Source: Caproicibacterium lactatifermentans
GTDB lineage: Bacteria; Bacillota; Clostridia; Oscillospirales; Acutalibacteraceae
DNA: 64,000 nucleotides
NCBI RefSeq assembly: GCF_013315815.1
Contig: NZ_CP046051.1
Location: 1,054,001-1,118,000, forward strand
Direction: 5' to 3'
This document shows positions 1 through 64,000 of this stretch, in pieces. Both the position numbers and the translations under genes were made by a program. A model generated the notes under the pieces. It did no database searches, was not told where the DNA came from, and saw only the letters and a program-made list of their open reading frames with translations. Each line of letters opens with the position of its first letter. Position 1 is the stretch's first letter.

Positions 1-324
1 GGTAGCCTGTGCAGCGTCCATTTCCTGAATATGTGCACTGTCACGCAGCATAATCTGCATCAGATAGGTCGTTTTGCTGGTTGCAATAATTTTCCCCTGG
101 AACCCCTGCTTGACCAGCAGGGGAAGGCGGCCTGAATGGTCGATATGTGCGTGTGTAATAAGTACATAGTCTACCAGATTCGCATGGAATGGAAATTCCC
201 AATTATTTGTTTCATCCTCGCCTTGCTGCATACCACAGTCAATTAAAATATGTCTTCCATTTACTGTTAGGCAGTGACAGCTGCCTGTTACCTCTTTATC
301 AGCACCGTAAAAAGTTAAATTCAT
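1..324 (-). CDS. MBL-fold metallo-hydrolase (beta-CASP-like), 3' part cut by window edge
   Basis: Only the first 108 codons are present; the gene runs off the left edge. The N terminus is a typical metallo-beta-lactamase fold: a strand beginning MNLTFYGADKEVTGS, then the metal-binding motif HAHIDH at residues 58-63, followed by SGRLPLL. The T-G-S-C near residue 14 and the HSGRLP continuation are as in beta-CASP RNA nucleases and related YSH1-type proteins, but the beta-CASP domain itself lies outside the window, so substrate class (RNA versus small molecule) cannot be fixed. The ATG at 324 is followed without interruption by the fold, so the start is well supported. Transcription is leftward, co-oriented with exoA upstream. 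Confidence 0.85.
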   Translation of the reverse strand, partial: MNLTFYGADKEVTGSCHCLTVNGRHILIDCGMQQGEDETNNWEFPFHANLVDYVLITHAHIDHSGRLPLLVKQGFQGKIIATSKTTYLMQIMLRDSAHIQEMDAAQAT

Positions 325-409
325 AGAGCCCCCTGCTTTCTTCTGTTACTACGATAACGTAAAGTTGCCCATTCTGCCTGTAAAGATGGACATATGGACT
401 TGCATTCGC

Positions 410-1153
410 TTAATCTTTTACTTCCAGCAAAATTGGACAATGGTCGCTGCCATAAACATCTGATAAAATTTCACTCTTTGCTATACGTGGAAATAAACGA
501 TTGGAAGTTAAGAAATAATCAATACGCCATCCGGCGTTGGTATCGCGTGCGTGGAAACGGTAACTCCACCAGCTGTATGCTCCAGTTTGCTGTAGATGCA
601 GTGCACGAAAGGTATCCGTAAATCCAGACTGCAGCAATTGAGTGAATTTTGCACGTTCCTGGTCGGAGAATCCAGCATTTCCACGATTGGGACCTGGATT
701 CTTTAGGTCGATTTCTTCGTGTGCTACGTTGAGGTCCCCGCAAAGGATGACTGGTTTTTGGGCATCAAGCCTCATCAAATATTCCCGCTGTGTATCCTCC
801 CACTGCATACGGTAATCAATGCGTGCTAATCCCTGCTGGGAATTGGGAGAATAAAAGGTTACGACATAATATTCTGGGAATTCCAGTGTTATGCTGCGCC
901 CTTCACCGGTACATGTATCATAAGCAGTAGAAAGCGGCTGTTTTCGTGTAAATACAGCTGTGCCGGAATATCCTTTTCGTTCTGCCGAATTCCAAAGTTG
1001 CTGATAACCTGGTAAATTTAGTTCTACTTGCCCCGGCTGCATTTTTGTTTCCTGTACGCAAAATATATCTGCATCTACAGAAGAGAAAAAATCCAGGAAT
1101 CCTTTTTTAATGCAAGCCCGCAGACCATTTACATTCCATGAAATTATTTTCAT
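410..1153 (-). CDS. exoA: Exodeoxyribonuclease III (AP endonuclease)
   Basis: 247 codons, full length for the ExoA/Xth branch of the endonuclease/exonuclease/phosphatase superfamily. It cleaves DNA 5' of abasic sites in base-excision repair and has 3' exonuclease activity. Visible signatures are the N-terminal MKIISWNVNGLRA, the metal-binding Glu at about residue 35 in FCVQETKMQ, the GDLNVAHEEIDL block with the catalytic Asp and Asn, and the C-terminal SDHCPILLEV carrying the catalytic His. The ATG at 1153 begins the conserved first strand. It sits alone between the truncated hydrolase gene and the tRNA-Leu region; no strong promoter was recognised upstream on the minus strand. Confidence 0.96.
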   Translation of the reverse strand: MKIISWNVNGLRACIKKGFLDFFSSVDADIFCVQETKMQPGQVELNLPGYQQLWNSAERKGYSGTAVFTRKQPLSTAYDTCTGEGRSITLEFPEYYVVTFYSPNSQQGLARIDYRMQWEDTQREYLMRLDAQKPVILCGDLNVAHEEIDLKNPGPNRGNAGFSDQERAKFTQLLQSGFTDTFRALHLQQTGAYSWWSYRFHARDTNAGWRIDYFLTSNRLFPRIAKSEILSDVYGSDHCPILLEVKD

Positions 1154-1331
1154 ACATAAAGGGACCTTTCATTATTTATCTTTTAAAAAGTACAAGAGGG
1201 AACGTGTAACAAATAAACTATTCTTTCTTTTAAATTATATACATTTTTGTACAATATTGCAACATAAAGTTTTTATTGTTCTCTTTTTAGTGCTTTTTGA
1301 CCACAATCCTGCGCAGAAAAGTGAAAAACAG

Positions 1332-1360
1332 TTGACATTTCTTAAATGTAATGATATAAT
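1332..1360 (+). promoter_or_regulatory. Sigma-A promoter of tRNA-Leu
   Basis: Perfect consensus: TTGACA at 1332-1337, a 17-nt spacer, TATAAT at 1355-1360. The predicted start lies about 10 nt before the tRNA 5' end at 1378, as expected for a strong stable-RNA promoter. Confidence 0.9.
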
Positions 1361-1377
1361 AATCCACGTTGTCACAA

Positions 1378-1462
1378 GCGCGAGTGCTGGAACTGGCAGA
1401 CAGGCACGTTTGAGGGGCGTGTGTTGTATGACGTACGGGTTCAAGTCCCGTCTCGCGCACCA
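1378..1462 (+). tRNA. tRNA-Leu (anticodon GAG)
   Basis: 85-nt class II tRNA with CCA encoded. The acceptor arm GCGCGAG (1378-1384) pairs with CTCGCGC (1452-1458), followed by discriminator A and CCA at 1460-1462. It has a long variable arm, a T-loop GTTCAAGTC, and an anticodon loop TTTGAGG giving GAG, which reads CUC/CUU leucine codons. A dedicated promoter precedes it and a terminator follows, so it is a single-gene transcription unit. Confidence 0.95.
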
Positions 1463-1469
1463 AGGTATG

Positions 1470-1517
1470 GTCTTGAAATATCGCATAAGTATGCGGTTTT
1501 CAGGACTTTTCTTTTTA
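1470..1517 (+). terminator. Intrinsic terminator after tRNA-Leu
   Basis: Interrupted stem: GTCTTGAAA at 1470-1478 pairs with TTTTCAGGAC ending at 1506, with an inner CGCATA/TATGCG stem, followed by a T-rich run at 1507-1517. Confidence 0.75.
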
Positions 1518-1549
1518 TCAGTCGTATTTCACTTTTTTCCTGCATATTA

Positions 1550-1688
1550 TAGGAGTACGGGGGAATGACAGCTGTACATAATAATTTCCTCTATATATCC
1601 GGACAGCACAGCACATGAGCTGGCTGCACCGGCAGTACTCCTAACTGACACGAGGCCAGGGCAAACAATGCTCTGGCCCCTGTTTTTT
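1550..1688 (+). ncRNA. Candidate structured RNA ending in an intrinsic terminator; class unknown
   Basis: No ORF with gene character covers this stretch. TAGGAGTAC (1550-1558) is perfectly complementary to GTACTCCTA (1635-1643), closing a domain of about 95 nt. Inside it, CCGG at 1599-1602 and 1629-1632 closes a second hairpin with two CAGC/GCTG steps. A 9-bp terminator (1654-1678) with a T-run follows at once. The next gene on the plus strand is more than 2.6 kb away, because yebC converges from the other side, so this would be a free-standing transcript and not a leader. A TATTAT at 1545-1550 might be a -10 box but has no convincing -35. It could be a regulatory RNA; I could not match it to 6S, SRP, tmRNA or a known riboswitch. 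Confidence 0.45.
1654..1688 (+). terminator. Intrinsic terminator of the RNA candidate
   Basis: Nine-base-pair stem 1654-1662 with 1670-1678, loop AAACAAT, then CCTGTTTTTT. Orientation is plus: the mirrored strand has no T-run. Confidence 0.85.
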
Positions 1689-1722
1689 ATGGGGAAGACT
1701 TTATTGGGAGGCAAGGAAAAAT

Positions 1723-1769
1723 AAAAAATCCAAAGCAGATACAGAAAATTGTATCCTGCTTTGGATTTT
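1723..1769 (-). terminator. Intrinsic terminator of yebC (possibly bidirectional)
   Basis: Long near-perfect inverted repeat: AAAATCCAAAGCAG starting near 1725 pairs with CTGCTTTGGATTTT ending at 1769. Read on the minus strand it ends in a run of T, 35 nt after the yebC stop. Confidence 0.85.
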
Positions 1770-1803
1770 CCACTTTTCATACATTTGATGCAAGTGAAAA
1801 GCT

Positions 1804-2550
1804 TTACTCTTCGTTGTCTTCCACATCGGACATATCCCAGTTGTGCCAAACGTTCTGCACATCATCCAAATCTTCCAGCGTGTCCAGCAATTTCTGCATA
1901 CTGTTTTGCTTACTCTCCGGAACCTTTACATAAGTAGAGGGAACCATCTGAATTTCAGCTGTTTCAAACTCATAGCCCTTATTGGTTAAGTCATTCAGCA
2001 CACCGGAAAAGTCATCCGGTTCGGTAAAGATTTCAAAGACATCTTCGTCTGCCTGCAGGTCTGCCGCGCCGGCTTCCAAAGCATCTTCCATCACTTTATC
2101 CTCTTCATGGCCTTCACGTTCAATGACCAGTACACCTTTGCGCTCAAACAGGAAAGAAACACATCCCGTTGTGCCGAGGTTCCCGCCATATTTATCAAAA
2201 TCATGGCGAACATCTGCTGCTGTACGATTGCGGTTATCAGACAGTGCTTCTACAATAACAGCAACACCGCAGGGGCCATATCCCTCATAGACAATATTTT
2301 CGTATTTGTTTTCGTCGCCGTCACCAGCTGCACGTTTGATAATACGTTCAATATTATCATTCGGAACATTCGCTGCTTTCGCTTTTGCAATGCAGTCCTT
2401 TAGCTTTGAGTTGCTGACTGGGTCCGGTCCGCCGCCTTCTTTGACAGCAACTGCAAGTTCACGGCCGATTTTTGTAAAGACTTTTGCCTTTGCGCCATCG
2501 GTTTTTTCCTTTTTTCGTTTGATATTATTCCATTTCGAATGGCCAGACAT
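1804..2550 (-). CDS. yebC: YebC/PmpR (TACO1) family protein
   Basis: 248 codons, the normal length for this family. The N terminus MSGHSKWNNIKRKK and the downstream AKVFTKIGRELAVAVKEGG, NDNIERIIKRA and the acidic GATDLQ-like region are diagnostic. Members have been described as transcriptional regulators and more recently as ribosome-associated factors that ease translation of difficult motifs; sequence alone does not decide between these roles. An upstream in-frame TTG at 2571 exists, but the AGGAGG ribosome-binding site lies between it and the ATG at 2550, so 2550 is the start. It is followed by a strong terminator and preceded by a probable promoter at 2586-2614. Confidence 0.95.
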   Translation of the reverse strand: MSGHSKWNNIKRKKEKTDGAKAKVFTKIGRELAVAVKEGGGPDPVSNSKLKDCIAKAKAANVPNDNIERIIKRAAGDGDENKYENIVYEGYGPCGVAVIVEALSDNRNRTAADVRHDFDKYGGNLGTTGCVSFLFERKGVLVIEREGHEEDKVMEDALEAGAADLQADEDVFEIFTEPDDFSGVLNDLTNKGYEFETAEIQMVPSTYVKVPESKQNSMQKLLDTLEDLDDVQNVWHNWDMSDVEDNEE

Positions 2551-2585
2551 ATTTGTATTTCCTCCTGACAAAAAAACTATTTCTT

Positions 2586-2614
2586 AGTATACCATAAACA
2601 AACGAACGGGGCAA
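2586..2614 (-). promoter_or_regulatory. Probable yebC promoter
   Basis: On the minus strand, TTGCCC (2609-2614), 17-nt spacer, TATACT (2586-2591), located 36 nt upstream of the yebC start. The -10 is good and the -35 partial. Confidence 0.5.
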
Positions 2615-2633
2615 GATGGAAAGAATGGCTTCA

Positions 2634-3149
2634 TTACTGCTTTTTAGGTTCAGGGTATTCTTTGCCAAAGGTTTCTACGGTTACTTTTGTCATGACCTGT
2701 TCCTTCCGTGGGCGGTCATTATAATCCCGGCGTGCAGAAACAATTTTATCGGCGGCTTCCATCCCTTCTGTTACTTTTCCGAAAGCAGCATACTGGCCAT
2801 CTAGGTGCGGAGCATCAGCGACCATAATGAAGAACTGACTGCCGGCGGAATTTGGATCCATCGTGCGGGCCATGCTGAGAACACCGCGGGTATGTTTTAA
2901 AGAGTTTGCAAAACCGTTGGCTAAAAATTCGCCGCTGATGCTGTATCCCGGGCCGCCCATGCCGGTGCCATCCGGGTCACCGCCCTGAATCATAAAGCCA
3001 GGAATAACTCTGTGAAATATTGTACTGTCAAAAAAGCCGGAATGCACTAGACTAATAAAATTGCATACGGTATTCGGTGCAATCTCCGGATACAGTTCCG
3101 CTTTAATAGTGCCCGCGGTCGTTTCAAATGTGACAACAGGATTGTTCAT
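2634..3149 (-). CDS. Peptidyl-prolyl cis-trans isomerase, cyclophilin type
   Basis: 171 codons forming a single cyclophilin domain that speeds proline isomerisation during protein folding. The catalytic core FHRVIPGFMIQGGDP (from about residue 45, including the active-site Arg) is intact. GTGMGGPGYSI, the MARTMDPNSAGSQFFI block and the HLDGQYAAFGKV segment follow in family order. There is no signal peptide, so it is probably cytoplasmic. The ATG at 3149 is preceded by GGGGGT at suitable spacing; an upstream TTG at 3170 has no ribosome-binding site. It lies between sigK and yebC on the same strand, but a promoter before yebC suggests separate expression. Confidence 0.94.
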   Translation of the reverse strand: MNNPVVTFETTAGTIKAELYPEIAPNTVCNFISLVHSGFFDSTIFHRVIPGFMIQGGDPDGTGMGGPGYSISGEFLANGFANSLKHTRGVLSMARTMDPNSAGSQFFIMVADAPHLDGQYAAFGKVTEGMEAADKIVSARRDYNDRPRKEQVMTKVTVETFGKEYPEPKKQ

Positions 3150-3276
3150 GTGTGGATACCCCCATATCAATGATTAACTTCTGCCGTTCCGCACAAAAAG
3201 TGCCGGAATCTCTATACTGGCTCAGTATAAACCAAAATAGGGGGAAGAGCAAGCGCCCGCATACAGAATACATTTC

Positions 3277-3981
3277 TTACACGGAAGGATGCATGTGAGA
3301 TTCAAACTGCCTGTGCAGGTTTTCTAGCGCTTTTTTTTCAATTCGAGAAACATAGCTGCGTGAAATACCGAGCACTTGGGCAACTTCCCGCTGTGTACGC
3401 GGCCGTGTACCATTTAAACCGTAGCGCAGCAGGATAATCGTCTGCTCACGGGAAGATAAATTTTGTATGTATTTGTACAGCTTTTCACACTTAATTTTTC
3501 GGTCCAAATTGTCGAAAATATTGTCATCGCTGGCCAACACGTCCATCAGCGTAAGGGCACTTCCGTCTTTATCATTATCTATCGGTTCATTCATGGAAAC
3601 ATCCTGCGCGGATTTTTTCATGCTGCGAAAATGCATTAAAATTTCGTTTTCAATACACCTGGCAGCATAGCTGGAAAGGCGAATGCCTTTTTTCGGGTCG
3701 AATGTGTTAACCGCTTTAATCAGTCCAATTGTACCAATCGAAATGAGGTCCTCCTGGTCCACACGCTTTCCGGAAGCATACTTTTTTATAATGTGGGCCA
3801 CCAGACGCAGGTTATGTGAAATGAGTTCGTCTTTGGCCTTTTTATCTCCCTGTGCCATCCGCTGCAGGCAGTCGCGCTCCTGCTCGGCCGTAAGGGCATG
3901 CGGAAAGGAACCGGAACCTGTAACGTGCAAAACAAAAAACAGCAAACCGGACAATATCCCCAACAGCATTGACTCCAGCAT
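3277..3981 (-). CDS. sigK: RNA polymerase sporulation sigma factor SigK, with pro-sequence
   Basis: 234 codons. The first ~22 residues form a hydrophobic pro-sequence (MLESMLLGILSGLLFFVLHV), which in known SigK proteins tethers the inactive precursor to the outer forespore membrane until SpoIVFB cleaves it. Sigma region 2 follows (ISHNLRLVAHIIKKY, then EDLISIGTIGLIKAVNTFD, with SSYAARCIENEILM for promoter melting), then a region 4 helix-turn-helix (TQREVAQVLGISRSYVSRIEKKAL). The reading frame is continuous, so there is no skin-type excision element here. The AAAGGAGA site fits the ATG at 3981 (7-nt spacing) and not the ATG at 3987, which it abuts. Activity would be in the mother cell late in sporulation. 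Confidence 0.96.
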   Translation of the reverse strand: MLESMLLGILSGLLFFVLHVTGSGSFPHALTAEQERDCLQRMAQGDKKAKDELISHNLRLVAHIIKKYASGKRVDQEDLISIGTIGLIKAVNTFDPKKGIRLSSYAARCIENEILMHFRSMKKSAQDVSMNEPIDNDKDGSALTLMDVLASDDNIFDNLDRKIKCEKLYKYIQNLSSREQTIILLRYGLNGTRPRTQREVAQVLGISRSYVSRIEKKALENLHRQFESHMHPSV

Positions 3982-4151
3982 ATGCATTCTCCTTTTTTAA
4001 GCTGTCGATATTCTATTTTATGTTCTATACTGGAAGTTTGTTGCAAGTCCACCGGCTACCGTTTTGGTTTATTTTATTTGTCGGACAATGAAAAAATTAC
4101 GAACAAACGGTGAATTTTTTATAAATGGGACTCGCTTTTTTGAAAGCAGTA

Positions 4152-4160
4152 TGTTATAAT
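4152..4160 (+). promoter_or_regulatory. Extended -10 promoter of the SH3b/C39 gene
   Basis: TATAAT at 4155-4160 preceded by TGT at 4152-4154 (TGn extension); no good -35 at 17 nt. Lies about 90 nt upstream of the ATG. The 3982-4250 gap otherwise holds only leader sequence, with AAAGGAG before the start. Confidence 0.55.
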
Positions 4161-4250
4161 AGCATTACTTACAAATTTGTAATCATTGTAAAGGAATGAT
4201 AACAAAGGGTTCGGCTTTATCTATCTTACATAGAAAAGGAGTACAGCTTT

Positions 4251-6158
4251 ATGCAAAACAAGCACAATGCAGCAAGCAAACTTACAGCGGCCGCCATTGC
4301 AGCTGCTCTGCTGGCCAGTATGCTGACCGTTTCTGTTTCAGCTGCTGAAGGTTCTTCATCTGCCGTAAAGGCAAAGGCCGGAATGGCTTCAGCACTTATG
4401 GTAAGAAGGCAGTCTACGTTGCAAACTTTAACGGCAAAAAGTGTAACGGTGAACTATGGTGCAGGTGCTTCATCTACAGGGAAAGTACACGTATCCAGCT
4501 GCCTGAATCTCCGCTCAGCCGCAAGTACCAGCAGCCAAATTATCGGGCGGTTAACCAATGGCCAGACCGTTACCATTTTGAAAAATACGAACGGCTGGAT
4601 GCAGGTAACGACCTCGTCTGGTCAAACCGGTTACTGCAGCAGCAGCTATATTACCGTTACCACCACCTCTTCCTCCCAGACGAATTCCAGCGGCTCTGGA
4701 AGTTCTACGGCATCTAGCGGAAGTAAAGCGACCGTTAAGGTAAGTGGCGGCCTGAATCTTCGCTCGGCCGCAGGCACCAGCAGCAAAATTATCAGCTGCC
4801 TTTCCAATGGAGAGTCGGTAACTGTGCTGAGCACCAGCAATGGCTGGTCCTATATTCAAACTTCTGCAGGACAGAAGGGGTACTGCTGCTCTACTTATCT
4901 GACTGTCAGCAGCACTTCCGCCCCAGCTTCCAACAGCGGTAGTTCCAGTGTGTCCGGCAATGAAAAAGCAACCGTTAAAGTCAATGACAGCTTAAATCTT
5001 CGTTCTGCGGCAAGTACCAGCAGTACGGTAATTGGCAGCCTTTCAAACGGGCAGTCGGTAACTGTGCTGAGCACCAGCAATGGCTGGTCCTATATTCAAA
5101 CTTCTGCAGGACAGAAGGGGTACTGCTGCTCTACTTATCTGACTGTCAGCAACACTTCCGCCCCAGCTTCCAACAGCGGTAGTTCCAGTGTGTCCGGCAA
5201 TGAAAAAGCAACCGTTAAAGTCAATGACAGCTTAAATCTTCGTTCTGCGGCAAGTACCAGCAGTACGGTAATTGGCAGCCTTTCAAACGGGCAGTCGGTA
5301 ACTGTGCTGAGCACCAGCAATGGCTGGTCCTATATTCAAACTTCTGCAGGACAGAAGGGGTACTGTTGCTCTACTTATCTGGCTGCCGGCAGCACTTCTG
5401 CCCCGGTTTCCAACAACGGTAGTTCCAGTGTGTCCGGCAATAAAAAAGCAACCGTTAAAGTCAATGACAGCTTAAATCTTCGTTCTGCGGCAAGTACCAG
5501 CAGTACGGTAATTGGCAGCCTTTCAAACGGGCAGTCGGTAACCGTGCTGAGTGCCAGTAATGGCTGGTCTTATATTCAGACTTCTGCCGGTGCAAAAGGT
5601 TATTGCTGTTCCACTTATTTGGCCATTGACGGAAGTACGACAAACAATCCTTCAAATAGCAGTAGCAAAGTGCTAAATGGACTTCCTGCGTACAAGCAGT
5701 ATGATTCTGAATGGGCTAATACCTATATTGGAAGCAGCTATGGCGGCACAATTCATGCGATTGGTTGTCTGGTAACAAGCCTTGCAATGTCAGAAAGCTA
5801 TCGCACACAAAGCCGCGTAACTCCAAATGACATTGCACATCAGTGTAACTTTACAAGCGGCGGCGGTTTGTATTGGCCTTCTAACTATTATGCGCTGTCT
5901 GGCGTTAGTGACTCCAACCTGAGTGGAATTTATCAGCAGCTGAAGTCTGGAAAGCCCGTTATTGTCGGTGGCTCCAACTCCAGAAGCTCCCATTGGATTA
6001 TCATTAAAGGCTATCAGAATGTACCACTGAACTCCAGCGGGAGTCCCACTTCTTTGTCTGCTTCTATGTTCCTGATTAACGACCCTGGATACGGCAATCA
6101 GACATTGGCGGATTATTTCAGTCAATTCCCATGTGGACATGTTTACCGTACATATTGA
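4251..6158 (+). CDS. Secreted five-SH3b-repeat protein with C-terminal C39-like peptidase domain
   Basis: 635 codons. A Sec signal peptide (about residues 1-33, positive start, AAAIAAALLASML core, cleavage near VSAAE) is followed by five bacterial SH3 domains of about 60 residues joined by Ser/Thr/Asn-rich linkers. These begin near residues 79, 163, 243, 323 and 403, each with LNLRSAA and GYC landmarks. Residues ~475-635 look like a peptidase_C39_2 domain: Cys in GCLVTSLAMS, His in SHWIIIKGY and LINDPGYG. By family knowledge, SH3b domains bind peptidoglycan, so a cell-wall protein or peptidase is likely; the substrate is unknown. Repeats 3 and 4 are nearly identical at DNA level, pointing to recent duplication. 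It is monocistronic with its own promoter and terminator. Confidence 0.85.
   Translation: MQNKHNAASKLTAAAIAAALLASMLTVSVSAAEGSSSAVKAKAGMASALMVRRQSTLQTLTAKSVTVNYGAGASSTGKVHVSSCLNLRSAASTSSQIIGRLTNGQTVTILKNTNGWMQVTTSSGQTGYCSSSYITVTTTSSSQTNSSGSGSSTASSGSKATVKVSGGLNLRSAAGTSSKIISCLSNGESVTVLSTSNGWSYIQTSAGQKGYCCSTYLTVSSTSAPASNSGSSSVSGNEKATVKVNDSLNLRSAASTSSTVIGSLSNGQSVTVLSTSNGWSYIQTSAGQKGYCCSTYLTVSNTSAPASNSGSSSVSGNEKATVKVNDSLNLRSAASTSSTVIGSLSNGQSVTVLSTSNGWSYIQTSAGQKGYCCSTYLAAGSTSAPVSNNGSSSVSGNKKATVKVNDSLNLRSAASTSSTVIGSLSNGQSVTVLSASNGWSYIQTSAGAKGYCCSTYLAIDGSTTNNPSNSSSKVLNGLPAYKQYDSEWANTYIGSSYGGTIHAIGCLVTSLAMSESYRTQSRVTPNDIAHQCNFTSGGGLYWPSNYYALSGVSDSNLSGIYQQLKSGKPVIVGGSNSRSSHWIIIKGYQNVPLNSSGSPTSLSASMFLINDPGYGNQTLADYFSQFPCGHVYRTY
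4812..5364 (+). repeat. 240-bp direct repeats encoding SH3b units
   Basis: The segment 4912-5124 recurs without mismatch at 5152-5364, and 4812-4910 matches 5052-5150. A third, more diverged copy continues to about 5570. The period is exactly 240 bp (80 codons), so the frame is kept. Such long exact repeats can expand or contract by recombination. Confidence 0.9.
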
Positions 6159-6162
6159 TAAC

Positions 6163-6197
6163 AAAGGCTGTTGCACAAAGGCAACGGCCTTTTTTAT
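6163..6197 (+). terminator. Intrinsic terminator of the SH3b/C39 gene
   Basis: AAAGGCTGTTGC (6163-6174) pairs with GCAACGGCCTTT (6181-6192), 6-nt loop, running into a T-tract. Confidence 0.88.
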
Positions 6198-6230
6198 ATT
6201 CTTCTTTCATAATAGTAGGTGTAAAACAAA

Positions 6231-7178
6231 GTGAAGAATCTTTCTAATTTAAATCGGTTTCTTGATAAATGTATGCCCATCCTTACCCCAACTGCGCTGG
6301 TACTGGGTGTCCTATTTCCACAAGTGACGGGCCGTTTTCTTCCGTATGTTATCGGCTTTTTTGCATTTATGACTTTTCAAGGAAGTCTAGACTCTGATTT
6401 TCGGCAGTTAAAAAAAGTGTTTTGTAATCTTCTGCCACTGATTGTTACATTGGGAATGCTTCATATTTGGATACCGTGTCTTGCCCGGTTTCTTGGTGGC
6501 GTATTCTTTGGATTTAACCCAAATCTGGTAGCCGGCATCGTTTTGGAATATATTGTGCCAACGGGTATTGTCAGTTTCATGTGGGTGAATATTTATAAGG
6601 GAAATGGTTCGCTTACACTGTCTATTATTTTATTGGACACTCTGCTGGCACCTATCATTGTACCTGCTAGCCTAAAAGTCCTGCTGGGTACTTCCGTACA
6701 GATGGATACCATAGGCATGATGAAGGATATGCTGCTGATGGTTGCTGTACCGGCAGTTGCGGGCATAACAATCAATCAGCTAAGCCATGGGAATGCAAAT
6801 AAAAGAGTAAAGCCCGCCCTAGCACCATTCGGAAAAGCAGCACTGTTTCTTGTCGTTTCCGGGAACTCCAGCCGAGTAGCCCCGTACATCAGACATCTTA
6901 CGCCGACTTTAGTCGGCGTTGCGGTGCTGATACTGTGTATATCCGCCTCTGGCTATTTGTGGGGCATTCTAGCGGCAAAGGTACTGCATCAGTCAAAAGA
7001 TACTCTCGTTTCTATGGCATACAACAGTGGTATGCGCAATATTAGTGCCGGTGCCGTGCTCGCAGGCGCCTATTTTCCACCTGCCGTTATGTTTCCGGTT
7101 ATGATTGGAACACTATTTCAGCAAGTCCTGGCTGCACTGTATGGGACTTGGTTCAATAAAAAGCGTGAGATAGGCTAA
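6231..7178 (+). CDS. Bile acid:sodium symporter (BASS) family transporter
   Basis: 315 codons, almost entirely hydrophobic, with about nine membrane segments and a short basic C terminus (WFNKKREIG). The pattern FMTFQGSLDSDFRQLKK early, VPTGIVSFMWVNIYKGN mid-protein and AYNSGMRNISAGAVLAGAYF late is that of the SBF/BASS family. These import anionic organic solutes with sodium; the substrate cannot be predicted here. The start is GTG at 6231 with only a weak AGTAGGTG site, so an internal ATG cannot be excluded. It follows the terminator of the previous gene at close range and precedes the pyrH promoter, so it may be a single-gene unit. Confidence 0.8.
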   Translation: MKNLSNLNRFLDKCMPILTPTALVLGVLFPQVTGRFLPYVIGFFAFMTFQGSLDSDFRQLKKVFCNLLPLIVTLGMLHIWIPCLARFLGGVFFGFNPNLVAGIVLEYIVPTGIVSFMWVNIYKGNGSLTLSIILLDTLLAPIIVPASLKVLLGTSVQMDTIGMMKDMLLMVAVPAVAGITINQLSHGNANKRVKPALAPFGKAALFLVVSGNSSRVAPYIRHLTPTLVGVAVLILCISASGYLWGILAAKVLHQSKDTLVSMAYNSGMRNISAGAVLAGAYFPPAVMFPVMIGTLFQQVLAALYGTWFNKKREIG

Positions 7179-7244
7179 ACAAAGCAGTAGCAGTAGAAGA
7201 AAAATTAAGATTGCTGCTTTAGACAGAAGCAAAAACTTCAGGAC

Positions 7245-7273
7245 TTGTAAAATGCCTTGAAATATTGTAGAAT
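7245..7273 (+). promoter_or_regulatory. Promoter of the pyrH operon
   Basis: TTGTAA (7245-7250), 17-nt spacer, TAGAAT (7268-7273), 52 nt before the pyrH ATG. Confidence 0.6.
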
Positions 7274-7324
7274 AAATTAGTCTTATTATGATTATATTTT
7301 GATTGAATTTTAGGAGTGTTTTTC

Positions 7325-8029
7325 ATGCAGCCACAATATAAGCGCATTTTATTAAAGCTCAGCGGTGAATCCCTTGCTGGTAAAGAAGGACATGGCATTG
7401 ATTTCGATACCGTTATGAAAATCTGCGGTCCAATAAAAGCCTGTTCACTGATGGGTGTGCAAATTGGTATCGTTGTAGGGGGCGGCAACTTTTGGCGCGG
7501 CCGTTCCAGTGGAAAAATGGACCGTACCCGCGCTGACCATATGGGAATGCTGGCCACAGCAATCAATGCGCTGGGCGTAGCGGATGCTTTGGAGCAGCTA
7601 GGTGTACAGGTCCGTGTACAGACAGCTATTACTATGCAGCAAATAGCAGAACCGTATATTCGAAATCGTGCTGTGCGTCATTTGGAAAAGGGCCGCGTTG
7701 TTGTCTTTGGCTGCGGAACCGGAAATCCGTTCTTTTCGACAGATACAGCAGCAGCCCTGCGCGCTGCCGAAATTGATGCAGATGTTATTTTAAAGGCAAC
7801 TATGGTCGATGGTGTCTATGATTCTGATCCGAAGACAAACCCAAATGCCAAAAAATACGAGACACTTTCCTTTACTGAAGTGTTGGATAAAAATTTAAAG
7901 GTTATGGACAGCACAGCTGCTTCCATGTGCCGTGATAATCATATTCCCATCTGTGTTTTCAGCATTGAAGACCCTGAAAATATTGAACGGGCTGTCTGCG
8001 GTGAACATATTGGTACAATTGTAAAATAA
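7325..8029 (+). CDS. pyrH: UMP kinase
   Basis: 234 codons, standard for bacterial UMP kinase of the amino-acid kinase fold. It phosphorylates UMP to UDP in pyrimidine nucleotide synthesis as a cytoplasmic hexamer. Visible: [12 protein letters not shown] at the start, [14 protein letters not shown] for phosphate binding, [20 protein letters not shown], and [19 protein letters not shown]. An in-frame GTG at 7316 abuts the TAGGAG site, so the ATG at 7325 with 9-nt spacing is preferred. frr follows 16 nt downstream, the usual order in Firmicutes. Confidence 0.97.
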
Positions 8030-8045
8030 GGGAGGAAAATGTTTT

Positions 8046-8600
8046 ATGAAACAAGTTATTCAACAAGCAGAAGAAAAGATGGAAAAGACGGTCAGCTTTC
8101 TACAAGAAGATTATGCAGAAATTCGTGCCGGTCGTGCAAATCCCAACGTGCTTAATAAAATTCGCGTAGACTATTATGGTGCACCAACACCAATCAATCA
8201 GCTGGCTGCCGTTGCCGTTTCGGAAGCACGGGTTCTAACCGTACAGCCGTGGGATCCGTCTGTCTGCCGAATGATTGAAAAGGCAATTCAAACTTCGGAT
8301 ATTGGTATCAATCCGCAGTCGGACGGAAAAATTATCCGTTTGGTTTTTCCAGCGTTGACGGAGGACCGCCGCAAGGACCTTGCAAAAGAAATTTCCAAAC
8401 GTGCAGAAGAGGGAAAAGTTGCGGTACGTTCTATCCGCAGAGATGCTATGGAAAAGCTGAAGGAACTGAAGAAAAAAAGTGAAATTACAGAAGACGACCT
8501 GAAATTGGCAGAAAAAAAGATGCAGGATTTAACTGATAAGCACTGCAACAAAATTGGCACACTCTGCGAGGATAAAAAGAAGAGTATTATGGAACTGTAA
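8046..8600 (+). CDS. frr: Ribosome recycling factor
   Basis: 184 codons, the canonical RRF length. With EF-G it splits post-termination ribosomes. The family pattern is complete: the EEKMEKTVSFLQEDYAEIRAG start, RANPNVLNKIRVDYYG, PQSDGKIIRLVFPALTEDRR, and the long C-terminal helix ending DKHCNKIGTLCEDKKKSIMEL. GGGAGG lies 12 nt upstream of the ATG. It is co-transcribed with pyrH; a hairpin without a strong T-run separates it from uppS. Confidence 0.97.
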   Translation: MKQVIQQAEEKMEKTVSFLQEDYAEIRAGRANPNVLNKIRVDYYGAPTPINQLAAVAVSEARVLTVQPWDPSVCRMIEKAIQTSDIGINPQSDGKIIRLVFPALTEDRRKDLAKEISKRAEEGKVAVRSIRRDAMEKLKELKKKSEITEDDLKLAEKKMQDLTDKHCNKIGTLCEDKKKSIMEL

Positions 8601-8643
8601 AAGTAAATCTCAAAATGTGTTATCAGCTTAATTAAATACTTGC

Positions 8644-8678
8644 TTTGCTCCCTTCGTCGAATGGTCCGGGGGAGCAAA
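8644..8678 (+). other. Intergenic hairpin between frr and uppS
   Basis: TTTGCTCCC (8644-8652) pairs with GGGAGCAAA (8670-8678). Only ACTTTATT follows, so it is a weak terminator or an mRNA-processing or stability element within the operon. Confidence 0.5.
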
Positions 8679-8698
8679 TACTTTATTAGAGGGTTCGC

Positions 8699-9433
8699 AT
8701 GAAAAAAACTACGCAAAAAGCTGCCTTATCGCCGGAATTATTACCCAGACATTTGGGCATTATTATGGATGGAAACGGCCGATGGGCTAAAAAGCGCGGC
8801 TTGCCGCGTTCAATAGGTCATAAAGTTGGTGCTGCCGTTTTTAAAAAGATTGCACGTTACTGCAGCAATATCGGGATTCCGTATTTAACAGTTTACGCTT
8901 TTTCAACGGAGAACTGGACTCGGCCTCCGGAAGAAGTCGGCGCTTTGATGGCTCTGTTTAAACAGTATTTACAGGTATCCCTTCGGGACTTCCGTGATGA
9001 TGATATCAAGGTGAACTTTATAGGAGATATGACCCGATTTGCACCTACCCTTCAGCGACTCATTTTTGAGACAGCTGATGTCTGCAAAGACAGAAAAGGA
9101 ATGGTCCTAAATATTGCCATGAATTATGGTGGACGTGCCGAGTTGGTGCGTGCTGCCCGTTCCATGGCTGCAAAGGCAGCTGCCGGGACATTACGGCCTG
9201 AAGAAATTACAGAGGACACCATTTCACAGGAACTGTATACGGCCGGTCAGCCGGACCCTGACTTAATTTTGCGACCCAGTGGTGAACATCGGCTATCCAA
9301 CTTCTTGCTATGGCAGTCTGCCTACACAGAATTTCTTTCCATGAATGTACTGTGGCCTGATTTTACGACGGACGACCTGGACAATGCACTGAACGAATAT
9401 GCACACCGCAGCCGCCGCTTCGGAGGTATCTAA
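8699..9433 (+). CDS. uppS: Isoprenyl transferase (undecaprenyl diphosphate synthase)
   Basis: 244 codons, cis-prenyltransferase family. It condenses isopentenyl diphosphate units onto farnesyl diphosphate to make the C55 lipid carrier for cell-wall synthesis. The catalytic Asp lies in LGIIMDGNGRWAKKRG; YLTVYAFSTENWTRP and the C-terminal RPSGEHRLSNFLLWQSAY block are in place. Most relatives read RTSGE(Q/H), so the Pro is a mild variant. cdsA starts 3 nt after the stop, indicating tight coupling. Confidence 0.96.
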   Translation: MKKTTQKAALSPELLPRHLGIIMDGNGRWAKKRGLPRSIGHKVGAAVFKKIARYCSNIGIPYLTVYAFSTENWTRPPEEVGALMALFKQYLQVSLRDFRDDDIKVNFIGDMTRFAPTLQRLIFETADVCKDRKGMVLNIAMNYGGRAELVRAARSMAAKAAAGTLRPEEITEDTISQELYTAGQPDPDLILRPSGEHRLSNFLLWQSAYTEFLSMNVLWPDFTTDDLDNALNEYAHRSRRFGGI

Positions 9434-9436
9434 AGT

Positions 9437-10279
9437 ATGAAAGTACTGGATTCTATCAGGAAAAGGCTCATTTCAGCGCTTGCTATCCTCATTCTGATGG
9501 CTGCTGTTGTATTGTGCAATGCCCGCTTTCCACTGGCACTGAATATTGTCATTGCAGTTATCAGCCTTATGGGTGTATGGGAAATCTCGTCGGCCCTGCA
9601 AATGACGCGGCAAATCGCCCTTGTGGTGCCCAGTATGATTTTGGCAGCAGTCCTTCCATTTACCGTAAACGGATATGTGAGGTATCTTTCTTTTTTTATC
9701 TATACAGTTGTATTATTTGGAGCGATGATTCTTTACCATGCAGTTATCACCTTTCGTGAAGTTGCCATTATTTACAGTATGGCTATCCTCATTCCTACAG
9801 CACTGCAGACACTCATCCTTTTGCGTGATGCAGGCGGTAGGCATGGTATGTTCCATGTCATTGTTGCTATTTTTGCTGCATGGGTAGCAGATGCCGGTGC
9901 ATATATTTTTGGCAGCTTGTTTGGAAAACATAAAATGTGTCCAAATATTAGTCCGAAAAAGACCGTGGAAGGTGCGGCGGGAGGTATCATTTCAGATATT
10001 CTCATCATGCTTCTTTTCGGGTTCATCTTCCAAAACCTGTACTGGAACGGCACTGTCCATGTGAATTACTGGGTGCTGGCTGCTATTGGACTGTTTGGTT
10101 CTTTGCTGTCCATGTTGGGTGATTTAAGCTTTTCTATCATTAAACGCAGTTGCCATATCAAAGATTTCAGCGAAATCATACCGGGACACGGTGGAATCTT
10201 AGACCGCTTCGACAGTGTAATTTTTGTATCTCCTTTTGTATATCTCCTTTTGCAGGTATTTCCAATGGTATATCACTGA
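9437..10279 (+). CDS. cdsA: Phosphatidate cytidylyltransferase
   Basis: 280 codons. This integral membrane enzyme makes CDP-diacylglycerol from phosphatidic acid and CTP, the branch point of phospholipid synthesis. It has about eight hydrophobic segments and the CdsA signature near the C terminus: SIIKRSCHIKDFSEIIPGHG followed by GILDRFDS. The GKHKMCPNISPKKTVEGAAGG loop is also conserved. It sits between uppS and dxr as in many Firmicutes. Confidence 0.96.
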   Translation: MKVLDSIRKRLISALAILILMAAVVLCNARFPLALNIVIAVISLMGVWEISSALQMTRQIALVVPSMILAAVLPFTVNGYVRYLSFFIYTVVLFGAMILYHAVITFREVAIIYSMAILIPTALQTLILLRDAGGRHGMFHVIVAIFAAWVADAGAYIFGSLFGKHKMCPNISPKKTVEGAAGGIISDILIMLLFGFIFQNLYWNGTVHVNYWVLAAIGLFGSLLSMLGDLSFSIIKRSCHIKDFSEIIPGHGGILDRFDSVIFVSPFVYLLLQVFPMVYH

Positions 10280-10330
10280 ACCGCTGAAAAACCGGAAATT
10301 TTTGTATAACAGACGGGAGAAGATATTACC

Positions 10331-11473
10331 ATGAAAAAAAAGATTTCACTGCTAGGTTCTACTGGCTCTATCGGTACACAGACACTAGACGTAGTACGCA
10401 GCTTGGGGCTGCAGGTTTGTGCATTGGCCGCCCGTTCCCATATAGCCTTGTTGGAACAGCAAGTTCGTGAATTTCATCCGCAGGTAGCTGCCATCTATGA
10501 AGAGGCTGCCGCACATGAACTGCAACAGCGTATTCAAGACACAAATACAAAAGTCTTAGTCGGTATGGATGGCTTGTGTGAAGCAGCCTGCATGCCAGAG
10601 GCCGACACCGTAGTGAATGCAGTGGTTGGCATTGTTGGACTGCAGCCGACCTTGGCTGCAGTCGCGGCAGATAAAGAGATTGCTTTGGCAAACAAGGAAA
10701 CCCTAGTGGCAGGCGGCGCGCTCGTAATGGACGCGCTGAAACAGCATAAAGGGCGCCTGCTTCCGGTGGACAGTGAGCACAGTGCTATTTTTCAGTGTCT
10801 GCAAGGTTCCCCCCGCAAATCACTGAAAAAGATTCTGCTTACAGCTTCCGGTGGACCATTCTTTGGAAAAAAACGGCCTGAGTTAGAGACAGTCACTCCA
10901 GAACAGGCACTAAATCACCCAAACTGGAACATGGGTGCTAAAACTACAATCGACTCTGCCACTCTGATGAATAAAGGCCTAGAAGTTATGGAGGCTGGAT
11001 GGCTGTTTCATGTACCATGTTCTCAAATTCAGGTCCTTATTCAAAGAGAAAGTATCATTCACTCTATGGTTGAATTCGCGGACAATGCAATTATTGCGCA
11101 GCTGGGCACAACCGATATGCGTCTGCCTATTCAATATGCACTGACTTATCCGGACCGTGTTGCGGGACCCGTACAGGAACTGGACTTGGCGAAAGTCGGG
11201 CAACTGACTTTTTACAATCCTGACCCAGCGACGTTTACATGCTTTGCAGCCTGTATGGAAGCTATGCAGCGGGGCGGTGCCGCTCCTGCCGCCGTGAATG
11301 GTGCAAATGAAGAGGCTGTACGGCTCTTTCTGCAGAAAAAGATTTCTTTTCTGCAGATTGGTGATTTGGTGCGCGCCGCTATGGATAATCAGCCGAATGT
11401 TTCACATTTAACGTTAAAAACTATTTTAAAGGCAGATAAAGATGCACGGGAATATGTACGAAATCATATTTGA
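10331..11473 (+). CDS. dxr: 1-deoxy-D-xylulose-5-phosphate reductoisomerase
   Basis: 380 codons. It catalyses the NADPH-dependent conversion of DXP to methylerythritol phosphate, the committed step of the MEP isoprenoid route. The N-terminal nucleotide-binding GSTGSIGTQTLDV, ALANKETLVAGG, the metal-binding LPVDSEHSAIFQ, and NMGAKTTIDSATLMNKGLE (residues ~200-220) are all present. It groups with ispG and uppS, so carrier-lipid and isoprenoid precursor genes are together here. Confidence 0.97.
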   Translation: MKKKISLLGSTGSIGTQTLDVVRSLGLQVCALAARSHIALLEQQVREFHPQVAAIYEEAAAHELQQRIQDTNTKVLVGMDGLCEAACMPEADTVVNAVVGIVGLQPTLAAVAADKEIALANKETLVAGGALVMDALKQHKGRLLPVDSEHSAIFQCLQGSPRKSLKKILLTASGGPFFGKKRPELETVTPEQALNHPNWNMGAKTTIDSATLMNKGLEVMEAGWLFHVPCSQIQVLIQRESIIHSMVEFADNAIIAQLGTTDMRLPIQYALTYPDRVAGPVQELDLAKVGQLTFYNPDPATFTCFAACMEAMQRGGAAPAAVNGANEEAVRLFLQKKISFLQIGDLVRAAMDNQPNVSHLTLKTILKADKDAREYVRNHI

Positions 11474-12588
11474 CAGGAGGGATTTCCATCCGAGCAGCGG
11501 AGATTATTTTACTGATTATCATTGGTGTTCTGCTTTTTTGCCTGAGTATTCTCATTCATGAGGCAGGACATTTTTTCACAGCAAAGGCCTGTAAAATCCG
11601 TGTTGATGAATTTTCCATTGGCATGGGGCCTCGTTTGGCTCATGTTCACAAAGGAGATACGGACTATTCGCTTCGGGCCCTTCCCATCGGCGGCTTTTGT
11701 GCAATGCCTGGAGAAGATGGTCAAGATGAAAACGGTAATCCTTGTGTGGACCCACATGCTTTTTGCAACAAACCAAAATGGCAGCGTTTTCTAGTACTGA
11801 TTATGGGCGGCCTAATGAACATTTTACTGGGGCTTGTTCTTATGGCTATCCTTCTGGGACAGGAAACAGCATTTGCTTCAACAACAATCAGTAAATTCAG
11901 CAGTCATTCTGCCACACAAAGCGCTGGGCTGCAGGTAGGGGATCATTTTACCAGCATCAATGGCTATAAAGTGCGAACAGATAAAGATTTAATGTTTGCA
12001 TTGGCATTGGCTAATCCGAACTCCGTGGAAATTCAGGTTAAACGAGCAGGGAAGGCCATTACACTGTCAAATGTAAAATTAAATACAGCAACAGCGTCGA
12101 ACGGGAAACAAACTACCCAACTGGACTTTTACGTCCAGCCTATCAAGAAAACCCCGCTGACGCTGCTGCAGAAAACATTTACAGATACTGTATCGGTTGT
12201 TCGTCAGGTATGGGCTAGTCTTGCAGGCCTTGTCACCGGTCGTTTTGGACTCAACGATGTAACGGGCCCAGTCGGTCTGGTTCAGGTTATCAGCGAATCT
12301 GCCAGTGCAGGGCTGCAGCAGAGTTTTCTTTCGGCAGTGAATAATATCGTCTATATCATTATGATTATTACGGTAAACCTTGGTATTATTAATTTACTGC
12401 CCATTCCTGCTTTGGACGGAGGCAAAATCCTTTTTCTGATAATTGAAGCTATTCGCCGTAAACCTTTGAACCCTAAATATGCCGCAGCAATTGAATCTGC
12501 TTTTTTTGCAGCATTGATGATTTTTATGGTCATCGTTGCAGTCAGCGACGTTATGCGGATTTCAACTGGCCATGGCCTAGGAGGATAA
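11470..12588 (+). CDS. rseP: RIP metalloprotease RseP (site-2 protease)
   Basis: About 366-372 codons. A membrane-embedded zinc protease that cuts transmembrane substrates such as anti-sigma factors and signal-peptide remnants. HEAGH in the first membrane helix gives two zinc ligands and the catalytic Glu; a PDZ domain occupies about residues 130-215; and NLLPIPALDGGKI supplies the third ligand. The start is unresolved: the only common start codon before the HEAGH helix is TTG at 11470, which overlaps the dxr stop and has no ribosome-binding site, whereas a strong AGGAGG at 11475-11480 sits 7 nt before an in-frame ATC at 11488. ispG starts 3 nt downstream of the stop. Confidence 0.93.
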   Translation: MTGGISIRAAEIILLIIIGVLLFCLSILIHEAGHFFTAKACKIRVDEFSIGMGPRLAHVHKGDTDYSLRALPIGGFCAMPGEDGQDENGNPCVDPHAFCNKPKWQRFLVLIMGGLMNILLGLVLMAILLGQETAFASTTISKFSSHSATQSAGLQVGDHFTSINGYKVRTDKDLMFALALANPNSVEIQVKRAGKAITLSNVKLNTATASNGKQTTQLDFYVQPIKKTPLTLLQKTFTDTVSVVRQVWASLAGLVTGRFGLNDVTGPVGLVQVISESASAGLQQSFLSAVNNIVYIIMIITVNLGIINLLPIPALDGGKILFLIIEAIRRKPLNPKYAAAIESAFFAALMIFMVIVAVSDVMRISTGHGLGG

Positions 12589-12591
12589 GCA

Positions 12592-13638
12592 ATGAGACGT
12601 AAAAGTAAGCAGATAATGGTTGGCCATGTTCCAATTGGCGGCAATGCTCCCGTTGCGGTTCAGTCCATGCTGAATGTACCATCCACAGATATTGTCGGCA
12701 GTGTACAGCAGTCCATGCGTTTGGAACAGGCCGGATGTCAAATTTTGCGTGCAGCAATCCCCAATCAGAAAGCGGTTGCGCTGATTCCTGCTATTCGTTC
12801 TGCAATCTCTATTCCTTTGGTTGCCGATATTCATTTTGATTATCGTCTTGCATTGGCTGCAGCGGACGCCGGCGCGGACGCAATTCGCATCAATCCCGGC
12901 AATATTGGTGGCGAGGACCGTATCAAAGCTGTAGTAGATAAATGCCGTGAAAAGCATCTGCCCATTCGTATTGGTGTGAATTCCGGTTCACTGGAAAAGG
13001 ACCTGCTTCAGAAATACGGCGGACCTACACCAGAGGCACTGGTTGAAAGTGCACTTCACCATGCCGCTCTATTGGAAAAGTTCGGTTTTATGGATATTGC
13101 CATCTCTATTAAATCCTCCAATGTGAACACTACTGTTCGTGCATATGAGCTCTGCGCAGAAAAATGTTCCTATCCTTTGCATTTAGGTGTCACCGAAACC
13201 GGCACCGAGCGAATGGGAATCATTAAATCAGCTATTGGAATCGGCTCTCTTCTGCAGCATGGCATTGGCGATACTATTCGTGTATCTTTAACGGCAGATC
13301 CGGTACGGGAAATATATGCAGGGCAGGATATTCTGCATGCCTTAGGTATGGGACAACATGGACCAACACTCATTTCCTGTCCGACCTGCGGCCGTACCCG
13401 CATTGATATTATTAAGATCGCAAATGAAGTGGAAGAACGTCTTCGCGGATGCAAAAAAACGATTACCGTAGCAGTCATGGGCTGTGCTGTCAATGGCCCC
13501 GGAGAAGCAAGAGAAGCGGACGTCGGCATTGCTGGTGGAGATGGAGTGGGCCTGCTCTTTAAAAAAGGAAAAATTATCCGTCGTGTGCCGGAAAATCGGC
13601 TGGTGCTGTCCTTAATGGAAGAAATAGAAAAATTATAA
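12592..13638 (+). CDS. ispG: 4-hydroxy-3-methylbut-2-enyl-diphosphate synthase
   Basis: 348 codons, the short bacterial GcpE form. This 4Fe-4S enzyme carries out the penultimate MEP-pathway step (MEcPP to HMBPP). An N-terminal TIM-barrel (VQSMLNVPSTD, LVADIHFDYRLAL, RINPGNIGGEDR) precedes the cluster-binding C-terminal part with SCPTCGRTRID and MGCAVNGPGEAREADVGIAG. The GGAGG at the end of rseP serves as its ribosome-binding site. It is followed by a stable hairpin before polC. Confidence 0.97.
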   Translation: MRRKSKQIMVGHVPIGGNAPVAVQSMLNVPSTDIVGSVQQSMRLEQAGCQILRAAIPNQKAVALIPAIRSAISIPLVADIHFDYRLALAAADAGADAIRINPGNIGGEDRIKAVVDKCREKHLPIRIGVNSGSLEKDLLQKYGGPTPEALVESALHHAALLEKFGFMDIAISIKSSNVNTTVRAYELCAEKCSYPLHLGVTETGTERMGIIKSAIGIGSLLQHGIGDTIRVSLTADPVREIYAGQDILHALGMGQHGPTLISCPTCGRTRIDIIKIANEVEERLRGCKKTITVAVMGCAVNGPGEAREADVGIAGGDGVGLLFKKGKIIRRVPENRLVLSLMEEIEKL

Positions 13639-13645
13639 ATGTATT

Positions 13646-13690
13646 TACAGATACCCTGCGACAGTGTTTCCTCTGCGCGGGGTATCTGTA
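13646..13690 (+). other. Intergenic hairpin between ispG and polC
   Basis: TACAGATACCC (from 13646) pairs with GGGTATCTGTA (to 13690), extended by a GCG/CGC step. There is no T-run, so it is not an obvious terminator; it may be a processing site or attenuator. Confidence 0.5.
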
Positions 13691-13724
13691 TAAGACACAC
13701 ATTACCAGATAAAACGAGGTTTAC

Positions 13725-16700
13725 ATGGACACATTTGGAAACTTTTTCAGTACATATATTAACTGCACTGGTTTAGCGGAAAGTCTTCTTACCGGTAAGT
13801 TACAGCAGATCCAAATTAGTGCAGGAAACAGAGCAATCTCGGTTGAAATTACTCTGGAAAAGCTTGTTCCACAAAAGTCTCTGTATGATGCAGAAAAGCG
13901 TATAATCAACTGTAAACAGCTAAAAATTGCGACAGCCCATCTTTTGCCGCGATATGCGTCATCTTTGTTCTCTTTGCAGTATTATCCCGACTTGGTTATG
14001 GAACTGAAACGGCGGGAAGCAACCGTAAACGGAACGCTGCAGGATTCAACTGCGGCGCTTGAAAATGGAACGATGATGATTACATTGAGGCATGGTGGCA
14101 ATGCCCGCCTGCTGGCACATCACGCGGACACCATTTTGTCCCAGCTGATTTTTGAGGAGTTTGGTACACACATTCCCGTAAAGTTTACCGGCCGTTTGGA
14201 GATTGACGGAGAGAGCAAGCAATACCAGGAAATGCAGGCACACCAGACAGAAAAGGTACATCGGGAAGAGATTGTCAGCCGACAGGAAGATTACGAGATT
14301 TCTCAGGCACATACTACTTCACCTAGCGTTATTGAAGTTCGGGAGGGCACTACACTTTATCCAACGATTCTTCCGCAAACAGCTCATCCTTTGTACAAAA
14401 CACTGCCTAAATCCAAACCTGCCCCTATCAGCAGCATTACACCAGACATTGGCTCCTTAACCGTATGGGGAGAAATCTTTTCTATAGAAACTCGCCTCAC
14501 CAGAGATAAACAGCATAAAATCTTTTCAATCGATATTACAGATTATACCAGTTCCATTACGCTGAAAATTTTTGAAAACATTCCGGACAGCCGTCCACTG
14601 GACACTTTGCACAATGGCATGAGCCTGCTCGTACGCGGAGACGTAGAGTACGATAAATACGACCATGAAATTGTCATGCGCCCACGAGGGATTGGAACCG
14701 TTCAGCAGATGAAGGTAGAGGACCATGCCCCAGCAAAACGTGTAGAACTGCATATGCATACCAATATGTCACAGATGGATGCTGTCAGTTCTGCTTCTGA
14801 CTTGATTACGCGTGCGGCGGAGTGGGGACAGCCTGCGGTCGCAGTTACGGACCATGGTGTTGTGCAGGCATTTCCGGAAGCAATGAATACGGCTGACAGT
14901 CTAAAAAAACAGGGGAAACCCATTAAAGTTATTTATGGAACAGAAGCTTACTTCGTCAACGACTTAGTTCCTGCTGTAGTGGGAGAAAGTGACCGCCCGC
15001 TAGATGGTGAGTTTATCTCTTTTGACCTGGAAACGACTGGCCTTTCCGCAAAAGAAGAACGCATTACTGAAATTGGTGCCGTACGCATTTGTGCTGGACA
15101 AATTGTAGAAGAATTTGACACCTTTGTAGACCCAGAACGTCCTATTCCGGCAAAAATCACAAAGCTAACAGGTATTACAGATGATATGGTCCAGGGTGCG
15201 CCTAGTGAAGAGGAAGCACTGAAGCAGTTCTATGCATTTTGTGGCAAAGATGCTGTACTGGTCGCACATAATGCGGGATTTGACACATCTTTTCTGCGGG
15301 CTGCAGCCGGTCGGCATGAGATGGAATTCCCATATACTTACATAGATTCTCTGCCCATGTGTCAGGCTATGCTAACAGATATAAAGAATTACAAACTGGA
15401 CACAGTTGCGAAATACTTGAAACTCGGAAAATTCAACCACCACCGTGCCTGCGATGACGCTGCCATGCTTGGACAAATTTTCATTGTACTCCTGCAGAGG
15501 CTGAAGGAAGATTCCAAAGCCAAAACAGTCGCGGATATTAATACTGCTTTGGCAACTTATCATAATCACGGAAGCGCAAAAAAACTTCGCTCCTATCATC
15601 AAATTATTCTGGTACGCAATCAAACTGGACTTAAAAATCTGTATAAACTGGTTTCTATGGCTCACCTGCAGTATTTTTACCGCAATCCTCGGATTCCTAA
15701 GAGTGAACTAATTCAATATCGGGAAGGCCTGCTGATAGGCAGTGCCTGCCAAGCGGGTGAACTGTATCAGGCTGTTTTTGACGGAAAACCGTGGAATCAG
15801 CTGCTGGATATCGCAGATTTCTATGATTATTTGGAAATTCAGCCTGACGGCAATAATATGTTTATGATACATAATGGTTCACTGTCCAGTGTGGGGCAGC
15901 TGCACGAAATTAACAAAACGATTATTCGTTTGGGAAAAACACTGCATAAGCCTGTGGTTGCAACCTGTGATGTCCATTTTCTGGACCCCAAAGATAAAGA
16001 CTATCGAAAAATCCTACAAACTGCACAGGGCTTTGATTCCAGTGAAGAGCAGGCACCATTGTACCTGCGTACGACTGCTGAGATGCTAAAAGAATTTGAT
16101 TATCTTGATAAAGATCAGGCCTATGAGGTAGTTGTGAAAAATACGAATCTCATTGCCGATATGTGCGAAGAAATTCGTCCAATTCCAAGCGGTGTCTTTC
16201 CACCATTTATTGATGGTGCAGAAAAGCAACTGAACGAAATCTGCTGGAAACGTGCCAAACAGATTTATGGAGAACCATTGCCGCAAATTGTAAGGGCACG
16301 TTTGGAACGGGAACTCGGTTCTATTAATAAGCACGGTTTCTCCGTTTTGTATATGACCGCACAGAAACTGGTAGCAGACAGTGAAGCCCACGGCTATTTG
16401 GTAGGTTCCCGTGGCTCTGTTGGTTCCTCTTTTGTCGCCAGTATGTCTGGTATTTCTGAAGTAAATCCATTGTCACCGCATTATATCTGTCCTTACTGTA
16501 AATACAGCGAATTTATTACAGACGGAAGCGTTGGTTCCGGATTTGACCTGCCGCCGAAAATCTGTCCGGTGTGTGGTTCACCTTTGCGGCAGGACGGGCA
16601 CAATATTCCGTTTGAAACTTTTCTTGGATTTGACGGCGACAAAACACCGGATATCGACTTAAACTTTTCCGGCGAGTATCAAAGCGGCGCTCACCGCTAC

Positions 16701-18080
16701 ACGGAAACACTGTTCGGCAAAGGTCATGTGTTTAAGGCCGGCACAATCGCTACTGTCGCAGATAAAACAGCATTTGGTTATGTAAAAAAGTACCAGGAAA
16801 CAAACAACGTCACCCTGCACAGCGCAGAGGAGCTGCGCCTTGCACAGGGATGCACCGGCATAAAACGCACAACTGGCCAGCACCCCGGCGGCATGGTAGT
16901 TGTTCCACGTGGATATGGAATTTATGATTTCTGCCCGGTGCAGCATCCCGCCAACGACCAGAAAAACGACAATGTCACGACACATTTTGATTTTCATTCC
17001 ATCCATGATACCATCTGTAAGTTGGATGAGCTTGGCCACGATGTACCAACGATTTATCGTTATCTGGAAGAATATACGGGTATACCGGTCATGTCAGTTT
17101 CTATGAGTGACCCCAAAGTGATGAGTTTGTTCCACTCCCCGGAAGCTCTTGGCGTAACACCGGAAGACATTGATTGCCAGACCGGTACTTTTTCAATGCC
17201 GGAACTTGGTACCCCTTTCGTACGCCAAATGTTAATTGATTCCCAACCCAAAACCTTTACAGATCTATTGCAGATTTCCGGCTTATCACATGGCACAGAT
17301 GTTTGGCTTGGAAATGCACAGGACCTGATTAAAGATGGCACCTGCACCATTTCACAGGTAATCGGTACACGTGACTCTATTATGACCTATTTACTGCAAA
17401 AGGGTCTAGAACCAAAGATGGCCTTTAAAATTATGGAAATTACGCGAAAAGGCAAAGCACCGAAATTGTTGACTGAGGACCACATAAAAGCCATGAAAGA
17501 ACACAATGTTCCACAATGGTATATCAACTCCTGCTTTAAAATTAAATATATGTTTCCGAAAGCGCACGCCGCCGCTTATATGATTTCTGCATTGCGGCTT
17601 GGCTGGTATAAGGTGCATAAACCAGTGGAATATTATGCTGCCTACTTTACTGTACGCGGTGAAGATTTTGACGGCGCTACTGTTGTGAAAGGCCGCGCTG
17701 CCGTGCAGCAGCGTATGCGGGAAATCCGGCAAAAGGGGAAAGAAGCAAGCAAAAAAGAAGAAGACGCCTTCGGTACGCTGCAGATTGTCAACGAGATGCT
17801 TGCTCGAGGCATAGGTGTACTGCCCATTGACCTGTATAAATCAGATGCACGCAAGTATTTGGTAGAGGACGGAAAAGTTCGCCTACCTTTCGCGTCTATC
17901 AATGGGGTAGGTGATTCCGCAGCACGGGCTTTGGCCGCGGCGCGGGATGGCGGCGAATATATCTCTGTAGATGATTTACAGTCACGCAGCAAAGTCAGCA
18001 AATCCGTTATTGAAAGTTTGCGGGACGCGGGAGCACTAAATGGTTTGCCGCAAAGCAGCCAGATGACGCTGTTTGCGTGA
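13725..18080 (+). CDS. polC: DNA polymerase III alpha subunit, PolC type
   Basis: 1451 codons, the length and domain order of Firmicutes PolC, the main replicative polymerase. An N-terminal domain and an OB fold (about 245-330) precede a PHP domain (ELHMHTNMSQMDAV at ~343, VAVTDHGVV). A 3'-5' proofreading exonuclease is inserted there (ISFDLETTGLSAKEERITEI at ~430; VLVAHNAGFDTSFL). The polymerase core begins near residue 890 with VGSRGSVGSSFVASMSG, contains a Cys pair region (ICPYCKYSE, KICPVCGSP) and the catalytic TPDIDLNFSG near 980. Its position after ispG is the usual Firmicutes arrangement. Confidence 0.97.
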   Translation: MDTFGNFFSTYINCTGLAESLLTGKLQQIQISAGNRAISVEITLEKLVPQKSLYDAEKRIINCKQLKIATAHLLPRYASSLFSLQYYPDLVMELKRREATVNGTLQDSTAALENGTMMITLRHGGNARLLAHHADTILSQLIFEEFGTHIPVKFTGRLEIDGESKQYQEMQAHQTEKVHREEIVSRQEDYEISQAHTTSPSVIEVREGTTLYPTILPQTAHPLYKTLPKSKPAPISSITPDIGSLTVWGEIFSIETRLTRDKQHKIFSIDITDYTSSITLKIFENIPDSRPLDTLHNGMSLLVRGDVEYDKYDHEIVMRPRGIGTVQQMKVEDHAPAKRVELHMHTNMSQMDAVSSASDLITRAAEWGQPAVAVTDHGVVQAFPEAMNTADSLKKQGKPIKVIYGTEAYFVNDLVPAVVGESDRPLDGEFISFDLETTGLSAKEERITEIGAVRICAGQIVEEFDTFVDPERPIPAKITKLTGITDDMVQGAPSEEEALKQFYAFCGKDAVLVAHNAGFDTSFLRAAAGRHEMEFPYTYIDSLPMCQAMLTDIKNYKLDTVAKYLKLGKFNHHRACDDAAMLGQIFIVLLQRLKEDSKAKTVADINTALATYHNHGSAKKLRSYHQIILVRNQTGLKNLYKLVSMAHLQYFYRNPRIPKSELIQYREGLLIGSACQAGELYQAVFDGKPWNQLLDIADFYDYLEIQPDGNNMFMIHNGSLSSVGQLHEINKTIIRLGKTLHKPVVATCDVHFLDPKDKDYRKILQTAQGFDSSEEQAPLYLRTTAEMLKEFDYLDKDQAYEVVVKNTNLIADMCEEIRPIPSGVFPPFIDGAEKQLNEICWKRAKQIYGEPLPQIVRARLERELGSINKHGFSVLYMTAQKLVADSEAHGYLVGSRGSVGSSFVASMSGISEVNPLSPHYICPYCKYSEFITDGSVGSGFDLPPKICPVCGSPLRQDGHNIPFETFLGFDGDKTPDIDLNFSGEYQSGAHRYTETLFGKGHVFKAGTIATVADKTAFGYVKKYQETNNVTLHSAEELRLAQGCTGIKRTTGQHPGGMVVVPRGYGIYDFCPVQHPANDQKNDNVTTHFDFHSIHDTICKLDELGHDVPTIYRYLEEYTGIPVMSVSMSDPKVMSLFHSPEALGVTPEDIDCQTGTFSMPELGTPFVRQMLIDSQPKTFTDLLQISGLSHGTDVWLGNAQDLIKDGTCTISQVIGTRDSIMTYLLQKGLEPKMAFKIMEITRKGKAPKLLTEDHIKAMKEHNVPQWYINSCFKIKYMFPKAHAAAYMISALRLGWYKVHKPVEYYAAYFTVRGEDFDGATVVKGRAAVQQRMREIRQKGKEASKKEEDAFGTLQIVNEMLARGIGVLPIDLYKSDARKYLVEDGKVRLPFASINGVGDSAARALAAARDGGEYISVDDLQSRSKVSKSVIESLRDAGALNGLPQSSQMTLFA

Positions 18081-18088
18081 AGAAATAG

Positions 18089-18117
18089 TTGACAGCAATA
18101 ATTTACCATGTTATTAT
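18089..18117 (+). promoter_or_regulatory. Promoter of the histidine operon
   Basis: TTGACA (18089-18094), 17-nt spacer, TATTAT (18112-18117), between polC and hisZ. I saw no T-box or leader peptide in the short leader, so regulation is not evident. Confidence 0.75.
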
Positions 18118-18153
18118 ATTAGCACGATAAAGCACAGACGATGTAAGGACTGA

Positions 18154-19356
18154 GTGATTGGTATGAAAAAGAACAATTTAATCACGCCTGAAGGCACACA
18201 TGACCTCTTGTTCGAGGAGTGCCTGGCACGCCAGGCCGTAGAAAATAAACTGACGTCTGCTTTCCGCACACGTGGCTATAACGAAGTAATGACCTCATGC
18301 CTGGAATACTATGATGTATTTGACCCGGACGCTTCTGGTATTAGTCCAGAAGAAATGTACAAGATGACAGACCGTCGCGGCCGGTTAATTGTTATGCGGC
18401 CTGACTCTACACTGCCAATTGCCCGACTGGTCGCAACCCGCTTGCAGAATCATCAGCTGCCGATTCGGCTGTTCTATAATCAGCCCGTTTATCGGAGCAA
18501 TCCTGGCCTGGCCGGACGATTGGATGAAAATGCACAGGCTGGTATTGAACTGATGGGTGCCTCCGGCATTCGGGCTGATTTGGAGGTACTAACCACAGCC
18601 GTAGAGGCTCTCTCTTCCTGTTGCCCGGATTTCCGTTTGGAACTCGGTCATGCAGGATTCTTCCGTGAGTTTGCCCGGCAGCTTCCTATTTCTGAAGAAG
18701 AACGGGAAGATATCCGGTGTGCGATTGAAACTAAGAATTATGCTGCGCTGGATACTATTTTGGATTCACTACCACAAACTATGGCCGTCAGCGGTATGCG
18801 GCAGCTGCCGCGGCTGTTTGGCGGGGAAGAGGTATTTCAGCAGGCAAAAGAGGTTTGCCCAACAAAGGCGGCACTGGAAACCCTTTCTTATCTACACCAA
18901 GTCTATCATGCTGTACAGGACCTTGGACTTGGCAGTCATGTAATCGTTGACCTAGGATTAGTACAGCGCAATGACTATTATACCGATTTGATTTTCACTG
19001 CCTACACAGAAGGATATGGTGATTCGATTCTGTTTGGCGGCCGGTATGATAATCTACTGGCCCGTTTTCACTGCCCAATGCCTGCGATTGGATTTGGTAT
19101 TGACGTAGAAGCATTGACCCGGATTGCATTATCAAAAGGTCATTATAATGCACCGCCTGCGGCTCAAGTTTTGGTGTATGGCGAAAATGGATATTCCATA
19201 AAGGCACTGGCCCATGCACGGGCACTGACACATCAGGGCCTGCGCTGTGAAACCAGTGTAGCCGAGACGAGAGAAGAAGCGGAAGCGTATGCCCGTTCGT
19301 TGGGCATTTGCCGACTCGACGTTGTTGGTGCACGTATATCGGAGGTGCTTTTATGA
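18154..19356 (+). CDS. hisZ: ATP phosphoribosyltransferase regulatory subunit HisZ
   Basis: 400 codons, a histidyl-tRNA-synthetase paralogue that lacks tRNA charging and acts as the regulatory partner of short-form HisG. Class II motifs remain: TPEGTHDLLFEE at the start, motif 2-like RLFYNQPVYRSNP, and GYGDSILFGGRYDNLLARF near the end. GTG at 18154 and ATG at 18163 are both possible starts; the AAGGA at 18145-18149 is 4 nt from the first and 13 from the second. The stop overlaps hisG by 4 nt (ATGA). Confidence 0.92.
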   Translation: MIGMKKNNLITPEGTHDLLFEECLARQAVENKLTSAFRTRGYNEVMTSCLEYYDVFDPDASGISPEEMYKMTDRRGRLIVMRPDSTLPIARLVATRLQNHQLPIRLFYNQPVYRSNPGLAGRLDENAQAGIELMGASGIRADLEVLTTAVEALSSCCPDFRLELGHAGFFREFARQLPISEEEREDIRCAIETKNYAALDTILDSLPQTMAVSGMRQLPRLFGGEEVFQQAKEVCPTKAALETLSYLHQVYHAVQDLGLGSHVIVDLGLVQRNDYYTDLIFTAYTEGYGDSILFGGRYDNLLARFHCPMPAIGFGIDVEALTRIALSKGHYNAPPAAQVLVYGENGYSIKALAHARALTHQGLRCETSVAETREEAEAYARSLGICRLDVVGARISEVLL

Positions 19357-19991
19357 AACCGCTGCGGATTGCATTGACAAAAGGACGATTGGAAGATGAC
19401 ACCGTTGCGCTTTTAGAAAAGGTTGGCATGAACTGTGACAATGTACACAACAAGGGTAGAAAACTGATTCTTCCAATCGGTGATGGCTCCATAGAGGTTG
19501 TATTGGCCAAAGCCGCCGATGTAATTACATATGTAGAACATGGGGTATGCGACCTTGGCGTTGTAGGAAAAGATACTATTTTGGAACACGGCGGCAGTTT
19601 TTACGAGCTGCTGGACCTTGGCTTTGGAAAATGCCGCTTCGCATTGGCCGGACCTACCGGAAGAAATTTCTTCACCGGGTATCATACCAAAGTGATCGCC
19701 AGTAAGTATCCAAATGTTGCCCGCAGTTACTTTGAAGGTAAGGCAATGGATGTACAGATTATCAAAATAGAAGGTAGTGTGGAACTTGCACCCCTGCTCG
19801 GTTTGGCAGATGCGATTGTCGATATTGTGGAAACCGGAACGACGTTAAAAGAAAATGGCCTTGCCGTTATTGATACTATTTGTCACATCTCCGCACGGCT
19901 GATTGCAAATGAAGCCAGTTTAAAACTGAGAAAAGTGGAAATCGAGTGTCTGGCCGCGCGTATGGAACAGGCTAAGGAGGAAGCACAATGA
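19353..19991 (+). CDS. hisG: ATP phosphoribosyltransferase, short form
   Basis: 212 codons, the short HisG type that has no C-terminal regulatory domain and needs HisZ. It catalyses the first step of histidine synthesis, joining ATP and PRPP. Seen: LRIALTKGRLEDDTV, DLGVVGKDTILEHG and the PRPP-binding ADAIVDIVETGTTLKENGL. GGAGG lies 7 nt before the ATG at 19353, which overlaps the hisZ stop. The stop in turn overlaps hisD by 4 nt, so translation is probably coupled. Confidence 0.96.
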   Translation: MKPLRIALTKGRLEDDTVALLEKVGMNCDNVHNKGRKLILPIGDGSIEVVLAKAADVITYVEHGVCDLGVVGKDTILEHGGSFYELLDLGFGKCRFALAGPTGRNFFTGYHTKVIASKYPNVARSYFEGKAMDVQIIKIEGSVELAPLLGLADAIVDIVETGTTLKENGLAVIDTICHISARLIANEASLKLRKVEIECLAARMEQAKEEAQ

Positions 19992-21271
19992 TACAAGTTG
20001 TAAAACAGGGCGGTGCCGTTGCCTATGACTTCGTCAAAAAATTTCGGGAACGCAGTGAAGCTGCTGGCAGGCAGGTAGATTCCGCCGTAGCGGAAATCCT
20101 TGCAAATGTCAAAAAAGATAAGGATGCTGCCGTAAAAGCCTATACCATGAAATTTGACGGTTCCGTACCCGCTTCTTTTGAAGTTAGCCATCATCAGATG
20201 GAAGAATTGGCAGCTGGCTGTGACCCTGCATTCCTTTCTGCACTGAAAAAATCGGCCACTAATATCCACGACTTTCATGAAAGGCAAAAACAGCAAAGCT
20301 GGGTTGAGAATCGGCCCGACGGCGTTATGATGGGACAGCGTATCCGTGGATTGTCAAAAGTGGGACTGTATGTTCCCGGCGGTACAGCCGCTTACCCCAG
20401 CAGTGTTCTGATGAATGCAATCCCTGCAAAAATTGCCGGCGTAAAAGAACTGATTATGGCCACACCGCCCGGAAAAGACGGAAAACCGAACCCTAATATT
20501 ATGGCTGCCGCACTGACGGCCGATGTGGACCGTGTTTTTCTTGTCGGCGGTGCTCAGGCAATCGCGGCGCTTGCATACGGAACAGAAACCATTCCGAAGG
20601 TAGACAAAATTGTTGGTCCCGGCAATATCTATGTTGCCACAGCAAAGCGCCAGCTGTACGGCACAGTCGGCATCGACATGGTGGCGGGGCCCAGTGAAAT
20701 TTTAGTGATTGCTGATGAAACAGCAAACCCTGTGTACTTAGCCGCTGACCTGATGAGCCAGGCAGAACATGACCGTTTGGCTTCCGCCGTTCTTCTGACA
20801 ACCAGTGAGAAAATTGCAGATGCTACGGTTGCAGAAATCTATCGGCAAGTGGAAAAACTCTCCCGAAAAGATATTATCGAAGATTCACTGGACCACTTTG
20901 GCGCCGTTATTTTATGCAAGACACTCGATGAAGCCGTAGAGTTTGCGAACGACATTGCACCGGAACATCTGGAAGTATGCGCAAAAAATCCTATTGAATT
21001 TATTGGGAAAATAGACAATGCCGGCAGCGTGTTCCTTGGCAACTACGCACCGGAGCCTCTCGGCGATTATTTTGCCGGTCCAAACCATGTCCTTCCAACC
21101 AGCGGAACAGCACGTTTCTTCTCTCCGCTTTCAGTGGACAGTTTTATTAAAAAGTCAAGTTTTATTTACTATACAAAAGATGCTCTGGCTTCTGCCGGTG
21201 ATGATATTATTAAAATGGCTGAAACGGAAGGCCTGACAGCGCACGCCAACAGTATTCAAGTAAGAAAATAA
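19988..21271 (+). CDS. hisD: Histidinol dehydrogenase
   Basis: 427 codons. A zinc enzyme carrying out the last two oxidations, histidinol to histidine, with NAD. GLYVPGGTAAYPSSVLMNA, VGPGNIYVATAKRQ, the zinc-ligand stretch LMSQAEHDRLASAVLLT and the FAGPNHVLPTSGTARF block are present. The ATG at 19988 overlaps the hisG stop. Confidence 0.97.
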   Translation: MIQVVKQGGAVAYDFVKKFRERSEAAGRQVDSAVAEILANVKKDKDAAVKAYTMKFDGSVPASFEVSHHQMEELAAGCDPAFLSALKKSATNIHDFHERQKQQSWVENRPDGVMMGQRIRGLSKVGLYVPGGTAAYPSSVLMNAIPAKIAGVKELIMATPPGKDGKPNPNIMAAALTADVDRVFLVGGAQAIAALAYGTETIPKVDKIVGPGNIYVATAKRQLYGTVGIDMVAGPSEILVIADETANPVYLAADLMSQAEHDRLASAVLLTTSEKIADATVAEIYRQVEKLSRKDIIEDSLDHFGAVILCKTLDEAVEFANDIAPEHLEVCAKNPIEFIGKIDNAGSVFLGNYAPEPLGDYFAGPNHVLPTSGTARFFSPLSVDSFIKKSSFIYYTKDALASAGDDIIKMAETEGLTAHANSIQVRK

Positions 21272-21283
21272 GAGGAACCGAGA

Positions 21284-22372
21284 ATGGCTTACAAGATAAA
21301 TGGGAAATTAAGGGGACTGAAGCCTTACGTACCTACGCAGGAAATCACTGGTGTCATTCATCTGGACGCCAACGAATCTTTTCTAAACCTTACGCCCCAA
21401 TTGATTCAAGATGCAGCTGATGCAGTACAGAATACAGCATTTAACCGCTATCCGGATCCCTATGCGGCGGACCTCTGTCAAGCTTTCGGTAACTATTACG
21501 GCGTAAATGCAACACATGTTACAGCTGGAAACGGTTCAGATGAACTCATTAGCCTCCTAATTTCAAACTTCCTGATGAAAGGCGAAACAATCGTTACCAC
21601 CGCACCGGATTTTTCCATGTACACATTTTATCCAAAACTGGCTGAAACAAATGATGTAGAAGCAGTAAAAGGGAACTCCTTCTCTATTACGCCGCAAAAA
21701 CTAATCGATACGGTAAAGAAAAGCAACGCAAGAATGCTTCTTTTCAGTAACCCCTGCAACCCAACTTCCCTTGGTTTCACCCGGGAGGAGGTGGTGCAGA
21801 TTATCGAATCCCTGCCTGATGTTTTGACCGTTGTTGATGAAGCATACATGGATTTCTGGGAACAGACACAATCTGTTCTGGGGCTGGAATCTCGTTATGA
21901 TAATCTGGTTATCCTAAAGACCTGCTCCAAAATGGGCCTTGCTGCGCTCCGTTTGGGATTCTCTGTTTCCAACGAAAAACTGACTGGCCTTCTGCATAGT
22001 GCAAAGTCACCTTATAATGTCAATAGTCTGACACAGGAAATTGGCGCACTCGTGCTGGGTGAGAAGAAATGTCTGCAAAGCCATATCAAACAGATACAGC
22101 AGTCCAGAGATTCTCTGCTGCATGGTATTGAAGAAATCCTATTTCGTTATCCGGGTGCTTTTCAGCTGTACCGCAGCTGTACCAACTTTGTGACATTCCG
22201 TTTTCCGGAAGCTGAACAACTGTATACCTATTTGATGGAGTGTGGAATTTCTGCGCGGCAGTTCCCCGGATTTCTGCGTATAACGGCTGGAGCGCCGGCT
22301 GAAAATCAAGCATTTCTGGCTGTTATGGAGTCATTTTTTCATAAAAAATCCACTTTAGAAAAGGGAGGCTAA
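21284..22372 (+). CDS. hisC: Histidinol-phosphate aminotransferase
   Basis: 362 codons, fold-type I PLP aminotransferase that makes histidinol phosphate from imidazoleacetol phosphate. Landmarks: LDANESFLN, AGNGSDELISLL, NPCNPTSLGF, VVDEAYMDF, and the PLP-lysine region LKTCSKMGLAALRLGF. AGAGGAACC before the ATG is the ribosome-binding site. hisB follows after 2 nt. Confidence 0.95.
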   Translation: MAYKINGKLRGLKPYVPTQEITGVIHLDANESFLNLTPQLIQDAADAVQNTAFNRYPDPYAADLCQAFGNYYGVNATHVTAGNGSDELISLLISNFLMKGETIVTTAPDFSMYTFYPKLAETNDVEAVKGNSFSITPQKLIDTVKKSNARMLLFSNPCNPTSLGFTREEVVQIIESLPDVLTVVDEAYMDFWEQTQSVLGLESRYDNLVILKTCSKMGLAALRLGFSVSNEKLTGLLHSAKSPYNVNSLTQEIGALVLGEKKCLQSHIKQIQQSRDSLLHGIEEILFRYPGAFQLYRSCTNFVTFRFPEAEQLYTYLMECGISARQFPGFLRITAGAPAENQAFLAVMESFFHKKSTLEKGG

Positions 22373-22374
22373 TC

Positions 22375-22947
22375 ATGCGTTCTGCATCTGTCACGCGAAA
22401 AACAAAAGAAACAAAAATCACCGCAGAAGTTAATCTAGACGGTGGTTCAGTCAACCTTTCAACTGGAATTGGATTTTTTGACCATATGCTTACTGCATTT
22501 GCTGTTCATGGCGGATTTGGCCTGCAGCTGCACGCGGAAGGGGACCTTTTCGTAGACTGCCACCATACGGTAGAAGATACCGGTATCGTGTTGGGACAAA
22601 CCTTTGCGAAGGCTCTTGGTGATAAAGGTGATATTGCCCGCTATGGCTCTTTTTATATTCCTATGGACGAAGCACTCGCTTTTACCAGCCTAGACATCAG
22701 CGGACGACCGTTCCTGGTCTTTCATGCGGATTTTCAGCAGGAACGTGTCGGCAATTTTGACACCTGCATGACAGAAGAATTCCTGCGCGCGTTTGCTTAT
22801 CATGCAGGAATCACACTGCATTGCAGTGTCCTGTACGGCAGCAATGCACACCATGAAATTGAGGCCATCTTTAAGTCTTTAGGTCATGCCTTACAGCAGG
22901 CAACTGCTTTGCGGGAAGGAACTCTTTCGACCAAAGGCGTTTTGTAA
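22375..22947 (+). CDS. hisB: Imidazoleglycerol-phosphate dehydratase
   Basis: 190 codons, a monofunctional HisB. A manganese enzyme that dehydrates imidazoleglycerol phosphate. The metal-binding His motifs are intact: GFFDHMLTAFAVHGG, CHHTVEDTGIVLG and the C-terminal NAHHEIEAIFKSLGHAL. GGGAGG directly precedes the ATG. In related operons hisH would usually come next; here hisA follows after 30 nt. Confidence 0.97.
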   Translation: MRSASVTRKTKETKITAEVNLDGGSVNLSTGIGFFDHMLTAFAVHGGFGLQLHAEGDLFVDCHHTVEDTGIVLGQTFAKALGDKGDIARYGSFYIPMDEALAFTSLDISGRPFLVFHADFQQERVGNFDTCMTEEFLRAFAYHAGITLHCSVLYGSNAHHEIEAIFKSLGHALQQATALREGTLSTKGVL

Positions 22948-22977
22948 AATACAGAAAAGCAAAGGATTGACGAAACC

Positions 22978-23709
22978 ATGCTGATTTTTCCTGCAATCGA
23001 TATCAAAGACGGCCGCTGCGTTCGTTTGCAGCGCGGAAACTATGCAACTGCACAACAGGTCGCAGAAAATGCTTTACAGACAGCGAAAGCTTTTGAAGCA
23101 AGCGGCGCAAAATGGCTGCACATGGTCGACTTAGATGGTGCAAAGGATGCACATCCGGTAAATGCGCCGCTCTTTTTTCAAGTCGTTAAAAATACAAATT
23201 TGAAAGTAGAAGTTGGCGGTGGAATTCGCCGAATGGAAACCATTGCGTATTATCTGAATGGTGGAGTCTCCCGCGTCATTCTGGGTTCGGCAGCACTGGA
23301 AAATCACGATTTTGCGAAGGAAGCCATTCGCACATACGTCGAAAAAGTGGCCATTGGAATCGACGCAAGAAATGGTATGGTTGCAACAGAAGGTTGGCTG
23401 AATACTTCTTCTGTTTCGTATTTGGACTTTGCCAAAGAAATGGAACAGCTCGGTGCGCAAACATTAATTTTTACAGACATTTCGCGCGATGGTATGCTTT
23501 CCGGCCCAAATATAGAAATGCTTGATACACTCAATCGGTCTGTTTCCTGTAATGTCATAGCAAGCGGTGGGGTTCGCAATCGGGAGGACATACAGGCCCT
23601 GCGAAAACTTGGACTATATGGCACTATCTGCGGAAAGTCACTGTACGCCGGCTCATTAACTCTGGAAGATGCATTGTATGCGGCGGGAGGGCAAGAAGAT
23701 GAAACCTGA
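22978..23709 (+). CDS. hisA: ProFAR isomerase HisA
   Basis: 243 codons, TIM barrel. It isomerises ProFAR to PRFAR. The start ([17 protein letters not shown]), [21 protein letters not shown] and [14 protein letters not shown] identify HisA and not its paralogue HisF, whose N terminus differs. No hisF is found in the operon. hisI begins inside the last codons. Confidence 0.95.
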
Positions 23710-24052
23710 TTTGCAAACCTTTGACTATGATAAATATTTTAAAAAAGGACCGTTGATTCCTGCGATTATACAGGAGTGCCAAACAGGGCAAGTCTTGATG
23801 CTTGCTTATATGAATCGGGAATCGCTGCAAAAGACACTGGAAACCGGATATACGTGGTTCTGGTCCCGCTCCCGAAAGGAATTGTGGAATAAAGGCGCTG
23901 CTTCCGGACATTTGCAGAAAGTTATTTCTATGTACGGCGACTGCGATGACGATACTCTCCTAATAACCGTTATACAAACCGGTGCGGCCTGTCACACAGG
24001 GCACCATAGTTGTTTCTTTCAGAAAATAATGGGGGTTATGAACGATGAATGA
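23699..24052 (+). CDS. hisI: Phosphoribosyl-AMP cyclohydrolase
   Basis: 117 codons, the single-domain cyclohydrolase. It opens the adenine ring of PR-AMP using zinc and magnesium. Visible: [33 protein letters not shown], the DCDDDTLL metal site and the zinc-binding [13 protein letters not shown]. The ATG at 23699 has GGGAGGGC upstream and overlaps hisA by 11 nt. It ends inside the hisE start. Confidence 0.96.
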
Positions 24053-24371
24053 TACATTTGAAAATTTATATCAGACCGTTGTCAGCCGAAAAAACGCAAA
24101 GCAGGAAGGTTCTTATACCTGCTACCTTTTTGATCAGGGACTGGATAAAATCCTGAAAAAAGTAGGGGAAGAGTGCAGTGAAACTATTATCGCCGCCAAA
24201 AACGGAATCAAACAGGATACTGTCGGGGAAATTTCTGACCTATTGTATCATCTGACAGTAATGATGGTTAACGAAAACATTACGCTGGACGATGTAAAGA
24301 CAGAATTGGACAAGCGTACCCAAAAAGCGGGAAATTTAAAGCAATTTCATCAGGTGGACCATAACACCTAA
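24045..24371 (+). CDS. hisE: Phosphoribosyl-ATP pyrophosphatase
   Basis: 108 codons, separate from hisI. A MazG-like all-alpha pyrophosphohydrolase. [21 protein letters not shown] and ETIIAAKNG, then [14 protein letters not shown] supply the conserved acidic residues. It is the last gene of the operon and overlaps hisI by 8 nt; a strong terminator follows. Confidence 0.95.
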
Positions 24372-24390
24372 CCGAATAGTCCGACACATA

Positions 24391-24433
24391 AAGCAGAGGC
24401 TGCAAAGGGATATCCCTTTGCAGCCTCTGCTTT
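24391..24433. terminator. Bidirectional intrinsic terminator
   Basis: AAGCAGAGGCTGCAAAGGGA pairs with its full complement ending at 24432, with A-rich and T-rich flanks. It serves hisE from the left and the J-like gene from the right. Confidence 0.9.
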
Positions 24434-24434
24434 G

Positions 24435-25901
24435 TTATTTCATATACATTTGCGGCACAGAAAATTTACCAATCGGACTGGCGCCGTTGCTGTGTTTGGA
24501 AATCCATACACCGTCCTCTGCAAAGTTTGCGATATGAGGAGAATAGGGAAGTGTGTACTGCTTATCTGCTGTATAAACAATACGGTTTGCTGCTGGGTCA
24601 TATAGCTGTAAAGCATACATACGTTCCGTAAATGAATTTTCAACCAGTGACTGCGTGAAAATATAATATCTGCCACTGCAGGAATAAAGCTTGTAGACAA
24701 ATTCACCGTTTAGCTGCCAACTGCTTACAATCTGTCCGGTCTTCTGTTGGATAACAGCAGCAACACATTTATATTGGCCAGTAGAGTCTTCGGCAGAAAA
24801 AGCAAGAAGAAGTTTTCCATTTGGCAGCAAAGCTGCAGCTATATTATCTGATGAAATAGTATTGACAGTCTGCTTACCAGAAGCATTTTTTAATGGAATG
24901 GTGCCGAGATTGACATGGATAATATTTGACTTTTCAGATGATTCTGTCTTTGGCTCAATTACCAACGTTTTGCTGCTCCGTTGCAAATACAAACTTTTTA
25001 TATCTGTATTTCCTTTTAAATCAATATAAAAGCAATCTCCAATACAACTTATCAGCTTATGCTCTGTTGCACGCACATCCACTTTTGCCGCCGCATGAGA
25101 ATGCGGCAAAAAAGCAACCGAAGCTTGGTGGACTTTTCCATTTGGATCCTCCAAAAGTTGCTTTGGAATATAAACAGATTCACTGCTGCTCTTTATTTTG
25201 TACGTATATAAATCGCCAAAAGTATTATTTGTCTGTACAGGGGAATCTTCCAGTATAATATTCCGCACAACAGAAAAGTGATTCTCCTTCATGGCTGAAA
25301 CATCGCTTAAAAGCATACCGGTATTAAAAAGTTGATTCTGCGGTACGGACAAACAAATTAGTAAAATGAAAAAACCAAAAACAAAACCATGCCGCAAACG
25401 GCGCATGCCATTTACTTTTCGCAGCAAAAAATAATAAAAATAAAAAATATATGCTGCAATATACGCAATCAGACGAACGACAGCCGCCACTAAGCGGCCA
25501 CTGAACGTTTTTGCAAGCAGGGGATACTGACTGGAAGGAAAAATGTTGAGGGTAACAGCTTCACAAAAAAAATACAGCAGCCAAGATAATAGGACAATAG
25601 AAATAGCGCACAGTAAATCACGCAGCCCGAAACGCCGTAAGGCACTGCGTGCAGCTGCACTGCCATGCGGACCTGTGTAATATGCCCGTGTCTTTTTGGA
25701 AGTTTTCCAAAATCCACGCGGCTTTTTTTTGATATTGCCGTGCTTGAGCTCTGCTTTAATCATTCTGTAAGCTTCTGACAACTTTTGTTCACCAACTAAG
25801 TTATCATCTTCCAGTTCCTGAATTGCAGTTAGATAAGCTTTTTTCAGTTGCTTTTTACTACATCCAGGCTGCAGTCCCAATAATTCATAGTTTTTATCCA
25901 T
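24435..25901 (-). CDS. Membrane protein with degenerate J-domain-like N terminus; function unknown
   Basis: 488 codons. Residues 1-52 resemble J-domain helices (YELLGLQPGCSKKQLKKAY, then LSEAYRMIKAEL), but the HPD tripeptide needed to stimulate DnaK is absent (the loop reads LEDD), so a co-chaperone role is doubtful. A basic linker follows, then three or so hydrophobic segments (about 92-116, 137-160 and 170-188). The remaining ~300 residues appear extracytoplasmic and repetitive in beta-strand character, with paired statements such as LLPNGKLLLAFSAEDS, loosely like a beta-propeller. I do not recognise a family. AAGGAG precedes the ATG. It is convergent with the his operon and 9 nt downstream of the rluA-type gene. 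Confidence 0.75.
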   Translation of the reverse strand: MDKNYELLGLQPGCSKKQLKKAYLTAIQELEDDNLVGEQKLSEAYRMIKAELKHGNIKKKPRGFWKTSKKTRAYYTGPHGSAAARSALRRFGLRDLLCAISIVLLSWLLYFFCEAVTLNIFPSSQYPLLAKTFSGRLVAAVVRLIAYIAAYIFYFYYFLLRKVNGMRRLRHGFVFGFFILLICLSVPQNQLFNTGMLLSDVSAMKENHFSVVRNIILEDSPVQTNNTFGDLYTYKIKSSSESVYIPKQLLEDPNGKVHQASVAFLPHSHAAAKVDVRATEHKLISCIGDCFYIDLKGNTDIKSLYLQRSSKTLVIEPKTESSEKSNIIHVNLGTIPLKNASGKQTVNTISSDNIAAALLPNGKLLLAFSAEDSTGQYKCVAAVIQQKTGQIVSSWQLNGEFVYKLYSCSGRYYIFTQSLVENSFTERMYALQLYDPAANRIVYTADKQYTLPYSPHIANFAEDGVWISKHSNGASPIGKFSVPQMYMK

Positions 25902-25910
25902 ACTTGCTCC

Positions 25911-26873
25911 TTAGGGCCATTGCTGAAAAATCGGAAGGAACCAAATGTCTTTTACCTGGAATGATTCCCCATTTAAGTATGATAAAATACCGGCATCCGT
26001 GGTAAAACAGAACTTCAGGCGATAAGAATAAAGGGCCTGATACCGAAATCCACAGGCGTGGTTGACTGCGTTGGTTCCATACTTTCCATCCCCCAAAAGC
26101 GGATGTCCCATGCTCGCCATGTGGGCCCGTATTTGATGTGTGCGGCCTGTCAGCAAGTCCACTTCCACTAAAGAACAATTTTTCTTTTCTTGCAGGACCC
26201 GGTACTTTGTCCGAATCGTCCTTGATTCTGCAGTAGGGTGCGCTGAAATATATACACGGTTCTGTTCTTCATTTTTTGTAAGATAACCTTTCAGAATTGC
26301 TTCTTTTGGATGAAGATGACCATGTACCAGACACAAATATAATTTTTGCAGTTCACGGTCTTTTACTTTCTGGTTCAAAATGCGAAGTGATTCTGCGTTT
26401 TTGGCTGCCATAACAATGCCCCCTGTATTGCGGTCAATTCGATTGACCAATGCGGGAACAAAGCTATGTTCGTCATGTGGATTGTATTCTCCTTTATCGT
26501 ACAAATAATGTTGTACACGGGCAATTAGAGAATCGAAATGGTAGTGTATATCCGGATGTACAATTAAACCGGGCTTTTTGTCCAGCAGCAAAAGGTTGCT
26601 GTCTTCATACAGAATATTTAGTTTCGTAGGGGCCTTTAAAAAATCAAAGGATTCCGGCTCCTGTTGCAGAAAGTCATCTTTTAAATAGAGAGAAAGGACA
26701 TCTCCTTCCTGCAGGCGGGCAGAAAACTGGTTGCAGCGCTTCCCATTTATTTTGATATCCTTTTTACGGACCGCTTTATAAAGCATAGACTGCGGCAAAT
26801 TTGGATATGTTTTGGTCAGGAACTTGTCCAGCCGCTGTCCAGCATCATTTTTTTGAATTGTTATGGTTTTCAT
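25911..26873 (-). CDS. RluA-family pseudouridine synthase
   Basis: 320 codons. An N-terminal S4 RNA-binding domain (TIQKNDAGQRLDKFLTKTYP; VRKKDIKINGKR) precedes a catalytic domain with RIDRNTGGIVMAAKN, where the Asp is the active-site nucleophile. EVDLLTGRTHQIRAHMASMG then GHPLLGDGKYG completes the signature. It isomerises uridine in rRNA or tRNA; the target cannot be inferred. The ATG at 26885 forms part of the GATGAGG ribosome-binding site of the ATG at 26873, which is the better start. Confidence 0.93.
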   Translation of the reverse strand: MKTITIQKNDAGQRLDKFLTKTYPNLPQSMLYKAVRKKDIKINGKRCNQFSARLQEGDVLSLYLKDDFLQQEPESFDFLKAPTKLNILYEDSNLLLLDKKPGLIVHPDIHYHFDSLIARVQHYLYDKGEYNPHDEHSFVPALVNRIDRNTGGIVMAAKNAESLRILNQKVKDRELQKLYLCLVHGHLHPKEAILKGYLTKNEEQNRVYISAHPTAESRTIRTKYRVLQEKKNCSLVEVDLLTGRTHQIRAHMASMGHPLLGDGKYGTNAVNHACGFRYQALYSYRLKFCFTTDAGILSYLNGESFQVKDIWFLPIFQQWP

Positions 26874-27048
26874 AAATTGCCTCATCCACTGTTAAAATCA
26901 ATTTTATTATATCATACTCTCTATGAAAGGGAAAGAGTGATACACATCGGTAAAAAGCAGAACATCCTTTCGAAAAAGCCTTTTCAAATTGCATCGTTTC
27001 GTGTATAATGGAACTCACGAAAGCAGTAAAAAGGAGCAGCTGAATATC

Positions 27049-27813
27049 ATGGCGGGGAAAACAGAAAATTTACACAATGGCCACCGTCAGCGTCTGCGGG
27101 GACGCTACCGCAGGGAGGGGCTGGATGGGTTTGCCGACCATGAAGTATTGGAATTGCTGCTGTTTTATGCAATTCCCTATCAGGACACCAATCCGCTGGC
27201 GCATCGACTGCTAGAACGCTTTGGTTCACTGGCCGGTGTACTGGATGCGCCGGAAGAAGAGCTTTTAAAAGTAAAAGGAATTGGTGAAAATGCTGCTTTA
27301 CTTCTTAAAATTTTGCCGGATATTTATCGGCGTTATCAAATCAGTCAGCAAAAAGATGTACAGCTAATTGCCGGAGAAAACGATGCAGCAGCCTATTTGC
27401 AGAGCCGCTTTATTGGGAAAAAGCAGGAATGCGTATTGCTTATGCTGCTGAATTCACGACATCAGGTTTTGTTTTGTGACGAAGTCAGTGAAGGAACCGC
27501 TACGACAGCAAACATTTATGTTCGTAGAATTGTGCAGAAAGCAGTTCGGTACGATGCTGTGTTTGCTTTTTTGGCACATAATCATCCTAGCGGGGAAATT
27601 TTGCCCTCTGTTCAGGATTTGGAAGCAACACAGCTGATTGCGCAAGCCTTAAAAAACGTAAACGTACAGTTGGTTGACCATTTCATTATTTCGCAGAAAG
27701 ATTATCTTTCCTTAAAGCAAAGCGGTTATTTTCAATACATACTATCTACTGAAAAGTATGAGAATTGCCAGTATAAAGTTGCAGAAAGCACAAAGGAGGA
27801 AAAAAGGCCATGA
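27049..27813 (+). CDS. radC: RadC family JAB-domain protein
   Basis: 254 codons. An N-terminal helix-hairpin-helix region ([18 protein letters not shown], then [17 protein letters not shown]) precedes a JAMM/MPN domain with the metal motif AHNHPSG followed by PSVQDLEAT. The family was named for DNA repair, but its biochemical role is unsettled. Upstream in-frame starts (from 26989) lack the family N terminus; ATG 27049 has AAAGGAG about 12 nt away. The last codons overlap the uvrB start (ATGA), so repair genes radC-uvrB-uvrA form one unit. TATAAT at about 27004 may belong to its promoter. Confidence 0.93.
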
Positions 27814-29777
27814 ATTTTCAGCTTGTTTCTCCGTATCAGGCAACTGGTGATCAGCCACAGGCAATCAATCAATTGGTAAATGGTTTGCAGGAAGGCGATA
27901 AAGAGCAGGTATTAAAAGGAGTGACTGGCTCCGGCAAAACATTTACCATGGCAAATGTTATTGCGCAGGTCAACCGTCCTACGCTAGTGCTGGCCCACAA
28001 TAAAACACTGGCAGCGCAGCTGTGTTCAGAATTCCGCACTTTTTTTCCAAACAATGCAGTAGAGTATTTTGTTTCCTACTATGATTACTATCAGCCGGAA
28101 GCCTATATTGCGCAAACGGATACTTATATAGAAAAAGATTCCGCAATCAATGATGAAATCGATAAACTTCGTCATTCAGCAACTTCAGCGCTGTGTGAAC
28201 GGCGGGATGTTATTATCGTCGCCAGTGTCAGCTGCATCTATTCTTTGGGTGATCCAATTGATTACCGCAGCATGGTCATTTCACTGCGTCCGGGTGTGCA
28301 GAAGGAGCGGGATGAACTGCTCAAAAAGCTGGTAGAACTACAATATGAACGAAATGACATAGAACTGACACGAAACAAATTTCGTGCACGTGGTGATGTT
28401 GTCGAGATATTCCCATCTTACTCCAATGACACAATCATTCGCGTAGAATTTTTTGGGGATGAAATAGACCGTATCAGTGAACTGAACGCTCTGACTGGGG
28501 AGAGGAAAGCGGATTTAAAACACGTTGCCATTTATCCAGCTTCCCATTACATTGTTCCACGTGAAAAGATGCAGCGCGCCATTTCCTCTATACAGGCCGA
28601 AATGGAGGACCGTGTCAAATTTTTTGAATCACATGGTAAATTGATTGAAGCGCAGCGGATACGCGAACGTACAACTTATGATATGGAGATGCTGCAGGAA
28701 ATTGGTTTCTGCAAAGGTATTGAAAACTATTCACGTATTATGTCCGGCCGTCCCGCTGGCAGCGCTCCGTTTACCCTGCTGGACTATTTCCCAGACGACT
28801 TTTTAATGTTTGTAGATGAGTCTCATGTTACGCTGCCGCAGGTTGGCGGTATGTATGGCGGGGACCGGGCACGAAAAAAGAATCTGATTGATTTTGGCTT
28901 TCGGCTTCCCAGTGCCTATGATAACCGGCCGCTGAATTTTCAAGAGTTTTATCAGCATATCAATCAAGTCGTATTTGTCAGCGCAACACCAGGAAACTTT
29001 GAGTTGGAACACGCATCTCAAGTTGTTGAACAGGTCATTCGCCCCACTGGGCTGCTGGACCCGGAAATTGACGTAAAACCGACAGAGGGACAAATTGATG
29101 ACTTGATTTCTGAAATTAACTTGCGTGCAGCAAAACATCAGAGAGTTCTGGTCACAACACTGACAAAGAAAATGGCAGAGGACTTGACTTCATATCTGGA
29201 AAACATAGGACTTCGTGTCCGGTATATGCACCACGATATAGATACCGTTGAGCGGCAGGAAATCATCCGTGACCTGCGGCTCGAAAAGTTCGACGTTTTG
29301 GTTGGCATCAACCTGCTGCGTGAAGGACTGGATATTCCAGAAGTTAGTTTGGTCGCCATTTTGGATGCCGATAAAGAGGGCTTCCTGCGCAGTGAACGCA
29401 GCCTTATCCAGACGATTGGCCGTGCCGCACGAAATGCGGAAGGGCACGTTATTATGTATGCCGATTCCGTAACACCTAGTATGGAGGCTGCTATTCGCGA
29501 AACGAACCGCCGCCGCACTTTGCAGAAAGCATATAATCAGGCACACGGCATTACACCGAAAACCATCACGAAAAAAGTGGCGGATGTGCTGGAAATTTCC
29601 ACAGGTCGCGGCAAGCAGAAATCCAAAAAGAAAGTACAAAGGAATCTGTCCCCGATTGAAAGGGAAGAACAAATTTCCAGCCTGACAAAAGAAATGAAAG
29701 AAGCAGCAAAGATGCTGGAATTTGAGCGCGCTGCTTCCTTGCGTGACCGCATCAAAACCCTGCAGAGAGGAAAATGA
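27810..29777 (+). CDS. uvrB: Excinuclease ABC subunit B
   Basis: 655 codons. The helicase-like damage-verification subunit of nucleotide excision repair. Walker A GVTGSGKT lies near residue 39. The beta-hairpin region has [20 protein letters not shown], the DEAD-box-like motif is FVDESH, helicase motif VI is QTIGRAARN, and a C-terminal UVR domain ([20 protein letters not shown]) binds UvrC. It overlaps radC by 4 nt and uvrA starts one nucleotide after the stop. Confidence 0.98.
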
Positions 29778-29778
29778 C

Positions 29779-32616
29779 ATGCCGTCCAAAACAATTTTTA
29801 TTAAGGGTGCTAGAGAGCACAATCTAAAAAATATCAATCTGAAAATTCCACGTGATAAACTAATTGTCTTTACGGGACTGTCTGGTTCAGGAAAAAGCAG
29901 CCTGGCTTTTGATACTATTTATGCAGAAGGTCAGCGGCGCTATATGGAATCTCTTTCTTCTTATGCACGTCAGTTCCTAGGACAAATGGAAAAACCGGAT
30001 GTTGACTTTATAGACGGACTTTCTCCTGCTATTTCAATAGACCAAAAAACAACATCTAAAAATCCTCGTTCTACGGTTGGAACGGTAACAGAAATTTACG
30101 ACTATTTGCGTCTTTTGTATGCCCGCGTCGGTACCCCACACTGTCCCATATGCGGCAGAGAAATTCAGCAGCAAACGATTGACCAAATTGTAGACCAAGT
30201 TCTAAAGCTGCCAGAACATACGAAAATTCAAGTGATGGCCCCAGTTGTGCGTGCCCGCAAGGGAACACATGCCAAACAGCTAGAGTCCGCACGAAAAAGC
30301 GGTTTTGTCCGTGCTCGTGTAGATGGTATTCTATACGACTTATCTGAAAAAATTGTGCTTGAAAAAAACAAAAAGCATACGATTGACATTATCGTAGACC
30401 GACTGATGGTAAAACCAGAAATACGTTCCCGTTTGGCGGATAGTTTAGAAACAGCAGCTTCGCTGGCCGGAGGTCTGGTTGTCATCAGCCCGAATGGACA
30501 AGACGATATTTTGTTTAGTCAAAACTACGCGTGTCCGGAACACGGTCTTGGAATTGACGAACTGACACCGCAGATGTTTTCTTTTAACAGCCCTTCCGGT
30601 GCCTGCCCAAAGTGTACTGGGCTTGGCGTTTTCATGAAAATTGACCCGGACCTGATTATTCCGGATAAATCGCTGAGCGTCCGAAAAGGTGGCCTTCGGG
30701 GCAGCGGCTGGGCAATGGAGGGAAACTCGATTGCTTCTATGTATTTGGAAGGTCTTGCTAAACACTATCATTTTTCCCTTGATACACCGATTGCTGATTT
30801 GTCACCAAAAATCGTAGATATTCTCCTGTTTGGAAACAAAGGAGAAAAAATAGAGGTGGAACGGGATACTAATTTTGGGCACAGCAAATACATGGCCACA
30901 TTTGAGGGAATTATTCCAAATTTTGAGCGGCGTTTTCGGGATACAAGCAGTAACTGGATTAAAGAAGAAATCGAATCCTACATGAGTGCCATTCCCTGTG
31001 ATGCCTGTCATGGAAACCGACTGAACCCCATGAGCCTAGCCGTAACCGTCGGCGGAAAGAATATTGCAGAGCTCTGCAGCTTGTCGGTCCTACAGGCACT
31101 GGACTTTCTGAATACGCTGCAACTGACCGGACGCAAAAAGCTAATCGCCGAACCGATTTTAAAAGAAGTACGTTCCCGTCTGACTTTTTTAAAAAGCGTA
31201 GGATTGGGATATTTGACATTATCCCGCTCGGCAGGCACACTTTCTGGAGGCGAAAGCCAGCGTATCCGTTTGGCTACACAGATTGGCTCGTCCCTGATGG
31301 GCGTTGTATACATTCTTGATGAGCCAAGCATTGGCCTGCATCAGCGTGACAATGCTAAATTGCTTGCGACTTTAAAGCATCTGCGTGACCTTGGAAATAC
31401 CGTCATTGTCGTTGAACATGATGAAGAAACAATGCGCGCCGCTGACCATCTGGTGGATATTGGACCTGGTGCGGGCATTCACGGAGGAGAAGTCGTCTAC
31501 AACGGACCTCCGGCAGACATCGTAAACTGTGAAGCTTCCATTACAGGACAATACTTGAGTGGAAAACGAAAAATTGAGGTCCCTTCCATACGTCGGCCAG
31601 GCAACGGCAAAAAGCTGTCCATTATTGGTGCTGCACAAAACAACTTAAAGCATATCAATGTAGACATTCCTCTCGGAAAATTCGTTTGTATCACTGGCGT
31701 TTCCGGTTCCGGAAAATCTTCACTTATCAATGAAATTCTATACAAATATCTTGCTGCCCAGCTGAACGGTGCAAAACTGCACCCTGGAAAGTTCAAAGAA
31801 ATCCGTGGCTTGTCTGCACTGGATAAAGTGATTGAAATCAATCAAAGTCCTATCGGCCGTACGCCGCGGTCTAATCCTGCCACTTATACCGGTATGTTTA
31901 CAGATATCCGTAACCTGTATGCCAGTACGCAGGACGCCAAGCTGCGTGGATATACACCCGGCAGATTTTCCTTTAATATAAAAGGCGGCCGCTGTGAAGC
32001 TTGTGAGGGCGGCGGAATCATTAAAATAGAAATGCATTTTCTTCCGGATGTTTATGTACCCTGTGATGTCTGCCATGGAAAGCGCTATAATCGAGAAACA
32101 CTGGAAATCAAGTACAAAGGGAAGTCCATTTACGATGTACTGGAAATGACAGTTGAAGAGGGACTTACGTTCTTTCAGGCTATTCCGCGTATTGCTCGGC
32201 GCCTGCAAACATTGGAAGAAGTAGGATTGGGATACATTAAAATCGGCCAGCCTGCCACAACGCTTTCTGGTGGAGAGGCGCAGCGAGTCAAGCTGGCCGC
32301 AGAACTAAGCAAACGGCCTACAGGCCGAACTATCTATATTCTGGATGAACCGACAACGGGGCTCCATATGGCTGATGTACATCGCCTGATTAACGTCCTG
32401 CAAAAGTTAGTGGACAACGGCAATACTGTCGTTGTTATTGAGCATAATTTGGACTTAATCAAAACAGCCGACTGGATTATTGATCTTGGCCCTGAGGGTG
32501 GAGATGCCGGAGGAAACATTGTAGCACAGGGCACACCAGAGCAAGTGGCAGCTGTGCCAGAATCTTATACCGGACAATATTTGCGCAAAATGCTGCCTGC
32601 TTTTCAGGGAAAGTAA
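29779..32616 (+). CDS. uvrA: Excinuclease ABC subunit A
   Basis: 945 codons. The damage-sensing ABC-type ATPase of excision repair. It has two nucleotide-binding domains, each with Walker A ([16 protein letters not shown] near residue 33; [15 protein letters not shown] near 638) and an ABC signature ([18 protein letters not shown]). There are zinc-binding Cys clusters ([29 protein letters not shown]). The ATG at 29779 has GAGAGGA upstream; an in-frame extension to 29722 lies within uvrB and is not used by the family. It converges with sdaAA. Confidence 0.98.
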
Positions 32617-32640
32617 CGAATTTCCGTAAACGTTATAATG

Positions 32641-33522
32641 TTATAATATTGTTTTATCTGTAAGCCTTTCTGCAATCTTTTGCCCCGTGGGTGTGGCGGC
32701 AAGACCGCCTTTTCCTGTTTCCCGCAAAGAAGTTGGCATCTGGTCACCTATACTTCCCATAGCGTCAATCACTTCATCTGCCGGTATATGACAAATGACA
32801 CCGGACAATGCCATATTGGCAGCTCCCACTGCATTCAATGCTCCAGTTACGTTTCGCTGTACACACGGAACTTCCACCAATCCAGCTACCGGGTCACAGA
32901 CCAGCCCCAAAAGATTGCTCAAGGCCATTGCACAGGCATGTGCGCACTGTTCGGCGCTGCCGCCTTTTAACCAAACCAGCGCAGCAGCAGCCATAGCAGA
33001 CGCTGTACCAATTTCCGCCTGACACCCGCCGAATGCACCGGCAATCGAAGCCCTTTGTGCGATAACTTCTCCAAAACCTGCCGCAATATACAGTGCCTGT
33101 ATCATAACTGTATCTGGCAGGTTTTCTTTCTTTGCAAGTGGTATAAGAACAGCAGGCAGCACTCCACAAGAACCAGCCGTTGGAGCAGCGACAATACGTT
33201 TCATGCAGGCATTACACTCACTAATCTGCAGTGCCAGCGCAATCATTTCATTGAGGAATGCGTCACCAATCAGTTTGCCTTTTTTAGCAGCATCGCTGAC
33301 ACGGGCACTGTCCCCGCCAACTAATCCGCTGTGAGAACGTTCTTCCGAACGATAGGAGCAGGTAGTGGTCTGCATGGTTTTCCATAACGTCAACATTTTC
33401 TGCATGGAAGCTTCTTCACTTCCGTTTTGTGACGCCGTGTCTTCCTGAAGAATAACTTTCCAAAGCGGCAAATTTTTCTCCTGTGCATCTTTCAGCATCT
33501 TTTTAATGGAATCATAAGCCAT
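32641..33522 (-). CDS. sdaAA: L-serine dehydratase, alpha subunit (4Fe-4S)
   Basis: 293 codons. The catalytic half of the two-subunit iron-sulphur serine deaminase that converts serine to pyruvate and ammonia. Cluster-binding Cys candidates lie in GSCGVLPAVL, LVCDPVAGLVEVPC and nearby. GGCQAEIG and the C-terminal LPTSL-like MPTSLRETGKGGLA block are conserved. GAGGAG precedes the ATG at 33522; the GTG at 33537 overlaps that site. The gene follows sdaAB after 11 nt. Confidence 0.95.
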   Translation of the reverse strand: MAYDSIKKMLKDAQEKNLPLWKVILQEDTASQNGSEEASMQKMLTLWKTMQTTTCSYRSEERSHSGLVGGDSARVSDAAKKGKLIGDAFLNEMIALALQISECNACMKRIVAAPTAGSCGVLPAVLIPLAKKENLPDTVMIQALYIAAGFGEVIAQRASIAGAFGGCQAEIGTASAMAAAALVWLKGGSAEQCAHACAMALSNLLGLVCDPVAGLVEVPCVQRNVTGALNAVGAANMALSGVICHIPADEVIDAMGSIGDQMPTSLRETGKGGLAATPTGQKIAERLTDKTIL

Positions 33523-33533
33523 ATTGCTGCTCC

Positions 33534-34196
33534 TCACTGTTTTACATTGATATAAGAAACTTTAATAATGCCGTCCAGCTTCATTAGCCAGTCCACTAAG
33601 TCTTCCGGTATAGGCTGGTCGCACTCAATGACCATAACAGCATACCCGCCCTGCACATTGCGGTAAAGCTGCATGGTTGCAATATTCACATTGCGTTGAG
33701 CGAGAATAGTGGTCACTTGTGCAACATGACCAGGCTGGTCCAGGTTGTGCACAATCAGCGTATTATATTCACCGGAAAAGTTCGTATCAATTCCATCAAT
33801 CTTACGAACTTGAATCCTGCCACCTCCAAGAGAGGCCGCTTCAATTTCCAGTTTGCGCTTTTTTCCATCTTCCAAAGTAAGCACAGCCGTGTTTGGGTGC
33901 GCACCGCGCAAATGAATCGTATCGAAAGAAAAATCCAGACCCTGCTGTTTTGCGGCCGCAAAGCTGTCTGGAATCCGCTTGTCATCAGGCTGCATTCCCA
34001 AAAGTCCGGCAACAATCGCTTTATCTGTTCCATGTCCAACCCCTGTGCTGGCAAAGGAGCCATGCAGCAATATTTTTGCTTTTTTCGGCGTATCTCCCAA
34101 CAGTTGACGTGCAACCAGACCGATTTTTACGGCACCTGCGGTATGAGAACTGGAGGGACCTATCATCACAGGACCTAATATATCAAATACATTCAT
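33534..34196 (-). CDS. sdaAB: L-serine dehydratase, beta subunit
   Basis: 220 codons. The N-terminal SDH beta domain carries VMIGPSSSHTAGAVKIG and HGSFASTGVGHGTDKAI. A C-terminal ACT domain (YNTLIVHNLDQPGHVAQVTT, NIATMQLYRNVQGGYAV) presumably senses serine. First gene of the sdaAB-sdaAA pair. GAAAGG lies upstream of the ATG. The 34197-34374 gap upstream holds only leader sequence with a short GAATGC/GCATTC inverted repeat near 34300-34320. Confidence 0.95.
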   Translation of the reverse strand: MNVFDILGPVMIGPSSSHTAGAVKIGLVARQLLGDTPKKAKILLHGSFASTGVGHGTDKAIVAGLLGMQPDDKRIPDSFAAAKQQGLDFSFDTIHLRGAHPNTAVLTLEDGKKRKLEIEAASLGGGRIQVRKIDGIDTNFSGEYNTLIVHNLDQPGHVAQVTTILAQRNVNIATMQLYRNVQGGYAVMVIECDQPIPEDLVDWLMKLDGIIKVSYINVKQ

Positions 34197-34374
34197 GCTG
34201 TGCCTTTCTGTAAAATAGAAATTTTCTGTTCTTTATCTTTCGTGTACAGGAAACATCGTAAAACCTGCTTCCCAAAAAAGCGCCTTAAAAACGAGAATGC
34301 AGATAATGCCGCCCGCATTCCCATAATTATCTCTGCCATACAAAAGAGCTACGCTGATTCCACTTTAATAACAT

Positions 34375-34920
34375 TTATGCCGTATGCGTATGAATCGCTT
34401 TTTTCAGAAGCGGAAGTGTCAAAGCTGCTACAATGCCTCCAATAACCGCTGTAAGAAGCTGCGGATAGGAAAACATCATAGAAATCACATTTGCCTTTGT
34501 GCCCTTCAGTTTTAGGATATACGGAACCGCCAGCTTCACAATGCCAAAATATAATACAAGAAATTTTCCTACAGCAGAAAGGACAACAGCGGCGGCCCCT
34601 CGAAAAAACTTTCGAGAGGATTCGTTTTTTGCAATCAAGCTCCACAGCAAAACAAGTACGAGGTTGCCCGCCATAATAAAAGGCACTAACGCCCACAAAG
34701 GACCAATGCCGAAAAGCTTTGCCACAATAGGGGACACCACTGCTACTATACAGCCAGAACGAACTCCACAGAGCATAACGGAAACTACCAGTAAATAATT
34801 TACGATAGAACCCGTTAAGATGGTACTGCCAAGAGGTGCCGTTGCTGCCTGCAGGCCAACCAGCAATGCAATACAAACTGCTGTCTGTGTAATCCACAAA
34901 GTTTCTTTTTTCTGTGTCAT
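34375..34920 (-). CDS. ECF transporter S-component-like membrane protein
   Basis: 181 codons with about six hydrophobic segments. The start TQKKETLWITQTAVCIALL with GLQAATAPLGSTILTGSIVN, and LFGIGPLWALVPFIMAGNLV mid-protein, resemble small substrate-capture (S) subunits of energy-coupling-factor vitamin transporters. The ligand cannot be told from sequence. The ATG at 34920 has GGAG at 8-nt spacing; a longer overlapping frame to 34939 encodes an implausible Cys/Trp-rich protein and is a shadow. It has its own promoter with an iterated ACGT element, and lies just downstream of, but separated from, the radical SAM unit. Confidence 0.75.
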   Translation of the reverse strand: MTQKKETLWITQTAVCIALLVGLQAATAPLGSTILTGSIVNYLLVVSVMLCGVRSGCIVAVVSPIVAKLFGIGPLWALVPFIMAGNLVLVLLWSLIAKNESSRKFFRGAAAVVLSAVGKFLVLYFGIVKLAVPYILKLKGTKANVISMMFSYPQLLTAVIGGIVAALTLPLLKKAIHTHTA

Positions 34921-34946
34921 TATTTTCTCCAATCCTCATTCTGCTT

Positions 34947-34964
34947 ACGTGTTACGTGAAACGT
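34947..34964. promoter_or_regulatory. Triple ACGT iteration, possible operator
   Basis: ACGT occurs at 34947-34950, 34954-34957 and 34961-34964, exactly every 7 bp, between the probable -10 box and the start codon of the S-component-like gene. Each ACGT is itself palindromic. A bound repressor there could block transcription. No known regulator was matched. Confidence 0.4.
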
Positions 34965-34978
34965 TTTTTATTAGTTCC

Positions 34979-35007
34979 ATTATAGCAAAACGAAACAGGA
35001 AAGTAAA
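34979..35007 (-). promoter_or_regulatory. Promoter of the S-component-like gene
   Basis: Minus strand: TTTACT (35002-35007), 17-nt spacer, TATAAT (34979-34984). Confidence 0.6.
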
Positions 35008-35061
35008 AAATTAAACTTATTTTTATATTGTAACAACAGCAGGAAAATTATCATGGCAAAA

Positions 35062-35106
35062 AATAAAAGCCGCAAATAGGCGCTTCACCCTCATAGGGAA
35101 GAAGAT
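35062..35106 (-). terminator. Possible terminator after the radical SAM gene
   Basis: Minus strand: CTTCTTCCCTATGAGGGTGAAG hairpin region (arms CTTC/GAAG and CCCT/AGGG), then a small GCGCC/GCGGC hairpin and TTTTATTTTTT. The stem is imperfect, so termination may be partial. Confidence 0.4.
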
Positions 35107-35149
35107 GCTTTTTTGCAGCTAATTGTATAAATTCTGCTGTATGGTATTT

Positions 35150-35839
35150 CTAATCTCCAACTCCAAAGTCGGTGTTCTCATACAAGACTTCAACAGATGG
35201 GTCCTCATCCAGACAGGCATATTTTTTGCGGAACCATGATACTAATTGTTCATCACGTTTTACATCTGTACTATTGTTGGTATAGACATTGATGGTACCA
35301 AGTTGAAAGTATTTCTTCAGCATCTTGATATCATAATCAATCATTTCCCGTGTCTGCCCTTTGATGCCTACCATTAGGCATGGGGAATCAAAATATTGTG
35401 CAACTTCTTCGGCACTGCTGAAATCAGCATTTTTGTTTAGATATTGTTCTCGAAAATCGTTGTTAAATGTTTCCACACCGATTTTGAACGTAATAGGCAC
35501 ACCCATATAATCCCGCATTTTTTGAAGCATATTTCTGTACATCCAATGTGCTTCAAAAAACAATCGACGAATATGTTTTTTCTGAACAATACTGCGTATC
35601 TCGGCCAGTGTTTCTCTCGGAAGCTCAAAGCAGCTGCCGGAATTGATTACTTCTAAAACACCAAATTTCCCTGTCACATGGGATAGGACTTCATGGTTGA
35701 GTTTTAGCATTTCCATTTTATTTTTAGAATTATCCAGTATGTAATCACAAAAGCGACATTTTCCCCATGCACAGGGATGCGCTTTCAGCAAGACAATTTC
35801 ACGCATATTCTTATTTGTAATCTGATTATATCGTTCCAT
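35150..35839 (-). CDS. Small radical SAM protein, candidate queuosine/queuine salvage enzyme
   Basis: 229 codons. Three Cys at residues 23, 28 and 31 (HPCAWGKCRFCDY) make a CX4CX2C cluster, not the common CX3CX2C, followed by VINSGSCFELP, FFEAHWMYRNML and KIGVETFNNDFRE, which fit a partial TIM barrel. No SPASM or other accessory domain is seen. The gene overlaps the ECF S-component-like gene by 14 nt. Published work describes a noncanonical radical SAM queuosine lyase (QueL) beside a transporter in Clostridia; size, Cys spacing and context make that a reasonable hypothesis, supported by the preQ1-like aptamer upstream, but not proven. It may instead be an uncharacterised Elp3/MiaB-like enzyme. 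Confidence 0.7.
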   Translation of the reverse strand: MERYNQITNKNMREIVLLKAHPCAWGKCRFCDYILDNSKNKMEMLKLNHEVLSHVTGKFGVLEVINSGSCFELPRETLAEIRSIVQKKHIRRLFFEAHWMYRNMLQKMRDYMGVPITFKIGVETFNNDFREQYLNKNADFSSAEEVAQYFDSPCLMVGIKGQTREMIDYDIKMLKKYFQLGTINVYTNNSTDVKRDEQLVSWFRKKYACLDEDPSVEVLYENTDFGVGD

Positions 35840-36407
35840 TACTGATATTGCTTCTCCTTACTGCATCTTTAATCTGAACCGGTAAAACTTTCAGAACTGC
35901 GCAGGCAGCAACAATGCTTACAGCACAGTTGGCATAATCTGTCAGTGCTTGCACCAAGCAAATACTCAGTGTCAAATTCATGCCGACACATTTATTCAAA
36001 AGCTGTACAAGCAATGCAGAACCAGAAGACGTAATGCCGTGAAAGACACAAGCAGTAATAACAGAACCTACTACTGTTGCCGGAATAGAAACACAGGCTG
36101 CCTTCAGTATAATATCCCAACCATGAGGCCTGCATTTCTTGAAAATCATGCCCGAAAAGAAACCTGTGGCAAATTGTACCGGTATGTAATAAAGCGAATA
36201 AATGTCTGTTGTGATTCCACAAGTAAAGCTGCCCAACACGCCGGAGACAATCCCACAAGCAGGTCCGAATAAGGCAGCACACATGACGGTGCCGATACTG
36301 TCAAGGTAAATAGGAAGCCGCGTAACCAGAGCAATGTTGGCGCCAATCACGTTGACTACAGCCATTAACACAATGACACAGATTTTGAAGGGACCCAACT
36401 TTCTCAT
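35826..36407 (-). CDS. ECF transporter S-component-like membrane protein
   Basis: 193 codons, about six membrane segments. LPIYLDSIGTVMCAALFGPA with GIVSGVLGSFTCGITTD, and YIPVQFATGFFSGMIF, are the pattern of S-subunits that capture vitamins or nucleobases for a shared EcfAAT module, which is not in this window. It is the second ORF of a short operon: its ATG overlaps the stop of a 32-codon ORF (ATGA) and its end overlaps the radical SAM start. The upstream preQ1-I-like element suggests a deazapurine ligand such as preQ1, queuine or queuosine. Ligand assignment is inference. Confidence 0.75.
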   Translation of the reverse strand: MRKLGPFKICVIVLMAVVNVIGANIALVTRLPIYLDSIGTVMCAALFGPACGIVSGVLGSFTCGITTDIYSLYYIPVQFATGFFSGMIFKKCRPHGWDIILKAACVSIPATVVGSVITACVFHGITSSGSALLVQLLNKCVGMNLTLSICLVQALTDYANCAVSIVAACAVLKVLPVQIKDAVRRSNISNGTI

Positions 36408-36502
36408 CTGCTACCCTCCGAAAGGAAAATCCTTTGACGGACATAAGGACTTGCATGTCGGGGAACAAAACGGCAGACTGCGGCTACTTTTTTTGCATTC
36501 AT
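36404..36502 (-). CDS. 32-residue basic small ORF, possible leader peptide
   Basis: ATG at 36502 with AAAGGAGATTGGAGA just upstream, 33 codons including the stop, ending in TGA that overlaps the ATG of the ECF S-component-like gene. The product starts MNAKKVAAVCRFVP and ends RIFLSEGSR; it has seven Lys/Arg and one Cys and no membrane segment. The strong ribosome-binding site and the overlap suggest that it is translated and couples translation to the transporter gene. It may act as a leader peptide that transmits the aptamer state. No relative is known to me. Confidence 0.5.
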   Translation of the reverse strand: MNAKKVAAVCRFVPRHASPYVRQRIFLSEGSR

Positions 36503-36549
36503 TCTCCAATCTCCTTTTATTATATTTTTGCTTAAAAAGCAAAGAGATA

Positions 36550-36583
36550 CTTGGTTTTTTATCCTGGGAAGTTTGCGAACCAG
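36550..36583 (-). promoter_or_regulatory. preQ1-I-like riboswitch aptamer
   Basis: On the minus strand CTGG and CCAG form a 4-bp P1 around a 12-nt loop TTCGCAAACTTC, followed by the A-rich tail GATAAAAAACCAAG. Length, the loop TTC start, the C just before the P1 3' strand (ligand-pairing position) and the AUAAAAAACYAAG tail match class I preQ1 aptamers. The loop-tail pseudoknot pairs are not clearly canonical, which lowers confidence. A stable hairpin (arms CGATAG/CTATCG) lies just 5'. Downstream there is TTTGCTT/AAGCAAA but no T-run, so control is probably translational, at the AAAGGAG of the small ORF. Confidence 0.6.
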
Positions 36584-36625
36584 TCCGATAGAATTTTCCT
36601 ATCGATTAAATAAATGCACAATTAA

Positions 36626-36631
36626 ATTGTA
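36626..36631 (-). promoter_or_regulatory. Possible -10 box for the preQ1-like leader
   Basis: TACAAT on the minus strand, 17 nt from a poor -35 candidate (TTGTAT). Confidence 0.35.
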
Positions 36632-36664
36632 GCAAATTGCAGCATAATATACAAGGAAAACTAA

Positions 36665-36898
36665 AATTTATATATTGGAATCCATCTATATCCAACCGCC
36701 AGTATTACGGAAGTCTATGAATATGAAGCTGTAAAGAATCCAGAAAAGATTGTAGCCGGCCTAAAAGCGCTGAATGTTTGACCGGTCTGTGGCTATTCAC
36801 AAAGTTTCTTTGAACTTCGCCACGAAAATTACCAATTATTAAAAAGCAGCTGTTTTAAAATGACTGACAGTAAGCGTAAAAATACCGTCCAGATATGA
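36665..36898 (+). pseudogene. Decayed 3' gene fragment with in-frame TGA; rubrerythrin-like tail
   Basis: A single frame reads through 36665-36898 with no start codon at its beginning and one internal TGA (36779-36781). Before the stop it reads ITEVYEYEAVKNPEKIVAGL and KALNV; after it, PVCGYSQSFFELRHENYQLL. The second part resembles the CPxCGxxxxFFELxxENY zinc/iron knuckle at the end of rubrerythrin-type proteins, with the first Cys codon (TGT) changed to TGA. The fragment is followed 1 nt later by a good terminator, as for a true gene 3' end. A Sec-containing UxxC protein is an alternative, but the missing 5' part argues for a relic. Confidence 0.5.
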
Positions 36899-36899
36899 C

Positions 36900-36931
36900 A
36901 ACGGCCTCCCTCTTACAGGAGGTCGTTTTTT
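36900..36931 (+). terminator. Intrinsic terminator after the gene fragment
   Basis: AACGGCCTCC (36900-36909) pairs with GGAGGTCGTT (36918-36927), then a T-run. It is plus-oriented, so it belongs to the fragment and not to comM. Confidence 0.85.
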
Positions 36932-36940
36932 CATATTCTA

Positions 36941-38470
36941 TTACCGCCGCTCCCAGTACTTGCGGTCAAGGCTGCGGTATTGTACCGACTCGGCGGCGTG
37001 CTCCGCTTCAATATCTTTAGAGCCTGCAAGGTCAGCTATTGTGCGTGCTACCTTCAGCACACGGTCATAGGCTCTGGCCGACAAGCCTAGCTTCTCAAAC
37101 GCTGCCTTCAGCAGCGCTTTACCAGCAGGGGAAAGGCGGCAGGCATCATTTAGAATGTCCGGTGTGATGCGTGCGTTGCAGGTGATGTTTGTGCCCTTAA
37201 AGCGCTCGTTCTGCACCGCACGCGCCGCGTTTACGCGCTTTCTTATCTCGGCGCTGGGTTCTGCCTTCTGTTCACCTGACAGCGATTCAAAATCAACTGG
37301 CGGCACTTCTATGTGCAGGTCAAGCCGGTCTAGCAGGGGGCCGCTTACACGATTGAGGTAGCGATTTACCTGGTCTGGCTTGCAGGTACACTTGCGTGTG
37401 GGATGTCCGAAATAACCACAGGGGCAGGGGTTCATCGCAGCCACGAGCATAACGGAACAGGGGTACGTCACCGTGCCGCTGACACGCGAAATTGTCACCA
37501 CGCCATCCTCAATCGGCTGCCGCAAAACTTCCATCGTGCTCCTTGCAAATTCCGGTAATTCATCTAAAAACAGCACACCGTTATGTGCAAGGGAAAGTTC
37601 TCCTGGCCGCGGAATAGAACCACCTCCAGATAATCCAGAGGGTGAAATTGTATGATGAGGCGCCCGAAAAGGACGAGAACTAATTAGAGATGTCTCATGC
37701 GGCAGAGCACCTGCTATGGAATGGATTTTCGTCGTTTCCATTCTTTCCGATAAAGTCATATCCGGCAAAATGGACGGCAGGCGCTTTGCCAGCATACTTT
37801 TGCCAGAACCAGGCGGACCAATTAGCAAAACATTATGTCCACCTGCAGCAGCAATCTCAAGTCCGCGTTTAGACTGTACCTGACCACGCACATCAGCAAA
37901 ATCCAAAGTGTGGTCAAAAGCGTCCAACTGAACCGGAGCAGGCTTTGCTGGCATAATTTCCTTGCGTCCGGCCAAAAAGCTGATCAGTTCCATAACATTA
38001 TGTATCGGAAACGCCGAGATTCCCGCTACAGCCGCCGCTTCTGCTGCATTTTCTGCCGGAAGAAAAATACGCTGAAAACCGCTTTCCTGCGCCCCGATGG
38101 TCATGGGCAAGACGCCCCTGACAGGACGCAAAGTTCCGCCAAGAGAAAGCTCTCCTAAAAAAGCGCAGCCCTCCAAATTTGCCGACATCTGTCCAGAAGC
38201 ACACAGTAGGCTGATAAACAGGGGAAGGTCATAAATTGGCCCTTCCTTGCGCTTATCAGCAGGGGCTAAATTGACTGTAATTTTTCCTTCTGGGAAAGTA
38301 TATCCACAATTTTTCACTGCTGACCGCACACGGTCTCTAGATTCTTTTACAGCAGCGTCCGGCAGTCCAACAATATCAAAAGAGGGAAGTGCCCGGGAAA
38401 TATCCGATTCTACTAAAACCGGAAAAGCGTCCATTCCATACAATCCCATACTATATACCTGCGAAACCAT
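36941..38470 (-). CDS. comM: YifB/ComM family Mg-chelatase-like AAA+ ATPase
   Basis: 509 codons. An N-terminal Lon-protease-like domain (VESDISRALPSFDIVGLPDA, then AVKESRDRVRSA; ITVNLAPADKRKEGPIYDLP) precedes an AAA+ core: Walker A GPPGSGKSMLAKRLP near residue 217, Walker B GVLFLDELPEF, and a Cys-containing PCGYFGHPTRKCTC. The C-terminal domain ends with RAYDRVLKVARTIADL. ComM helicases promote branch migration during natural transformation in some bacteria; the role in Clostridia is not established. Transcribed leftward from a start near the sigma-factor promoter region. Confidence 0.93.
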   Translation of the reverse strand: MVSQVYSMGLYGMDAFPVLVESDISRALPSFDIVGLPDAAVKESRDRVRSAVKNCGYTFPEGKITVNLAPADKRKEGPIYDLPLFISLLCASGQMSANLEGCAFLGELSLGGTLRPVRGVLPMTIGAQESGFQRIFLPAENAAEAAAVAGISAFPIHNVMELISFLAGRKEIMPAKPAPVQLDAFDHTLDFADVRGQVQSKRGLEIAAAGGHNVLLIGPPGSGKSMLAKRLPSILPDMTLSERMETTKIHSIAGALPHETSLISSRPFRAPHHTISPSGLSGGGSIPRPGELSLAHNGVLFLDELPEFARSTMEVLRQPIEDGVVTISRVSGTVTYPCSVMLVAAMNPCPCGYFGHPTRKCTCKPDQVNRYLNRVSGPLLDRLDLHIEVPPVDFESLSGEQKAEPSAEIRKRVNAARAVQNERFKGTNITCNARITPDILNDACRLSPAGKALLKAAFEKLGLSARAYDRVLKVARTIADLAGSKDIEAEHAAESVQYRSLDRKYWERR

Positions 38471-38617
38471 AACATACCTCCCTGTGGTTTTACGGTTTTT
38501 ATCTGCTATTGCAATCTTTCACTATCATTTTATTAGTTATTATACGACATTTTTTGTAAAAATGTTATTTTTTTATATGTTCGCTTTTTCTTAGGATTCC
38601 TGTATTGCTTCGTTCCC

Positions 38618-38646
38618 TTGACTTCCCACTATGGATGCTGTAAAAT
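38618..38646 (+). promoter_or_regulatory. Promoter of the SigH-like gene
   Basis: TTGACT (38618-38623), 17-nt spacer, TAAAAT (38641-38646), about 32 nt before the ATG at 38678. The 38471-38617 part of the gap is AT-rich with no other clear element. Confidence 0.75.
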
Positions 38647-38677
38647 AAGCGTAAAGTACTTGGATAGGCGGTCTGTA

Positions 38678-39277
38678 ATGATTGATAAGGCGAAATCCGA
38701 GAAAAAAAGATTATCTGCATATACAGATGCACAGCTTTCTTCTCTTATAAAAGAAGGAAATTCAGATGCTTTTGTGGAATTAACCGCACGGTATGTGGAG
38801 CTGATTCGTGCAAAATCCGCTCCTTTTCATGGTACTTTCCTAGACCATGATGATTTTTACCAGGAAGGCTTATGGGGACTGTATACGGCGGCCTGTACCT
38901 ATCGTACAGACAAGGGAAGCCGCTTTTCTACCTATGCCAGCATTTGCATACATAATCGCATTTTAATGGCATACCGAAACGCAAAATGTGGGCGTAATCA
39001 GCCTCTGGATGGGTTTGTTTCTCTCAATGAGGAAATCAATCTTTCCGCGTCAGATACTGCAAACCCAGAGGCCCAGTATTTATCAAAAGAACGTCTGCAG
39101 CAAGTACATTTTGCAATACAGAATATGCTGACCGAAATGGAACAAAAGACTTTGCATCTCTACTTAAATGGATGCAGCTATGCGGAGATTGCACAGAAAA
39201 TGCAAATCACGCAAAAGGCTGCAGACAATGCACTGCAACGGGTACGTCAGAAATTAAGAAAGCATTCTGAATTTTAA
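38678..39277 (+). CDS. Sigma-70 family RNA polymerase sigma factor, SigH-like
   Basis: 199 codons. Region 2 is seen as ELTARYVELIRAKSAPFHGT, HDDFYQEGLWGLYTAACTY and RFSTYASICIHNRILMA. Region 4 is EMEQKTLHLYLNGCSYAEIA with a helix-turn-helix ending AADNALQRVRQKLRKH. There is no region 1.1 or 3. Overall it is closest in style to sporulation SigH/ECF-like factors, but it is shorter in the linker, so the symbol is withheld. An in-frame upstream ATG at 38618 falls in the promoter; ATG 38678 has a moderate AGGCGGT site. Confidence 0.8.
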   Translation: MIDKAKSEKKRLSAYTDAQLSSLIKEGNSDAFVELTARYVELIRAKSAPFHGTFLDHDDFYQEGLWGLYTAACTYRTDKGSRFSTYASICIHNRILMAYRNAKCGRNQPLDGFVSLNEEINLSASDTANPEAQYLSKERLQQVHFAIQNMLTEMEQKTLHLYLNGCSYAEIAQKMQITQKAADNALQRVRQKLRKHSEF

Positions 39278-39315
39278 ATATTCATTGTTGAACGAAATAT
39301 TATGAGGATTTTCTT

Positions 39316-39591
39316 ATGTATGAAGATAAAGTACTAATCTGCAAGGATTGTGGAAAAGAATTTGTTTTTACTGCAGCGGAACAAGAATTTTACGCAGCTA
39401 AAGGTTTCACCAATGAACCTAAGCGCTGTAAAGAATGCCGTGAAAAGCGCAGAAATAATGCACAGGCATCATGCAAATTGTACCCGGCTGTATGTGCAAA
39501 CTGCGGAAAAGAAACACAAGTGCCTTTTCAGCCTCATGAGGGCCGACTTGTTTACTGTAAAGAATGTTTTGAAAAAATGCGGAAAAAATGA
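39316..39591 (+). CDS. Zinc-ribbon protein with four CxxC pairs
   Basis: 91 codons. The CxxC pairs lie in LICKDCGKEF, PKRCKECREK, AVCANCGKE and VYCKECFEK, forming two probable zinc ribbons. The first half resembles the zinc-ribbon domain described as 'trcl', with FYAAKGFTNEPKRC. Function unknown; a nucleic-acid or protein-binding adaptor is plausible. It follows the sigma-factor gene by 38 nt and is closed by a terminator. Confidence 0.75.
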   Translation: MYEDKVLICKDCGKEFVFTAAEQEFYAAKGFTNEPKRCKECREKRRNNAQASCKLYPAVCANCGKETQVPFQPHEGRLVYCKECFEKMRKK

Positions 39592-39613
39592 AGTCGTTCC
39601 AATGTGCGTTTTT

Positions 39614-39641
39614 GCCTCGGGAACTTTCCCGGGGCTTTTTT
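39614..39641 (+). terminator. Intrinsic terminator after the zinc-ribbon gene
   Basis: GCCTCGGGA (39614-39622) pairs with TCCCGGGGC (39627-39635), then six T. Confidence 0.85.
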
Positions 39642-39660
39642 AAAACAAGGAGGATGAAAA

Positions 39661-39900
39661 ATGGTCGTAACGAAAGATTCTATTATCGGTGACATCTTGG
39701 ACGCAGACAATTCAACCGTTCCTTATTTCCTACAAATGGGTATGTATTGTCTTGGCTGTCCTGCTTCCCGCGGCGAAACATTGGCGCAGGCATGCGCCGT
39801 CCACGGCGTAGATGTGCAGGAACTGGTCCAGGTCTTAAATCAGCATCTGTCCGGTAAAGAACCGGCAGATACAAATGACGCGGAAAACACAGAACAATAA
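39661..39900 (+). CDS. DUF1858 domain protein (disulphide-associated)
   Basis: 79 codons. The single domain begins VTKDSIIGDILDADNSTVPY and holds the CxxC motif YCLGCPASRGETLAQAC, as in the DUF1858 family linked to redox and hybrid-cluster proteins. The C-terminal ~15 residues are acidic and low complexity. Cytoplasmic; role unknown. AAGGAGGATG precedes the ATG. Confidence 0.85.
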   Translation: MVVTKDSIIGDILDADNSTVPYFLQMGMYCLGCPASRGETLAQACAVHGVDVQELVQVLNQHLSGKEPADTNDAENTEQ

Positions 39901-39910
39901 AAACTGACTT

Positions 39911-39950
39911 TACCGTCCGGTATTTCATTTGTTTCCGGGCGGTATTCCTT
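39911..39950 (+). terminator. Probable terminator after the DUF1858 gene
   Basis: TACCGTCCGG (39911-39920) pairs with CCGGGCGGTA (39935-39944), followed by TTCCTTTT. The T-run is interrupted, so readthrough into trmK is likely. Confidence 0.6.
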
Positions 39951-39963
39951 TTGGAGCCTAAGC

Positions 39964-40653
39964 ATGAAAGAATCTGATATTCATCTGGGAGAGCGGCTGC
40001 ACCTTTGTGCCTCTTTTGTACGGGAGGGCACGCGTTTGTGTGATGTGGGAACGGACCACGCCTACCTGCCCATCTGGCTAGCCCTGCATAACCGCATCAT
40101 TTCTGCACTTGCCTGTGACGTGCGGGAAGGACCTTTGTCCACCGCCAAATCAAATATTTCACGCTTCCATCTGCAGAAACTGATCACGCCGCGTCTTTCG
40201 GACGGGCTGCGCGCTGTTCAGTCGCAGGAAGTGGAGGACATTGTCATTGCCGGAATGGGCGGAGATTTGATTGCCAGAATCGTTACGGAAACTCCTTGGC
40301 TGTATCATCCGGAAAAGCTTTTGATTCTGCAGCCAATGACAAAGCCATCTCATCTGCGCGCCGCAATGGCAGGGCGGGGATTCACCCTTTTACAGGAAGA
40401 AGCCGTTTACGATGAGCACAGAGTCTATACAGTGATGAAATATCGATACCTCCCACGGGAATGTAAAGAAACGGATTCCGTACAAATTTATACAGGTGCA
40501 CTTACGGGAAAAAACGCAGCAGAACGGGAGTATCTGCTGCGGCAGAGCCACTATCTGCAACAAAAGCTGTTTGGTTTACTGCGCGGCGGGGACTCGCCAC
40601 AGACAAAAGTCCTAGTGGACGCACTGCAAAAAATAGAAGATATGTGCCTTTGA
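39964..40653 (+). CDS. trmK: tRNA (adenine(22)-N1)-methyltransferase
   Basis: 229 codons. SAM-binding core with LGERLHLCASFVREGTRLCD and DVGTDHAYLPIWLA, then ADV-like ACDVREGPLSTAKSN, and IVIAGMGGDLIARI. This is the TrmK (YqfN) family, which methylates A22 in tRNA. It pairs with a Nif3-like gene downstream (21 nt), the usual Firmicutes neighbour. Confidence 0.93.
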   Translation: MKESDIHLGERLHLCASFVREGTRLCDVGTDHAYLPIWLALHNRIISALACDVREGPLSTAKSNISRFHLQKLITPRLSDGLRAVQSQEVEDIVIAGMGGDLIARIVTETPWLYHPEKLLILQPMTKPSHLRAAMAGRGFTLLQEEAVYDEHRVYTVMKYRYLPRECKETDSVQIYTGALTGKNAAEREYLLRQSHYLQQKLFGLLRGGDSPQTKVLVDALQKIEDMCL

Positions 40654-40674
40654 AAACGGAAAGGAAGTGAAAAC

Positions 40675-41445
40675 ATGACGACAAGCGGAGATATTTATAA
40701 TTTTATTGATTCTTTTGCCCCTTTTCAGTCGGCTATGGATTTTGATAATCCTGGATTATTGGTAGGGGACAGAAATACGCCAGTGCAGACTGTACTGTTT
40801 GCACTGGATATTACCCCTGCGGTTGTAGAAGAAGCCAAGAATCGACGTGCCCAATTAATTGTCAGTCATCATCCTGTCATTTTTAATCCCCTTCGTCAGT
40901 TGAAAAAGGGGTCTGCACCTTATCTGCTGGCGCAGTATGGAATCGACGCCATCTGTGCCCACACAAACCTTGACATGGCAGAAGGCGGCGTAAACACCGC
41001 ATTGGCCAGCCAGTTGCAGCTAAAAAACGTACATACGCTAAAAGAATACCGGCCCGGATTTTCAGAGGCTCTGATGGGGGAGCTTGACCACCCGCTTTCC
41101 CCAGCGGCCTTTGCCGCACAGGTAAAACAACAGCTGCATTGTAGTGGCCTGCGCTATACAAATGGCCTGCGCCCAATTCGCATCGTTGGCCTATGCAGCG
41201 GGGGCGGAACAGATTTGCTGTATGATGCGGTTGCTGCCGGATGCGAGGGCTTTGTCACTGGCGAAAGCAAGCATAACCTGCTTTTGGATGCGGAACAGCT
41301 GCAGCTGACGCTAGTGGACGCGGGACATTATGAAACGGAAGTAGTCGTTTTGGAGCCGCTGATACAGCGTATTTCCATACATTTTCCCGCATTAAACTGT
41401 GTAATCAGCCAAACCATGCACAGTCCTGCAGTTTGCATTTCTTAA
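40675..41445 (+). CDS. Nif3-like dinuclear metal centre protein
   Basis: 256 codons. Metal-binding His and Asp residues lie in LIVSHHPVIFNPLRQL, AHTNLDMAEGGVN and the late VTGESKHN and VDAGHYETE. The family (YqfO/YbgI) forms toroidal hexamers and has been linked to GTP cyclohydrolase-like activity or a metal-dependent role, not firmly assigned. It lacks the central insert of longer homologues, consistent with its length. Confidence 0.9.
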   Translation: MTTSGDIYNFIDSFAPFQSAMDFDNPGLLVGDRNTPVQTVLFALDITPAVVEEAKNRRAQLIVSHHPVIFNPLRQLKKGSAPYLLAQYGIDAICAHTNLDMAEGGVNTALASQLQLKNVHTLKEYRPGFSEALMGELDHPLSPAAFAAQVKQQLHCSGLRYTNGLRPIRIVGLCSGGGTDLLYDAVAAGCEGFVTGESKHNLLLDAEQLQLTLVDAGHYETEVVVLEPLIQRISIHFPALNCVISQTMHSPAVCIS

Positions 41446-41479
41446 ACATGTATTTTGATATAGAAGGGAAGGGAGAAGC

Positions 41480-43240
41480 ATGGCCTTAGACGGCGCCTAC
41501 CTGCATCATTTAAAAAAGGAATTGGAAACATCCGTGCTCGGTTGTAAAGTAGACCGCATTTATCAGCCAAACCGCGACGAACTGTTTCTATATATGCGCA
41601 GTCGGGAAGGTACACAAAAGTTGCTGCTTTCTGCACGCGCAAACAGTGCCCGCATCCATTTAGTCAAGCAAACGCCGGAAAACCCAAAATATCCGCCAAT
41701 GCTTTGCATGCTCCTGCGTAAGCGTTTGACAGGTGCACATTTGGTGCAAATTCGTCAGCCCGGCCTTGAGCGTGCATTGCTCCTTGATTTTGATGGGACC
41801 AACGAACTTGGTGACACCATACGGCTCACTTTAGCTATTGAAGTCATGGGGCGCTATAGCAACATTATTTTTATAGATGAGAATGGTAAAATTATAGATG
41901 CTCTAAAACGAGTGGACGCCGAAATGAGCTCGGAACGGCTGGTACTGCCGGGCCTTACCTACCATTTACCACCGCCGCAAAAAAAGCTGTGTTTATTGGA
42001 AGTAGCACCACAACAGATATTGTGTCAAATACAATCCCTCCCTGCAGAAATGCAGCTTCATAAAGCGCTGCTGCACACATTGCAGGGGCTGTCACCGGTC
42101 GTCTGTCGTGAAATTCAGTTCCGCGTTGGGCATGGTGCAGATGTCTTTATTCATCAAATGACACCGGCACAGCAATCAGCTTTGCTGGATATATTATTGC
42201 GGCTACAGGAAATCATTATCAAACAGACCGGTGTTCCTGCTATGGCAGTTGGACCACAAAAGCCATTGGATTTTTCTTTCATACCAATTCAGCAGTATGG
42301 TAACCGTGCAAAGTGTGCCATTAAATCCAGTTTCTCAGAGTTACTGGACTCTTTCTACGGTGACAGGGACCGTATAGAACGTATGCATGTCAAAAGCCAG
42401 GACCTGCTTCGAATCCTTACAACGGCGACCGAGCGCATCAGCCGCAAAATCAACAATCAGCGTGCTGATTTAAAAAAATGCGCCAAACGCGATGAGCTTC
42501 GTATCTGCGGTGACCTATTAAATGCAAATCTTTATCGTATCTCAAAAGGCAGCACGAGCGTACACCTGGAAAATTTCTATGAAGAGGGGCAGCCTTTGGT
42601 AACCATTCAGTTAAACCCGGCGCTATCCCCAAGCCAAAACGCACAAAAATATTATAAGGCTTATCGAAAGGCACGTACTGCAGAGGACATCTTAACCGTG
42701 CAAATCCAAAACGCAGAGGCTGAGCTTGCTTATTTGGATTCCGTATTCGAGGAACTTTCCCGCGCGGAAAAAGAGTGTGATTTAAACGAGATTCGGTCCG
42801 AACTTGCGGAAGAGGGATATATCCGTCGCCCTAAAAATAAGCGGCAGAAAGATATTGCCTCCAAACCGCTGCAGTTCACGACCAGTGACGGTTTTCATGT
42901 GCTGGTTGGCCGCAACAATCGGCAGAATGACCAACTAACGCTGAAACAGGCTCACAAAAATGACATTTGGTTTCACACACAAAAGATTCCGGGTTCCCAT
43001 GTTATTCTTGTGACGGACGGAAAGGCGCCGACAGATAAAGCTATTCTGGAAGCCGCCTGTCTGGCTGCTTATCACAGCCGCGGAAAAAGTGCCACAAAGG
43101 TCCCTGTTGATTATACGCTGGACCGATATGTCAGCAAGCCAAAAGGGGCCAAACCTGGAATGGTTATTTATGTGAATCAAAAAACTTTGTATGTGACACC
43201 CAACACTGCCCTTGTTAAACAGCAGATTCAACAAAACTGA
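41480..43240 (+). CDS. rqcH: Ribosome quality control protein RqcH (NFACT family)
   Basis: 586 codons. An NFACT-N domain (MALDGAYLHHLKKELE, with VDRIYQPNRDELFLYMR and ILLLRKRL-like LCMLLRKRLTGAH), a central coiled coil (about 290-460) and an NFACT-R domain (VLVGRNNRQNDQLTLKQAHK, then NDIWFHTQKIPGSHVIL). RqcH binds stalled 50S subunits and recruits Ala-tRNA to add C-terminal alanine tails. In older annotation it is called a fibronectin-binding protein. GGAAGGGAG precedes the ATG. Confidence 0.94.
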   Translation: MALDGAYLHHLKKELETSVLGCKVDRIYQPNRDELFLYMRSREGTQKLLLSARANSARIHLVKQTPENPKYPPMLCMLLRKRLTGAHLVQIRQPGLERALLLDFDGTNELGDTIRLTLAIEVMGRYSNIIFIDENGKIIDALKRVDAEMSSERLVLPGLTYHLPPPQKKLCLLEVAPQQILCQIQSLPAEMQLHKALLHTLQGLSPVVCREIQFRVGHGADVFIHQMTPAQQSALLDILLRLQEIIIKQTGVPAMAVGPQKPLDFSFIPIQQYGNRAKCAIKSSFSELLDSFYGDRDRIERMHVKSQDLLRILTTATERISRKINNQRADLKKCAKRDELRICGDLLNANLYRISKGSTSVHLENFYEEGQPLVTIQLNPALSPSQNAQKYYKAYRKARTAEDILTVQIQNAEAELAYLDSVFEELSRAEKECDLNEIRSELAEEGYIRRPKNKRQKDIASKPLQFTTSDGFHVLVGRNNRQNDQLTLKQAHKNDIWFHTQKIPGSHVILVTDGKAPTDKAILEAACLAAYHSRGKSATKVPVDYTLDRYVSKPKGAKPGMVIYVNQKTLYVTPNTALVKQQIQQN

Positions 43241-43259
43241 AACAGCAGGGAGTATATCT

Positions 43260-44468
43260 ATGAAAAAGCTAATGATACTTCTTGACCATAACCCAGCAGA
43301 GGAGGGGGCCTTGCCTTTCCTGTTGCCGGAGCTGGCTGCTGAACAGCAGCGTTTCTCTGTTTCCTTGTTCTCTTCCAGCAGGATGGATGGGCTGGATTTA
43401 TGCGGGCTGCCTATATCTTCTTTTTGCCAGAAGAAAAGAGGAAACCGGTTGCTTTATTTTTTGCCAAACCGGACAAAGACAATTTATCGTCGGCTTTTAA
43501 AGGAAAACAATACATCAGGTTCACAAAAACAGTCCGAAGAAGACATTCGCCAATTTTTGTTTCAGTCAGAAATGCTGCGCCGATGGCTGGAAAAGAAAGG
43601 TACCTTTTCTTCATGGGAGAATTGCGTTTACTATACATATTGGTATGGAATCGGGGCAATGGCACTTGTATTGGAAAAGCTACGATTTCCAAATTTAAAA
43701 ATTGCAACGCGCGTGCAGGAATCCGACTTTGCTATGGCTAACTGTTTTTTTCAGCAGCGGATGTTTCCTTATCTCAATCTGATTGCTTTTTCTTTCCGCG
43801 GCAGTCGGGACATATTCTGCCAAGAAAGAAATATTAAAAAAAGAGGAAACATTAAAATTTCTTATATGGGTGTACCGGACCGCGGATTGAATCCGCCCGG
43901 TAAAAAAGGTACACCTTTGCAGCTTTTATCAGAGGACTACACTGAAAATGCAGAGCTGCATCTGCAGAAAATCGCACAAGCTTTAGCTTCCATAGACTTT
44001 CCGATACACTGGTGTCACTGCGGTTTAGATGCGGATATTTTGGAGCAACAAGAAAAAACATGTCGCTCTTTTTTGTCTGATACGGACAATGTTGTATGGA
44101 AAACAAAATGTTTTCACTCGGGGGAAGAACGGTCTGCCTATTTCCAAACGCATTCGATTGATTTGTACTTAACCTTTCCTCAAAATGAAAAGCAAGCTAT
44201 ACTTGTAATAGAAGCCTGTTCTTATGGTATACCAACAATCGCTGCTTCTACATTAAACTTTATCACGGAAATCATCAATCCAGGTATTGGCTATCTGCTG
44301 CCCGCCAAACCTGAAAGCCAACAGATTGCACAGGTCTTACAAGACTATCACCGTGCTTCATTTACCATGCAGGCAAGTCTTCGCTTAAATGCACGTCAAA
44401 TATGGTTTAATTCATTTAACAGTAAAAAGAATGACGAGAAATTCGCAAAAGCACTTTTTAGTTTATAA
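43260..44468 (+). CDS. Glycosyltransferase-like protein (GT4-type C terminus)
   Basis: 402 codons. The C-terminal half shows a GT-B pattern: IHWCHCGLD-like sugar-nucleotide region, then VIEACSYGIPTIAASTLNF with the E-x7-E signature used by GT4 enzymes. The N-terminal half (LDHNPAEEGALPFLLPELA) is weakly conserved. No membrane segment or signal peptide is seen. The substrate is unknown. The ATG at 43260 has CAGGGAG upstream; in-frame codons back to 43212 overlap rqcH. It starts 19 nt after rqcH, so it may be co-transcribed, an unusual pairing. Confidence 0.75.
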   Translation: MKKLMILLDHNPAEEGALPFLLPELAAEQQRFSVSLFSSSRMDGLDLCGLPISSFCQKKRGNRLLYFLPNRTKTIYRRLLKENNTSGSQKQSEEDIRQFLFQSEMLRRWLEKKGTFSSWENCVYYTYWYGIGAMALVLEKLRFPNLKIATRVQESDFAMANCFFQQRMFPYLNLIAFSFRGSRDIFCQERNIKKRGNIKISYMGVPDRGLNPPGKKGTPLQLLSEDYTENAELHLQKIAQALASIDFPIHWCHCGLDADILEQQEKTCRSFLSDTDNVVWKTKCFHSGEERSAYFQTHSIDLYLTFPQNEKQAILVIEACSYGIPTIAASTLNFITEIINPGIGYLLPAKPESQQIAQVLQDYHRASFTMQASLRLNARQIWFNSFNSKKNDEKFAKALFSL

Positions 44469-44498
44469 GTTATAAAAGGGCAAAAGGGGGACCTCACT

Positions 44499-44909
44499 TT
44501 GGCAGAAGAGAATACACCCGAACGCAAGTCAGAATTGGATGAAGCCAATCAGCTGAAAGATGAAATCATGCAGGGCCTGCAAGTCGGTGAGCCCGCAGAG
44601 CGGATCCTGTTAAAAGCAGTCCATGCATTGGCGCTCATGGACAATGACAGTGTTTCTTATGAAGAAGCCAAACGTACGTTAATTGCCATCTATGGCGACA
44701 CGCTGGGACAAAAAGTTCCGTTGGAAATAGAACTTGAAGAATTCACAAAACGTTTGAAAAAAATCAAAGTTTTTTATCAAAAAGCTAAAGCCAATGAAAG
44801 CGAAGAACCGGATACACTAGCCCGCGCACTCAATTCTATTCGTGCGCATGAAAGACGGATTGATTACCTAAAGGACCGGCTCAGTAAACAGAAAAGCAAA
44901 AAAAATTGA
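44499..44909 (+). CDS. Small charged helical protein, unknown function
   Basis: 136 codons. Predicted all-helical, with heptad-like regions near 95-130 (ARALNSIRAHERRIDYLKDR) and many Glu/Lys. No Cys, no membrane segment. I do not recognise a family. TTG start with AAAGGGGG about 8 nt upstream. It follows the glycosyltransferase by 30 nt and ends in a perfect terminator stem. Confidence 0.65.
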   Translation: MAEENTPERKSELDEANQLKDEIMQGLQVGEPAERILLKAVHALALMDNDSVSYEEAKRTLIAIYGDTLGQKVPLEIELEEFTKRLKKIKVFYQKAKANESEEPDTLARALNSIRAHERRIDYLKDRLSKQKSKKN

Positions 44910-44967
44910 AGATACATTTCAGCCCTTTCTTTACGAAAAAGAGGAGATGAAATGTATCTTCCTTTTT
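44908..44967. terminator. Long bidirectional terminator
   Basis: GAAGATACATTTCA (44908-44921) pairs perfectly with TGAAATGTATCTTC (44948-44961), then CTTTTT on the plus strand. The A-rich 5' flank gives a T-run on the minus strand, so it may also end the asd operon. Confidence 0.85.
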
Positions 44968-44983
44968 AATGAATCCTTTGTTT

Positions 44984-45442
44984 TCAGTCAAGTGCTTTTT
45001 GCAGGGCCTCTAAAGTGGTACCAAAGTCCGCTTCCGTTATCAGCACCGAAATATCCACATCAGAAGTGGTCACAATTCGTATATCAGTATTCACTGTAGA
45101 AATGGCGGCAAATACTTTTGCGGCAACACCAGGTGTGTTCACCATGTTCTGGTCAAAAACATTAATTTTACAGTTACCACTGCTGACAATCGTTTTTATC
45201 TTCGATTTTTTCTGCAGGGAAGAGGTAAACTTTAAAATTTTCCCAAGGTCTTCATCATTGATTGTAAAAGAAACTGCTGTACTGGAGCCGTGATTCGGTG
45301 AAAGCGAAATCATGTCAACGTTTACTCCAAGCTCAGAAATTTTCACAAACACATTTGCCAGAAAAGCCGGATTTGCTGGACAGTTTTGCAGTGTAACCAG
45401 TGTGATTTCACTGGTCGTTTGAATTGTTTGTTTTGCTGCCAT
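44984..45442 (-). CDS. Stand-alone tandem ACT-domain protein, aspartokinase-regulatory-like
   Basis: 152 codons, two ACT domains and nothing else. The first covers about 12-80 (TLQNCPANPAFLANVFVKIS, VNVDMISLSPNHGSST), the second about 85-150 (KINVFDQNMVNTPGVAAKVF, DIRIVTTSDVDISVLI). The pattern matches the C-terminal regulatory ACT pair of aspartate kinases, where lysine or threonine binds. As the last gene after asd-dapA-dapB it may act in trans on an aspartokinase encoded elsewhere; this is inference. The ATG at 45442 has AAGGAG upstream; the GTG at 45454 abuts that site. Confidence 0.85.
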   Translation of the reverse strand: MAAKQTIQTTSEITLVTLQNCPANPAFLANVFVKISELGVNVDMISLSPNHGSSTAVSFTINDEDLGKILKFTSSLQKKSKIKTIVSSGNCKINVFDQNMVNTPGVAAKVFAAISTVNTDIRIVTTSDVDISVLITEADFGTTLEALQKALD

Positions 45443-45457
45443 CTCTACTTTCACTCC

Positions 45458-46210
45458 TTATTTCAGTAAGTCGGACATATCATAAAGACCCGCAGCTTTT
45501 CCCGCTAAAAATGCGGCTGCATTTACAGCACCAGCGGCAAATACCTCTTTTGACTGTGCAGAGTGAGAGATTGTAATAACTTCATGATTCCCAGCAAACA
45601 TTACTTCATGTTCACCAACAATGGTTCCGCCACGAATGGAATGAATTCCTATTTCAGAAGGTTCCCGTTTCTTTCGCTGGGAATGCCGGTCATAAACATA
45701 GTGCATATCTTCTCCGCGCGCCTGAGAAACCGCATCTGCAATCATCAGCGCTGTACCGCTGGGTGCATCAATTTTTTGATTATGATGTTTCTCAATAATT
45801 TCTACATCAAAATCCGGTCCTAAAACCTTTTCCGCTTTTTTACTCAGTTCTATTAGCAAATTGATGCCAAGTGACATATTGCGCGAATAAAAGACCGGAA
45901 TGGTTTTGGCAGCCTTTTTCAGTGCTTCCACTTGGCTGCTGTTATAACCTGTGGTGCACAGGACCACAGGAACCTTGTTTGCTTCTGCATAGTCCAACAG
46001 CGGCAGCAGGGCAGAGGGGTTAGAAAAATCAATGACCACATCAACCGGTACATTCACTTTTTCCGGAGAAGAAAAGACCGAAAATCCGCAGTCATCGCAC
46101 GGGCGCAAATCCACTCCGCCGACTGCCTGCATATCTTCACGGGAAGCCAGCATGCTTGCGACAACATGACCCATTCTTCCGCCGCAGCCGCTGATTAAAA
46201 CATTCATCAT
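45458..46210 (-). CDS. dapB: 4-hydroxy-tetrahydrodipicolinate reductase
   Basis: 250 codons. NAD(P)H-dependent reductase in lysine and diaminopimelate synthesis. N-terminal Rossmann ISGCGGRMGHVVASML, VVIDFSNPSALL, the catalytic His-rich IIEKHHNQKIDAPSGTALM, and HSIRGGTIVGEHEVMFAG are all present. It lies between dapA and the ACT protein gene, in the operon led by the lysine riboswitch. Confidence 0.96.
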   Translation of the reverse strand: MMNVLISGCGGRMGHVVASMLASREDMQAVGGVDLRPCDDCGFSVFSSPEKVNVPVDVVIDFSNPSALLPLLDYAEANKVPVVLCTTGYNSSQVEALKKAAKTIPVFYSRNMSLGINLLIELSKKAEKVLGPDFDVEIIEKHHNQKIDAPSGTALMIADAVSQARGEDMHYVYDRHSQRKKREPSEIGIHSIRGGTIVGEHEVMFAGNHEVITISHSAQSKEVFAAGAVNAAAFLAGKAAGLYDMSDLLK

Positions 46211-46240
46211 CGCTTTTTACATCCCATTTCTTTCAAAATA

Positions 46241-47131
46241 TTATGAAATTAGGCCATACCGTTTAAGGACCGCTGCCAATTCTTTCTTTGCTGCATCGTC
46301 CATTTCCACTAAAGGCAGCCGGCAGATTCCACAGTCATATCCCATCATGCGCAGTGCTTCTTTCACCGGAATCGGGTTAATATCCATAAACAGCGCATCC
46401 ATCAGCGGTAGATATTTTGCCTCCAACGATGCAGCTTGTTTCGTATCCCCATCTAGATAAGCTCTGCACAGCTCGTGCATCTGGTGGGGCAAACAGTTAG
46501 CAAACACTGAAATAACACCTTTTCCGCCAAGCGAGAGCATCGGCAGTGCCTGGTCATCATTTCCGGAATAAACATTAAAATTATCTTTGCATAAAGAAAT
46601 CGTGCGTGCCACAGAAGTAATGTCGCCATTGGCTTCCTTCACGCCATTAATCATCGGATGCTTCGCAAGAATCTGATAAGTTTCCGGCTTCACATTCACT
46701 CCTGTACGGGAAGGAACATTATAAATAATAATAGGTTTGTTTACTCTGTCAGCAAGATAAGTGTAATGCGCAATCAATCCGTTTTGAGAAGTTTTATTAT
46801 AGAAGGGTGTCACTACCAGCAGTGCATCGGCACCGGCTTCCTGTGCTGTTTTGCAAAGCTGCAACGCGGTTGCCGTGCAATTACTGCCTGCACCCGCGAT
46901 AACCGGCACACGTCCCGCCACTTTTTGAATACCACGCTGAAGAACCTTCTTATATTCTTCCGCAGTTAAAACCGGAGATTCACCTGTAGTTGCGCACAAA
47001 ACGACAGCATCCGTTCCGCTGGAAAGGTGCAGCTCCAGCAGGCGATCCAGCATTTCATAGTTTACAGACCCGTCCTGCGAAAAAGGGGTAACCAACGCAA
47101 CCGCAGAACCAGTAAAAATGGGATGTTTCAT
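46241..47131 (-). CDS. dapA: 4-hydroxy-tetrahydrodipicolinate synthase
   Basis: 296 codons, TIM-barrel aldolase. It condenses pyruvate with aspartate semialdehyde. The start is PIFTGSAVALVTPFSQDGSV; TTGESPVLTAEEYKKVL holds the conserved GESP turn; YNVPSRTGVNVKPETY and the Schiff-base lysine in INGVKEANGDIT follow. The ATG at 47131 has GGAGG at 9-nt spacing; the longer in-frame extension runs into asd and is a shadow. asd ends 22 nt upstream. Confidence 0.97.
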   Translation of the reverse strand: MKHPIFTGSAVALVTPFSQDGSVNYEMLDRLLELHLSSGTDAVVLCATTGESPVLTAEEYKKVLQRGIQKVAGRVPVIAGAGSNCTATALQLCKTAQEAGADALLVVTPFYNKTSQNGLIAHYTYLADRVNKPIIIYNVPSRTGVNVKPETYQILAKHPMINGVKEANGDITSVARTISLCKDNFNVYSGNDDQALPMLSLGGKGVISVFANCLPHQMHELCRAYLDGDTKQAASLEAKYLPLMDALFMDINPIPVKEALRMMGYDCGICRLPLVEMDDAAKKELAAVLKRYGLIS

Positions 47132-47153
47132 CAGAAATGCCTCCAAGATAAAT

Positions 47154-48233
47154 TTAATCCAAATAGCCCTTCGCTGCCAGCAGCTCGGCCAGCAGCACCG
47201 CACCGCCGGCAGCGCCGCGCAGTGTGTTATGGGACAAACATACAAACTTAATGGTGTACTGGCTGTCTGGGCGCAGACGTCCAATCGACACAGCCATGCC
47301 GTTTTCCAAGTTGCGGTCCAGACGCGTCTGCGGCCGATCCTCCTGATGGAAATAATGCAGGAACTGTTTAGGTGCACTTGGCAATTTTAGCTCCTGCGGC
47401 GCTCCCTTATAGGACTCCCACCGTTCAATGATTTCTTCCATGCTGACCGGCTTTTCAAAAGTAGCAAAAACGGCAGCGGTATGTCCGTCCGAAACAGGTA
47501 CACGCAGGCACTGAGAAGTAATATTCGGCTCCACAGCGTTTACAATCTGCCCGTTCTCAATATGTCCCCAGATTTTCATAGGCTCATTTTCACTTTTGCC
47601 TTCTTCACCGCCGATGTAGGGAATGACATTGTCCAGAATCTGCGGGAACGTTTCAAAAGTTTTGCCTGCGCCGGAAATTGCCTGATAAGTGCAAGCTAGG
47701 ACTTTTGTCACGTGTAAATCCATCAGCGGCTGAATAGCCGGTACATAGCTCTGCAAGGAACAGTTGGATTTCACCGCAATGAAGCCGCGTTTTGTGCCCA
47801 GGCGTTTACGCTGAACAGGAATGATTTCCGCATGGTCCGCATTGATTTCCGGAATAATCATCGGGACATCTGGTACTAAACGGTTGGCGCTGTTGTTGGA
47901 AATAACCGGACATTCCTGTTTGGCATATAACTCTTCCAGTGCCTTCGTAGCATCTTTCGGCATATTGACTGCACAAAAAACGAAGTCAACCAAGTCAATG
48001 ACTTTCTCCACATCTTTTTCAGCGTTGAAAATCACCATGCTTTTCATAGATTCAGGCATTGGTGCTTTCATCAGCCAGTGGTCGCCTACGGCCTCTTCAT
48101 AGGTTTTTCCCGCGGAACGTGCACTGGCTGCGAGGGCTGTAACATGAAACCATGGATGATTTTCCAGAAGCGTAGCAAAACGCTGCCCAACCATACCTGT
48201 TGCACCGATGATTCCAACACTAAACTGCCTCAT
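47154..48233 (-). CDS. asd: Aspartate-semialdehyde dehydrogenase
   Basis: 359 codons, the longer archaeal/fungal-type Asd. It reduces aspartyl phosphate to the semialdehyde shared by lysine, threonine and methionine synthesis. The N-terminal Rossmann GIIGATGMVGQRFATLL, active-site Cys in AVKSNCSLQSYVPAI and RVPVSDGHTAAVFATF are visible. GAGGAGG lies just upstream of the ATG. First gene after the lysine riboswitch; lysC is not in this window. Confidence 0.96.
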   Translation of the reverse strand: MRQFSVGIIGATGMVGQRFATLLENHPWFHVTALAASARSAGKTYEEAVGDHWLMKAPMPESMKSMVIFNAEKDVEKVIDLVDFVFCAVNMPKDATKALEELYAKQECPVISNNSANRLVPDVPMIIPEINADHAEIIPVQRKRLGTKRGFIAVKSNCSLQSYVPAIQPLMDLHVTKVLACTYQAISGAGKTFETFPQILDNVIPYIGGEEGKSENEPMKIWGHIENGQIVNAVEPNITSQCLRVPVSDGHTAAVFATFEKPVSMEEIIERWESYKGAPQELKLPSAPKQFLHYFHQEDRPQTRLDRNLENGMAVSIGRLRPDSQYTIKFVCLSHNTLRGAAGGAVLLAELLAAKGYLD

Positions 48234-48283
48234 TTTTACAAAAGCCTCCTCAAGGGTATGAAAAAATCTGGGGATCAGAAATG

Positions 48284-48307
48284 AAAAAGACCGGTTGCAA
48301 ACCGGTC
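48284..48307 (-). terminator. Riboswitch-controlled terminator before asd
   Basis: Minus strand: GACCGGT TTGCA ACCGGTC stem followed by TTTTTC. Located between the lysine aptamer and asd, so it is probably the expression platform. Confidence 0.88.
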
Positions 48308-48360
48308 GTCATGCTCTTATAATAGAGAGGTTCGGCAAACGTATTATTGAACTGCTTGCC

Positions 48361-48525
48361 GATAGCGCTCCATCATAATTCTATGACGACAGTTGAGTCG
48401 ATGTTTCACACACTCAACCAGGAATTGCTGTTCCAAGCCATCCCTTCGGCGAATTTTCCTTTTACAGACTGTCACCGGCTTTGGCAGCCTCAAGCTCTGC
48501 TACTCTTCAAATCCGCGCCTCTATC
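48361..48525 (-). promoter_or_regulatory. Lysine riboswitch (L box)
   Basis: On the minus strand the aptamer opens with GATAGAGGCGCG, contains the loop-E-like AAGAGTA, a GCCGAAGG turn, a long P4/P5 region and closes with GGAGCGCTATC. GATAG at one end pairs with CTATC at the other. These core elements match the L-box consensus. With the following terminator it should switch off asd-dapA-dapB-ACT when lysine is plentiful. Confidence 0.95.
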
Positions 48526-48533
48526 TTCTGCCT

Positions 48534-48562
48534 ATCATAGCAGACTTGTTATTAGATGTCAA
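48534..48562 (-). promoter_or_regulatory. Promoter of the asd operon
   Basis: Minus strand: TTGACA (48557-48562), 17-nt spacer, TATGAT (48534-48539), directly upstream of the lysine aptamer. Interleaved with the plus-strand queA promoter. Confidence 0.9.
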
Positions 48563-48574
48563 TTTATTTATAAT
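48546..48574 (+). promoter_or_regulatory. Probable queA-tgt promoter
   Basis: TTGTTA (48546-48551), 17-nt spacer, TATAAT (48569-48574). It overlaps the divergent asd promoter. A CTAAAAGCT/AGCTTTTAG hairpin (48614-48640) and a 17-codon ORF starting at 48589 lie in the leader. Confidence 0.6.
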
Positions 48575-48661
48575 AAAGAAAACATAATGAAACAGCCGTA
48601 TTTCATAAATTTTCTAAAAGCTAAGAAGCACAGCTTTTAGTCATACTTTTAGGAGAAAGAT

Positions 48662-49708
48662 ATGCAATTAGACCTTAATAATTTACAGACAAAAGACTTC
48701 TATTACGACCTGCCCAAAGAACTTATTGCGCAGATTCCGGTGGAGCCGCGTGATGTTTCCCGTCTATTGACTTTGAATAAAAAGACGGGGGAAATTGCCC
48801 ACTGCCATTTTCATGATATTACAGACTGGCTTCATCCAGGTGACTGCCTTGTTCTGAACGATTCCCGTGTACTTCCCGCGCGTATTTATGGTATTAAAGA
48901 AGACACTGGTGCCCGAGTGGAGTTTTTGCTGCTGACAAATCAAGGGAACGATACATGGGAAGTTCTGTGCAAGCCGGGGAAAAAGGCAAAAATTGGAACA
49001 CACTTTTCCTTTGGGGACGGTCTGCTGAAGGCCGAAGTCATTGACGTACACGATGACGGAAACCGTATTGTGAAATTTTCTTACGCCGGCAGCTTTTTCT
49101 CAATTTTGGATCAGATTGGGCAGATGCCTCTGCCGCCGTACATCAAAACAAAGCTAAAGGACCAGGAACGCTACCAGACTGTTTATTCCAAAGAAGTCGG
49201 TTCCGCCGCCGCACCAACCGCCGGTCTGCACTTTACAAAGGAACTGCTGGAAAAAGTAAAAGCAATGGGTGTAAAAGTGGAATTTGTCACCTTGCATGTC
49301 GGGCTGGGAACATTCCGTCCAGTAACTGCAGATAAAGTAGTGGACCATAAAATGCACTCTGAACATTATTATCTGCCGCAGTCCACTGCCGATGTTATCA
49401 ATGAAACGAAAAAATCCGGAAATCGTGTGATCGCTGTCGGTACCACCAGCTGCCGCACACTGGAAAGTGTCGCTGCAAAAGAAGGCTGTATAAAGGAAAG
49501 TGAAGGCTGGACCGACATTTTCATATATCCGGGATTCCAGTTTAAAGTTCTGGACGGACTCATTACAAACTTTCATCTTCCAGAAAGCACACTTATTATG
49601 TTGGTCAGCGCCTTTGCCGGCTATGACCATATTATGAATGCATATAAGGTTGCTGTGCAGGAAAAATACCGCTTTTTCTCTTTTGGAGATGCCATGTTCA
49701 TATATTAA
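48662..49708 (+). CDS. queA: S-adenosylmethionine:tRNA ribosyltransferase-isomerase
   Basis: 348 codons. It uses SAM as ribose donor to turn preQ1 in tRNA into epoxyqueuosine. [53 protein letters not shown] and [10 protein letters not shown] are family landmarks. AGGAGAAAGAT supplies the ribosome-binding site. It pairs with tgt, the previous step in the pathway, 39 nt downstream. Confidence 0.97.
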
Positions 49709-49747
49709 TTGCGCAAAATTTTTATTTTGTATAAAGGGTCTGAATCT

Positions 49748-50878
49748 ATGTATACACTTTTAAAACAAGAGGGGCTTGCACGCAGGGGCACTTTTCAAAC
49801 ACCACATGGTACTGTTCAAATGCCGGCTTTCATGAACGTTGCTACCGCGGGTGCTATTAAGGGCGCTGTTTCTGCGTTGGATTTAAAGGCTGTTCACTGT
49901 CAGGTTCAACTGTGTAACACCTATCATCTGCATCTGCGCCCGGGAGATGAACAAGTTTATCAGCTTGGCGGTCTGCAGCGTTTTACCCGCTGGGATGGCC
50001 CAATTTTAACTGACAGCGGCGGCTTTCAGGTTTTCTCGCTGGCCAAGCTTCGGAATATTACCGAAGAGGGCGTCACCTTTGCTTCCCATATTGATGGGCA
50101 TAAAATCTTTATGGGCCCAGAGGAAAGTATGCGTATTCAATCGCATCTTGGCAGCACAATCGCCATGGCTTTCGATGAATGTATGCAAAATCCTGCAGAA
50201 TATGATTATGCAAAACATTCGGTAGAGCGCACAACGCGCTGGCTTCACCGCTGCAAAGCAGAGCTTACCCAGCTTAATGCGCAGCCTGACACAATCAACC
50301 CGCAGCAGATGCTCTGGGGGATTAACCAGGGAAGTGTCTATGATGACCTGCGTGTGGAGCATATGAAACAAATTGCGGAACTTGATTTGCCTGGGTATGC
50401 GATTGGGGGGCTCGCCGTAGGGGAAAGTGCTGACATAATGTACCATATCCTTGAAGTGCTGAACCCTTATATGCCCAAGGATAAGCCGCGTTATCTGATG
50501 GGGGTTGGTACGCCCGCCAATATTTTAGAAGGTGTGCGCCGCGGCGTTGATATTTTTGACTGTGTAATGCCTACCCGCAACGCCCGCCATGGACACGCCT
50601 TTACTATGGAAGGTGTTCGCAATCTGATGAACGCGAAATATGCACTGGACCAAAATCCGTTGGAGGAAGGCTGTCAATGCCCAACTTGTCAGCACTTTAC
50701 CCGCGCCTACATTCATCACTTACTGAAAGCTAGAGAAATGCTTGGAATGCGGCTAATGGTTTTGCATAATCTTTACTTCTATAATACCTTCATGGAGAAA
50801 ATTCGTGCAGCGCTGGATGCCGGAAATTTCGATGAATTCTACCGCAGCCATATTGATTCCGTCAGCCGAAGAATATAA
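49748..50878 (+). CDS. tgt: tRNA-guanine transglycosylase
   Basis: 376 codons. It swaps G34 of GUN-anticodon tRNAs for preQ1. LTDSGGFQVFSL, MAFDECMQNP and GGLAVGESADIM are seen; the C-terminal zinc site is CQCPTCQHFTRAYIHHL. The Val in GGLAVGE is the residue typical of preQ1-using bacterial enzymes (eukaryotic queuine enzymes carry Gly), so a preQ1 supply is expected. The ATG at 49748 has AAAGGG upstream; in-frame codons back to 49709 are not family-like. Confidence 0.97.
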   Translation: MYTLLKQEGLARRGTFQTPHGTVQMPAFMNVATAGAIKGAVSALDLKAVHCQVQLCNTYHLHLRPGDEQVYQLGGLQRFTRWDGPILTDSGGFQVFSLAKLRNITEEGVTFASHIDGHKIFMGPEESMRIQSHLGSTIAMAFDECMQNPAEYDYAKHSVERTTRWLHRCKAELTQLNAQPDTINPQQMLWGINQGSVYDDLRVEHMKQIAELDLPGYAIGGLAVGESADIMYHILEVLNPYMPKDKPRYLMGVGTPANILEGVRRGVDIFDCVMPTRNARHGHAFTMEGVRNLMNAKYALDQNPLEEGCQCPTCQHFTRAYIHHLLKAREMLGMRLMVLHNLYFYNTFMEKIRAALDAGNFDEFYRSHIDSVSRRI

Positions 50879-50915
50879 CGGATTTTATTTCTGCTGTAAG
50901 ATTTTATAATTTTTC

Positions 50916-50944
50916 TTGCAAGCCCGTCCAGGAATTGATATAAT
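50916..50944 (+). promoter_or_regulatory. yajC promoter
   Basis: TTGCAA (50916-50921), 17-nt spacer, TATAAT (50939-50944), about 32 nt before the yajC ATG. Confidence 0.8.
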
Positions 50945-50975
50945 AAATACATTCACTTGGAGGTGCTGAAAGAAT

Positions 50976-51410
50976 ATGTTTAACCCTGTATTTCTATCTT
51001 CTTCCGCTGCCAGCTCAGCAAACAGCTCGTCTGCTGCACTTGTTACCTTTGTACCCATCATCCTACTGTGCGTATTGATGTGGCTGGTTATGCGTCCTTC
51101 AAGCAAGCGGCGCAAAGAAGAAGAGAAAATGCGCAAAAACGCGCAGATTGGCGATGATATTACAACAATCGGCGGCATTTGCGGACGTATTGTCGGTATC
51201 AAGGAAGATAATGATTCCCTGATTATCGAAACCGGTACAGACCGCATCAAGCTGCGCATTAAGCGCTGGGCAATTGGCAGTGTCGACACCGTACATGATG
51301 CACCGGCAGAGCCACCCAAAAAGAAGAGAAGGTTTTTCGGAAAGAAAGAAGATGCAGAGGATTCTGCTGCAAAGTCAAAAGAAGAGAAGCTGGAACAGCA
51401 GGTCAAGTAA
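50976..51410 (+). CDS. yajC: Preprotein translocase subunit YajC
   Basis: 144 codons. One N-terminal membrane segment (about 20-40), then MRPSSKRRKEEEKMRKNAQI, GDDITTIGGICGRIVGIKED and a charged Lys/Glu-rich tail. YajC associates with SecDF at the Sec channel. GGAGGTG precedes the ATG. The tail is longer and more charged than in many homologues. Confidence 0.92.
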   Translation: MFNPVFLSSSAASSANSSSAALVTFVPIILLCVLMWLVMRPSSKRRKEEEKMRKNAQIGDDITTIGGICGRIVGIKEDNDSLIIETGTDRIKLRIKRWAIGSVDTVHDAPAEPPKKKRRFFGKKEDAEDSAAKSKEEKLEQQVK

Positions 51411-51533
51411 AATGTTTGAAAACAGAACGAATCTTTTCTTCTAATTCTTCTAAAAAACCAACTAATCAGAATACTGAAACAGCTTCCCTCATAGATTATC
51501 TGCAGAAGGATAATGGTGGGGGAGGCCTTTTTT

Positions 51534-51944
51534 ATGAAAACCAGCCGGACGATTGCTTTAAAACCTGGAACTCTTTTATTTCGCTCTATCCTAACTGGCA
51601 CCGTTGGTGGCGCGGCTATTTGTGCTTTGCTTCTGCTTTTGGCAGCGGCAGCGGTCCAGTCCAGCGGACAGTTGCCACAAGATTTGCTGCAGCCAATGAT
51701 TCTGATTATCTCCGCAGTCAGTGCCTTCTTTGCTGGTCTTTTTGCAGGAAAAGTCAGTCACCGCAGGGGACTGCTGCTTGGAATGGGCTGTGGTATGCTT
51801 TTGTTCTTGCTGTGTCTGATTGGCGGTGCAGTGAATTCACATGATGTCCTTAGCATTTCCTCTCTTACTCGTATGATGGTCATGGTTTTGTCTGGAGCGC
51901 TGGGTGGATATCTTGCCATTTACCGTCGGTCAAAAATCAGATAA
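51534..51944 (+). CDS. TIGR04086-like small membrane protein
   Basis: 136 codons with four hydrophobic segments and no charged loops of note. The order yajC, this gene, SCIFF peptide, SCIFF maturase is a recurring Clostridia arrangement. ATG at 51534 has GGGGGAGG upstream; a GTG at 51513 overlaps the site. Role unknown; the neighbourhood suggests, but does not show, a link to secretion or to the SCIFF peptide. Confidence 0.75.
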   Translation: MKTSRTIALKPGTLLFRSILTGTVGGAAICALLLLLAAAAVQSSGQLPQDLLQPMILIISAVSAFFAGLFAGKVSHRRGLLLGMGCGMLLFLLCLIGGAVNSHDVLSISSLTRMMVMVLSGALGGYLAIYRRSKIR

Positions 51945-51977
51945 TCTGATAAATTTCTTCCTTTCACTTTGGATTTG

Positions 51978-51986
51978 TGTTATAAT
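51978..51986 (+). promoter_or_regulatory. Extended -10 promoter of scfA
   Basis: TGTTATAAT (51978-51986), that is TATAAT with a TGn extension, 34 nt before the scfA ATG; no good -35. Confidence 0.6.
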
Positions 51987-52019
51987 GAAAGAAACTTTGA
52001 GGAAAGGTCGGAAAATTTC

Positions 52020-52166
52020 ATGAAGCAGATTAAAACACTGAATCAGGCAAACTTGAAGGAAAGCTGCGTTAAGGGTGGCTGCGGTGAATGCCAGGCATCC
52101 TGCCAGTCTGCCTGCAAAGTTTCCTGTACAGTTGCAAACCAGAAGTGCGAAAATAAAAATCGCTGA
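52020..52166 (+). CDS. scfA: SCIFF ribosomal peptide precursor (six-Cys-in-45 family)
   Basis: 48 codons. Leader KQIKTLNQANLKES, then a Cys-rich core with Cys at 16, 21, 24, 28, 32, 36 and 43, including CQASCQSACKVSCTVANQ. The last six match the family spacing; Cys16 is an extra one. SCIFF precursors are ubiquitous in Clostridia and are crosslinked by a radical SAM enzyme into a thioether-bridged peptide. The maturase gene scfB follows 95 nt downstream, beyond a terminator. AGGAAAGG lies upstream of the ATG. Confidence 0.95.
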   Translation: MKQIKTLNQANLKESCVKGGCGECQASCQSACKVSCTVANQKCENKNR

Positions 52167-52208
52167 AACAGCTGACATAATGTCCTGTTAAAAACGCACA
52201 ATTTTCGT

Positions 52209-52240
52209 AAGGGGCAGGCTGTGTCTGCCCCTTTATTTTT
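52209..52240 (+). terminator. Terminator/attenuator between scfA and scfB
   Basis: AAGGGGCAG (52209-52217) pairs with CTGCCCCTT (52225-52233), then TTATTTTT. It would let the peptide mRNA accumulate above the maturase mRNA. Confidence 0.85.
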
Positions 52241-52261
52241 GTAATAATGGAGTTTTAAAAA

Positions 52262-53623
52262 ATGATACATAAGTACACACTTAACGGCTTCCAAATTGTT
52301 CTGGACACAAACTCCGGTGCTGTTCATCTATTTGAGCCCGCACCATATGACCTGTTGGATTATCTGGACGATTCCGTTCCGGAGCAAATGCCTGAGGCTG
52401 CCAAAAAAGCGCTTTTGCCGAAATACGGTGCTGACACTTTAAATGAAGCTTATCAGGAGCTTCTGGCACTGCAGGCAAAGGGACAGCTGTTCTCTTCCGA
52501 CGATTATGAACAATTTGCCGGTATGATGAAAGACGCACCTATTAAGTCCATGTGCTTGAATATTGCACATGACTGCAATCTTCGCTGTGCCTACTGTTTT
52601 GCAGCACAAGGTGACTTCGGCAAGGGACGTATGCTGATGCCTTTTAAAGTAGCCAAAGCTGCTATTGATTTTCTCATTAAAGAATCCGCCAGCCGTTATA
52701 ATTTGGAGGTCGATTTCTTCGGCGGTGAACCGCTGATGAACTTTGATGTTGTAAAACAAACGGTTGCCTACGCACGCAGCCTGGAAAAAAGGTACAATAA
52801 AAATTTCCGCTTTACAATCACCACAAATGGTTTGCTGCTTGATGATGACAAAATAGATTTTATTAATCGGGAGATGTCCAACTGCGTTCTGTCTCTTGAT
52901 GGCCGCAAAGAAGTGAATGATCGGCTGCGCGTCTGCCCGGACGGCAAAACCGGTTCTTATGATATAATTGTGCCAAAATTTCAAAAGCTCGTTGCCGGCA
53001 GGGGAGATAAGGACTATTATGTCCGCGGTACATTTACAAAGCATAACCTTGACTTTGTAAATGATATTCTGGAAATGGAGCGGCTCGGCTTTGATGAGAT
53101 TTCAGTAGAGCCTGTTGTTTCTGACCCTATGCTTCCATATTCCATTCAAGAAGAGGACTTGCCTGTTGTATTTAAAGAATATGAGCACCTTTCAAATGTA
53201 ATGATTGAAAAAAAGAAATCAGGAAAGTGCTTTAACTTTTTCCATTTTATGATTGACCTGAACCAAGGACCGTGCGCAATTAAGCGTCTGCGCGGCTGCA
53301 GCTGCGGTAATGAATACGTTGCGGTAACTCCTTTGGGAGAAATTTTCCCATGCCACCAGTTTGTCGGAAATGATGAATGGATTATGGGAAACGTATTAGA
53401 TGGAACATATGACCATGAAATGAAAAATCGTTTCGCTGCCGCCAACGTTTATACAAAATCGGAATGCAAAAACTGCTGGGCAAAATTCTATTGCAGCGGC
53501 GGCTGCAATGCGAACAACCAAAAATACGAGGGCAGCATCTTGAAGCCACACAGCATTGCCTGCCAGCTGGAGAAAAAACGCCTGGAATGTGCAATTATGA
53601 TTCAAGCGGCAATGGCAGAATAA
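52262..53623 (+). CDS. scfB: SCIFF peptide radical SAM maturase
   Basis: 453 codons. An N-terminal peptide-binding region precedes the SAM-cluster motif CNLRCAYCF (Cys 105, 109, 112). DFFGGEPLMNFD and the C-terminal SPASM region follow, with ISTCHQ-like IFPCHQFVGN, KNCWAKFYCSGGCNANN and an additional late Cys binding auxiliary 4Fe-4S clusters. It forms thioether bonds between Cys and partner residues of the SCIFF peptide. The immediate neighbour of scfA, as in other Clostridia. Confidence 0.95.
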   Translation: MIHKYTLNGFQIVLDTNSGAVHLFEPAPYDLLDYLDDSVPEQMPEAAKKALLPKYGADTLNEAYQELLALQAKGQLFSSDDYEQFAGMMKDAPIKSMCLNIAHDCNLRCAYCFAAQGDFGKGRMLMPFKVAKAAIDFLIKESASRYNLEVDFFGGEPLMNFDVVKQTVAYARSLEKRYNKNFRFTITTNGLLLDDDKIDFINREMSNCVLSLDGRKEVNDRLRVCPDGKTGSYDIIVPKFQKLVAGRGDKDYYVRGTFTKHNLDFVNDILEMERLGFDEISVEPVVSDPMLPYSIQEEDLPVVFKEYEHLSNVMIEKKKSGKCFNFFHFMIDLNQGPCAIKRLRGCSCGNEYVAVTPLGEIFPCHQFVGNDEWIMGNVLDGTYDHEMKNRFAAANVYTKSECKNCWAKFYCSGGCNANNQKYEGSILKPHSIACQLEKKRLECAIMIQAAMAE

Positions 53624-53634
53624 AATCCTTTTTT

Positions 53635-53669
53635 GCGCCTGCTTATGCACAAACAGCAGGTGCCTTTTT
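53635..53669 (+). terminator. Intrinsic terminator after scfB
   Basis: GCGCCTGCT (53635-53643) pairs with AGCAGGTGC (53655-53663), then CTTTTTG. Confidence 0.85.
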
Positions 53670-53697
53670 GTTTATCATATAAGAGAATTGTATCATT

Positions 53698-53735
53698 TTA
53701 TGCCTTTCCAATTATGTTATGCCTTTCCAATTATG
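53698..53735. repeat. Two tandem copies of a 19-bp repeat
   Basis: TTATGCCTTTCCAATTATG occurs at 53698-53716 and again at 53717-53735. It lies in the 320-bp gap before spoIIM, which otherwise holds the scfB terminator, a TATAAT near 53795 (TTGAAA 15 nt upstream, unusually short spacing) and a TTCCGTT/AACGGAA hairpin near 53829-53854. Confidence 0.85.
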
Positions 53736-53943
53736 CACTTCTCATAATTTTATGGCAATTTGCGGCTATCTGTTGAAACAAATAAAAAATAGGTATAATA
53801 TAGGAAAAGACTGCCTTTCGTGATACCTTTTCCGTTGTGTGCTGCAGGAACGGAAGGGACATATCTGTACTGCCTGATTCATACATTTATCTGTAACACA
53901 ACAGACGAGTACCGAGAAGAAAAAATGGAAAGGCAGCAATCCT

Positions 53944-54585
53944 ATGAAAATTGTTTTGCAGCATTTACCCCAATCACTTCCGGATAAAACACAACTGAAA
54001 GAAGCGCTTTCACAAAATCGCATTTTAGCTGCTCTAGCAGCCGTTCTTCTTGGAGGAGTGGTTTGCGGGGCTTTGCTCTCTGCAAAAGCGGGGCTTCCCA
54101 CTTTGAAAAAGCTGGATTTCCTTTTTAACAGCAACTATACACTTCACAATGGTTCGTCTTTATTGTCCGTTTTTTTCGCTTCGGCAGCTTCTTCCTTCGT
54201 ATTTATCCTAACCTGCTTTTTGTGTGGGCTGTCAGTGTGGGGGGCTTTGCTGGTTCCTTTTGTACCCTTTATTCGGGGAATCGGTTTAGGCATGACAAGC
54301 GGATACTTGTATACATCCTATGGCCTGCATGGAGGCATTTTTTATGCAGTTATCTTACTGCCAGGAGCTTTCTGCAGCTGCCTTGCTATTCTCTGGGCTG
54401 CAAAAGAAGCGCAGCTCTTTTCTCACCGCCTTTCCCGTGCAGGACTGTCTGAAGAGGGCGTACCACCTAAATTTATAAAGTATCTCTCGCAGTTTGCCCG
54501 TATTTTGGCACTGGCTTTTTTAGGCGCCGGCGCAGATACTTTTTTTTCATGGGCCTTTGCGGGATATTTGATATCTTGGTTATAA
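53944..54585 (+). CDS. spoIIM: Stage II sporulation protein M
   Basis: 213 codons, about five hydrophobic segments. ALLVPFVPFIRGIGLGMTSG with YGLHGGIFYAVILLPG is the SpoIIM (DUF95) core. In known spore formers it is part of the SpoIIDMP engulfment machinery that remodels septal peptidoglycan. It is followed 16 nt later by a XerD-type recombinase, the same pairing as in Bacillus. Confidence 0.92.
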   Translation: MKIVLQHLPQSLPDKTQLKEALSQNRILAALAAVLLGGVVCGALLSAKAGLPTLKKLDFLFNSNYTLHNGSSLLSVFFASAASSFVFILTCFLCGLSVWGALLVPFVPFIRGIGLGMTSGYLYTSYGLHGGIFYAVILLPGAFCSCLAILWAAKEAQLFSHRLSRAGLSEEGVPPKFIKYLSQFARILALAFLGAGADTFFSWAFAGYLISWL

Positions 54586-54601
54586 AGAGAGAAGGAGAAA
54601 A

Positions 54602-55495
54602 ATGAAAGCGTATTGTTCAGAATTCGGTACATACCTTTCAAAAGTAAAACGGGTTTCTCCCAATACATTGGATTCCTATTTACGTGATATTTCTGATTAT
54701 CTGCATTTTTTAGAAGAACAGCATATCTTTTCACCGGCACAAGTGAACCAACAGACGGTAGAAAACTATATTCTGCATTTGCAAAACCAAAATAAATCTG
54801 CCGCAACGATTACAAGACATGTAGCATCTATCCGCTGTTTTTATCAATTTCTCGTGCAAAACGGGGAGACCGATACCAATCCAGCAAAAGAGATTAAGCT
54901 TAAAAAAGCACCACCAAAACTTCCTGAAACCCTTAGTGGGGACGAAATCGAGTTGCTTTTATCCCAGCCGGATACTTCGCAGCCGAAAGGATGCCGAGAT
55001 AAAGCTATGCTGGAACTTTTATACGCAACCGGTACTCGCGTCTCAGAATTGGTAAACCTAAATGTAGGGGATATTAACCTCCACACTGGTATTTTATACT
55101 GCAGGGGAGAAAGGGGAGGCCGTATCATTCCTGTTTACCACCAAGCTGTTATGGCCGTATCAGATTATTTATTTCATGTGCGAAAAGTAATCGCCGACCC
55201 AAAAGAGAAACAAGCCTTGTTTACAAACTTAAACGGTCATCGACTGACACGACAAGGCTTTTGGAAAATCATCAAAGGCTACACCCGGCAGGCAGGTATT
55301 GCAAAAGAAATTACGCCGCATACGCTGCGACATTCTTTTGCCCTTCATCTATTGGAAAATGGGGCAGACCTGAAAGATATTCAACACATGTTGGGCCATG
55401 CGGATATTTCTTCAACACAAGTGTATCTGCATTTACTAAATGACCATGTAAAGCAAGTTTACCGTCATTGTCATCCAAAGGCTAAATTGGGATGA
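54602..55495 (+). CDS. xerD: Tyrosine recombinase XerD
   Basis: 297 codons, usual Xer length. N-terminal SAM-like core-binding domain (VSPNTLDSYLRDISDYLHFL). Catalytic set R in ATGTRVSEL, K in the RGGRIIP region, HTLRHSF, the HMLGHADISST His and the Tyr in TQVYLHLL. It resolves chromosome dimers at dif together with a partner recombinase. Confidence 0.94.
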   Translation: MKAYCSEFGTYLSKVKRVSPNTLDSYLRDISDYLHFLEEQHIFSPAQVNQQTVENYILHLQNQNKSAATITRHVASIRCFYQFLVQNGETDTNPAKEIKLKKAPPKLPETLSGDEIELLLSQPDTSQPKGCRDKAMLELLYATGTRVSELVNLNVGDINLHTGILYCRGERGGRIIPVYHQAVMAVSDYLFHVRKVIADPKEKQALFTNLNGHRLTRQGFWKIIKGYTRQAGIAKEITPHTLRHSFALHLLENGADLKDIQHMLGHADISSTQVYLHLLNDHVKQVYRHCHPKAKLG

Positions 55496-55578
55496 TGAAT
55501 ATCTTGCTTGCAGGATATTTTAAATGAGTGTATGATAAACATAAAAGAAAGATTATTTTATTAAAGGGAAGTCACATT

Positions 55579-56493
55579 ATGGGTCTTTTTTCAAACTATA
55601 ATCGCCCTGGTCCTGGCATATCTAAAAACGAACCAAAGCCAAACAGATTTGTTCATTACTGGCAAATTTTCGGCCGGCATTTTTGGGATTTCATAAAATT
55701 GAATCTTCTGTTTGCCGTACCGGCCATCCTTCTGCTGGTTGCTTTCGTAGTGATTGATGCAAAAACCAAAAGCATTCTTTTGGCCGGTTTGCCGCTTATC
55801 GCTTTATCACCGTTTCTTGCCGGACTCACCTATGAAACGCGAAACTACATCAGAGAAGAGCATGTATTTATTTTACATGACTTTTTTCAGAAGCTAAAGG
55901 AAAACTGGAAGCAGTTTTTATCAAACGGAATCATTTGCTATCTAGTATACGGCACATTAAGCATTGCTATTCCTTTTTACGCTTCTGCGCAGAATCAAAA
56001 ACAGCTGGGTATGCCTATTATCATTGCCGCTTTTGCCATTAGTTTTGCCATCCTATTTATCTTTACTTCCATGCAGTTTTACATTCCTTTGCAAATTGTT
56101 ACTTTCAATATGAAGTTGTCCCAAATGTACAAAAATGCAGGTATTTTTGCAATTTCAGCATTGGGTTGGAACCTCATTGCATTTGCCATTAGTGCGGTAC
56201 TGGCTTTCTTCTTGTTATCCTTTATGTGGATAGGACAATATATTGCCTTATTTCTGTTGATTATTTTTGCAGTCGCGCTGTTTTTCCTCTGGAGTTTCTG
56301 GTCCTACACTGTGAACTCATTGGTTTATCCTATTATTGACCGGCATATGCTGCAGCCGGCATTGAAGGAAAAAGAAGCTTCCGAAGGAAATGAATCCTCC
56401 ATGATGGAAGAGGAGGGAATCCCGGATTTTACAGATTGGGATACCATCCATAAAAAAGACACGAACGACGACGATGATGACGAAGAAGACTAA
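55579..56493 (+). CDS. DUF624/YesL-like membrane protein
   Basis: 304 codons with about six membrane segments. The long N-terminal soluble part (residues 1-40) has NRPGPGISKNEPKPNRFVHY, and the last ~40 residues are strongly acidic, ending DTNDDDDDEED. YesL-like family by general pattern (FFQKLKENWKQFL, NSLVYPIIDRHML); function unknown. ATG at 55579 has AAAGGGA upstream. Confidence 0.75.
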   Translation: MGLFSNYNRPGPGISKNEPKPNRFVHYWQIFGRHFWDFIKLNLLFAVPAILLLVAFVVIDAKTKSILLAGLPLIALSPFLAGLTYETRNYIREEHVFILHDFFQKLKENWKQFLSNGIICYLVYGTLSIAIPFYASAQNQKQLGMPIIIAAFAISFAILFIFTSMQFYIPLQIVTFNMKLSQMYKNAGIFAISALGWNLIAFAISAVLAFFLLSFMWIGQYIALFLLIIFAVALFFLWSFWSYTVNSLVYPIIDRHMLQPALKEKEASEGNESSMMEEEGIPDFTDWDTIHKKDTNDDDDDEED

Positions 56494-56502
56494 TAAATTT
56501 AA

Positions 56503-56552
56503 CCAGAAAAAAGCCTGCCCTTGAACTTGAAAAAGCAAGGGTAAGCTTTTTT
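56503..56552. terminator. Bidirectional terminator
   Basis: AAAAAGCCTGCCCTTG pairs with CAAGGGTAAGCTTTTT (one bulge), flanked by A on the left and T on the right. It serves the DUF624 gene and the convergent recombinase gene. Confidence 0.8.
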
Positions 56553-56591
56553 AATTTTTATCTGTCTGAAGTTTTTTATTTCTGAAGTTTT

Positions 56592-57704
56592 TTATTTCTG
56601 ATGCTGTATATGTATAACAGAAGGGGCTGGCTGTGTTTGTGTGGCAGTTGTATCATCCTGCTGTTTCGGTTGCTCTATTTCTGCTGCTCCTTCCGTTTCT
56701 GCTTGTTCTGCTTGTTCAGATTCAATTTGCTTTTCCGTTATGTGAGAAAGGGGATTAGACTCAGCTGCCTTTTCCATCTGTTGATTGGAAAGATGCGTAT
56801 AGATTTCAGTTGTACCCAAATTTTCATGTCCCAAAATCTCTTGCAGAACACGGATATCTACTTTTCCTTGTTGATACATCAAAGTTGCGGCCGTATGCCG
56901 CAGTTTATGGACACTATATCCTGAACCGCCCAGTTGAATACCGGATAGGTACTTTTTGACGAGATACTGCACGGTTTTAGGGCTGATTCGCTTTCTCTGT
57001 TTGCTGATAAACAGGGCGTATTTGTCCTTTAGGTGGTCCTTTGGGCGGACTTTCAAGTAATTGTCAATCGCGTGCAAACACGCTTCATTGAGGTAAATAA
57101 TTCGTTCTTTATTGCCTTTGCCAAGGATTCGCAGGGTATTGCTGCCGCGTCTAATATCATTTATGTTAATTCCGACCAATTCAGATAAACGCATTCCGCA
57201 GTTCAAAAAGAGAATCAAAATGCAGTAATCGCGTTCCTTAAAGGGGCCTTTGACTTGCTTTAAAAGGTCAATACTTTGGTTCAGTGTTAAGTACCTGGGC
57301 AGGCTTCGCTTTACTTTAGGAGATTCCAGCTCTTGAATGGGATTATCCTTCAAAAGATGCGCTTTGTGCGTTAGATAATTGTAAAAAGCCCGTAAACTGC
57401 AGCACTTTCGTGATCGGGCCGCAGGACCATTGTGGCGAACAGCCATCAAATAGTTCATGAATTCATAGGCCTCCGTCAAGGTAACCGACTTAACAAAAGT
57501 GAGGTCTATATCTGCAATCGAGATATCCGCTAGAGGTTTATCCGCCAGCGAAGGCTCCCGATGCTGTTTTAGATACCGAAAAAAAGTACGCAAATCTAAA
57601 TAATATTCTTCAACCGTTTTTGGAGATTTACCTTTAATTGTTTGTAAGTAGCCTAAAAATTGCTTAATGATGATTGGAGCTTCATTCATATATTTTTCTT
57701 TCAT
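56592..57704 (-). CDS. XerC-like tyrosine recombinase with extended C terminus
   Basis: 370 codons, about 60 more than a standard Xer protein. The core is normal: KSPKTVEEYYLDLRTFFRYL, catalytic GMRLSELVGI, LGKGNKERII, HKLRHTAATLMYQ, LGHENLGTTEIYTHL. The last ~55 residues are a Gln/Glu/Thr/Ala-rich tail with no fold. It may be the XerC partner of xerD or a specialised integrase; no other mobile-element gene is nearby. Codon 1 at 57704 has a GGAGG 13 nt away and an ATG at 57689 is possible. A perfect 30-bp palindrome lies 22 nt upstream. Confidence 0.85.
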   Translation of the reverse strand: MKEKYMNEAPIIIKQFLGYLQTIKGKSPKTVEEYYLDLRTFFRYLKQHREPSLADKPLADISIADIDLTFVKSVTLTEAYEFMNYLMAVRHNGPAARSRKCCSLRAFYNYLTHKAHLLKDNPIQELESPKVKRSLPRYLTLNQSIDLLKQVKGPFKERDYCILILFLNCGMRLSELVGININDIRRGSNTLRILGKGNKERIIYLNEACLHAIDNYLKVRPKDHLKDKYALFISKQRKRISPKTVQYLVKKYLSGIQLGGSGYSVHKLRHTAATLMYQQGKVDIRVLQEILGHENLGTTEIYTHLSNQQMEKAAESNPLSHITEKQIESEQAEQAETEGAAEIEQPKQQDDTTATQTQPAPSVIHIQHQK

Positions 57705-57725
57705 AACGTGCTTCCGGCCTCCCCA

Positions 57726-57755
57726 AATTATACAAAATGTTCATTTTGTATAATT
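57726..57755. promoter_or_regulatory. Perfect 30-bp palindrome at the recombinase promoter
   Basis: AATTATACAAAATG at 57726-57739 is followed by TT and its exact complement to 57755. Each arm contains TATAAT in outward orientation. It sits between the recombinase start and the DUF6873-like gene. It could be an operator, a promoter with dyad symmetry, or a Xer-type recombination core; the arm TTTTGTATAAT matches the E. coli XerD half-site TTATGTTAAAT at 8 of 11 positions. Confidence 0.6.
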
Positions 57756-57770
57756 ACGTTTTTTGATTTT

Positions 57771-58565
57771 TCATCTCTTCTTATACTCTTTTTCTTTTAC
57801 AGGCAAAATACCGCCGATGTCCTGCAGCAGTCCATTGCCTAAGGATAACGCCCGAACATGGTGTTCCTTTAAAAATCGAATAATTTGTTCTACCTGTGGA
57901 TGACTCCAAACTGAACCAGCAAACGCTAAAACATTCGGTGCTAATTTTCCGCAGCTGCCGCCAATAAATCCATATGGATAGCCATCCAGCTGAACCATCC
58001 CAGGCCGCAGCTGCAAAACGTCCAAACCAGCTTTTCGCGCTGCGGCCGCAATTCCATTGTCTTCGGTTATAATGGACCTTTCATCTACAACTGCTATATT
58101 GCACTTGGTGTATCCCTGGCGAACCGGTATGAATTCTATTTTTTGTTGTTCTTGCTCCTCTTTATAAAATTTTTGAAGTTCTTTGCACATACATCTTGGA
58201 TTTGCAAAAACATAAGATCCGACTCTGGCTGCATTCAAACTGCAGTCCTCTGGATATTTGGAAAATTTATGAACATTTGTTCTGAAAAGAGAAATACCTC
58301 TTCGCAGAAATTCCGCTCGCAAGGATTCATCTGTACAAAAGCCTGTTTGGCTGCCCGTTAAGTGGCACCGCATATCTGCATGGGAAGACACCGAACCTGT
58401 GAACCGGTTATCCGCAGTAACTTTCATAACTTTAATAGAAAGGGCCTGTAATGCCTTCACAACAGAAGCTGGAGTCATTTCTGACACCGCGACTAAGGTA
58501 ACACGCTGCTGCGGTAAATTTGGAATTTCAATTCCACGTGAAATGATAGCTTCTCCTCTCTGCAT
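57771..58565 (-). CDS. DUF6873-like (GME-fold) protein
   Basis: 264 codons. GYPYGFIGGSCGKLAPNVLA, FAGSVWSHPQVEQI, HKFSKYPEDCSLNAARVGSY and QGYTKCNIAV resemble the family named DUF6873, which by annotation has a guanidino-group-modifying-enzyme fold. No catalytic role is known. The only ATG is at 58565, but a strong GAGAGGAG site lies inside the ORF 8-11 nt before in-frame ATC and ATT codons (about 58545), so initiation may be non-AUG. Confidence 0.7.
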   Translation of the reverse strand: MQRGEAIISRGIEIPNLPQQRVTLVAVSEMTPASVVKALQALSIKVMKVTADNRFTGSVSSHADMRCHLTGSQTGFCTDESLRAEFLRRGISLFRTNVHKFSKYPEDCSLNAARVGSYVFANPRCMCKELQKFYKEEQEQQKIEFIPVRQGYTKCNIAVVDERSIITEDNGIAAAARKAGLDVLQLRPGMVQLDGYPYGFIGGSCGKLAPNVLAFAGSVWSHPQVEQIIRFLKEHHVRALSLGNGLLQDIGGILPVKEKEYKKR

Positions 58566-58622
58566 AAAAGCAATTTTTTTACCTCATACTGAAATAAAAA
58601 AGGAAAAGTGAGGTAACCAAAA

Positions 58623-58814
58623 ATGCTTGTTCATTGTGACCAGGACTGTGCTTATCAAAAGGACGGATACTGTACGGTAGAACCGCCCTCGGCCATCACG
58701 CACTATGAACCGAACGGCTGTATCCACTGTATTCGCACAATACCGCGCGCCGTATATGAAGCAAACACCACTACTCCTGCTGAAGCGCCGCAAAAGCCTG
58801 TCTCACATTTTTAA
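58623..58814 (+). CDS. Small Cys-rich protein
   Basis: 63 codons with five Cys (5, 9, 17, 33, 36), in LVHCDQDCAYQKDGYC and NGCIHCIRTIP. Probably a small metal-binding protein. GAGGTAACC lies about 9 nt upstream of the ATG. The last 44 nt overlap the 3' end of radA on the other strand. Some databases name similar proteins after a lipid A dehydratase, which is not supported by these features. Confidence 0.6.
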   Translation: MLVHCDQDCAYQKDGYCTVEPPSAITHYEPNGCIHCIRTIPRAVYEANTTTPAEAPQKPVSHF

Positions 58815-60162
58815 CGCCGGTCAGCTGTATCGTTGTATTTGCCTGCCGGCCGCTAAGATACTTTAAATTGTACCACGGAAGAATGCATCGATGAAAACCC
58901 ATTCGTTCTGCTTCTCTGATACGCTGTTCTGCATGCATAACTGAACGAACCTCTCCCGTTAAGCCCACTTCTCCAAAAATGACCGCATCATCGGCAATCG
59001 GTACATCCTTCAGGCTGGAAACCAGCGCCATGGATACCGCCAAATCACACGCAGGTTCGTCCAAACGCAGACCGCCTACTACATTTAAATAGGCATCAAG
59101 ATTTGAAAAATAATAGCCCGCCCGCTTTTCCAGCACCGCAAGGAGTAAATTCATGCGGTTATAGTCAAAGCCGGTTGCCATTCTTCTGGGATTCCCAAAG
59201 CCGGACGAAGTGACCAGTGCCTGCAGCTCCGCCAATATAGGACGGCTGCCTTCCATCACACAGGTAACACAAGTACCGGAAACATTCGTTGGCCGACCCG
59301 TCAGCATAGATGCTGACGGGTTTTCTACTTGATGCAGCCCCGTTTCTTCCATATCGAAAACACCAATTTCATTGGTGGAGCCATACCGGTTTTTTACCGC
59401 GCGCAAGATGCGGTAGCTCATCTGACGGTCACCTTCAAAATATAAAACCGCATCAACAATATGTTCCAAGACCTTCGGCCCAGCAATGGCTCCGTCTTTG
59501 TTGACATGACCTACCATGATTGCAGGAATCTCCATTCCTTTTGCGATATGCATAATCGCATTTGTGCATTCACGAACCTGTGTAACGCTGCCGGGAGCGG
59601 AGTTTAATTCTGTATCATTCATCGTTTGAATAGAGTCAATCATCAATAAATCCGGTTTTTCCGTTCGGACCTGCTCCAAAACTCTTTGTATATCTGTTTC
59701 CGTCAAAATATAAAGATTGTCTGGCTCCACTCCCAATCGGTTTGCCCTTAGCTTAATCTGTCGGCTGGACTCCTCACCAGAAACATATAGAATTTTCAGA
59801 GTATTTCCTAAATAAGCGCAAATCTGCGTTAATATCGTTGACTTACCGATTCCCGGTTCACCACTAATTAAGATGATGGAACCTTTTACAATTCCACCAC
59901 CTAGAACGCGGTCCAGTTCCGAAACGCCCGTTTTATAGCGTGGCTCCTCCTCCATGCTAATTTCTCGAATTGGTGTCGCCTGCGGCGCTGTTTGATGATA
60001 AATTCCCTGCCCTATACTACCGCGCCGCATCGAAACAGCTGGCTCCTGCAGCGCTTCAGACATGGTATTCCATGCACCGCATTCCGGACATTTTCCATAC
60101 CATTTTGCAGATTCATATCCGCATTCTGTACATCTATAAATACTTTTTAGTTTTCCTGCCAT
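58771..60162 (-). CDS. radA: DNA repair protein RadA (Sms)
   Basis: 463 codons. An N-terminal C4 zinc finger (YRCTECGYESAKWYGKCPEC), a RecA-like ATPase (Walker A GEPGIGKSTILTQ; the KNRYGSTNEIGVF motif) and a C-terminal Lon-like domain (GGLRLDEPACDLAVSMALV, GEVGLTGEVRSV). A branch-migration helicase in homologous recombination. ATG at 60162 begins the family N terminus; upstream ATG 60180 has no ribosome-binding site. Confidence 0.96.
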   Translation of the reverse strand: MAGKLKSIYRCTECGYESAKWYGKCPECGAWNTMSEALQEPAVSMRRGSIGQGIYHQTAPQATPIREISMEEEPRYKTGVSELDRVLGGGIVKGSIILISGEPGIGKSTILTQICAYLGNTLKILYVSGEESSRQIKLRANRLGVEPDNLYILTETDIQRVLEQVRTEKPDLLMIDSIQTMNDTELNSAPGSVTQVRECTNAIMHIAKGMEIPAIMVGHVNKDGAIAGPKVLEHIVDAVLYFEGDRQMSYRILRAVKNRYGSTNEIGVFDMEETGLHQVENPSASMLTGRPTNVSGTCVTCVMEGSRPILAELQALVTSSGFGNPRRMATGFDYNRMNLLLAVLEKRAGYYFSNLDAYLNVVGGLRLDEPACDLAVSMALVSSLKDVPIADDAVIFGEVGLTGEVRSVMHAEQRIREAERMGFHRCILPWYNLKYLSGRQANTTIQLTGVKNVRQAFAALQQE

Positions 60163-60226
60163 CGTTTGTTCATTCCTCATACCAATAATTAATGGACTAA
60201 TGGATTTGTGTTTAATTTTTTCCTAA

Positions 60227-61009
60227 TTACTTTATTATAGCGGAGGATACGGAGGAATACAAGCGGTTTGAAGACACAGCAGAGGACACTGCAGCACCCT
60301 GCTTCTGATAATTCAAAATTCCGTGTGTAACAGCGTCGGCCATTTTCTGCTGATAAGCAGTATCGTTTAGCAGTTTTGCTTCTGAGGCATTTGAGAGGAA
60401 ACCACACTCTATTAGGATTGCCGGATCTTTTGCATGTGCCAGCAAATAAATGGAACTGGTAGCAGCTTTGTTTTCCCGTTTATTTTGGGGCTGTACACTG
60501 GATACGATGGATTGCCGTATAGATTCCGCAAGAATTTTGCTTTTGGGGTGATTCGACGAATAAAACACCTGTGCACCATTATAATAACCATCTGCAAAAT
60601 GGTTTTGATGGATACTAACGAAGATACCGCCCGGATTTTCCTGCAAAATAGAAAGCCGTTTATGAATATCAGACACTTTCCGTTCATGCAAAGTGGAGAG
60701 TGTGTTGTCCCCCAACATTGTATCATCTGTACGTGTCATAACAACACGGCAGCCTGCAGATGTCAATCCTTTTTCAATTTTCTTCGTTATCGATAGATTT
60801 AAAACTTTTTCGGGCACAGGCGAGCAACCGACTGCTCCCCCATCTTCTCCACCATGTCCTGCATCTAAAACCACAAGCGGTCGTACAGCCGCCGCAGCCA
60901 CAGCTGTTTGTGCAGTATGGAAACAGGAAACAGAGAGCAAAAATAAAAATAGGACGCAGACAGTAATAAAAGCTGCCAGCATCCAAATATTGATATGTTT
61001 TACTTTCAT
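60227..61009 (-). CDS. cwlD: N-acetylmuramoyl-L-alanine amidase, CwlD-like
   Basis: 260 codons. One N-terminal membrane anchor or signal (INIWMLAAFITVCVLFLFLL), then an Amidase_3 domain with zinc ligands in VVLDAGHGGEDGGAVG, FVSIHQNHFADG and catalytic ECGFLSNASEAK. CwlD removes side peptides during spore cortex muramic-delta-lactam synthesis; the match in size, anchor and context fits but other sporulation amidases are close. ATG 61009 is 6 nt after GAGGAGGA; the ATG at 61015 abuts it. Confidence 0.85.
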   Translation of the reverse strand: MKVKHINIWMLAAFITVCVLFLFLLSVSCFHTAQTAVAAAAVRPLVVLDAGHGGEDGGAVGCSPVPEKVLNLSITKKIEKGLTSAGCRVVMTRTDDTMLGDNTLSTLHERKVSDIHKRLSILQENPGGIFVSIHQNHFADGYYNGAQVFYSSNHPKSKILAESIRQSIVSSVQPQNKRENKAATSSIYLLAHAKDPAILIECGFLSNASEAKLLNDTAYQQKMADAVTHGILNYQKQGAAVSSAVSSNRLYSSVSSAIIK

Positions 61010-61067
61010 TTTCATTCCTCCTCTTTCGCATTTACATTTATATGTTGACAGAGGAAGGAGCAGAACC

Positions 61068-62450
61068 TTACAGCTTTTGAAGCAGAGTCTTTTTTAGGCG
61101 AATATGAAGGATGATGCTTGTAAGTAGAGATGAAACTTCTGCAATCGGAAAAGCAAACCATACTGCATTTACCCGTCCTGTTACTTGAGCCAAAATGGCT
61201 GCCGCTGGAAGCAGCACACACAGCTGCCGCATAAGCGTAACAATCAGGCTGTATGTGCCTTTACCTACAGCTGTAAACTCGGCAGACAACAAAATTCCCA
61301 GTGCAGCCGGAAGAAAACAAAGGCTGATGGTGCGCAGTGCTGGAATGCCCATTGAAAGCATACTTGGCGACGCATCGAATATTTTCAGCAGCTGACCCGG
61401 AATTGCCATAAACAAAGTCATGCCAAACAGCATAATGCATACAGCAATAACAATCCCGATACGCAAGCAGCTATTTAAGCGCCTTTTATTGTGGGCACCA
61501 TAATTATACCCCATAATCGGAATAATGCCCTGGTTCAGCCCAAAAACGGGCATAAACACAAACATCTGCAATTTAAAATATACACCGAAAACCGCTACAG
61601 CTGTATTACCTATATCTTTAAACGTAATAAGGATTGCGTTTAGTCCACTAGTCATAACAGAACCAATCGCATTCATAACAATGGACGGCAAACCGACGGT
61701 ATAGATATCCCGAATTGTCTGCCAGCTGAAATGGAAATCCCGCAAAGAAATATGTACTTCCATTTTCTTATGGCGTATCACATACACAGCCACCAAAAGG
61801 GAAAGGAACTGCCCAATAATCGTTGCAATCGCTGCACCGGCAACGTCCATATGCAATGTAAAAATAAAGATTGGGTCCAATATAATATTAGCAACCGCCC
61901 CTGTCAGTTGGAAAATCATGGGATATACCATGTTTCCAGTTGCGCCAATGACTTTTTCAAGGTTAGCTTCAAAGCAAAAGCTAAAAGAACCAATGCACAC
62001 AATTTGCATATACTGCACAGCCCACTTTAGGATTTGTGGATTTTTTGTGAAAGAATGCGCAAATGGAGCTGCCGCAAAAAGGCCAAGAAGCAGAAAAAAT
62101 ACATAGTTAAGGGCACTGAGCAGCACGCCATGGTCCGCCGCCAGATTTGCTTCCTTTATTTTTTTCTCGCCAAGCCGCCGGGCAATCAGTGAATTCATGC
62201 CGATGCCAGTACCAATACAGACAGCAATTAAAAGATTCTGTATTGGAAAGACCAATGAAACTGCTGTAATAGCGCTTTCATTGATGCGAGAAACAAAAAT
62301 ACTGTCTACAATATTATAGAGCGCCTGCACCAGCATAGAAAAAATAGTAGGCAATGACATGCTAATGACTAAAGGCACCATTTTTTGTACACCCATACGG
62401 TTTGGCTGTGGTGTTTGCTTTGATTCAATTTGCTTAACAGCAGTTTCCAT
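61068..62450 (-). CDS. MATE family efflux transporter
   Basis: 460 codons, twelve predicted membrane segments. The two-fold MATE pattern is seen (LVISMSLPTIFSMLVQALYN, VDSIFVSRINESAI, GMNSLIARRLGEKKIKEANL; then GLPSIVMNAIGSVMTSGLNA and GLNQGIIPIMGYNYGA). It exports cationic drugs or metabolites by sodium or proton exchange; substrate unknown. Its start overlaps the glycosylase gene by 17 nt. Confidence 0.93.
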   Translation of the reverse strand: METAVKQIESKQTPQPNRMGVQKMVPLVISMSLPTIFSMLVQALYNIVDSIFVSRINESAITAVSLVFPIQNLLIAVCIGTGIGMNSLIARRLGEKKIKEANLAADHGVLLSALNYVFFLLLGLFAAAPFAHSFTKNPQILKWAVQYMQIVCIGSFSFCFEANLEKVIGATGNMVYPMIFQLTGAVANIILDPIFIFTLHMDVAGAAIATIIGQFLSLLVAVYVIRHKKMEVHISLRDFHFSWQTIRDIYTVGLPSIVMNAIGSVMTSGLNAILITFKDIGNTAVAVFGVYFKLQMFVFMPVFGLNQGIIPIMGYNYGAHNKRRLNSCLRIGIVIAVCIMLFGMTLFMAIPGQLLKIFDASPSMLSMGIPALRTISLCFLPAALGILLSAEFTAVGKGTYSLIVTLMRQLCVLLPAAAILAQVTGRVNAVWFAFPIAEVSSLLTSIILHIRLKKTLLQKL

Positions 62451-62967
62451 TCTTTTCTTTTTCTTCTCCTTCTTCTACTTTCTTCGCGATATAACGATAT
62501 TCCTGTACGAGTTCAGTAAAAGAAACTCTGCAATTTGCCGGGCTAGTGGACGGTAAAGAAACCGCTTGTAAATGCGTCGTAGGAAAAACCAATTTTTGGT
62601 ACAGGGAATATGCTTTCTTCCCTGTTGTAAAGACGGCATATACATTTGTCCTGCTTAGCAGCTTTGGAATATCATTTGGCTGTGGGTCCTTGATACTTGA
62701 ATCATCTGCACCACTAATAGAACAGGCACGAAGTACGTCCCATAGTGCAATATGATTTTGTAGCAGCAAGGTTTTCTTTTCGTTTATGGTACTTGGTACC
62801 GGCTGATGAAAGACAGTTGCCAATACGCGCCAAAAACGATTTTGTGGATGTCCATAATAGAATCCGGTTTCACGCGACTTTGGCGATGGCATGGTGCCCA
62901 ATATCAGGACACGGGAATCAGCCGCAAAAACAGGTCGCAGCGGATGTTCAACTGTTTGAGTATTCAT
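62434..62967 (-). CDS. Uracil/hypoxanthine-DNA glycosylase family protein
   Basis: 177 codons. VLILGTMPSPKSRETGFYYG, with GHPQNRFWRVLA and the late SLPSTSPANCRVSF, are landmarks of the MUG-like family annotated as DNA-deoxyinosine glycosylase. It removes deaminated bases in base excision repair. ATG at 62967 is preferred over 62988, which lacks a site; GGAGG lies 13 nt away, so the start is uncertain. It overlaps the MATE gene. Confidence 0.85.
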   Translation of the reverse strand: MNTQTVEHPLRPVFAADSRVLILGTMPSPKSRETGFYYGHPQNRFWRVLATVFHQPVPSTINEKKTLLLQNHIALWDVLRACSISGADDSSIKDPQPNDIPKLLSRTNVYAVFTTGKKAYSLYQKLVFPTTHLQAVSLPSTSPANCRVSFTELVQEYRYIAKKVEEGEEKEKNGNCC

Positions 62968-63041
62968 GTTCCCGGTTACTTCCTCCATTCAGATAAAAAA
63001 AAAGTAAACAGAGAAAACAAAGCTCTCTGTTTACTGCGACA

Positions 63042-63116
63042 TGGAGGCGTCACCCAGATTCGAACTGGGGCATCAGGGTTTTGCAGACCCATGCCTTACC
63101 ACTTGGCTATGACGCC
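63042..63116 (-). tRNA. tRNA-Cys (GCA)
   Basis: 75 nt with CCA encoded. Acceptor GGCGTCA/TGACGCC; anticodon loop TCTGCAAA gives GCA. Last gene of the minus-strand tRNA array. Confidence 0.95.
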
Positions 63117-63121
63117 AAACA

Positions 63122-63197
63122 TGGAGCGAACGACGAGGATCGAACTCGCTACCTCCACCTTGGCAAGGTGGCGCTCTACCAAATGAGCTACGTTCGC
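63122..63197 (-). tRNA. tRNA-Gly (GCC)
   Basis: 76 nt with CCA. Acceptor GCGAACG/CGTTCGC; anticodon stem CCACC/GGTGG, loop TTGCCAA. Confidence 0.95.
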
Positions 63198-63200
63198 AAA

Positions 63201-63276
63201 TGGTGCCTCCGAGCGGAATCGAACCACTGACACGGGGATTTTCAGTCCCCTGCTCTACCTACTGAGCTACAGAGGC
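63201..63276 (-). tRNA. tRNA-Phe (GAA)
   Basis: 76 nt with CCA. Acceptor GCCTCTG/CGGAGGC; anticodon stem GGGGA, loop CTGAAAA giving GAA. Confidence 0.95.
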
Positions 63277-63281
63277 AAAAA

Positions 63282-63358
63282 TGGCGACTCGGAACGGGAT
63301 CGAACCGTCGACCTCTAGCGTGACAGGCTAGCGTTCTAACCAGCTGAACTACCGAGCC
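63282..63358 (-). tRNA. tRNA-Asp (GTC)
   Basis: 77 nt with CCA. Acceptor GGCTCGG/CCGAGTC; loop CTGTCAC gives GTC. It is a substrate class for tgt/queA modification. Confidence 0.95.
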
Positions 63359-63363
63359 ACTGC

Positions 63364-63440
63364 TGGTGGGAACAATAGGACTCGAACCTATGACCCCCTG
63401 CTTGTAAGGCAGGTGCTCTAACCAGCTGAGCTATGCTCCC
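63364..63440 (-). tRNA. tRNA-Val (TAC)
   Basis: 77 nt with CCA. Acceptor GGGAGCA/TGTTCCC; loop TTACAA gives TAC. First gene of the array. Confidence 0.95.
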
Positions 63441-63481
63441 AATTTTTGCTGCGCTGCTGTTGTTTATCAGCGACGTGTATT

Positions 63482-63510
63482 ATAATACACCATCATTTGA
63501 TGAATGTCAA
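63482..63510 (-). promoter_or_regulatory. Promoter of the five-tRNA array
   Basis: Minus strand: TTGACA (63505-63510), 17-nt spacer, TATTAT (63482-63487), with a second TATAAT register 3 nt further on. About 40 nt upstream of tRNA-Val. Confidence 0.8.
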
Positions 63511-63526
63511 GGGATTTTTTAAAAAA

Positions 63527-64000
63527 TTATTTGTTGTTTTTGCTTTTTTCGACAGTAGCCGCCAAGCACTGCAGTTCTTCCTCGGAAAAACGATATTTAC
63601 GCCCACAAAATTGGCATGTTGCTTCCGCATATCCAGTTTTCTTATTTGCCAAAGAACGAATGTCTGCTGGAGACAGCGTTGACAGCGCGCGCAGCACCCG
63701 CTGTTTTGAACAGCCACAGGCATAGGCTACTTTGCTTTCGTCCAGCTTTTTAAACGGCATTCCCTGTAAAGCCAGGTCACACATATCTTCTATGCTATTC
63801 CCACAAGCCAGCATTTTTGTAACGGCGGGCAATTTTGCTGCATTCTTCTCCAGCTGTTCCAGCTCATCCCCTGTAACACCCGGCATACCCTGTATCAGCA
63901 AGCCGCCGGCCAGTATCTGCGCCTCGTTTTCTTTTCCCACCAAAACACCCAAAGCACACACCGTAGGTATCTGCTCACTATATGCATAGTACGCTGCCAA
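63527..64000 (-). CDS. hslO: Hsp33 redox-regulated chaperone, C-terminal part (N terminus beyond window)
   Basis: 157 codons of the 3' end; the start lies past the right edge. The zinc switch is intact: CGC in VAYACGCSKQRVLRAL and CQFC in ATCQFCGRKYRFSEEEL, giving the CxC...CxxC pattern that releases zinc and activates the chaperone upon oxidation. GMPGVTGDELEQLEKNA and the QGMPFKKLD segment also match the family. The gene ends 17 nt before the tRNA promoter, so the array is transcribed from its own promoter. Confidence 0.93.
   Translation of the reverse strand: MAAYYAYSEQIPTVCALGVLVGKENEAQILAGGLLIQGMPGVTGDELEQLEKNAAKLPAVTKMLACGNSIEDMCDLALQGMPFKKLDESKVAYACGCSKQRVLRALSTLSPADIRSLANKKTGYAEATCQFCGRKYRFSEEELQCLAATVEKSKNNK

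Follow-up and report, generated by a model that had tools for sequence, protein, structure and literature searches.

What a minus-strand gene unit headed by a preQ1-I-like aptamer salvages, and why a 32-codon ORF stands first in it, are the questions raised by this locus. The original prediction, made from the letters of the window (the whole 64,000-nt stretch of DNA analyzed here), had joined an aptamer-like element (36550-36583), the 32-codon ORF, an S-component-like gene, and a radical SAM gene with a CX4CX2C motif into one unit that would import and process queuosine or queuine. As compiled in Table 1, the ORFs were confirmed on the minus strand, where the order from 5' to 3' (35150-36589) is the aptamer, the 32-codon ORF, the gene for a 193-aa membrane protein, and the gene for a 229-aa radical SAM protein. 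A covariance-model search of the whole window placed the aptamer-like element inside a match to the preQ1-I family RF00522, which spans the full model (1-45, E 5.4e-05), scores above gathering, and is the only match to this family in the one-contig genome of 1,989,979 bases. The overlap of 14 nt between the S gene and the radical SAM gene (35826-35839) was as predicted, whereas that between the small ORF and the S gene (36404-36407), given as 3 nt, turned out to be 4 nt (ATGA). Scans for promoters and terminators around the operon yielded nothing beyond shuffle level. Upstream of the riboswitch, at 36690-36895 of the plus strand, short pieces resembling a broken coding region on the opposite strand were seen by eye.

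Table 1. Positions in the window of the operon features and of the downstream queuosine genes
Feature	Position	Strand	Basis
preQ1-I riboswitch aptamer	36545..36589	-	RF00522, 41.4 bits vs gathering score 39
Predicted anti-Shine-Dalgarno AUCUCU, adjoining the aptamer on its 3' side	36543..36548	-	MFE fold of the window
Small-ORF ribosome-binding site (GGAGAT)	36509..36514	-	Same sequence as at queK of relatives
32-codon ORF, putative queK remnant (first 6 codons MNAKKV and stop/start overlap)	36404..36502	-	DNA identity with queK starts
Putative ECF transporter S component, QrtT-like, 193 aa	35826..36407	-	PF12822 E 1.4e-4, below cut-off
queL, predicted queuine lyase (radical SAM), 229 aa	35150..35839	-	PDB 6p78, E 5.5e-80
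queA, downstream pathway, outside the operon	48662..49708	+	TIGR00113, 469.6 bits
tgt with GGLAVGE (Val), preQ1-type, outside the operon	49709..50878	+	TIGR00430, 481.6 bits

The radical SAM protein contains ...PCAWGKCRFCDY..., that is, the CX4CX2C motif, and had been guessed to be QueL. In good agreement with this guess, a phmmer search of solved structures matched it to PDB 6p78 ('Queuine lyase'), which covered residues 1-229 of 229 at 54% identity and has the motif in common with it (CAWGKCRFC in the window, CIWGKCSFC in 6p78). The score against the Pfam Radical_SAM profile was 24.5 bits, below the cut-off of 29.5. The top NCBIfam match, the archaeosine protein RaSEA (47.5 bits vs a cut-off of 212), was rejected as an assignment and taken as superfamily resemblance. 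A tree was built from 59 QueL-like proteins, with the window copies (L001 and L034) and the short entries L035-L039 and L046-L071 (some duplicating longer ones) excluded. It places the window protein in a clade of 36 members (100/98), to which 6p78 is sister (96/81). Judged from its sequence, the radical SAM protein is QueL, and the conversion of queuine to preQ1 is its predicted activity. The primary paper on QueL and QueK is reportedly that of Yuan et al., published in PNAS in 2019.

Gene context was read for 32 loci with a QueL relative and for further loci. Of the 32 clade members run against Rfam (window counted; the run excluded L072-L091), 28 reached the RF00522 gathering score, and the aptamer-core pattern was present in three of the four loci L072-L075. 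Because the riboswitch (at gathering score), the S gene, and queL recur jointly in 27 further loci, their association in an operon is not a matter of chance. The aptamer presumably binds preQ1 and regulates the operon.

The position of the small ORF is occupied by queK, the queuosine hydrolase gene, in 33 of the 36 loci of the QueL clade (window counted); queK is absent in two members, the window and L026, and L009 is unreadable in this respect because its DNA ends 46 bases upstream of queL. Around its ribosome-binding site and start codon, the small ORF shares exact DNA runs with queK of 34 nt in L005, 33 nt in L021, 32 nt in L004, 23-31 nt in 15 more relatives, and 14 nt in L002. Each of the 19 runs begins 15 or 16 nt upstream of the ATG, and the longest matches of 40 other window pieces, compared with the same loci as a control, were 11-17 nt. 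The encoded peptide opens with MNAKKV and thereafter diverges from QueK, whose N-termini among the relatives in the window's subgroup read MNAKKV or MNARKV in 9 of 19 cases, the rest being close variants (L017 was misread). The overlap at the other end is likewise that of queK: of 27 readable relatives, 22 have queK joined to the S gene by ATGA, the others having GTGA (three), TTGA (one), or TAATG (one). The QueK products of 32 relatives measure 327-390 aa (with masked or misread ends in some), and the sole one checked, from L016, matched PF01156 at 295.3 bits. Because the queK ribosome-binding site, the first six codons, and the ATGA overlap are all kept, the small ORF looks like a scar left by a large deletion in queK, and it is, by these sequence likenesses, best read as a remnant of that gene. 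We thus consider it highly probable that this operon, of the C. difficile type, serves queuine-to-preQ1 salvage and that a large internal deletion removed queK from it.

The 26-residue tail behind the first six codons was also compared with queK. Against queK DNA, no match rose above chance (21 vs a shuffle mean of 22.3). Against queK C-termini, there was a weak match to that of L008, whose score of 36, the best one, was reached by 0.55% of 2000 shuffles, and the mean score over 27 C-termini was ordinary (p 0.10); L022 and L028, with masked or misread ends, were omitted from this comparison and from the overlap count above. Against the whole of QueK, the score was again 36, and the top score among 100 shuffles was 37. 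An origin of the tail as an out-of-frame piece of queK was discarded, as frames 1 and 2 and the DNA gave no match above shuffles. At the DNA level, the support for the proposed deletion lies on the 5' side of queK only.

Such a tail, without a clear DNA match to queK, would also be expected if the small ORF had arisen independently of queK, as the gene of a leader peptide that governs the operon through translation coupling, and its good ribosome-binding site and a frame open into ATGA would suit such a role. This explanation is unlikely, however, in view of a ribosome-binding site and six initial codons that are those of queK, with the exact runs given above, and of the presence of queK at that very place in nearly the whole clade. 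Furthermore, tblastn matched the small ORF nowhere except in the window's own copies, by which a conserved leader peptide family was rejected as well. A remnant of queK is compatible with a present-day function, since the stub left by the deletion may now act as a coupling relay.

The assignment of the membrane protein as a QrtT-like S component is based on gene order. Its scores were under the cut-off for PF12822 (22.4 bits vs 30.7) as well as for the NCBIfam CD3073 family (64.3 bits vs 180); of the three operon-neighbour S genes checked against PF12822, those of L016 and L021 pass and that of L006 is below the cut-off. The window protein is 36-52% identical to the queL-adjacent S genes of relatives, and four further relatives in the family showed 38-42%. 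In a large protein database, the top row (99%; 5 members, 7 contigs) bears the window's own protein mark, the next match was 81% identical, and the remainder reached at most 54% among the matches listed. Downstream of queL, after a gap of 217 nt, lies a second ECF S-component gene (34375-34932, minus strand, 185 aa), which scored 28.3 bits against PF12822, slightly under the cut-off, and for which tblastn found no relative among the other loci.

Outside the operon, queA adjoins tgt, and the genome further encodes QueH (237 bits), CbiQ/EcfT (181.6 bits, plus two weaker matches, one of them below cut-off), and a separate QueT (138.7 bits), at whose gene no preQ1 riboswitch family was found at E 0.1 in 3474 bases (L116). 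The window also carries a lysine riboswitch (48355-48531, minus strand; RF00168, 93.6 bits), and the gene downstream of it resembles, by eye, that of aspartate-semialdehyde dehydrogenase. The Tgt protein has Val in its GGLAVGE motif, which we take to mark preQ1-type enzymes, and this feature, together with queA, had been seen as a tension with queuine salvage. The tension vanishes because QueL would make preQ1, the compound used by canonical Tgt. QueF and QueD were not found in the genome by searches whose controls were positive in 8 of 14 and 9 of 14 genomes, and the match to QueC (23.7 bits) was dismissed as LarE (TIGR00268, 242.4 bits vs a cut-off of 150; QueC TIGR00364, 26.6 vs 150.3). Judged on QueC, QueD, and QueF, the host appears to be without preQ1 synthesis of its own. 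As QueD and QueF were not found and the QueC match is LarE, the supply of preQ1 or queuine is presumably external, via one or both of the transporters.

PF01156, the family of queK, gave no match in the window's genome in two profile searches and was present in 12 of the 16 genomes searched. The four without it are the window's own, G425 (the genome of L026, completeness not given), G189, and G068, the last two having QueL beside QueT. The Qng1 family (PF10343) gave no match in the window's genome and likewise none in the control genomes. A nucleosidase unrelated to QueK could substitute for it. Since QueK is missing, nucleoside queuosine is an unlikely substrate, and queuine or preQ1, taken up as the base, is the probable one. 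The predicted import and processing of queuosine or queuine therefore holds as precursor salvage, consistent with QueL and the published operon, and the nucleoside part of it becomes improbable.

An import of preQ1 only, with QueL idle or acting on another substrate, would be in keeping with a riboswitch and a Tgt that are both of the preQ1 type, and one C. difficile QrtT, according to PMC11130926, transports preQ1 only. We regard this as very unlikely for the present unit, given the identity of QueL to the solved queuine lyase, the position of its clade as sister of 6p78, and the separate QueT that the genome has for preQ1-type substrates. Finally, an assembly error as the cause of the missing queK is conceivable in so far as the DNA of one assembly of the species was read, but it is extremely improbable for a one-contig genome, estimated to be 99.99% complete, with a clean, in-frame junction that ends at ATGA and with no other PF01156 gene found.

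With the putative queK remnant as the first gene of the operon, its leader suggests how the riboswitch might act. In the MFE fold of the window, AUCUCU pairs with GGAGAU. All 20 loci of the window's subgroup (window counted) carry AUCUC at a fixed position after the aptamer and have GGAGAU as ribosome-binding site of their first gene; because both are invariant there, no covariation test is possible. The MFE folds for L013 and L016 came out without the anti-SD/SD helix. It is consensus and fold prediction only that suggest SD/anti-SD control in the window. The 11 readable loci outside the subgroup have no such anti-SD, and every one of them has at least five consecutive Ts in its leader, as would suit termination control; one such run also occurs in the window leader, within a hairpin loop. 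In the same-genus locus L041 (G009), the 150 bases after the preQ1-I element (9260-9305, minus strand) contain a long hairpin with a T run, which makes this leader one of the transcription terminator type as opposed to the anti-SD type of the window.

Within the genus, 2 of 11 genomes have QueL (own counted; four of the 11 are less than 90% complete), as do 39 of 398 genomes of the family (own counted; one, G347, is weak), and a longer context was examined for 23 of the 38 other family genomes with QueL. The window QueL groups with mostly Lachnospiraceae and Anaerotignum sequences (21 rows, 95/89), with 81% identity to L002 and L003, and lies outside the clade that holds sequences from its own family and genus (L041, L072-L075; 100/90), to which its identity is 68-74%. 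This grouping and the subgroup-specific leader suggest that the operon was gained horizontally and that queK was lost afterwards. The second queK-less operon, that of L026, is situated in a different part of the tree. Its aptamer is sub-threshold (31.6 bits, E 1.6e-4), and its S gene, with no queK before it, begins about 160 bases after the aptamer. At 5221-5440 of L026, the weak preQ1-I aptamer is followed by a hairpin ending in a T run and then by the S gene.

In the proposed salvage route, the S component with a shared ECF motor would bring in queuine, perhaps also preQ1; QueL would cleave queuine to preQ1, Tgt would put preQ1 into tRNA, and QueA and QueH would complete queuosine. Once abundant, preQ1 would bind the aptamer, so that the stub's ribosome-binding site becomes paired with AUCUCU, and the resulting drop in stub translation would lower that of the transporter and QueL, which are coupled to it through ATGA. 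Without QueK, nucleoside queuosine would be unusable, leaving the cell reliant on an external free base. We see an even chance that the excision of queK turned a nucleoside-salvage operon into a queuine-only one, with the scar as a translated relay between the riboswitch and the transporter and lyase genes, and that such losses took place at least twice (window and L026). Repeated loss of queK would be expected wherever a supply of free base from neighbours or a host makes QueK dispensable. The locus would represent a natural queK-minus form of the bacterial queuine salvage operon that is best described, its deletion scar still legible, and it predicts that the organism uses the base rather than the nucleoside form of this micronutrient. 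Competition for queuine among bacteria and with a host could be tested with queK-plus and queK-minus strains. The small ORF after the riboswitch would be simply explained as well, and need not belong to a new family of regulatory peptides.

The C. difficile operon is laid out as preQ1-I riboswitch-queK-qrtT-queL in PMC11477304, and the same pathway is set out in PMC11130926 and PMC11570991. The window operon agrees with it in riboswitch class, ECF S gene, queL, gene order, and salvage dependence, and differs from it in having a 32-codon stub in place of queK, with no member of the queK family found elsewhere in the genome. The operon type is accordingly already known, and what appears to be new is the queK deletion with its small-ORF scar, of which no description was found in the literature searched, which covered few subscription papers.

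Loci that pair a queL-like gene with QPTR (PF02592) or QueT (PF06177) (L030, L031, L042-L045, L076, L077, L081, L083, L084, L086-L088, L090, L091) are like the window in that a transporter for Q precursors adjoins the queL-like gene and no queK is adjacent. They differ in their transporter families and in QueL, which is 41-58% identical to that of the window, and in the six of them run against Rfam (L030, L031, L042-L045) no RF00522 match reached the gathering score. The genomes of L030 and L031 carry PF01156 genes elsewhere. QueL without an adjacent queK is thus a repeated arrangement, seen with other transporters; among L076-L091, six loci (L078, L079, L080, L082, L085, L089) showed none of QueK, the S gene, QPTR, and QueT. 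The closest QueL relatives of the window, with 73-81% identity, belong to the riboswitch-queK-S-queL operons found mostly in Lachnospiraceae and Anaerotignum (L002-L008, L010-L018, L021, L032, L033). These operons share with the window the anti-SD/SD layout, the aptamer distance, the ribosome-binding site, and the start of the first gene; they differ from it in carrying queK in 19 of 19 cases and in their S genes, which are 42-52% identical to that of the window.
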